DNA of 34,097 nucleotides from Sulfurovum sp. (GTDB lineage: Bacteria > Campylobacterota > Campylobacteria > Campylobacterales > Sulfurovaceae): positions 1 to 34,097 of the forward strand of contig JALWKQ010000198.1 in the NCBI GenBank assembly GCA_027081395.1, written 5' to 3'. The position numbers were made by a program, and so were the translations under genes. Positions 1 to 34,097 of this stretch are shown here, piece after piece. How positions within the stretch are numbered: the first letter of the stretch is position 1; each line of letters opens with the position of its first letter. The notes under the pieces were generated by a model. The model was not told the DNA's origin. It saw only the letters and a program-made list of their open reading frames with translations, and did not search any database.

Positions 1-605
1 TCTCTATATCATCCCCTACCATCAGCACTTCGTGTGCCTGCAGCCCCATCGAGGCGACTGCGAGATGGAAAAAGGTCTGTGAGGGTTTGCCGATGATGCG
101 TGCCTCCTTGCCGGAGGCGTACTCGAGTGCGCTGATGAAGCCGCCCGCATCCATCGAGAGCTTGCCGTCTTCGTCCTTGAAGTATCTGTTTTTTGCCGCG
201 GCGATGAGCGATGCCCCCTCCATCAGTGCCCTAAAGGCTGCGTTGAGATGCGGATAGTCGAAGTTGGTATGGGCATCCCCTACCACTACAAAATCAGGCT
301 TCCCGGATGCAAGCTCGGCAAAGTAGCTCATCGGTCATCACGGGCAGCACTGTAGCCCCTTGGGCACGGACAAAATCGCGTGTCACATCCAAAGCGGTAA
401 AAAGTTCCTCTTTGGCAATAGCAAAGCCAAAGCCCTTGAGCTTCTCGAGGATTGTTTCGGGTAGTGTCCGGGTGGTATTGGTGACAAAGCGCATCGGGTA
501 ACGGGCATGGAGCTTCTCAATCGTCTCAGGTGCGCCTTCTATAGCACGCTCACCCACATAGAGCACACCCCCGATGTCAAACAGCAATCCTTTGATCGGT
601 TTCAT
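1..605 (-). pseudogene. HAD-IIA family hydrolase (LHPP/NagD-like), partial at window edge and apparently frameshifted near 321-335
   Basis: N-terminal ORF MKPIKGLLFDIGGVLYVG...RFVTNTTR (HAD motif I DxG). After about 330 the reading frame shifts; the other frame encodes SYFAELASGKPDFVVVGDAHTNFDYPHLNAAFRALMEGASLIAAAKNRYFKDEDGKLSMDAGGFISALEYASGKEARIIGKPSQTFFHLAVASMGLQAHEVLMVGDDIE, the expected C-terminal half (GKP, GDD motifs). Confidence 0.85.
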
Positions 606-685
606 AAGGTACCTCCTTTTTTGGTATCAAAAAGATATAAAAGTGTATCATTTCTATTATACTGCAAAAATGCAACCTAAGGTAC

Positions 686-715
686 TTGACCCTTACAGCA
701 TTTTTGTGCTATAAC
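686..715 (+). promoter_or_regulatory. sigma70-like promoter of the suf operon (TTGACC - 18 nt - TATAAC with TGn extension)
   Basis: ttgacc at 686-691 and tgcTATAAC at 710-715, upstream of sufB. Confidence 0.55.
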
Positions 716-772
716 TTATAAATAAGATAAAAATTGTATCAATTACACTATTTTCACAAAAAGGAAACCAAG

Positions 773-2215
773 ATGGCACAAGAAGAGATAGACAAAGCCG
801 TCTCCGGCGAGTATACGCTCGGCTTCGAGATCGATGTCGAAACCGATGTCGTACCGCCGGGGCTCAATGACGATGTGATCCGATTCATCTCCAAGAAAAA
901 AGAGGAGCCCGAATGGATGACAGAGCTCAGACTCAAAGCCTACCACAAGTGGCTCAAGATGGAAGAGCCGCACTGGGCACACCTCCACTACGATCCGATC
1001 GACTACAACTCCATCTCCTACTATGCCGCACCCAAGACGGGAGGCCCTGAGAGTCTCGACGAGGTCGACCCCAAGATCCTCGCTGCGTATGAGAAGCTGG
1101 GTATCTCCCTCGAGGAGCAGAAGCAGCTTGCAGGCGTGAAAGTCGCCGTTGACGCAGTCGTAGACTCCGTCTCTGTCAAAACGACCTACCAGGAAGAGCT
1201 GCAGAAGCACGGTGTCATCTTCTGCTCTATCTCCGAGGCGATCCGTGACTATCCCGAACTGATCCAGAAGTATATGTTCTCCGTCGTCCCGATGACGGAC
1301 AACTTCTTTGCCGCGCTCAACTCTGCGGTCTTTACCGACGGGACATTCGTCTATATCCCCAAAGGGGTGCGCTGTCCGATGGAGCTGAGTACCTACTTCC
1401 GTATCAATGCGCTCAATACAGGACAGTTTGAGCGTACCCTTATCGTCGCGGATGAAGGCAGCTACGTCAGCTACAACGAAGGCTGCTCCGCTCCGATGCG
1501 TGACGAGAACCAGCTGCACGCTGCGGTCGTAGAGCTCGTCGCAATGAAAGATGCCGAGATCAAATACTCCACGATCCAAAACTGGTATCCCGGAGATGAG
1601 AACGGCAAAGGGGGTATCTACAACTTCGTAACCAAGCGCGGTCTCTGCAAGGGAGACAACTCCAAGATCTCATGGACACAGGTCGAAACAGGGTCGGCGA
1701 TCACCTGGAAATACCCAAGCTGTATCCTCAAGGGTGACAACAGTGTCGGTGAGTTCTACTCGGTCGCAGTCACTACCCTCGCCCAGCAGGCGGATACCGG
1801 TACCAAGATGATCCATCTGGGCAAAAACACCAGCTCGACGATCATCTCCAAAGGGATCAGCGCCATGAAGGGGCAAAATACCTACCGAGGACTGGTCAAG
1901 ATCGGTGCCAGTGCCGAGGGAGCGAGAAACTACTCAGAGTGTGACTCCCTGCTTATCGGTGATCAGTGCGGGGCACACACCTTCCCCTATCTTGAGTCCA
2001 AGGATACCAAGGGGCAGATCGAGCATGAGGCGACCACCTCCAAGATCAGTGATGAGCAGCTCTTCTATCTCAGACAGCGCTGTATCAACGAAGAGGATGC
2101 GGTCAGTATGATCGTGCATGGATTCTGTAAAGAGGTATTTAGTCAGCTCCCTATGGAGTATGCGGTAGAAGCAAAAGCATTATTGGAATTAACATTAGAA
2201 GGAAGTGTAGGATGA
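773..2215 (+). CDS. sufB: Fe-S cluster assembly scaffold SufB
   Basis: [31 protein letters not shown]...SISYYAAPK...[31 protein letters not shown]...; aaggaaacc upstream of ATG 773 (the supplied ORF start at 734 is probably too early). Confidence 0.97.
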
Positions 2216-2976
2216 GTAACAACAAGAACGAAAAAGTTTTAGAGATCAAAGATGTACATGCAAAGATAGGAAACAAAGAGATCCTCAAGGGGCTCAGTCT
2301 CGATCTCGAGCCGGGTAAGGTGCATGCGATCATGGGTCCCAACGGTGCGGGCAAGTCGACACTGAGCAAAACGATCGTAGGACACTACGATGTCGAAATG
2401 ACCGGTGGTGATATCATCTACAAAGGCAAGAGCATCAAAGACTGGGAGCCTGAAGAGCGTGCGCTTGAGGGGATCTTCCTCAGTTTTCAACACCCTGTCG
2501 AGATCCCCGGTGTCAACAACGCCTACTTCCTGCGTACAGCAGTCAATGCCAAGCGCAAGCACGAAGGCAAAGAGGAGCTCAATGCCGCTGAGTTCCTCAG
2601 AGAGATGAAGAAGTACCTCGAACTGCTTGGTATGAAGTCGGATATGATCAGCCGTAGCCTCAACGAAGGCTTCTCAGGCGGAGAGAAAAAGCGTAACGAG
2701 ATCTTGCAGATGATGATGCTCGAGCCCGATGTGATCATCCTCGATGAGATCGACTCGGGTCTGGATATCGATGCACTTAGAGCCGTGAGTGAGGGGATCA
2801 ACCGCATGAAGGACGGCAAGCGCAGCTTCCTGGTCATCACCCACTACTCACGTATCCTCGACTATATCGAGCCTGACTATATCCATGTCCTCAAGGACGG
2901 CAAAGTGATCAAAACTGCAGGACCGGAGCTTGTAGCACAGCTCGAAGAGCACGGCTATGACGCCATAGAGGAATAA
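2212..2976 (+). CDS. sufC: Fe-S cluster assembly ATPase SufC
   Basis: ABC ATPase: Walker [10 protein letters not shown], signature [11 protein letters not shown], Walker [17 protein letters not shown] overlap with sufB. Confidence 0.97.
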
Positions 2977-2980
2977 GGCC

Positions 2981-4195
2981 ATGAGACTGACAATCAATAA
3001 TCTCAAAAAGAAGTCCAAAGATGAAATAGCACAGATGCTGGGGCTGACGGATGATCTGCCCCCCAGCAAAGAGGCTGCACTTGAGCGACTCTCTACGCTT
3101 GGCATACCTACCAAGAAGAGCGAGGAGTATCGCTACTTCGATGTCGAAAGCCTTCTTGACAAGAGCTATGAGGTGCACATGCACGTTCCCAAAGAGCCCA
3201 AGATCGGCGAGAAGATCGTCATAGAGAACGGTATCATCATCGAGGTGCCCAAAGGGATGCGGGTCTACTATGATCAGTGTGATGCGCTGGATCTGACACA
3301 CTACGATCCGATCTACTATCTGGGTCACCTCCTTGCACCGCACGTCATCAAGATAGATCTTGACGGGGATGCCGAAGTGGAGCTGGTACACCGCTACACC
3401 CACAGCGGTGCACTGCTGCCTTACCGCATCGTGCTCTTCAATCAGGAGAACCGGCATGCAACGGTCTATGAGACCTTTGAGACGGAAGAGATCTCTGATA
3501 GCCTCATCCTCTACGGCTATGATATGCATATCGCCAAAGACTCCACACTCAGACTGATCAAAACACAGAGTATGGATGAGAACCGCTATGCGATGATCTC
3601 TTCAAACCGTATCAAGGTCAATGACCATGCCAATGCGCTGATCAAGACCTTTGATCTCGGCGGAGACCAAGCACTGCAGCTTTTCAAAGTCGATCTGGGT
3701 ACCTACAGCCATATCGATGCCGGACATCTGCTCTATCTCAACCATCAAGCCAAAAGAGGTACGGTCAGCAAGATCAACCATATCGGAGAGCATTCTACGT
3801 CACAGCAGGAAGCCAAAAATATCCTCGACGGCAATGCCCGCGGGATCTTCGATGCACTGATCAAAGTGGAGCACTCCGCCAAATGGACCAAAGCGCACCA
3901 GAACTCCAAAGCGATCCTGCTGCACGAAGATGCCTATATGGCAGCCAAACCGCAGCTTGAGATCTATATCGACGAGCTCGAGGCAAGCCACGGTGCCACC
4001 ACAGGGCAGCTTGACAGAAAGCAGATATTCTATCTGCAAAGTCGCGGCATCAGCTATGTTGAGGCACGCAAGATGCTTGTGATCGCCTTCGCCAATACCC
4101 TCATAGAGACCGTCAAAGATACGCGCCACCAGGAGCGCATCCAAAAAGCGTTTGAAAAGGCGTTTTATACCGGACACAAAGAGCTAAAGAGATAG
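2981..4195 (+). CDS. sufD: Fe-S cluster assembly protein SufD
   Basis: 404 aa, C-terminal SufBD-like region (DGNARGIFDALIKVEHSAKWTKAHQNSKAILLHEDAYMAAKPQLEIYIDELEASHGATTGQLD...), directly after sufC. Confidence 0.95.
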   Translation: MRLTINNLKKKSKDEIAQMLGLTDDLPPSKEAALERLSTLGIPTKKSEEYRYFDVESLLDKSYEVHMHVPKEPKIGEKIVIENGIIIEVPKGMRVYYDQCDALDLTHYDPIYYLGHLLAPHVIKIDLDGDAEVELVHRYTHSGALLPYRIVLFNQENRHATVYETFETEEISDSLILYGYDMHIAKDSTLRLIKTQSMDENRYAMISSNRIKVNDHANALIKTFDLGGDQALQLFKVDLGTYSHIDAGHLLYLNHQAKRGTVSKINHIGEHSTSQQEAKNILDGNARGIFDALIKVEHSAKWTKAHQNSKAILLHEDAYMAAKPQLEIYIDELEASHGATTGQLDRKQIFYLQSRGISYVEARKMLVIAFANTLIETVKDTRHQERIQKAFEKAFYTGHKELKR

Positions 4196-4211
4196 CCAAA
4201 AAGGATAGATA

Positions 4212-4643
4212 ATGGAAAAGATCCAGGATGTTTTAAAGAGATACAAAGAGGATTTTGACCTCTTTGCAACCCCCAATGAGAAGATGGAGTATATCTTCGA
4301 TCTTGGCAAAAAGCACAGCACACTGCCTGAAGAGGCGAAGAATGACGACACCTTTATCCACGGCTGTGCCTCCCCTGCCTGGCTGGTGGGCGAATGCAAG
4401 GACGGCAAGCTGATCCTCAAAGGTGAAGGTACCTCGGAGATGGCAAAAGGGATGCTGACACTGCTGCTGGATATCTTCAGCAACAAAGAGGTGGATGATA
4501 TACTCAGTTTTGATCCACAGGAGTTGGGGCAACTGGGTATCGTAGAGCTCCTCTCACCCGTACGTCAGCAAAGCCTCGAGGCATTTATCCAAAAGGTCTA
4601 TGCCTACGCAAAAGCATGCAAAGAGAAGGAAAATGGACAATGA
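4212..4643 (+). CDS. sufE: SufE-family sulfur acceptor/transfer protein
   Basis: 143 aa; FIHGCASPAWLVGECKDGKLILKGEGTSEMAKGMLTLLLDIFS matches the SufE active-site region; operonic. Confidence 0.9.
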   Translation: MEKIQDVLKRYKEDFDLFATPNEKMEYIFDLGKKHSTLPEEAKNDDTFIHGCASPAWLVGECKDGKLILKGEGTSEMAKGMLTLLLDIFSNKEVDDILSFDPQELGQLGIVELLSPVRQQSLEAFIQKVYAYAKACKEKENGQ

Positions 4644-4698
4644 AACTATCATATTTCAAAAACATAAATAAAAATTATGATAGTTTCTCTTGCCAAGG

Positions 4699-4741
4699 GC
4701 AAAGCTTCAGTGAGAGGAATTTTCAAGAAGCTTTGCTTTTT
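4699..4741 (+). terminator. Rho-independent-like terminator/hairpin after sufE
   Basis: GCAAAGCTTC (4699-4708) ... GAAGCTTTGC (4727-4736) perfect 10-bp stem followed by TTTTT. Confidence 0.6.
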
Positions 4742-4758
4742 GAAAAGGAGATTATAAT

Positions 4759-5262
4759 ATGAAAGACCCTAACGACATTCAATATGACGATATCCCCTCT
4801 ACCGCCGAAGAGATGGCAGCATGGGAAGCGAAGTTCGGTGCCGGTGCCAAGAGCGGGGATGCTGCCGCTACCGGCGGTGTCGATAGCCGCTTTGACGCTA
4901 CCGAAGAGAAGTGCTTCAAGCCCGAAGGCGCTGAAGCGGATGAGGCGATGAAAGAGAAGGTGATCGAACAGCTCAAGCAGATCTATGACCCCGAACTCCC
5001 GGTCAATATCTACGATCTTGGACTCATCTACGATGTAGACTGCTGGAAAAATCCCAAAAGCAAGCTTGGCGAATGCAAGATCACGATGACACTTACCTCT
5101 GCGACATGCTCGATGAGTGAGATGATCGTCGACCTGGTACGCTCCATCCCTACCCGTATGGGCGGAGAGCTTGGATGTATCGATGTTGAACTTGTCTTTG
5201 ATCCGCCGTGGAGTCAGGAGAAGATGAGCGACGAAGCGAAACTCGCGATGGGCTTTTTGTAG
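4759..5262 (+). CDS. MIP18/DUF59-family Fe-S assembly protein (SufT/PaaD-like) with an N-terminal extension
   Basis: QLKQIYDPELPVNIYDLGLIYDVD...ITMTLTSATCSMSEMIVDLVRS...VELVFDPPWSQEKMSDEAK: DPE, LTxxxC and WSxxxMS motifs. Confidence 0.92.
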   Translation: MKDPNDIQYDDIPSTAEEMAAWEAKFGAGAKSGDAAATGGVDSRFDATEEKCFKPEGAEADEAMKEKVIEQLKQIYDPELPVNIYDLGLIYDVDCWKNPKSKLGECKITMTLTSATCSMSEMIVDLVRSIPTRMGGELGCIDVELVFDPPWSQEKMSDEAKLAMGFL

Positions 5263-5295
5263 CCTCCTACTTACAGCACTTACATTTCTGTATCC

Positions 5296-5757
5296 ATGAA
5301 ACTCCATGCGATTATCATCGGCAAAGAGGCAAAAGCACCCCTTGGCTATGTCGATGAAGCGGAGGTAGTCGCTGACAAAGGCATCGTCGGTGACCGCTAC
5401 TACTATGGATGCGGCACCTTCAACAAACCCCAGCTCTCCCAATCTGTCCGACAGATCTCCCTTATAGACTTTGACACCCTCGCAATATGCAATGAGCGCA
5501 TTGAAGGTAATCTTGACTTTCTTGACCTGCGCAGAAACCTCGTTGTCAAGGGTGGGGATATTGCAGCACTTGAAAAACGTACTTTTGCTATCGGCGATGC
5601 GCAATTTAGGATCCTCCGCAGCTGTCCGCCCTGCCGCTACCTCTCCAGACTCCTCGATGCCGATATGATGCAGGGACTCAAATATATCGGTGGATACCGT
5701 GCCCAGATACTCCAAAGCGGTACGATACGTGTCGGGGATCAAATAGTTTTGCTATAA
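5296..5757 (+). CDS. MOSC domain-containing protein
   Basis: KGIVGDRYYYGCGTF...ISLIDFDTL...LRRNLVVKGGDIAAL...RILRSCPPCRYL: MOSC-type GDR and conserved Cys region. Confidence 0.88.
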   Translation: MKLHAIIIGKEAKAPLGYVDEAEVVADKGIVGDRYYYGCGTFNKPQLSQSVRQISLIDFDTLAICNERIEGNLDFLDLRRNLVVKGGDIAALEKRTFAIGDAQFRILRSCPPCRYLSRLLDADMMQGLKYIGGYRAQILQSGTIRVGDQIVLL

Positions 5758-5788
5758 TTCCACATCATAAAGTATTCAAGGCAGTTTC

Positions 5789-7240
5789 GTGCAAACGACA
5801 AAAACACAAAAATTTATCCTCAAACTCTTTCCTGAGATCATGGTCAAGGGCAGCAGTGCCAAAAAGCAGATGGTACAGCAGCTCTACAGCAACCTGCAGG
5901 TACTGATGGGGATGATCGACACTGATATCGCAATCAAAAAGTTCTCGGACAAGATAGAGATCGTAGCACCCGTCACACAGGTCGATGCCGTCAGAGAGAC
6001 GCTGCGCAACACACCGGGTATCGAACAGATCCTCGAAGCGCTACAGTTTGACAAGATGGAGAGTCTCGATCAGATCAAAGCCAAAGTCGCCGAGATCGTC
6101 GCACCAATGGTTGCGGGCAAACGCTTCGTCGTACGAGCCAAACGTACAGGCAGCCACCCCTTCAACTCCTCCGAGATCGAGCGAGTGGTGGGTGGCTACA
6201 CCCTTGCGCATACCGATGCCGCCGGAGTCGATCTGCACCATCCTGATGTGACAGTGCGTATTGAGCTTGTCAACAACCAGCTCAATATCATCACCGAGAA
6301 GTATCCGGGTCTTGGCGGATTTCCCATAGGAACACAGGGGGATATCCTCTCCTTGATGTCTGGAGGATTTGACTCGACGATCGCATCCTACCTGACGATG
6401 AAGCGCGGTATCAAGACCCACTTTGTCTTCTTCAACCTTGGCGGCGCGGCACATGAGATCGGGGTCAAACAGGTCGCGCTCTATCTCTGGAACAAATTTG
6501 GGGCTTCGCACCGTGTGAAGTTTGTCACCATACCCTTCGATGAAGTGATCGAAGAGATCTTCCGCTCTACTGCCGAGACCTATATGGGGGTGACGCTCAA
6601 GCGGCTGATGCTGATGGCTTCCGAGAAGATCGCTGATGAGATGGGGATCGATGCGCTCGTCACCGGAGAGAGTGTCGCACAGGTCAGCTCCCAGACCCTG
6701 CGCAATCTTGCACTCATCGACCAGGCGACCGCCAAACTTGTCCTGCGTCCGCTGGCTACCATGAACAAACCGGATATCATCGCTATAGCACAGCAGATCG
6801 GTACCAAGCACTTCGCGGAGAATATGCCGGAGTATTGCGGTGTGATCTCCAAAAACCCTATCACACACGGATCATTCAAACGTATGGAGAAAGAGGCGAA
6901 GCGTTTTGACTACAGTGTACTCGACAAAGCGGTGGAGCATGCCAAAAGTATCTATGTCGATGAGATTATCGATGACATCACGCAAGCCGCACCTGTAGAG
7001 ATCGTCAAAGAGCTTCATGAAAACAGTGTCGTGATCGATATACGTCCTGAAGAGAGTTGTATAGAGGTGGAGGGGGAAGTGCTCAAGATACCATTTCACA
7101 AACTAAAAACAGCGTTCAAAACACTGCCCAGGGACAAGGAGTACCTCCTCTACTGCGAAAAAGGCATCATGAGCCAGCTGCATGCGCAGTATCTCAGAGA
7201 TACCGACGTATCAGCCGATGTCAAGGTCTATAGACCTTGA
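5789..7240 (+). CDS. thiI: tRNA 4-thiouridine synthetase ThiI with C-terminal rhodanese domain
   Basis: GTG start; FILKLFPEIMVKG, PP-loop SGGFDSTIASY, FFNLGGAAHEIGVKQVALYLWNKFG, MPEYCGVISK, rhodanese YCEKGIMSQLHAQYLRD...KVYRP. Confidence 0.96.
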   Translation: MQTTKTQKFILKLFPEIMVKGSSAKKQMVQQLYSNLQVLMGMIDTDIAIKKFSDKIEIVAPVTQVDAVRETLRNTPGIEQILEALQFDKMESLDQIKAKVAEIVAPMVAGKRFVVRAKRTGSHPFNSSEIERVVGGYTLAHTDAAGVDLHHPDVTVRIELVNNQLNIITEKYPGLGGFPIGTQGDILSLMSGGFDSTIASYLTMKRGIKTHFVFFNLGGAAHEIGVKQVALYLWNKFGASHRVKFVTIPFDEVIEEIFRSTAETYMGVTLKRLMLMASEKIADEMGIDALVTGESVAQVSSQTLRNLALIDQATAKLVLRPLATMNKPDIIAIAQQIGTKHFAENMPEYCGVISKNPITHGSFKRMEKEAKRFDYSVLDKAVEHAKSIYVDEIIDDITQAAPVEIVKELHENSVVIDIRPEESCIEVEGEVLKIPFHKLKTAFKTLPRDKEYLLYCEKGIMSQLHAQYLRDTDVSADVKVYRP

Positions 7241-7243
7241 TAG

Positions 7244-7486
7244 TTAGCTGCGGTTTGCAGCTTCACAAAATTTCTTCTCTTTTGCGACATAGGTTGCCAG
7301 AGTCTTCTGCGCATACTCATCGTGACGCATCGTCTCTTTGTACTTCTCTGCTTTCATCGTAAAGACCTTGCAGAGTCTTGCCGCTTCCTCTTTCTGTGCT
7401 TTTTCAGCTTCTGCCTGATCTGTATTGAAAAATCCGCTAAATGCAAATGTGCTTACCAAAGCGAGTAACATCATCTTTTTCATCAA
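7244..7486 (-). CDS. small secreted/periplasmic hypothetical protein
   Basis: 80 aa, signal-peptide-like N-terminus MMKKMMLLALVSTFAFSG; preceded by aggat-type RBS; not overlapped by another credible gene. Confidence 0.7.
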   Translation of the reverse strand: MMKKMMLLALVSTFAFSGFFNTDQAEAEKAQKEEAARLCKVFTMKAEKYKETMRHDEYAQKTLATYVAKEKKFCEAANRS

Positions 7487-7973
7487 TATATCCTTTTTTA
7501 TTATTTAATTTCAACTGTTTAGTTGAATATGAGTGCTTATTCATTAGCTTTAATTATAACAATTATAACTTAAATATAAATTAATTAAGATTATCTAATT
7601 GATAAAAAATACTGATTTTGTATAAAATTGTTCCTTTTCCCGTCATTGGGACAAATTTTCTCTTATTTCACCAAAAGCCTATCTTTTTGCCAAAAAACGT
7701 GCTATACTTCCGAACTTTTCTGCAAGAGAGTATCAAACTCCTTACCGAATACACAAGATGTATTCCTCTATATCGCGAAATGATCGTGAAACAAAAAGTT
7801 TGGTATCAGTTGCATAAAACAGGGTTTTACGCCTCTTAGTACCATAAGAAGCTTTTTCTTTAATATCAAGACAACTACAACACCGCATAACAACCGACAA
7901 CGATATGTCAGGGCAATCACTATGCCTTGTCCTATATACAACATAATAAACACATAAACACAGGAAATAAACA

Positions 7974-9488
7974 GTGGAAACAAACACAACAAATACAACA
8001 GAAACAAACAACATAAAATTTACAGACTTCGATCTGAAACCGGAAATCCAGGCAGCTGTACAGGAAGCAGGATTCGTCGAGCCAAGTCCCGTCCAGAAAG
8101 AGGCGATCCCCCTGATCTTAGAGGGCAACGATGTGATCGCACAGGCACAGACAGGTACAGGGAAGACCGCAGCCTTTGGTCTGCCTATCATGAGCATGAT
8201 GGAGGGCAACGGCGAAGTAGAAGGTCTCGTGATCGTCCCTACCCGTGAGCTTGCGATGCAGGTGAGTGACGAGCTCTTCCGTTTCGGTAAAAATGCCGGA
8301 CTCAAGACAGCTACCGTCTATGGCGGTACACCATACGGCAAACAGATCGACAGGATCAAACAGGCATCTATCGTCGTAGCGACCCCCGGCCGTTTGCAGG
8401 ATCTGCTAAAGAGCGGCAAGATCAAGATCAATCCCAAGTTTGTCGTACTCGATGAGGCCGATGAGATGCTTGATATGGGCTTCCTCGATGAGATCAAAAA
8501 TATCTTTACCTATCTGCCCAAAGAGCGTCAGACACTGATGTTCTCCGCGACGATGCCGCCGGCTATCAGAAAGCTTGCCGAAGATATCCTCAAGGATCCA
8601 AAGAGAGTCTCTATCACCAAAAAAGAGAGCACCAATACATCAATCCAGCAGTATTACTATGTGGTACCCGAATATGAGAAAGATGATGCTCTCATCCGTC
8701 TGATCGACTACAAAAACCCTACCAAAAGCATCGTTTTCTGTAGAACGAAAAAGGATGTCGACAGACTCGCAAGCCATATGACCGCACAAGGCTTCAAGGT
8801 CTCATCTCTGCATGGTGACATGGAACAGAAACAGAGAGAGACGACGATCAAAGGCTTCAAAAAGCCTCACGGTATAGAGATGCTCATTGCTACAGATGTC
8901 GCAGCACGCGGGCTCGATGTCAATGATGTCACCCATGTCTTCAACTACGCGCTGCCATTTGATTCAGAGTCCTATGTACACCGTATCGGACGTACGGGAC
9001 GTGGAGGCAAGACAGGCGAGGCGATCACGCTGGTCAGCCCCAATGAACTCCGTACCATCAAACGTATCGAGAAAGATGTCGGTACAAAAATGATCAGCGA
9101 CGTGATCCCTACCCGTATCGAAGTACAGAACAGCCGTGCTGATGAGCTTATCAACAAGATCGCCAACACCAAAATCACCCCGGAGGCAATCGAACTGGTC
9201 AAGACACTGCAGCATGACCTTGATATCGTCACGATCGCACATCTGCTCGCAAGCATGATCCAGAGTGACAATGCCGTCAAAGGTAAGGACAATATCGGTC
9301 TGGGACTCGAAGAGATAGAACGCCTTATCGAAAGAGCGATGCAAAACAGAGGTAACGACAGAGGACGTGGTGGACCAAGAAGACGCAACGGCGGACGTAG
9401 CAACAACCGTAATCGCAGCAGCTACGGCGGCAACCGCGGACGTGGACGTGACAGCAGAAACGGCGGACAGGGCAGTAAACGTTCATAG
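7974..9488 (+). CDS. DEAD-box RNA helicase with RG/RGG-rich C-terminal tail
   Basis: AQTGTGKTAAFG, PTRELAMQ, DEADEMLDMGF, FSATMPP, HRIGRTGR motifs; tail GRGGPRRRNGGRSNNRNRSSYGGNRGRGRDSRNGG; GTG start. Confidence 0.96.
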   Translation: METNTTNTTETNNIKFTDFDLKPEIQAAVQEAGFVEPSPVQKEAIPLILEGNDVIAQAQTGTGKTAAFGLPIMSMMEGNGEVEGLVIVPTRELAMQVSDELFRFGKNAGLKTATVYGGTPYGKQIDRIKQASIVVATPGRLQDLLKSGKIKINPKFVVLDEADEMLDMGFLDEIKNIFTYLPKERQTLMFSATMPPAIRKLAEDILKDPKRVSITKKESTNTSIQQYYYVVPEYEKDDALIRLIDYKNPTKSIVFCRTKKDVDRLASHMTAQGFKVSSLHGDMEQKQRETTIKGFKKPHGIEMLIATDVAARGLDVNDVTHVFNYALPFDSESYVHRIGRTGRGGKTGEAITLVSPNELRTIKRIEKDVGTKMISDVIPTRIEVQNSRADELINKIANTKITPEAIELVKTLQHDLDIVTIAHLLASMIQSDNAVKGKDNIGLGLEEIERLIERAMQNRGNDRGRGGPRRRNGGRSNNRNRSSYGGNRGRGRDSRNGGQGSKRS

Positions 9489-9584
9489 ACCTTATCATAT
9501 CAGGCTCCTAATTCATAAAGGATATTTATTATCTATTAAGAATTATTTTGATATACTTACTTATCAAAATTAAAAGGAGAATTT

Positions 9585-10619
9585 ATGAAAATTCAAGGTT
9601 TACTTACACTCTCACTGATCGGAACTGCCCTGCTCTTTGCAGAGGCACCCCAAAGTACAGATCTAATCAGCAAAGCCCAAAAAGCCGGGCTAAAAGCGAT
9701 CCCACAAAACAAAAAAGAGCTCTACAATGTGATCGACCCCAAGGGGATGATCACAGACAAACGCGTGGAGCTGGGTAAAAAGCTCTACTTTGAGCCGAGA
9801 CTCTCAAAAAGCGGTATCATCTCATGTAACACCTGTCACAACCTTGGATTGGGCGGTACGGACGGCGTACCTGCTGCGATCGGTCACAACTGGACAGCCA
9901 ACCCTCACCACCTGAACTCTCCTACAGTATACAACGCTGTCTTTAACAGCAAGCAGTTCTGGGATGGACGCAGTCCCGATCTCGAAGACCAGGCGAAAGG
10001 TCCTATGCAAGCAGCTCCTGAGATGGCTTCACCAAGTACACTGGTCGTAGAGCGTGTACAATCTATGCCCGAATATGTGGCGGCATTCAAAGATGCCTAT
10101 AATGAGAAGGTCAAAGTCGATTTTGATACGATCACCAAAACCATCGGGGTCTTCGAGCGTACATTGGTTACGCCGTCACGCTTCGATGACTTCATGAGCG
10201 GACACAGCAATGCACTCACAGATGCGGAGAAAGAGGGGCTCAATACCTTCATCGATATGGGCTGTGCAAGCTGTCACAACGGTATCGGACTGGGTGGCGG
10301 TATGCAGCCCTTCCCACTGGTAGGCAAGTACAAGTATGCAGATATCGGTGACTTCAAAGGTGACAAGAACGGTATGGTCAAGGTACCGACACTGCGTAAC
10401 ATCACCGAGACAGCTCCCTACTTCCACAACGGTGCGATCTGGAGCCTCAAAGAGGCAGTACAGGAGATGGGTAGAACACAGCTTGGCAAGGAAATCTCAG
10501 ATACAGATACCGCCAAGATCGTGACATTCCTCAAAGCACTCAAAGGCAAGAAGCCTGTTATCACTTACCCTCAGTTCCCAGAGAGTACAGAGAAAACACC
10601 AAAGCCAGACACCAATTAA
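9585..10619 (+). CDS. diheme cytochrome c peroxidase (CcpA/MauG family), secreted
   Basis: signal peptide; two heme motifs CNTCH and CASCH; LGKKLYFEPRLSKSGIISCNTCHNLGLGGTD; KVPTLRNITETAPYFHNG. Confidence 0.95.
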   Translation: MKIQGLLTLSLIGTALLFAEAPQSTDLISKAQKAGLKAIPQNKKELYNVIDPKGMITDKRVELGKKLYFEPRLSKSGIISCNTCHNLGLGGTDGVPAAIGHNWTANPHHLNSPTVYNAVFNSKQFWDGRSPDLEDQAKGPMQAAPEMASPSTLVVERVQSMPEYVAAFKDAYNEKVKVDFDTITKTIGVFERTLVTPSRFDDFMSGHSNALTDAEKEGLNTFIDMGCASCHNGIGLGGGMQPFPLVGKYKYADIGDFKGDKNGMVKVPTLRNITETAPYFHNGAIWSLKEAVQEMGRTQLGKEISDTDTAKIVTFLKALKGKKPVITYPQFPESTEKTPKPDTN

Positions 10620-10626
10620 GACACCT

Positions 10627-10648
10627 CCGGACAAGACACCTTGTCCGG
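10627..10648 (+). terminator. hairpin after cytochrome c peroxidase gene
   Basis: CCGGACAAG-ACAC-CTTGTCCGG perfect 9-bp stem immediately downstream of the stop codon; no immediate U-tract. Confidence 0.5.
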
Positions 10649-10705
10649 CATCAATCCTCCTTCATCTCTTTTTTGTTATGATGCACTAAAAAAGGCATCT
10701 ATTCC

Positions 10706-11866
10706 ATGAAAAACCACTATTTTTTCTCACAACCCCATCAGCCGTTCTTTCTACTTGGCTTTCTCAATGCTATTGTCGCTATGGTACTTTTCGCACTGGG
10801 CTACAAAGGCAGCCTTCCCATGGTCATCTCACCGCTGCTTTTTCATGCCTATAGTCTCATATTTCTGCTTTTCACCCCTGCCTTTCTGGCATTTTTGTTC
10901 ACGACTTTTCCGCGCTTCTCATCTACCGCACCTATAGAGCGAAGAAGCTATCTATTGGTCTTCGGGCTCTTTGCGGCTGGCTCGCTGCTCTTCATGGTGG
11001 GGGCACTCTGGAGCAAAGTGCTGCTCTACCTTGCGATGGGAGGGCTCTTTGCCGGACATCTGCGGGCCATACTGATCCTCTGGCATATCTACCGTATCTC
11101 CCCTATGCCCGACAAGCATGACCAGCAGTGGATACTCACGGGGATGGTAGCCGGTCTCATCGCACATGCACTTTTCATCCTCTCTTTTCTCTTCCCGCTG
11201 CTGCAGACCCTGGCGGTACAGACGGCGATCTATCTCTATCTCTTTCTGGTTGCCTTCTCTGTCGCACAGAGGATGGTACCCTTATTCTCCCACTGCATGA
11301 TAGAGAAAAATATGCACTTTTTACGCAACATTTTTGTACTCCTGCTGCTGCATGTCATCCTCGAGACACTCCATGCACACTTAAGTTTCATCGCAGACGC
11401 GATACTCGTCTATCTCACAGCCAAAGAGATCTTCCGGTGGCAACTCCCCTTCCCCAATCCCAACCCCCTGCTCTGGATCCTCCATCTGGCACTCTACTGG
11501 GTACCCGCCGCCTTTCTCTTCGCAGCGATGAGCAATCTCACTGCGCTGATCAACGGTACCGAGTTTCTCTTTCTTGATCTGCACATTTTGGTACTGGGCT
11601 TCGTCTTTACGATCCTCATCGGATTTGGCACCCGTGTAACACTGGGGCACTCTGGCAACCGTATGGAAGCGACGATGTGGGAGAAAGTCCTCTTCAACTG
11701 GACACAGGTCGTAGTGGTGATGCGCCTGCTTACCTCTATGGTCGCGGCATGGGGCTGGGACTTTATGCTGCTTTTTGATCTCTCTGTGACTGTATGGATC
11801 ATCATGTTTGTTCTCTGGGGGATACGCTTCTTCTCTGTACTGATCTATGGGAAAAAACTGCGATAA
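10706..11866 (+). CDS. nnrS: NnrS family heme/copper membrane protein
   Basis: multi-TM; FFLLGFLNAIVAMVLFALGYKG, PAFLAFLFTTFPRFSS, HILVLGFVFTILIGFGTRVTLGHSG typical of NnrS. Confidence 0.88.
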   Translation: MKNHYFFSQPHQPFFLLGFLNAIVAMVLFALGYKGSLPMVISPLLFHAYSLIFLLFTPAFLAFLFTTFPRFSSTAPIERRSYLLVFGLFAAGSLLFMVGALWSKVLLYLAMGGLFAGHLRAILILWHIYRISPMPDKHDQQWILTGMVAGLIAHALFILSFLFPLLQTLAVQTAIYLYLFLVAFSVAQRMVPLFSHCMIEKNMHFLRNIFVLLLLHVILETLHAHLSFIADAILVYLTAKEIFRWQLPFPNPNPLLWILHLALYWVPAAFLFAAMSNLTALINGTEFLFLDLHILVLGFVFTILIGFGTRVTLGHSGNRMEATMWEKVLFNWTQVVVVMRLLTSMVAAWGWDFMLLFDLSVTVWIIMFVLWGIRFFSVLIYGKKLR

Positions 11867-11883
11867 TTTGGTATAATCATCCT

Positions 11884-12660
11884 ATGAAAAAGATACTACT
11901 CTCTGCACTTCTTTCCACCATGCTATTTGCTGCAACCGCCGAACAGGTCGAGCAGTATCTCAACGTCTCCAATGCCGAAGAGGAGCTGATCCAAATGGAA
12001 GCGGCATTCGCTTCGATGCAAAACAGCTTCAAACAGCGTGACACCAATGCTACTGAAGATAAGACCTACGATACCCAGCTTCTCTCAATCCGCTTTAGAG
12101 AGTACCTCCAAAAGGCACTTAGTGAAGATGAGATGAACGAAGTACTTGAGAACTACAAAAACATGGTACTGCTGCAGTTCGTCTCTGCGACAAGCTCCCA
12201 GGAGTATGATCCCAAAGCAGTCGATGCCTATGTAGAGAAGCTCGAGAGTGATCCCGAAGCCCAAAACCGCATAGAGCTCATCAACAAAATCAGCAATGCC
12301 CTCTACAAAAAAGAGACCATGTCGATCCTCTTTGACGATCTGATGAAACCACTGATGCAAAACGGCATCGGCGGAGAGAAGGTCGATGATGCTTTCCTCA
12401 AGCAGAGCCGAGATAACTATATCAAAATGATGCAGGAGGCTTCCCGCCGGGAGACACTCTATGCTGCCAGAGACTTCAATGACGAAGAGCTTGAAGAGCT
12501 GCTCAAGATCGCACAGAGTCCCGCGACAGACCACGAAGCCAAAGCGGTCTTCGGTGCGACTGCCTATGCACTCAAAGAGTTCTTCGCCTCCCTTGCCAGC
12601 CGCTTCGATGTGGGCAAACATCAGATGCATGCGCCATCCGAGTCCAACACCAGCCGCTAA
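11884..12660 (+). CDS. secreted hypothetical protein (DUF2059-like helical)
   Basis: MKKILLSALLSTMLFAATAEQVEQYLNVSNAEEELIQME... signal peptide; ATG 11884 preferred over ORF start 11794. Confidence 0.75.
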   Translation: MKKILLSALLSTMLFAATAEQVEQYLNVSNAEEELIQMEAAFASMQNSFKQRDTNATEDKTYDTQLLSIRFREYLQKALSEDEMNEVLENYKNMVLLQFVSATSSQEYDPKAVDAYVEKLESDPEAQNRIELINKISNALYKKETMSILFDDLMKPLMQNGIGGEKVDDAFLKQSRDNYIKMMQEASRRETLYAARDFNDEELEELLKIAQSPATDHEAKAVFGATAYALKEFFASLASRFDVGKHQMHAPSESNTSR

Positions 12661-12661
12661 G

Positions 12662-13483
12662 ATGCCGCCTATCTATATCACCGACCTTGATCATACCTTT
12701 TTGCGTTCGGATCTGAGCATCAGCCCCTACAGTATCGAGACCTGGAACAACAAAGCCCAAAATGCCCTGATGGGGGTGGCGACCGCACGCAGCTTCACCA
12801 AGTCGCAGGAGCTGCTCTCACAGCTGCATATCAATGCCCCGCTGATCCTCCTTGACGGCTCGATCATCGTCACTCCTGAGCGTACCCTGATCGACCTCAA
12901 GACCCTTGACAAGGAGACCGGAGATGCCATCGTCGACATAGGAAGCAGACATGACATCGATCCTTTTATCATCGGTATTAAGGACAGCAATATCAATGAA
13001 GCCTTTCTCTACCCGCGCAAACTCAACGACTATCAGCGTGAAGTACTCAAAGGCTACAAAGACGATCCACGTATGCAGTTCAACCCGCACAACCGTACCA
13101 TGGAGCAAAACCTCAAGATCGTCTACTTTGGCTACGAGGAGCAGCTGCGCCCACTCTACGATGAGATCACCGCCACCTTCGGCAAAGTAGTCGAAGCTAA
13201 GCTCTCACCGGAGAAATACGGCGGCGGCTGGTTCCTCACCATCCTCCACCCCGAAGGCGACAAAGCCCACGCACTCGCCAAAGTCACCGAATACCTCGGA
13301 CGAGACCCCGAGGATGTTACAGTCTTTGGCGACTCGGTCAACGACATAGGGATGTTCCGCCTTGCCGGCACCTCTGTCGCAGTAGCCAATGCACTCGATG
13401 AAGTGAAGGCTGTGGCGGATGTGGTACTACCGCACTCTAATGATGAGGATGGGGTGGCACACTACCTCAATACCGATTCATAA
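12662..13483 (+). CDS. Cof-like HAD-IIB family hydrolase
   Basis: MPPIYITDLDHTFLRSD (motif I), LLDGS, C-terminal TVFGDSVNDIGMFRLAGTSVAVANA; ATG at 12662, in frame to 13483. Confidence 0.88.
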   Translation: MPPIYITDLDHTFLRSDLSISPYSIETWNNKAQNALMGVATARSFTKSQELLSQLHINAPLILLDGSIIVTPERTLIDLKTLDKETGDAIVDIGSRHDIDPFIIGIKDSNINEAFLYPRKLNDYQREVLKGYKDDPRMQFNPHNRTMEQNLKIVYFGYEEQLRPLYDEITATFGKVVEAKLSPEKYGGGWFLTILHPEGDKAHALAKVTEYLGRDPEDVTVFGDSVNDIGMFRLAGTSVAVANALDEVKAVADVVLPHSNDEDGVAHYLNTDS

Positions 13484-14138
13484 GCTCCGCATTTAACTGC
13501 TCAAGCCTCTCAGGTGTCCCAATATCGAGCCACTCTCCCTCGTAGAGTTCGCCCGTCACCTTCCCCTCTTTCATCGCCGCACGCAGCAGAGGTGCCAAGG
13601 GTGCTTTGCCATAATCTACACCCTTAAAGAGCTTGGGAGAGTAGTAGCCTATACCCGAAAAGGTGTATTGGGGGGTGTCTATCACACGGTTGCCGTCAAG
13701 CGCAAAGTCTCCATCGGGATTGTGAGGAGGGTTGGGGACGAGGATGAGATGGGCGAGGATGCCCTCTGAGAGTTGTTTGTGGGGATCGTAGGGGTAGTCT
13801 GTCCAGATGTCACCGTTGAGTACCAAAAAGGGATCGCTATCCTCAAGCAGAGGCAATGCCTTGACGATACCGCCAAGGGTCTCCAGACCACCCTCTTCTT
13901 GCTCATCGGAGTAGCTAATCTTCACTCCCCAGTGCAAGCCGTCACCAAGAGCCTTGGGGATATGCCAGCCAAGATGCGCGATATTGATAACAATCTCATC
14001 AAACCCTTCATGCGCCAATCTCTCGATATGCCAGACGATCAAAGATATCCCGCCCACTTTGAGCAGCGGCTTGGGGGTATGGTCTGTCAACGGACGCATC
14101 CGCGTCCCAAGCCCCGCAGCAAGGATCATCGCTTTCAT
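13467..14138 (-). CDS. murU: MurNAc-1-phosphate uridylyltransferase-like nucleotidyltransferase
   Basis: MKAMILAAGLGTRMRPLTDHTPKPLLKVGG; FLVLNGDIWTDY; EGEWLDIGTPERL; in operon with amgK and anmK. Confidence 0.85.
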   Translation of the reverse strand: MKAMILAAGLGTRMRPLTDHTPKPLLKVGGISLIVWHIERLAHEGFDEIVINIAHLGWHIPKALGDGLHWGVKISYSDEQEEGGLETLGGIVKALPLLEDSDPFLVLNGDIWTDYPYDPHKQLSEGILAHLILVPNPPHNPDGDFALDGNRVIDTPQYTFSGIGYYSPKLFKGVDYGKAPLAPLLRAAMKEGKVTGELYEGEWLDIGTPERLEQLNAELMNRY

Positions 14139-14144
14139 AATCGG

Positions 14145-16433
14145 CTATCCTTCCAACTTCTCTTTGACCAGATCGTTGACCACCTTCGGATTTGCCTTGC
14201 CGAGCGTAGCTTTGAGCACCTGTCCGACGAAGAAGCCAAAGAGTTTCTTGTTGCCCTCTTTGTATTTTTGGAAGTTGTCCGGATTGTTGGCGATTACCTC
14301 TTCGATGATAGGCGCTATCTTGGCAGGATCACTGATCTGTTCCAAGCCCTTCTCTTCGACGATCGCTTTTGGACTTTTGCCGCTGCTGAGCATCTCCTCG
14401 AAGACATCTTTGGCGATCTTCGAAGAGATCGTCTCCTCTTCTACCATGGACGCCAGCTCGGCGATCGCTTCAGGTGTAACATTCGAGGCATCCTCCGGAT
14501 GCTCTTTGAGCGCTCTTGCTACATCGTTGACGATGATATTGGCAGCAGTTACCGCTGCATCGACAGAGTTGAGCGTCTGCTCAAAAAAGGCTGAGAGCTT
14601 CGGATCTCTTGCCAATATATTGGCAACCTGCGGTTTGAGACCATAGGTCTCGGTATAGTGTGCAAAGCGTTTCTCCTCAGCTTCGCTCAAAGCAGCGAGC
14701 TCGCCTTCGTGTTTCCCTTTTTGCGCTGTTTTGCTTTTCTCTTTTTTCTCCTGCGTGGCGGCAGGTTTTTTGGGCGCTTGCTTTTGTGCTGTGTTCTTTT
14801 TCGCCCAGGAGTCTTTGAGAGAGACGATCTTGTTAAAAACCGGAGCATCATCTGTGTAGTCTACAGGGTCGGCATAGAAGTAGCCTTCACGTTCAAACTG
14901 GTAGCGCTCATCTGGCTTTTCGGTGATCACAGAGGGTTCGATCAGCGCATCCTTGATAATCTTGAGCGAGTCAGGGTTAATATCCTCAATGCCTTGTGGA
15001 GACTCTACTTTGAAGAGTCTGTCATAGAGTCTTAGCTCGACTCTTTTGGCGCTTGATGCTTCGACCCACTGTATCGCACTCTTGACCTTGATACCACTGG
15101 TATCTTCTCCACTTTTGGAGTCGGGGTGATACTCCGCTTTGATCTCGATGATCTTGCCACTGCTGTCTTTGATCACCTCTTTGCAGGTGATGATATAGGC
15201 ATACTTGAGGCGTACTGGCTGCTCGGGAGTGAGACGGTAGTAGCCCTTGGGAGGGTTTTCTGAGAAATCCTCTCGGTTGATATAGATCTCTTTGGAGAAA
15301 GGAAGCTTCCTGCTGCCCTCTTTGGGGACATCGTGCGGATAGTAGGAGGCGTCGATCTCCTCACTGCCCTCATAGTTGACGATCGTCACTTTGAGTGGAT
15401 CGGTCACACACATCACACGCGGGACTTTGGGGTTAAGATCATCACGGATACAGTGCTCCAGCTGCGCCACATCCACCACCGAGTTCGCCTTGGCGATGCC
15501 TATCTCGTCACAAAAGTTGAGGATCGACTCGGGGGTATAACCTCTGCGCTTGTAGCCTGCGATAGTAGGCATACGCGGATCATCCCAGCCACTGATGACC
15601 TCTTGTTCTACCAGTTCGAGCAGTTTTCTTTTGCTCATGACAGTATAGCTGATGTTGAGCCTAGCAAACTCATACTGATAGGGACGTGGAGGCTTGAGAC
15701 CCAGTGTATCGATCACCCAGTCGTAGATATCGCGGTTGTTCTCAAACTCCAGTGTACACAGCGAGTGCGTCACCCCCTCGATATAGTCCGAGAGACAGTG
15801 GGCGAAGTCATACATCGGATAGATCGCCCACTTATCCCCTGCTCTGTAGTGGTGCGCATGGCGGATACGATAAAGCAGCGGATCACGCATCTTCATATTG
15901 GGTGATGCCATATCGATCTTGGCCCTGAGCACATGCTCCCCCTCTGCGAACTCACCCTTTCTCATCCGCTCGAAGAGATCGAGATTCTCCTCGACGCTTC
16001 TATTGGCATACTCGCTTCGCTTGCCCGAGGTGGTCACGGTGCCGCGGTATTCACGCATCGTCTCTTCATCAAGACTGTCTACATAGGCTTTACCCATCTT
16101 GATAAGCTCTATCGCATAGTCATAGAGTCTCTCAAAATAGTCAGATGTATACCGCACATCCCCGTCCCACTCAAAGCCCAGCCACTCGACAGCATCCTTG
16201 ATCGCTTCGACATAGCGGGGATCTTCGGTGGTGGGGTTGGTATCATCCATTCTGAGGTTACATCTGCCCTCATAGTCTTTGGCGATGCCAAAGTTGATCG
16301 AGATCGATTTGGCATGTCCGATATGGGGGAAGCCGTTGGGCTCAGGCGGGAAACGTGTGACAACCTCGCTGTACTTTCCTGACTTCAAGTCCTCTTCGAC
16401 GATCCTACGTAAAAAATCTTTTTTCTTGCCCAT
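14145..16433 (-). CDS. glnS: glutaminyl-tRNA synthetase with C-terminal GatB/YqeY domain fusion
   Basis: TRFPPEPNGFPHIGHAKSISINFG (HIGH region), MDDTNPTTEDPRYVEAIK, VMSKRKL (KMSKS-like); C-terminal SAFFEQTLNSVDAAVTAANIIVNDVARALKE...KKLFGFFVGQVLKATLGKANPKVVNDLVKEKL is YqeY/GatB-like; ATG 16433 preferred. Confidence 0.94.
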   Translation of the reverse strand: MGKKKDFLRRIVEEDLKSGKYSEVVTRFPPEPNGFPHIGHAKSISINFGIAKDYEGRCNLRMDDTNPTTEDPRYVEAIKDAVEWLGFEWDGDVRYTSDYFERLYDYAIELIKMGKAYVDSLDEETMREYRGTVTTSGKRSEYANRSVEENLDLFERMRKGEFAEGEHVLRAKIDMASPNMKMRDPLLYRIRHAHHYRAGDKWAIYPMYDFAHCLSDYIEGVTHSLCTLEFENNRDIYDWVIDTLGLKPPRPYQYEFARLNISYTVMSKRKLLELVEQEVISGWDDPRMPTIAGYKRRGYTPESILNFCDEIGIAKANSVVDVAQLEHCIRDDLNPKVPRVMCVTDPLKVTIVNYEGSEEIDASYYPHDVPKEGSRKLPFSKEIYINREDFSENPPKGYYRLTPEQPVRLKYAYIITCKEVIKDSSGKIIEIKAEYHPDSKSGEDTSGIKVKSAIQWVEASSAKRVELRLYDRLFKVESPQGIEDINPDSLKIIKDALIEPSVITEKPDERYQFEREGYFYADPVDYTDDAPVFNKIVSLKDSWAKKNTAQKQAPKKPAATQEKKEKSKTAQKGKHEGELAALSEAEEKRFAHYTETYGLKPQVANILARDPKLSAFFEQTLNSVDAAVTAANIIVNDVARALKEHPEDASNVTPEAIAELASMVEEETISSKIAKDVFEEMLSSGKSPKAIVEEKGLEQISDPAKIAPIIEEVIANNPDNFQKYKEGNKKLFGFFVGQVLKATLGKANPKVVNDLVKEKLEG

Positions 16434-16498
16434 GCCTAAACCTTTGTAGTGATACTTCTGTAAGGGGTGTATTTTAGCCAAATAGTGCTTATGCTGTG

Positions 16499-17434
16499 CT
16501 ATTTAATATTATCTAATATATTAAGCAGTGGGCGTGTCTCCTCGTATTTGGACGCAACCTCTCTAAGATAGTGCAGTGTCTGTGGGATATCGTCGAGATA
16601 GCCCTCCTTGCCGTCACGGAGTGCAAGACGCGCAAAGATACCCAGTATCTTGATGTGACGCTGCATCCCTGTAAAGTCAAACCACTTCATAAAGGTCTCA
16701 TCATCCGCTTCTATACCGCGGATATCCCGAAAATGAAGTGCCAACCGCTCTACCTCGGAGGGGTCAAGAGAGACATAGACATCTCTCAGCAGCGAGACTA
16801 GATCGTATGTCAATGCCCCTGCCCTCGCATCCTGAAAGTCGATCGCCACGAGATTGTCCGAACAGTCAAACATCAGGTTGCGCGCATGGAAATCCCGGTG
16901 TACAAAAAGTCCTTGCGGCTGCTCCAATACTACATCGGCGATCGCCAAAAAGCAGGCTTCAAGTGTCGCCTCCTCTTCTTTGGTAGGTCTCTGTTTGAGG
17001 TATCCCTGAAGATACCACTGGGGCATCAAGCGCATCTCTTCTATCAAAAACGCTCGATCATACTCTGGTAGTCCTGTGGTATCGCACTCCTGCATTCTTG
17101 CGATCATCTCAATGGCTTTGGGATAGTAGTAGCTGCCCTCTTTGGCTATCGTATCGATGAGATGACGGCTGCCGAGATCCTCCATGAAGATGAAGCCCTC
17201 CTTGGCATCAAAAGCATTGATCTTGGGAGTACGTACTCCTGCTTCATAGAGACGATGCGCGATATCGACAAAGGGGGCGACACTATCACGCTGCGCGGAA
17301 GCATCCATCACGATCCCTTTGTGAAAGCTGTCTGATACCCGGTAATATTTACGAAAGCTTGCATCGCCTGTGAGTGGCTGCAACGCCCCTTCGATCCCGT
17401 AGCGTTCAAGCCACGCTAATAGTTTTTCATTCAT
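16499..17434 (-). CDS. amgK: MurNAc/GlcNAc anomeric kinase-like (APH family)
   Basis: LTGDASFRKYYRV, GVRTPKI, FIFMEDLGSRHL, FVHRDFHARNLMF, LVAIDFQDARAGALTYDLVSLLRD; adjacent to anmK/murU. Confidence 0.87.
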   Translation of the reverse strand: MNEKLLAWLERYGIEGALQPLTGDASFRKYYRVSDSFHKGIVMDASAQRDSVAPFVDIAHRLYEAGVRTPKINAFDAKEGFIFMEDLGSRHLIDTIAKEGSYYYPKAIEMIARMQECDTTGLPEYDRAFLIEEMRLMPQWYLQGYLKQRPTKEEEATLEACFLAIADVVLEQPQGLFVHRDFHARNLMFDCSDNLVAIDFQDARAGALTYDLVSLLRDVYVSLDPSEVERLALHFRDIRGIEADDETFMKWFDFTGMQRHIKILGIFARLALRDGKEGYLDDIPQTLHYLREVASKYEETRPLLNILDNIK

Positions 17435-18578
17435 AGATTCCGCCTAATAGTGTATTGTCTGATGCGCCTGTGACATCCTTGAGGTTGACCGGCTCCTTGT
17501 GCAGACGCTTGTACGCCAGCCACGCAAAGCACATCGCCTCGATCTGGTCAGCATGCTTGGCGATGCCCACTTCGACACCCGGCATCAACGCCTTGAGACG
17601 CTCGACAAGGAAGCCATTCTTCGCTCCACCGCCGCAGAGGATGGCTACATCGCTGCCCGATTTTAACACCTCATTGCTAATACTCAGCGCTGTCAGCTCA
17701 AGCAGGGTACGCTGCACATCCTCGGGAGGAAGTGAAGAGTGAAGAGTGAAGAGTGAAGAGTTGTTGTTTGCATTGCTGTGCAATGCTTCTCTCTGAGCGC
17801 TGAACGCTGAACGCTGAACACTCTCAACCCACCCCAGGTTAAACTTCTCACGCCCGGTACTCTTGGGATAAGGCTTCGCAAAATACGCATCCGCCATCAT
17901 CGCATCAAGCAGTTTGTAATCTACCCTGCCCGAACGCGCCCATGCGCCGTCTTTGTCATAAGGAGTGTTTTGATGCTGCCCTATCCATGCATCCATCAGT
18001 ACATTTCCCGGTCCCGTATCGTAGCCGATAAGTTTCTCGCCAAGCAGTGTGATATTTGCCATACCTCCGATGTTGACCACTGCAAGCCGCTCTTTAATAT
18101 TTCCAAATATAAATTTATGGAATGCCGGTGCAAAGGGGGCTCCCTGCCCGCCCAGTGCCATGTCTTTGCGCCTGAAGTCTGCCACGACAGGGATGCCGGT
18201 ACGCGCAGTGACGATACTCGGATCACCAAGCTGCATCGTGAAGGGATACTCACCTTGCGGCGCATGCCAAAGCGTCTGCCCATGTGAGCCGATGGCACGG
18301 ATCTCCCCCGCATCGTACTGAGACGCCTCCAGCAGTGCCGCTACCGCCTCGGCAAAGAGCAGCCCCAAGCGGTGATCCGTCGCACCAACTTGCTCAAGCG
18401 TCGTCTCTCCATCGATCATCGCGATGATCTCATCCTTTAGCTCTACAGGCATAGGATAGCTGATCTCATACACAAGCTCACAACTTTGCGCATCTATCTC
18501 ACACAACACCACATCCACCCCATCAAGCGAGGTGCCTGACATGATGCCGATGTATTTTTCTTTGCCTGAGTATGCCAT
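17427..18578 (-). CDS. anmK: anhydro-N-acetylmuramic acid kinase (with a repeat-derived in-frame insertion)
   Basis: YIGIMSGTSLDGVDVVL, GSHGQTLWHAP, VVADFRRKDMALGGQGAPFAPAFHKF, NIGGMANIT, GYDTGPGNVLMDAW, STGREKFNL, CGGGAKN. Confidence 0.95.
   Translation of the reverse strand: MAYSGKEKYIGIMSGTSLDGVDVVLCEIDAQSCELVYEISYPMPVELKDEIIAMIDGETTLEQVGATDHRLGLLFAEAVAALLEASQYDAGEIRAIGSHGQTLWHAPQGEYPFTMQLGDPSIVTARTGIPVVADFRRKDMALGGQGAPFAPAFHKFIFGNIKERLAVVNIGGMANITLLGEKLIGYDTGPGNVLMDAWIGQHQNTPYDKDGAWARSGRVDYKLLDAMMADAYFAKPYPKSTGREKFNLGWVESVQRSAFSAQREALHSNANNNSSLFTLHSSLPPEDVQRTLLELTALSISNEVLKSGSDVAILCGGGAKNGFLVERLKALMPGVEVGIAKHADQIEAMCFAWLAYKRLHKEPVNLKDVTGASDNTLLGGIYE
17731..17818. repeat. composite heptanucleotide repeat/hairpin element inside anmK
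   Basis: (AGTGAAG)x4+AGT at 17731-17761, GCATTG-CTGTG-CAATGC hairpin at 17770-17786, (CGCTGAA)x3 at 17798-17818. Confidence 0.9.
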
Positions 18579-18638
18579 GATCGTGATCTTCTTTTTAAAA
18601 TGATTATACTGACTAAAGCTTTACTAAAACAAATGCTA

Positions 18639-18644
18639 TATAAT
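18639..18644 (+). promoter_or_regulatory. -10 element (TATAAT) upstream of GH5-like gene
   Basis: TATAAT 34 nt upstream of ATG 18673, with aaggag RBS at about 18662. Confidence 0.5.
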
Positions 18645-18672
18645 ACAACACTATATGAACAAAAGGAGCATT

Positions 18673-19773
18673 ATGAAAAAAATATCATTGCTGTTGACTC
18701 TGACACTCCTATGTTTGTATGGCTGTGGTGAACAAAAGCCTACAATAGTGAAAGCCACAAACACAACTACTCAGTACAAAAACGACAGTATCACGCCCTA
18801 TGCCTACCAAAAGATGCTCAAAACAGGGATGGATGTCGACTGGGTCAAGACCAAAGAGGGGCGCTACTGGGCGCAGTATTGGCACGATAGAGGTGTGAAT
18901 GTGCCACAGCTTTTTAAAAATAGAGGACTTTCGCATGTACGTATCCGTATCAAAGAGGATATTCTCAGTGATGCCATCTCCAAAGATACCGGCAAAACAC
19001 TGATGCAAGAGCTCAAAGCTGTCATCGATGATGCACTCAAAGCAGATCTTATCCCCGTCATCGCCTATCAGGCAAAGGAGTTCAAGGATCATCCTGATAA
19101 CGATGCCACACTTAACCATGTAGTCGCCTGGTGGCAAAAAGTCGCCAAAGAGTTCAAAGGTAAATCACACAAGATCGCTTACGACATCGTCATCGAGACC
19201 ACAGGAAAGGTCAAAAAGAGAGACGACAGACTCAATCTGCTCTATGCCAAAGCAACCAAAGCGATCCATGATATCGACCCCAAACGCATCGTGATCCTCG
19301 CAGCCAACAAGATCTCAAACCCTTATAAGCTCAAAGACCTTCAGATACCCAAACCCGATGACTACGTCATGGCAGAGTGGCACTTCTATGCAGCAGGACC
19401 GCACAAAAACCATCCGACAAAACGCTGGACGACAGGCACACCAGAAGAGAAAAAGCTCATCACAGACAGGGTCGCAGCAGCAGTAGAGTGGAGCCGCGAA
19501 CACCATATCCCTACATGGGTAGGCGCCTGGATGGCAAACAACTACAACAAGGCAGGCAACAAAAATGCCACACGCTACGATGGAGCTCCCGCAGGCGGCG
19601 AGTACAGCATCGAAGAGCAGCAAAAACTGGCAAGATTTATCAGCCGCACCCTACAGAAAAACGGTATCCCCTACGCAGTAAACTCAGACACCAAGTTCTT
19701 TGACAGAAAAACAAACAGATGGTACGAGTCTATGAAGCCAGTGCTTGATGCGATGATACGGAGGTATGCGTAG
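18673..19773 (+). CDS. glycoside hydrolase family 5-like (cellulase superfamily) lipoprotein
   Basis: MKKISLLLTLTLLCLYGCGE lipobox; LSHVRIRIKED, YDIVIETTGKV, VMAEWHFYAAGP, PTWVGAWMANNYN pattern resembles a GH5 TIM barrel. Confidence 0.72.
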   Translation: MKKISLLLTLTLLCLYGCGEQKPTIVKATNTTTQYKNDSITPYAYQKMLKTGMDVDWVKTKEGRYWAQYWHDRGVNVPQLFKNRGLSHVRIRIKEDILSDAISKDTGKTLMQELKAVIDDALKADLIPVIAYQAKEFKDHPDNDATLNHVVAWWQKVAKEFKGKSHKIAYDIVIETTGKVKKRDDRLNLLYAKATKAIHDIDPKRIVILAANKISNPYKLKDLQIPKPDDYVMAEWHFYAAGPHKNHPTKRWTTGTPEEKKLITDRVAAAVEWSREHHIPTWVGAWMANNYNKAGNKNATRYDGAPAGGEYSIEEQQKLARFISRTLQKNGIPYAVNSDTKFFDRKTNRWYESMKPVLDAMIRRYA

Positions 19774-19792
19774 ATGTTTGGCTTGTCCAAAC

Positions 19793-20050
19793 CTAACGCT
19801 TTCCAATGCGCAGTACCAAGAGTACCAATCTCTCATTTTTGACCTCAAAAATCGCTCTGATCTTACGCGCTATCACAAAGCGATAATGTTTATAGTCCGT
19901 GCCTTTTAGCTCTGTGACCTTTTTGCTCTCTTTGAGTATATCGAAGTTTTCGGCAAGGTAGTGCAGCTTTTTGGCAATAAGCTGCTGCTCGGCATGGTTG
20001 AAATCTTTGAGATTTTTAACAGCGATATCGGTAAGTTCGAGTTTGTACAT
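19793..20050 (-). CDS. RelE/ParE-superfamily toxin
   Basis: MYKLELTDIAVKNLKDFNHAEQQLIAKKLHYLAENFD...LKGTDYKHYRFVIARKIRAIFEVKNERLVLLVLRIGKR: RelE-like fold signature. Confidence 0.88.
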   Translation of the reverse strand: MYKLELTDIAVKNLKDFNHAEQQLIAKKLHYLAENFDILKESKKVTELKGTDYKHYRFVIARKIRAIFEVKNERLVLLVLRIGKR

Positions 20051-20280
20051 TAGTTGATGCCAAGTTGCTCAAATACTTCATCGGCATCATGCACCCCAAC
20101 TTTGCCACTCTCCACATCTTCCGAGATCTTTTGTGCGATGATGCTGTCAGTATGGTCAAAATAGAAATCAAGCGCACGCTCCACCAGCTCTTTTTGGCTG
20201 ATATGCAGTGTCTCAGAGACCGCTTCGAGTTCAGCGGCGATATTGCTGTCAAAAGAGATGAGTTTTTTGACTGTTGACAT
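20050..20280 (-). CDS. cognate antitoxin (ribbon-helix-helix-like)
   Basis: 76 aa MSTVKKLISFDSNIAAELEAVSETLHISQKELVERALDFYFDHTDSI, abutting the toxin gene. Confidence 0.82.
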   Translation of the reverse strand: MSTVKKLISFDSNIAAELEAVSETLHISQKELVERALDFYFDHTDSIIAQKISEDVESGKVGVHDADEVFEQLGIN

Positions 20281-20281
20281 G

Positions 20282-20325
20282 GTATATCCTTTTACATATC
20301 TTATTGGATATTATAATGGATATAC
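20282..20325. promoter_or_regulatory. candidate autoregulatory operator of the toxin-antitoxin operon
   Basis: inverted repeat GTATATCC (20282-20289) / GGATATAC (20318-20325) immediately upstream of the antitoxin start, with internal TTGGATATTATAATGGAT. Confidence 0.55.
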
Positions 20326-20392
20326 TCCTAAATGTCAATAACCATCTTGAATTGAAGTTATCATTTAGGAAATAGATGAGAATACGAAAATC

Positions 20393-20413
20393 CCTTAATC
20401 CTTAACCCTCAAT
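20393..20413. repeat. degenerate heptanucleotide repeat (CCTTAAT/CCTTAAC/CCTCAAT) over the symporter stop codon
   Basis: three 7-nt units at 20393-20413. Confidence 0.5.
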
Positions 20414-21924
20414 CCTGCTTCCTTACTTTTCCCCACCATCATCACCCCAAACGCCACAAGTGTTCCGATGACAATCTGCCATGCAAAGCCGAGCTTAATA
20501 CCAAGCAGGCCGCCCAGCACATAGGGCTGCAGCAGCAACACTGTCACAAAGCCGCCGATAAGTGCCCAGAGTACGGTGCGTGCATTGCCGCGACGGGTGA
20601 AGATCGCTGCGGCGTAGACGCCAAGCAGTCCGGTGTAGGCAAACGCCATCACGCCAAGTGCGAAGCTCAGCAGCGGCAGGTCAGTGGCGTGCTGCCAGTA
20701 GTAGCTAAGCATCGCCATAAGTGAGAGTGCCACAGCAAAGAACAGTACAGCAAGACGTCCGGCTTTGATATAGTGCTTCTCATCGGTGATACCCTGCTTC
20801 TGCTTCCATGGGCGGTAGAGGTCTTCTACGGCGACTGATGCCATCGCGGAGAGTACGGAGTTGGAGCTGCTCAGTGCCGCTGCGACCGCACCTACTGTGA
20901 CCAGTCCCCGCAAGCCCTCAGGCATCTCATGGAGGATATAGTACATAAAGATCGTGATCTTCTCTCCGTCAAACTTTTGTTCTACGGATGTATGAAGATT
21001 GGAGAGTTCGGGGTGATGATAAAAGAGATAGAGCAGCAGCCCGATCAGCAAAAAAAGCAACGCTACAGGGATCGTCAGGTAGATACTCATCATCATCGAG
21101 CGTTGCGCCTCTTTGGCGCTCTTGCAAGTGAGTGCGCGCTGGGTCATATCCTGATCGAGTCCGTAGGCTGCGATATTGAGAAGCAGCCAGCCGCTCAGCA
21201 GTGCCCAGATACTAAACCCTCCATCAAGCGATGTGTCTATAAGTCTGAGTTTGCCTTCGCTCTGGAGCGTATGGTAGATCGTACCCATATCAGTATCAAG
21301 CGAGAGATAGAGGAAGAGCAGCACCGCCACCCCTGCCCAGATATAGGTAAACGCCTGAATGATGTCCGAGAAGATCACTGACTTCACACCGCCATAGTAG
21401 GCGTATGCAAGGGCTGCGAGCATCAAGATCGCAATAGAGATCGCCACATGTACCGCACCGATATCCAAAAAGAGGATCATCGAGATCGCCAGTGCACCGA
21501 TATAGAGCCGTGCCCCACTGGCAAAGAGCCGTCCGATGAGAAACATCACGCCCGCCTGCTTCTTGGCAGCCGTGCCGTATCGTTTTTCCAAAAGCTCATA
21601 GACCGTTACGGCATTGATCGCATAAAAGCGCGGTATCAAGACCCCAGAGACGAACCACACCGCCAAAAATGCCGAAGCATAAAAGCCTAAAAAGGTCAGG
21701 TCTTTGCTATAGCTGTACTCCGGCCCACCCAAAAAGGTCGCCGCTGACTGCGATGTCGCCAGCACAGAGATCGCCGCGGCAAACCACGGCACACTGTTGC
21801 CCCCGACAAAGTAGTCACGCGTGTTCTTGACTTTGATCTGAGAGAAGATGACAGAGGTGAGTGCCAAAAGCAGAAAATAGGAGCCAAAAACGATCCAGTC
21901 GAGTGTACCAAACCCTGCTTGCAT
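20395..21924 (-). CDS. sodium:solute symporter (SSS family)
   Basis: DYFVGGNSVPWFAAAISVLATSQSAATFLGGPEYSY, multi-TM SSS core; ATG at 21924 overlaps the upstream amidase stop (TGATG). Confidence 0.93.
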   Translation of the reverse strand: MQAGFGTLDWIVFGSYFLLLALTSVIFSQIKVKNTRDYFVGGNSVPWFAAAISVLATSQSAATFLGGPEYSYSKDLTFLGFYASAFLAVWFVSGVLIPRFYAINAVTVYELLEKRYGTAAKKQAGVMFLIGRLFASGARLYIGALAISMILFLDIGAVHVAISIAILMLAALAYAYYGGVKSVIFSDIIQAFTYIWAGVAVLLFLYLSLDTDMGTIYHTLQSEGKLRLIDTSLDGGFSIWALLSGWLLLNIAAYGLDQDMTQRALTCKSAKEAQRSMMMSIYLTIPVALLFLLIGLLLYLFYHHPELSNLHTSVEQKFDGEKITIFMYYILHEMPEGLRGLVTVGAVAAALSSSNSVLSAMASVAVEDLYRPWKQKQGITDEKHYIKAGRLAVLFFAVALSLMAMLSYYWQHATDLPLLSFALGVMAFAYTGLLGVYAAAIFTRRGNARTVLWALIGGFVTVLLLQPYVLGGLLGIKLGFAWQIVIGTLVAFGVMMVGKSKEAGLRVKD

Positions 21925-22637
21925 CACTTTCCTTTCGGCGGTGCTTTAAGCCCTAGATCTTTGACAGCACTTCTCACTTCACGCATGAACTTCTCACCCG
22001 GATCATGCTTGATGGTGCGGTAGCCCTTGTCCTTCTCCAGCCATAGCGGGGTATGCTCCATCCGGCGGTACTCATGGTGTCCGATAAGATACTCGATGGT
22101 CGGATACTTCTCTTTGAGGTAGCGCACCAGGCGTTTGTTGGCTTCTCTTTGTTCTGGAGTGAGATCATCTCTCTTGTTGCCTTTGCCACCGACATTCTCT
22201 ACACCGATAGCCCAGTAGTTGAGTCCGATGACATGGCGCGCCATCCGGGTCTCGGGCATGAGGCGGTAGATCCTGCCGTCACGATCTATCAGAAAGTGTG
22301 CCGAGACATTGAGTCGTGAGGCTTTAGCGATATCCTTGCGGTCGGTGAGGAGATACTGGGGCTTGAGGCGGTTAAATGACTTTTCAAAATCCATCTCAGC
22401 TGTCCAGTGCAATACGATGATCCTTGGCGTGATCGTGATATCTTTGACCCGTTTACCGTAGTGCTTGGCGATATAGGCTTTGGTCATCTCGATACGCTCT
22501 TTGCCAAAGTCGATGGGTTTGTCGATAATCTGCAGTGGCGGCTCGATCAGCTTGGTCATGCATCTCTCAGGCTCTTTTGCACCAAGTATCACGCCCACAC
22601 AGAAGGCTGCCGAGAGGAAAATCAACTTGTTTATCAT
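21924..22637 (-). CDS. N-acetylmuramoyl-L-alanine amidase (Amidase_2/AmpD-like), exported
   Basis: IIVLHWTAEMDF, VSAHFLIDRDGRIYRLMPETRMARHVIGLNYWAIGVENVG, IGHHEYRRMEHTPLW...HDPGEKF; signal peptide MINKLIFLSAAFCVGVILG; start 22637 preferred. Confidence 0.92.
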   Translation of the reverse strand: MINKLIFLSAAFCVGVILGAKEPERCMTKLIEPPLQIIDKPIDFGKERIEMTKAYIAKHYGKRVKDITITPRIIVLHWTAEMDFEKSFNRLKPQYLLTDRKDIAKASRLNVSAHFLIDRDGRIYRLMPETRMARHVIGLNYWAIGVENVGGKGNKRDDLTPEQREANKRLVRYLKEKYPTIEYLIGHHEYRRMEHTPLWLEKDKGYRTIKHDPGEKFMREVRSAVKDLGLKAPPKGK

Positions 22638-22662
22638 AGAGACATCCTTAAAAAAATAGAAG

Positions 22663-22786
22663 TCCTCTGAATAATGATACGTGGAGGTTTCACTCGATAG
22701 CGACAAAGGAGCGCCTAACCCCTGCAAGGGGCGCTTGCGTTCGCGACTGCCAGAGCTGTCGAGTGAAACCGATAATTTTCCAGAGG
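22663..22786. repeat. nested inverted-repeat element in intergenic region
   Basis: GGTTTCACTCGATAGC (22686-22701) vs GCTGTCGAGTGAAACC (22755-22770), inner AGCGCC/GGCGCT and CCCCT-GCA-AGGGG hairpins, outer CCTCTG/CAGAGG. Confidence 0.85.
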
Positions 22787-22810
22787 TCTCAAAATGGATT
22801 TAAAACAGAT

Positions 22811-23368
22811 TTATTGTACCCTATCTTCTGTTTGGTTCGCTTTGGTAGCCAAAAGCGTAACAACGACGATCACAATAGGCAGAGAGATCCCGAGGATCAA
22901 TGCAGGGATATGTAAAATCCCGTGACGATTGAGATACATAAATCCCAGTATCAATACCGCATAGGCTCCCAGTCGGTAGAAAGAGAGTGCCGCTTTGGTA
23001 TCTTTGAGCGTTTGAAAGAGTGAGCGTTTTGAGGCTTTGAGTTTGCGCTTCTCCTCTTTGACCACCTCAGAGAGTGTACGCTCATCCTCCTCATTCTCTA
23101 CGATATCCTCACTGTAGAGGTCATACGGGTCTTCGATCTTATCGATGGTATCTTTGGAGTCATCAACGGTAATGATCTCATGCTTTACCCTTGCAGCCAC
23201 CATACGGCGGTAGCTCGCCATAGAAGCAAACATGATTAAAGACGCAGAGAGAAAGCCTACCTGCGTATTGTAGAACACCTTGATATCAAAAAATATCATA
23301 GAGATGAGTGCAAGCAATATATCTGCTGCCAAGAGGAAGGCAAGTATCTTGAGATTAGTACTTCTCAT
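22811..23368 (-). CDS. membrane protein of unknown function
   Basis: MRSTNLKILAFLLAADILLALISMIFFDIKVFYN... predicted TMs plus acidic/coiled mid-region; ATG 23368 overlaps atpZ 3' end. Confidence 0.75.
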   Translation of the reverse strand: MRSTNLKILAFLLAADILLALISMIFFDIKVFYNTQVGFLSASLIMFASMASYRRMVAARVKHEIITVDDSKDTIDKIEDPYDLYSEDIVENEEDERTLSEVVKEEKRKLKASKRSLFQTLKDTKAALSFYRLGAYAVLILGFMYLNRHGILHIPALILGISLPIVIVVVTLLATKANQTEDRVQ

Positions 23369-23657
23369 CCTCGTCCTCATCCTCGCTGTAGCCTCTTTGC
23401 TTACGATTGTATCGTGGGTCTTTTGCCAATGCATCGAGTGAGCGCTTCTGTATGTCATAGGCTTTGTAGACATTAAGGATCGCTGCACCGACACCTATAA
23501 ATACCCCTATCCAGAGTGTCCACATCGCCCCGGTAAGCTTCTGCAGCCCCAGACCGATCCCTACCCCGATCAACACCGCCACAACGATAGAGATACCCAG
23601 ACTCAGCCCATCGGCTGCATCGACCACCTTTTTTAATTTAGGCTCTTCATTTTTCAT
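23355..23657 (-). CDS. atpZ: AtpZ/AtpI-family F0F1 ATPase-associated membrane protein
   Basis: LGISIVVAVLIGVGIGLGLQKLTGAMWTLWIGVFIGVGAAILNVYKAY: two-TM AtpZ-like pattern. Confidence 0.8.
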   Translation of the reverse strand: MKNEEPKLKKVVDAADGLSLGISIVVAVLIGVGIGLGLQKLTGAMWTLWIGVFIGVGAAILNVYKAYDIQKRSLDALAKDPRYNRKQRGYSEDEDEDEKY

Positions 23658-23702
23658 TGGATTCCTTGTTTTTTTAAAGGTGCGATGGCAATCACACCCT
23701 AC

Positions 23703-23723
23703 AATTCCTAATTCCTAATTCCT
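23703..23723. repeat. heptanucleotide tandem repeat (AATTCCT)x3 overlapping the hemL stop codon
   Basis: AATTCCTAATTCCTAATTCCT followed by a diverged unit AATTTCCT. Confidence 0.85.
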
Positions 23724-25007
23724 AATTTCCTGAAGCGTCTCATAGGCAGCTTTGATCGCATCATCGATCATCTCATCTGTGGTAGCCGTAGAGATAAAGC
23801 CTGTCTCGAAAGAGGAGCATGCCAGATAGACACCACGATCAAGCATCCCTTTGTGAAACTTGGCAAACATCTTCTGATCGTTTTCCATCGCATCGGCAAA
23901 GTTCTTGACCGGCTTGTCTGAGAAGAAGAAGCCAAACATACTGCCGCGTACATCAGTCACCATCGGCACACCGACCGCATCAGCCGCACTCTTGAATCCC
24001 TCTATGAGCCTTTTGGCTTTGTTGCCAAGATCGACATAGACAGAGGGGTTGGACTTGAGTTTGCGCAGGCTGGTCAGTCCCGCTGCCATCGCAACAGGGT
24101 TGCCGCTAAGCGTTCCTGCCTGATAGACAGGGCCTTCCGGAGAGAGGTGGGACATGATCTCACGGCTCGCACCAAACGCCCCTACAGGCATCCCCGCTCC
24201 GATCACTTTGCCCAGTGTCACCATATCGGGCTTGACAGCAGTGATACCCTGAGCACCTTTTAGCGAAGCTCTAAATCCGCTCATCACCTCATCGAAGATC
24301 AGCAAAGCGCCATTGGCATCACAGAGTTCTCTGAGCTCCTGCAGGAAGCTCTCCTCTGCGGGTACCAAGCCCATATTGCCTGCGATCGGCTCGATGATGA
24401 CACAGGCAACACCCTCTTTGGAGTCGGCAAAGCACTGTTTGACACTCTCTATATCGTTGTAGGTCGCAAGCAGTGTGTGCTTGGTAAGATCTGCGGGTAC
24501 TCCCGGGCTGCTTGGATTGCCAAATGTCGCCGCACCCGATCCTGCCTGCACCAGCAGAGAGTCGCTGTGTCCGTGGTAGCATCCGGTAAACTTGACGATA
24601 TCATCACGCCCGGTCACACCGCGCGCCAGACGGATCGCCGACATTACCGCCTCGGTACCGGAGCTGACGAATCGTACTTTGTCGATACTCTCGAAAAGAT
24701 CGACGATCTCTCTGGCAAGCTCGGTCTCGACAGTGGTCGGTGCACCAAAGCTCAATCCCCTTTTGGCTGCTTCGATGACTGCCGCTTCAATATCGCTGTC
24801 ACAGTGACCAAAAATCAGCGGCCCCCAGCTCTGCACAAAATCGATATAGCGGTTGCCGTCTATATCGTAGAGATATCCGCCCTTACCATGATCGATAAAA
24901 GGAGGTGTCCCCTCCACACCACTAAATGCCCGTACCGGAGAGTCCACACCTCCGGGGATGACCTCATAGGCTTCCTTGAATACCGCGATACTTTTGTCAT
25001 AACCCAT
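23715..25007 (-). CDS. hemL: glutamate-1-semialdehyde 2,1-aminomutase
   Basis: [95 protein letters not shown]. Confidence 0.97.
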
Positions 25008-25026
25008 CTGTTAATCCTTGTAGAAT

Positions 25027-25044
25027 ATAATGCAGAGATTATAC
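25027..25044. promoter_or_regulatory. overlapping divergent -10 elements for tonB-like (+) and hemL (-)
   Basis: TATAAT on + at about 25027-25032 (aaTATAATgc) and on - within agATTATAccc at about 25038-25043. Confidence 0.45.
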
Positions 25045-25072
25045 CCTAAGGCAGATAAGAGGAGAAAACAGC

Positions 25073-26020
25073 TTGAAGACTCACCGTACACTCATAGCTT
25101 TGATGCTATCTCTCTTGCTGCATCTGCTGATCTTTCTGCTCCTCTTTCTCACGCTCAAGGAGGTGATCATGCCTCCCCCGCCAAGCAGTGAAAAGAAGAT
25201 CACGCTTGATCTCAAACAGTTCACACCGCCACCCAGTGCCAAGCCGACCAAACCAAGTTTGCCTCCGCTACAAAAGCCGCTGCCAAAACCTGCAAAAGCA
25301 GTACCACCCCATAAGCTACCGACACCTCAACCTCTCGCCGCAACTGCTCCCCAAAAGATACAAAAAAAGCAGATCGATACCAAAAAACGTATCGTCGCCG
25401 AAAAAAGCGACCAAGAGAACAACGCAACCCGCCAAAGCAAAAAAAGAGTCACCAAAAGCACCCGGAAGACAAAAGCGAAAAAGAGAATCGTCAAAAAGAA
25501 GCATAAATCTCCATCTCTCAAAAGAGTGGTCAAAAAGCAATCCAAAAGAAAAATCTATAAAAAGAGACGAAAAGCATTGCCAAAAAGAAGCAAACTGGCA
25601 AACGCCCTGCTTGGTGCAGGTACCTCCGTCTATCCGACACGCAACAGAGCACCGTCAAGAGAGAGCAGCAAAGAGAGGATGATACGCAAACTCTACGGCA
25701 GAGAGTTTGACAGCTTTACCCCGGTACAAAAAAAGTTTATCCGTGACAAGCTTGGTGAGATCCACCGTATCACCCAAAACACCCTTACACGCAACGGCTA
25801 TCCAAGCGTCGCTGCACGTACTGGACAGCAGGGTGTCAATGTAGTGACCTTCTATCTACATCCCAACGGGGATATCAGCGGACTTCGGCTCAAGCGCCGC
25901 ATGGGCTACGCTGCACTCGACCAAAACACTCTGGAGGTGATCCGTACCGCCTACATGCATTATCCCCGCCCCAAAACCAAAACGAAGATCACGTTTTATG
26001 TCAACTATGAGCTATTTTAA
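25073..26020 (+). CDS. TonB-like energy transducer with long Lys/Arg/Pro-rich linker
   Basis: TTG start with aggaga upstream; N-terminal TM, Pro-rich, then very basic linker, C-terminal GQQGVNVVTFYLHPNGDISGLRLKRRMGYAALDQNTLEVIRTAYMHYPRPKTKTKITFYVNYELF (TonB C-terminal fold). Confidence 0.88.
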   Translation: MKTHRTLIALMLSLLLHLLIFLLLFLTLKEVIMPPPPSSEKKITLDLKQFTPPPSAKPTKPSLPPLQKPLPKPAKAVPPHKLPTPQPLAATAPQKIQKKQIDTKKRIVAEKSDQENNATRQSKKRVTKSTRKTKAKKRIVKKKHKSPSLKRVVKKQSKRKIYKKRRKALPKRSKLANALLGAGTSVYPTRNRAPSRESSKERMIRKLYGREFDSFTPVQKKFIRDKLGEIHRITQNTLTRNGYPSVAARTGQQGVNVVTFYLHPNGDISGLRLKRRMGYAALDQNTLEVIRTAYMHYPRPKTKTKITFYVNYELF

Positions 26021-27990
26021 AGATGTGCTGAAATAACTTTTTTCAGCATTTCATTTTTGATAGGTTTCAATAAAATATCTGTTGCTCCTGCTTCCCTAAT
26101 TTTATGCACTATATCCACATCTGCTACACCGGTTAAACTATATATCGGGATATCTTTTCCTTTGGGAGTAGCTCTAATAAACTGTATTGCTTCACTTCCA
26201 TTCATCTCAGGCATCTGTTCATCCATAAATATAAGATCTATGGGGTATTTTTGGAAAATTTCTATTGCTTCTTCTCCATCTGAAGCCGTATATGGGAGTA
26301 CCTTATGTTTTTTCAAAACTTCCTGCATTAATTTACGATTGATAATATTATCATCTGCAATCAGCACATTTAGGATTCTTGGTTCTGCCTTTGCATCTAC
26401 ATTCTGAACTTCATGATCTTTTGTCTCTTTTGGGGATGTTCCAAGTTCAGCAATCGCATCAAACAGTTTATGTGGGAAGAGTGGGCGGTGTAACAATATA
26501 GCATCACCAAATAGATCATCCAAATCCATAAATATAGATGATTCTATGATAATGAGTTGCGATGCAAATCGTTTATAACATTCTTTAAAAGAGAATGTTT
26601 TATAATCTTTCTCAATACAAAGGATGATACTCTCGTTCTCTATCTTATCTATATCTTCTGGTGTAATTATCTTGAGCCCAATGTTAGATTGATCAAAATA
26701 TTTTTTGATATGCTTCATATAGTCAATATCTGTCTGTTCACCTTTGATACAATAGATACTTTTTTGAGAAGCTATAGCGATCTTCTCTCTATCTACAGAT
26801 GGGGGAGTACCCTCAATAGTTTGACAAGGTAAAATAAGTGAAAACGTACTACCGACACCTTCATGACTTGATACTTCCAATTTTGCACCCAATAGATCTG
26901 CCAGCTGTTTAGATATCGTCAAACCAAGCCCAGTACCGCCATATTTACTAGATGTTGACTTGGATGCCTGCTGAAATGGTTTAAATATCTGTTTTATAGC
27001 ATCTTCTGAAATACCTATACCGCTATCTACTACATCAATACGCAGTTGATCCGTTTGTTTATCATAGATAAAATTAAGGTTGATAGTCCCATTTTCCGGA
27101 GTAAACTTGAGAGCATTGCTGATAAAGTTATTTAGTATCTGTTTAACACGGTAAGGATCGGAGAGGATCATATATGGAATATTGATATCATAATAGATAG
27201 AAAAATCGATTTTCTTTTTTCTAGCCAAGTGATAAAATGTCATAGCAATATTTTCAAACTCTTCCATGGGAGAGAAGTAATATTTATCTACCTCCAGTTT
27301 ACCCGCCTCAATTTTTGTAAAATCCAAAACATCATTAATCAAAGCAGATATCATTTCAGAGCTTCTATGCGCTGCATAGATATACTCTTTGAGCTTTGGA
27401 TTATCTATCTCCTGTTCTAAAAGCTCCAAAAACCCCATTATCGCTCCTATAGGAGTACGTATATCATGGACAACAGAAGAAAAGAACTGATATGCTCTAT
27501 TGAGTTGCATCTCAAAATCCTCTGATGTTTTTCTTTGTATACATGCAAATTTTTGATTTAACATATCATAAGATTCTAGTTTGGGGGCATGTTTAAGAAG
27601 TATCTGCTCTATTTTCTCTATTTCATTTTTTACAAATATCTTTTTTGTACCCTCTACTTGATACAAAATCATACAACCTAGCAAGCAACTCTTCTCTTGA
27701 TCTCTATACATAGGAACAATCGCAATATTCTCTACTTTAAATTTAAAAGGATTATCTACAGTTTTGTTATATAAAAAACTGTTTGAGACATTATTTATAA
27801 TTAAAGGTTTATTATTGTCAAAAACTGTATGCAGGGCAGATTCTTTTATTGTCGTGTTATCAATTTCTGTCTGCTTGTTGGAATGATAATAAAATAATGC
27901 ATCATTAGCATGAAGACATATAACAATATCATCAGCACTACAACTGTTCTTTATCTGATTAATAACATCAAGATCAATTACAGTATCCAC
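26017..27990 (-). CDS. hybrid sensor histidine kinase (GAF-like - HisKA - HATPase - degenerate receiver - receiver)
   Basis: VVHDIRTPIGAIMGFLELL H-box; NNFISNALKFTPENG N-box; VVDSGIGIS; YGGTGLGLTISK; C-terminal receiver LIADDN...LIFMDEQMPEMNG...LKPI. Confidence 0.94.
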   Translation of the reverse strand: MDTVIDLDVINQIKNSCSADDIVICLHANDALFYYHSNKQTEIDNTTIKESALHTVFDNNKPLIINNVSNSFLYNKTVDNPFKFKVENIAIVPMYRDQEKSCLLGCMILYQVEGTKKIFVKNEIEKIEQILLKHAPKLESYDMLNQKFACIQRKTSEDFEMQLNRAYQFFSSVVHDIRTPIGAIMGFLELLEQEIDNPKLKEYIYAAHRSSEMISALINDVLDFTKIEAGKLEVDKYYFSPMEEFENIAMTFYHLARKKKIDFSIYYDINIPYMILSDPYRVKQILNNFISNALKFTPENGTINLNFIYDKQTDQLRIDVVDSGIGISEDAIKQIFKPFQQASKSTSSKYGGTGLGLTISKQLADLLGAKLEVSSHEGVGSTFSLILPCQTIEGTPPSVDREKIAIASQKSIYCIKGEQTDIDYMKHIKKYFDQSNIGLKIITPEDIDKIENESIILCIEKDYKTFSFKECYKRFASQLIIIESSIFMDLDDLFGDAILLHRPLFPHKLFDAIAELGTSPKETKDHEVQNVDAKAEPRILNVLIADDNIINRKLMQEVLKKHKVLPYTASDGEEAIEIFQKYPIDLIFMDEQMPEMNGSEAIQFIRATPKGKDIPIYSLTGVADVDIVHKIREAGATDILLKPIKNEMLKKVISAHL

Positions 27991-27994
27991 TTAC

Positions 27995-28660
27995 TTATCC
28001 TATATGATTCAAAAATTCTTTTTCTACAATCTCTTTGGTCTCTTCATTGATCTTCATCATAGAACCAACAGGTAAATCTCTCGAACTAACGATAACTAAG
28101 ATACTCTCATCAGCTATCTCTCTACAATACATTTGGAATATATCATACACCTCTACAACAGTATGCCATCTGCCAATGAGATCTTCAATCTTTTTATTAT
28201 CACGAATAAAGTCAACCATTGCTGAAACCTGGGTTATTAGGTTTTCTGCCTCTATCTTACTCTCTTCTCGAATATAATTAAATAGATCATCATTTTTGAG
28301 CACAAAACATGCATAAACCTCTTTACGCAAACTCTTGCTGCACAACTCTTCAAAAGCGCTGTTTTTTTCGTCTGTGCTTTCATCCCTTTCCAAAGGTTGT
28401 TCGATCTCAACATCATTTTTTAATTTTTTCAATGATTCTTCAGAGATAGGCTCCTTCTTTTGAAGAGCTTTGAAAAAGAGTGCCAACGCCTTCTTGTGAA
28501 ACTTCATCAAATTTTCCTTTTTTGATTTTTTATGTTTTAACGTAAACAGTTGCTTTTCACTCCCATTCTCATCAAGAACAAAATGTGTTACTATTGTGTT
28601 TTTCTCTTTTTCTGTCCTTAAAAAATAGACCTTTCCTTCTACTGCAATACGATCTTCCAT
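27995..28660 (-). CDS. hypothetical protein with possible C-terminal Roadblock/LC7-like domain
   Basis: 221 aa; charged central linker; C-terminal half predicted by eye as alpha-beta-beta-alpha-beta-beta-beta-alpha (CSKSLRKEVYACFVLKNDDLFNYIREES...RWHTVVEVYDIFQMYCREIADESILVIVSSRDLPVGSMMKINEETKEIVE). Confidence 0.55.
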   Translation of the reverse strand: MEDRIAVEGKVYFLRTEKEKNTIVTHFVLDENGSEKQLFTLKHKKSKKENLMKFHKKALALFFKALQKKEPISEESLKKLKNDVEIEQPLERDESTDEKNSAFEELCSKSLRKEVYACFVLKNDDLFNYIREESKIEAENLITQVSAMVDFIRDNKKIEDLIGRWHTVVEVYDIFQMYCREIADESILVIVSSRDLPVGSMMKINEETKEIVEKEFLNHIG

Positions 28661-28662
28661 AG

Positions 28663-29013
28663 CTACTTACCTCCATCGAAGATACGTTGTTTGATCAATG
28701 CAATAATTTTTCCAAAACTTAGTGATTTTTCAGCAATAAGTACAAAACAGATATTTTCGTCTATTCTCCTCAACACCATATTATACTCAGTACTCTCAAG
28801 TACAGCTTGCTGAATCGTAGACTCAGTAAATAGCACAAACCCTTTTTGAAGGAGCTTTGTAAACTGCTCTTCATCCTTCTCATGTTTATAGACTTTTTTG
28901 ACATATTTGACATGCTCAATGTCCACTAGATAAATAGCACATATATCTTTAAGATCTGAAAATTTCTCACTGTAGTCAACTAGTCTAGCCTGCAAAATCT
29001 CTTTGATAATCAT
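28663..29013 (-). CDS. small protein with Roadblock/LC7-like topology
   Basis: 116 aa; alpha(ILQARLVDYSEKFSDL)-beta(CAIYLVDIEHV)-beta(KYVKKVYK)-alpha-beta(YNMVLRRID)-beta(NICFVLIAEKS)-alpha(FGKIIALIKQRIF). Confidence 0.6.
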   Translation of the reverse strand: MIIKEILQARLVDYSEKFSDLKDICAIYLVDIEHVKYVKKVYKHEKDEEQFTKLLQKGFVLFTESTIQQAVLESTEYNMVLRRIDENICFVLIAEKSLSFGKIIALIKQRIFDGGK

Positions 29014-29091
29014 GACTCTCCATTTCCAAAATATTTTTACTTTTTAAAATAAATAACATTTACTTCAAAAAATAAAAAAGCTTCACACGGG

Positions 29092-29128
29092 TAGCAGTAC
29101 ACCCCGTTGACGTACTGGGGTACCGCTA
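29092..29128 (-). other. intercistronic RNA hairpin candidate in the Roadblock operon
   Basis: minus-strand TAGCGGTACCCC ... GGGGTGTACTGCTA pairs (one G-U, one bulge), followed 11 nt later by CTTTTTTATTTTTT. Confidence 0.6.
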
Positions 29129-29134
29129 TGTTGA

Positions 29135-29332
29135 CTAACTCATATTCCTGATTAGTCCATTGACAAACGAAAGAAGTTGTGGGGTTACCCCCTTTAAGTC
29201 TTCATTTGTTACATCAAGTTCAGCTAGAACGCTCATAAGCTTTTTATAAAACTCTGCAGGCTCTATCTCACCCTTTTTCATCTCATCTATATATGCAAGT
29301 AAATGCTCTTTTGCCACTTTGACATCTCCCAT
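29135..29332 (-). CDS. small helical protein of unknown function
   Basis: 65 aa MGDVKVAKEHLLAYIDEMKKGEIEPAEFYKKLMSVLAELDVTNEDLKGVTPQLLSFVNGLIRNMS; co-directional between Roadblock-like genes; gagagg RBS upstream. Confidence 0.65.
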   Translation of the reverse strand: MGDVKVAKEHLLAYIDEMKKGEIEPAEFYKKLMSVLAELDVTNEDLKGVTPQLLSFVNGLIRNMS

Positions 29333-29431
29333 GGGTTACATCCTCTCAAATTAAAACTGTAAATAATAATCAAAAAGAAAAACTGATCTTTTTCAAGACA
29401 CCTCTAGTATGATTGAAATATTGATAGGAAG

Positions 29432-29809
29432 TTAAACTGCCTGAATCTCTTTTACAAATGTCTTCAGCGCAACGATAAGTCCACCCATCTTGTAACCTTT
29501 TGGAGCGATAGCAGCAAACGCAACATCTTCACCAAGATCTTTAATCGCGATCGAACCGTTATCCGCACTAATAATCATCTCACTTAACGTGCCTGTTCCT
29601 GTATTTTCAAGTGCACTATGCAATACTGAAAGGAGTGTTGCTGTATCTGCAGCAATAAGATCTGCATCTTTATCTGACTTAAAGTAGTTTGCCATCTCCA
29701 ATCCCTCTGCAGTTGCAATAATTGCACCATCTAGTCCCATTTTGTCTACAAAAGTTTGAAGCAACGCTTCACCTTCACTTGTTAATTTCCCGATATCCAA
29801 AGCCATCAT
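29432..29809 (-). CDS. Roadblock/LC7 domain protein (MglB-like)
   Basis: 125 aa; FVDKMGLDGAIIATAEGLEMANYFKSDKDADLIAADTATLLSVLHSALENTGTGTLSEMIISADNGSIAIKDLGEDVAFAAIAPKGYKMGGLIVALKTFVKEI. Confidence 0.88.
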   Translation of the reverse strand: MMALDIGKLTSEGEALLQTFVDKMGLDGAIIATAEGLEMANYFKSDKDADLIAADTATLLSVLHSALENTGTGTLSEMIISADNGSIAIKDLGEDVAFAAIAPKGYKMGGLIVALKTFVKEIQAV

Positions 29810-30080
29810 AGCCTCCTATAATTAAAATCTTTCATTATATGAATAATGATTCAAGATTATAACAGAAAAATGTCAAATTACAAATCTTCAGGCAGAAAAG
29901 GCTTAGCAGAATGGCTTGTTAGTTGTCATGAATATCTATGTGAAATATCAAAGTGATACATCATCTCTCATGATATGATCTAACGCATCATAAATATCAA
30001 CGATCATTTCTACTATAAATTTAAAGAGGACCATAGTCACACCTTTTATAATCTAATTTACAAAAGGTATCAAAAATATG

Positions 30081-30785
30081 TTACCTAACTGTTAGTTTCT
30101 TAAACAGATTAAAGACTATCCCTTCCGGTCCTTGCACCAAAAGCGGATGCTTTTGTGCATCGAGCCAGCGGATGATTGCTTTGATCTGATCTTCATTCAT
30201 CACGGTGCAGCCGGCGGTGGGTATCTTCTTGATATGCAAAAAGATGCATGATCCTGCACCTGGAAGGGCACCCGGTTCGTCGATATGATTGTGGTTGACA
30301 ACGATGCCGTATTTGTAGTAGTCTTTGGGGAATTTCATATGCTCTTTGCTGTGGTAGTCAGGTGTGATCTTGGTAGAGTCGACGATCTTGTTGTAGTACT
30401 TGGAGTGGACATCATCGACACAGTGGTCGGTGGCTCTGTAGACTTCATAGGGATAGTCCACCACAAAAGGTGCATAGCCAAACGCCTGCTTGAGTGCGAA
30501 GATACCTGCAGGGGATCTACCATCACCCTCTTTTTTGATATATTTGGCATCTTGGGGGATCTCATGCAGTCCGATGCCCCAGCCAAGACCATTGCGTCCA
30601 AGCTTGATGGGTATCGCCTCACCTATTTTGTGCCAACCTTTGGCATCTCGCTCATAGCGTTGCAGGGTACCGCTGTTGTCATTCCACCCTTTGGTGGTGA
30701 CGACGATGAGCTGTCGGCTCTGCTGGAGAGCGCCCGACCAGAGTGCCACAGTTGCCAAAAACAGGATCGCTAAACTCTTTTTCAT
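30081..30785 (-). CDS. L,D-transpeptidase (YkuD) family protein, exported
   Basis: signal peptide; SPAGIFALKQAFGYAP; GAGSCIFLHIKKIPTAGCTVMNEDQI (H...S/TxGC motif). Confidence 0.9.
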   Translation of the reverse strand: MKKSLAILFLATVALWSGALQQSRQLIVVTTKGWNDNSGTLQRYERDAKGWHKIGEAIPIKLGRNGLGWGIGLHEIPQDAKYIKKEGDGRSPAGIFALKQAFGYAPFVVDYPYEVYRATDHCVDDVHSKYYNKIVDSTKITPDYHSKEHMKFPKDYYKYGIVVNHNHIDEPGALPGAGSCIFLHIKKIPTAGCTVMNEDQIKAIIRWLDAQKHPLLVQGPEGIVFNLFKKLTVR

Positions 30786-30787
30786 TG

Positions 30788-30803
30788 TGCTATAATCTCC
30801 TCA
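30788..30803 (+). promoter_or_regulatory. extended -10 (TGCTATAAT) abutting the antiporter ATG, possible leaderless start
   Basis: TATAAT 30791-30796, then 6 nt to ATG 30803, no SD. Confidence 0.5.
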
Positions 30804-32200
30804 TGGAATATGGAATCATCTCAATCATCATCCCCTTGCTGACAATCGCTCTTGCTATTATAACCAAAGATGTCATCGTCTCACTCATGGGCGGTATCTT
30901 TGCCGGTCTACTTGTGCTGCATGGCTATGATCCCCTGCAGGCTTTCAAAGGACTCTTTGACGGTATCATCACCCAGATAGGTGAAGGATGGATCGCCAAG
31001 ACACTGCTCTTTACCCTCTTTGTCGGGGCAATCATCAGACTGCTAAGCCTCAGCGGCGCAGTAGAGAGTTTCGTGGCCTATATCGACAAAAAGGCGGCAC
31101 GTATCGACTCGCCGCTTGGAGCACAGATGCTTGCCTATCTTATCGGTGTGGTGATCTTCATCGAATCCTCGATCACCTCACTCGTTGCCGGTACAGTTGC
31201 CAAGCCGCTTTGTGACCGCAACGATGTCAGCCGTGCCAAGCTCGCCTATATCTGTGACTCTACCTCCGCACCCATCTGCTCACTCATCCCTCTCAACGCT
31301 TGGGGTGCACTGCTGCTGGGACTGATCCTCTCAGCGGTAGAAGCCAATGTGATCAGCGGTGATCCAGTCAAACTCCTGATCGCCTCGATCCCCTACAACT
31401 TCTATGCGCTCTTTACACTGCTACTTGTTCTCATCGTCATCTGGCGCAAATGGGAGATAGGACCGATGCGTCACGCTGCACTCAACACTACATCCATGAC
31501 ATCTACGCCCCAAACGACTCCTAAAGAGAATATGCACACCCCTGCTCTCCTGCCCATGCTGCTGCCGATCGTCGTGATGGTGCTTGCTGTTCCTATAGGG
31601 CTCTACCTCACAGGAGACGGCGATATCTTCAAAGGATCAGGCTCCACCTCGGTCTACTATGCGACTATTGTGACGCTCTTTGTGATGTATGGATACTATC
31701 TTGCTACCGGACGGCTGACACACAAGCGTTTCTTCGATGGACTCTTTGGCGGTATGGGTGAGATGATCCCTATTGCAGCCATCCTGCTCTTTGCGATCTT
31801 TATCGGCAAAATCATCGGTGATCTCGGCACTGCCAAATACCTCGCCCATCTGCTCACAGGCAACATCTCTCCTGTGCTTATGCCTATGCTTATCTTCCTC
31901 GTCGCTGCGATCACCGCCTTCTCCACCGGGACAAGCTGGGGGACTTTCTCTATCATGATACCTATCGCCCTGGCACTGGCAGCCTCGATGGGGCTTGATA
32001 TCCCACTGGTCATCGCTGCAGTCATCAGCGGCGGAATATTTGGCGATCACGCCTCACCCATCTCCGACACCACCATCATCTCCTCCATGGCAGCAGGCTG
32101 CGACCACGTAGAGCATGTACGCACTCAGCTACCCTACGCACTGATTGGCGGAGCACTGGCGGCGCTGGCGTTTTTGGTGGCTGGGTATTTGAAGGTGTAA
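30803..32200 (+). CDS. NhaC family Na+/H+ antiporter
   Basis: SGAVESFVAYI, GVVIFIESSITSLVAGTVAKPL, CDSTSAPICSLIPLNAWGAL, AFSTGTSWGTFSIMIPIALALA, GGIFGDHASPISDTTIISSMAAGCDH. Confidence 0.92.
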   Translation: MEYGIISIIIPLLTIALAIITKDVIVSLMGGIFAGLLVLHGYDPLQAFKGLFDGIITQIGEGWIAKTLLFTLFVGAIIRLLSLSGAVESFVAYIDKKAARIDSPLGAQMLAYLIGVVIFIESSITSLVAGTVAKPLCDRNDVSRAKLAYICDSTSAPICSLIPLNAWGALLLGLILSAVEANVISGDPVKLLIASIPYNFYALFTLLLVLIVIWRKWEIGPMRHAALNTTSMTSTPQTTPKENMHTPALLPMLLPIVVMVLAVPIGLYLTGDGDIFKGSGSTSVYYATIVTLFVMYGYYLATGRLTHKRFFDGLFGGMGEMIPIAAILLFAIFIGKIIGDLGTAKYLAHLLTGNISPVLMPMLIFLVAAITAFSTGTSWGTFSIMIPIALALAASMGLDIPLVIAAVISGGIFGDHASPISDTTIISSMAAGCDHVEHVRTQLPYALIGGALAALAFLVAGYLKV

Positions 32201-32224
32201 TGACTAAAAAAGATATTAATTAAT

Positions 32225-32401
32225 ATGGATATTACAACTTTGGAGCAAAATAGTGATCAAGATCTATGAAAAAATGCCTTTGACCACTTTCCTGTTATTC
32301 AAGAGCTTGTCAATCAGGCGTTAAATACTCTCAATCTCAATTTAAAACTTACTTCGTATTGCTTCGGTCTAGATATTCCCTTTATCTTCCTTTACTTTTT
32401 T
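32225..32401 (+). pseudogene. possible decayed ORF fragment with an in-frame TGA
   Basis: MDITTLEQNSDQDL*KNAFDHFPVIQELVNQALNTLNLNLKLTSYCFGLDIPFIFLYFFNT; AT-rich. Confidence 0.25.
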
Positions 32402-33157
32402 AATACATGATGAAAATGTATCTGGGTAGTTCTCTGCGCATTGAAGCAAAACCTCACCTTCTTTGGCTATGGGAGAAAAACTTTTTAATAGTTTTGCCTT
32501 CTTTCCCCATATCTTTTCGAGCAAAAAAGATCTATTTGCAGATGATACTTTTTTAAAGTACTTTGTCTTACTTGATTTTTGAAATTCACGCATACAACTC
32601 AAAAAATTCTTTTGATTAGGGCTATTTAGACAGTCAACAAAGCTCTTTATATCAAGATGTTGAGGTTTCCTCTTTAATATTTCAGTTGATAGCAATCTAT
32701 TAACCTCTTTTTCTCCATAGCTATCATTTATAGCATAAATATTACAAGATGAGTGAACAGCATTCTTTATTTTTCTTTGATTACACTTTCGTTTAGCAAG
32801 ATCTTTTGCTTCTTTAATTGATTTCTTTCCTGATTCCACAGCAAATATATATTTTTTTTCATTATCTATTGCAACAACAAAAGCTTTATTTGGCTTCGCT
32901 TGGGCATACTCTTGAAGCTTCTGGTTAAGTTTTTCAATTTTTTTAAGTTTCTCAGGGATTATTGTACTTATTTCACTTCGCCCGAAACTAAAACATACTG
33001 CTATAATCATAAAGCTTACAAATATTTTAGTTATTGCAGAAGAAAACACGGTCAAAGAAACACGAAACAACGATAGCTTATTTTCCTTTATTCCATAAGC
33101 TTGATTTGGATAAACACAGTATTTATTTTTATACAAAGTACTAAACAATTTTTCCAC
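32369..33157 (-). CDS. AT-rich orphan, predicted secreted/membrane-anchored hypothetical protein
   Basis: 262 aa; hydrophobic segment ITKIFVSFMIIAVCFSF then AFVVAIDNEKKYIFAVESGKKSIKEAKDLAKRKCNQR...CNIYAINDSYG with several Cys. Confidence 0.6.
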   Translation of the reverse strand: MEKLFSTLYKNKYCVYPNQAYGIKENKLSLFRVSLTVFSSAITKIFVSFMIIAVCFSFGRSEISTIIPEKLKKIEKLNQKLQEYAQAKPNKAFVVAIDNEKKYIFAVESGKKSIKEAKDLAKRKCNQRKIKNAVHSSCNIYAINDSYGEKEVNRLLSTEILKRKPQHLDIKSFVDCLNSPNQKNFLSCMREFQKSSKTKYFKKVSSANRSFLLEKIWGKKAKLLKSFSPIAKEGEVLLQCAENYPDTFSSCIKKVKEDKGNI

Positions 33158-33393
33158 CTTTTTAAAAATATAATACGAAATGATAGCATAACCTCAAGTA
33201 ATTTAACTGGTTCCACAATTCTCGTCGGAACACATACTTCAGTTTTTCATTCATTATCCACTAAATATTCAGAAATCAATTTATATATGCATTCCCATGC
33301 AAAGCATCTGAACGAACGCGGTGCCATAAAGGTACACCACCCCCCCACGGCAATATTATGCTAAAATAACCAAAAACACAAAGGCATACTGCT

Positions 33394-33936
33394 ATGAAAT
33401 TCCTCCAGTTTTTCTTTGGTATTCTCATCGCACAGATCACGCTCTATGCTTTGTGGCTTATTAACGGTGACAGCTCCGGCACAGAGGCGCTGCTGCGTAT
33501 CGGGGTGCCTGCTATGATCATCGCACTGGTGATCGCCTTGTGGTTTGCTGCCATTGCAAGGGCACAGAGCAAAGAGGTAGAGAGCAGGGTTAAAGAGCGT
33601 TTTGCCGATGAGCGGGAGAAGATCAAGATCAATGCCGAGCGTGCCAAGATGCGGGCACACAAAGAGGCGGAGAAGAAGATCATCAAAGAGACTGCCAAGG
33701 CACATGCCAAAGCCAACTTCAAAGTCGGTGCCGCCTTTGCCGGAGTGATAGGTATCGGCGCACTCTTTGTGATGGCGCAGATGGTCACTGCCGGTATCCT
33801 GCTGATCTCCACGGGAGTCGGTGCGATGGGAGGATACTATCTGCGAAGCCGCAAGGATCGCTACAATACGCTTGAGACTATCGATGTCAAAGCGATAGAG
33901 CATAAACCCAAAGCCCTTAAGCACAAAGAGGAGTAG
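33394..33936 (+). CDS. membrane protein with charged coiled-coil segment, unknown function
   Basis: TM-TM, then [54 protein letters not shown], then TM-TM. Confidence 0.72.
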
Positions 33937-33940
33937 CAAT

Positions 33941-34097
33941 ATGCCTACAAAAAGACTCTATATCGCCCGCCATGCCAAATCGAGCTGGGATGATCCCACA
34001 CTCAGTGATTTTGACCGACCACTCAACAAAAGAGGCAAAAGGGATGCGCCCTTTATGGCACAACTGCTCAAAACAAAGGGGGTCTCACCCCAGCTCA
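33941..34097 (+). CDS. SixA-like histidine phosphatase, truncated by window end
   Basis: [57 protein letters not shown] and FDRPLNKRG motifs. Confidence 0.85.

Follow-up and report, generated by a model that had tools for sequence, protein, structure and literature searches.

A conserved Roadblock-kinase module of Sulfurovum and related genera is a new variant and not a conservon

Roadblock proteins act elsewhere as regulators or partners of small GTPases. In the actinobacterial conservons (AGPS), the parts are a kinase (CvnA), a Roadblock protein (CvnB), a DUF742 protein (CvnC) and a GTPase (CvnD), with the GAF protein CvnF as an accessory. One of these accessories, CvnF8, binds and stimulates the conservon kinase CvnA8, and CvnF-type accessories go with kinases that have no sensor domain (PMC13343842). 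Here we analyzed a stretch of 34,097 nucleotides from Sulfurovum sp. (contig JALWKQ010000198.1, referred to as the window), in which a first-pass annotation had proposed a hybrid histidine kinase clustered with Roadblock-like proteins and no GTPase, possibly as a conservon-like or MglB-like module. Roadblock proteins and hybrid kinase do form a real, conserved module with no GTPase inside the cluster, as fold, gene order and co-occurrence agree, and this module is a new variant and not a conservon. In the open-access literature, we found no paper that connects either Sulfurovum or a hybrid-kinase module to Roadblock proteins, and no description of the module itself.

The module consists of five genes, A to E, and all of them were recovered as open reading frames with exactly the coordinates and the common minus strand first given for them. 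The features of the region are as follows.

29856..29883, minus strand: possible sigma-70-type promoter upstream of A, TTGTAA-16-TATAAT with an extended -10, a weak candidate, as such matches are no commoner than in shuffled sequences
29432..29809, minus strand: gene A, 125 aa, Roadblock/LC7 protein (PF03259 Robl_LC7, 3.4e-11)
29135..29332, minus strand: gene B, 65 aa, probably helical, outside Pfam
29014..29134, minus strand: B-C intergenic region with two hairpins, the first strong, the second long and A/U-rich
28663..29013, minus strand: gene C, 116 aa, predicted Roadblock fold (AlphaFold2/Foldseek)
27995..28660, minus strand: gene D, 221 aa, N-terminal domain (1-68), linker and predicted C-terminal Roadblock domain (about 94-220)
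26017..27990, minus strand: gene E, 657-aa cytosolic hybrid histidine kinase with GAF-like (about 10-130), HisKA (168-230), HATPase_c (278-389) and receiver (542-653) domains

Genes A to D start with ATG and the kinase gene with GTG, and none of the five proteins contains a membrane-type segment. The very short gaps noted earlier at the kinase end measure 2 (C-D) and 4 (D-E) bases in the window and range from -26 to +25 in other loci, so that C-D-E is close to gapless everywhere, while across loci the A-B gap spans 73-114 bases and the B-C gap 57-257 bases. The genome bin that contains the window (G000; 1.6 Mb, 79% complete) has a single Roadblock gene.

Protein A belongs to the Roadblock/LC7 family, scoring 43.2 bits against PF03259 (curated cut-off, 23), and its profile matches in the PDB include an Asgard Roadblock protein (9jue, 1.3e-9) and CvnB5 (3leq, 0.0014). 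B, C and D gave no meaningful match in Pfam or NCBIfam. The sequence profiles of C and D found no meaningful match in the PDB either, and as this search was uninformative, we turned to structure prediction. The AlphaFold2 model of C, based on a ten-sequence alignment (pLDDT 89.9), has the order H-E-E-H-E-E-E-H, and its best PDB matches in Foldseek were LAMTOR, MglB and MglC (E values of 3e-5 to 1e-4, prob 1.00). D, also modeled from ten sequences and with moderate confidence (pLDDT 76), appears to contain an N-terminal domain of four strands and a helix, a low-confidence linker and a C-terminal domain that matches Asgard Roadblock3, MglB and LAMTOR (E about 5e-5, prob 1.00). These single-chain models predict a Roadblock fold for C and for the C-terminal half of D, which brings the module to three, and uphold what had been suggested for both proteins by eye. 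C and D are also similar at the profile level (hhalign, 75%, E value of 2.5e-5), but A shows only weak similarity to C (16%) or D (2%), so C and D have to be considered Roadblock proteins by fold and not by sequence. In the alignment of B family members, F28-Y29-K30, G48 and N58 are invariant. Matches of B to the PDB and Pfam were at chance level and were discarded.

The architecture first read for the kinase holds, with HisKA, HATPase_c and Response_reg identified by Pfam. The N-terminal GAF-like domain is a weaker but recurrent assignment, as PF01590 matched 6 of 11 family members (best, 6e-5; window protein, 0.0024), and its best PDB profile match was a chain of a cGMP phosphodiesterase (3.5e-4). 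Ten members share, without exception, the phospho-acceptor histidine (H175), the ATP-binding boxes (N292, G324/G326 and G352-G356) and, in the receiver, D546-D547, D590 and K642, so E should be an active hybrid histidine kinase. Between the HATPase and receiver domains (about 396-535) there is also a domain-sized stretch that, by eye, resembles a degenerate receiver.

The order A-B-C-D-E on one strand is found in 11 full-length loci, which come from Sulfurovum and related genera and lie in several different genomic surroundings, a recurrence far above chance. Complete sets are present in the window and in G009 (L017), G499 (L022), G024 (L018), G467 (L024 and L065), G358 (L040), G506 (L066), G178 (L041), G468 (L067), G006 (L021) and G471 (L069, where the D frame is broken). 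Others are cut by contig ends, namely, G015 (A-B-C), G060 (A-D and the start of E), G002 and G443 (A only) and G488 (E only). Among 397 Campylobacterota genomes, Roadblock Pfam matches occur in six, every one of them belonging to the module; the B profile retrieves the same six (E < 1e-15), and all six hold B and the E kinase, the latter cut by a contig end in G060. Conserved co-occurrence with the kinase, the lack of which had been named as a reason to abandon the idea of a module, is thus what we observe, just as the models gave Roadblock folds where other folds would have counted against it. A tblastn match (L027) that overlaps or adjoins a DNA polymerase I frame was discarded as a chance hit.

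Two genomes carry variants, both of which retain A, B and E. G135 (L043) lacks C and reads A-B-B-D, its E gene lying on the facing strand. G496 (L026 and L068) starts with A-A-B and ends with E, and the positions of C and D are taken by a GAF protein (PF13185, 6e-6) and a degenerate GAF-kinase protein. Furthermore, E has no GAF domain in L021 and L043; D is retained in both of these loci and C in L021. Judging from these loci and from the replacement of C/D by a GAF protein and a degenerate kinase in L026/L068, input parts of the Roadblock and GAF types seem to be interchangeable.

No GTPase gene is present in any module locus. Searches with PF00025 and PF08477 detected no MglA-type GTPase in the carriers, only Rup-like GTPases and larger ones of house-keeping size, and with no MglA found, the suggestion of an MglB-like module with an MglA-type partner is not supported. 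The same searches showed that several carriers code for a stand-alone Ras-like GTPase of 158-168 aa away from the module, mostly in clusters made up of a coiled-coil protein, an OmpA protein, the GTPase and a GGDEF protein or kinase. The G3 glutamine is missing in these GTPases, which have WD-x-EG followed by R, E, A or G. Group 1 Rup GTPases have the same gene arrangement and no G3 glutamine (Wuichet and Sogaard-Andersen, PMC4316618), and against that description the trans-encoded GTPase is, by its sequence and gene neighbors, of the Group 1 Rup type.

The A/B proteins, the C/D proteins or both might then regulate a GTPase of this kind in trans, with E feeding the signal in. Among high-quality Sulfurovum genomes, the Rup-like GTPase is present in 7/7 carriers versus 6/32 non-carriers (Fisher, 1e-4), a post hoc association, since it was its appearance in carriers that drew us to this GTPase family. 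Trait simulations on the hemL tree, a single gene tree and so a rough control for kinship, reached this association in 2-3 of 3,000 runs (tree-aware p of about 0.001). G503, an exceptional non-carrier with the GTPase, keeps a kinase remnant, 57 aa from the end of E, which indicates recent loss of the module. According to PMC4316618, Group 1 Rup has no known GAP and no Rup member had been experimentally characterized; Roadblock proteins regulate GTPases in other systems. Against this, PF00025, PF08477 and, in the family, the profile of the GTPase itself detected no small Ras-like GTPase in three high-quality carriers outside Sulfurovum, G060 (100% complete), G468 (99%) and G135 (99%), and in a fourth, G178, the Ras-like domain is found only within a 663-aa frame; moreover, 0/121 Rup genes stand beside MglB homologues (PMC4316618). 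The Rup-like GTPase is also absent from the window's bin and present in its close relative G509, in keeping with the fact that draft bins can miss genes. The module thus occurs in complete genomes of sister genera that lack small Ras-like GTPases, and a GTPase partner is not obligatory. The earlier idea of a GTPase encoded elsewhere is therefore still possible for the high-quality Sulfurovum carriers but fails for the complete genomes of sister genera. Overall, we consider regulation of the GTPase in trans unlikely, and somewhat more doubtful again is the fuller claim that the module is a Roadblock-type regulator of Group 1 Rup GTPases, with a kinase-to-GTPase relay assembled from two separate clusters.

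It seems quite improbable that the module is a conservon-like or MglB-like system whose GTPase has become detached and which shares common descent with the actinobacterial design. The outline part list is the same (kinase, Roadblock and small protein), and A matches CvnB5, but no locus has an adjacent GTPase, no MglA-type GTPase was seen in the carriers, and neither B, C nor D matches DUF742 at E values up to 1. Conservons have a membrane sensor kinase with no receiver, and E is soluble and carries one, so membership in the conservons fails on GTPase, DUF742 and kinase alike.

Folding and evolutionary rate divide the module in two. In the B-C gap, the z-score against shuffles is -4.7 in the window and ranges from -1.4 to -9.8 over 13 loci, with 11 of the 13 at -2.0 or lower, and the A-B gap shows no comparable folding (+0.6 to -1.8). 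The first hairpin lies close after the B stop codon in most loci and its letters differ from locus to locus: the hairpins are conserved as structure, not as sequence. The window region (29014-29134) was not scored as an intrinsic terminator, and an Rfam search of the window gave zero matches. We infer that the hairpin region would raise A/B expression above that of C-D-E, with which termination and processing are both compatible. Between loci, A (56-94% identity; mean, 0.67) evolves slowly and B is conserved like A (57-95%; mean, 0.75), whereas C (16-93%; mean, 0.27) and D (mean, 0.27) are fast-evolving and E is intermediate (mean, 0.44). For the majority of gene pairs, identity matrices correlate, among them C-E (rho 0.66), A-B (0.58) and C-D (0.50), in line with a shared history, and B-E shows no correlation (rho 0.08). 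These differences, together with the hairpins that split A-B from C-D-E, could mean that two separate units happen to be adjacent, with A-B as the first system and C-D-E as the second, in which a kinase has two accessory proteins. We give this little credence, as A and B never occur without the rest among the genomes sampled from the phylum (6/6 genomes with the Roadblock Pfam match have B and E) and the variants keep A, B and E together.

In all loci measured, the module has a lower G+C content than its flanks (in the window, 0.34 versus 0.47 overall). The window module is flanked by a tonB-like gene and a YkuD gene, and G509, G036 and G014 have the same neighbors around a 144-149-aa gene in the module's place, which makes them empty sites. 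With the kinase remnant of G503, it is clear that the module has been gained, and at least once lost, as a unit. An anti-phage or other defence function is very improbable: the distribution is patchy (A is carried by 16/175 genomes of the family), the DNA is AT-rich, empty sites exist and toxin-antitoxin-type genes lie near two copies, but there is no effector enzyme, PADLOC gave generic kinase/receiver models and one match at 0.0067, nothing specific, and no copy was found in phages, plasmids or viral contigs. Carriage by phages or plasmids was rejected given the zero matches of A (tblastn against phages and plasmids) and B (against viral contigs).

We lean, on balance, toward a design in which the Roadblock-fold proteins are coupled to hybrid kinase E, which takes the place of a GTPase or acts before one. 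C and D, whose genes nearly abut each other and that of E, would most likely pair, D through its C-terminal domain, as a Roadblock heterodimer, which may serve as the input platform of E beside its own GAF-like domain. Binding of a signal would set the autophosphorylation of E and phosphotransfer to its receiver, the presumed point of output. A, probably as a homodimer, and B would make up a more abundant, sequence-constrained core that is addressed by the kinase arm and meets a conserved cellular partner, in Sulfurovum possibly the Ras-like GTPase encoded elsewhere. The stoichiometry of A/B to C/D/E would be set by the B-C hairpin region. The input role of C/D is suggested mainly by the kinases with no GAF domain in L021/L043 and by the exchange of GAF for Roadblock parts in G496, and CvnF8 with its conservon kinase is a precedent for it. 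It is one of several possible roles, as Roadblock folds are common interaction modules, and L043, which has no C and carries its kinase gene on the facing strand, is a counterpoint to it.

With three predicted Roadblock folds beside a hybrid kinase, and some genomes with no small Ras-like GTPase, the module implies either direct regulation of a kinase by Roadblock proteins or a GTPase partner that is optional. It offers a compact bacterial set with a part list reminiscent of Ragulator that is open to experiment, and a definite starting point for work on the Rup GTPases, reported with no known GAP or characterized member (PMC4316618).

Compared with known systems, the Group 1 Rup system, for which no Roadblock partner has been described, is encoded in trans by each of the seven high-quality Sulfurovum carriers, but it is a separate cluster that also occurs without the module and is absent from complete carriers of other genera. 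The likeness to conservons lies in a kinase, a Roadblock protein and a small extra protein within one conserved operon and in a GAF-type accessory protein able to drive the conservon kinase. In contrast, our module has neither a GTPase in the operon nor DUF742, three Roadblock folds are predicted instead of one, its B protein matches no Pfam family and its kinase is a soluble hybrid with a receiver. Ragulator also combines several Roadblock-fold subunits with a helical protein, and LAMTOR is among the best Foldseek matches of C, but it is a eukaryotic scaffold for Rag GTPases, and the resemblance is limited to fold and part list. Finally, the MglA/MglB polarity module of Myxococcus (with RomR/RomX, RomY and MglC) shares the pairing of Roadblock proteins with a receiver protein, RomR; here there is no MglA-type GTPase, and kinase and receiver are fused in one protein encoded together with the Roadblock proteins.

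The module has been lost recently in genome G503, since a remnant of kinase E lies beside tonB in this module-free genome. Other related loci are empty sites, with a different gene in the interval that holds the module in the window.
L137:2293-2466, 57-aa remnant of kinase E adjoining tonB (G503, without the module)
L136, L140 and L141, empty sites, with a 144- to 149-aa gene in the module's place between tonB and YkuD
Window 25073-26020 (+), TonB-like protein
Among close relatives, this TonB-like neighbor is about 50% conserved, versus about 90% for the adjoining hemL.

Module composition also varies. Both L026 (3347-4710) and L068 carry near-identical tandem copies of the Roadblock gene A, with GAF and degenerate-kinase proteins standing in place of the Roadblock-fold proteins C and D. 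At L069, gene D (7575-8241) is broken across two frames, either through an error in sequencing or because the gene is truly frameshifted, and another protein follows the kinase.
L069:10266-10673 (+), 135-aa protein 3' of kinase E, resembling a further Roadblock protein by eye; a Pfam search gave no matches

Strong hairpins follow the stop codon of B, the 65-aa gene, in the window (29014-29134, minus strand) and, at 12 further loci, in the gap between B and C; they are conserved in structure and not in sequence. The A-B gaps of these loci and the window, unlike the B-C gaps, have no such hairpins.

Module carriers have Ras-like GTPases, and one carrier, G178, has a Ras/Roc-like domain in a larger frame.
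G178:C25 near 17929-18246 (-), Ras/Roc-like domain (match 7.8e-17) within a 663-aa open frame
L044, L045, L046, L047 and L048, GTPase clusters in module carriers
The 663-aa frame is possibly a large GTPase fusion. The L047 cluster holds two GTPases, and an Hpt protein and kinases adjoin the GTPase at L046; the GTPases of all five clusters resemble Group 1 Rup, a Ras-like small-GTPase group.
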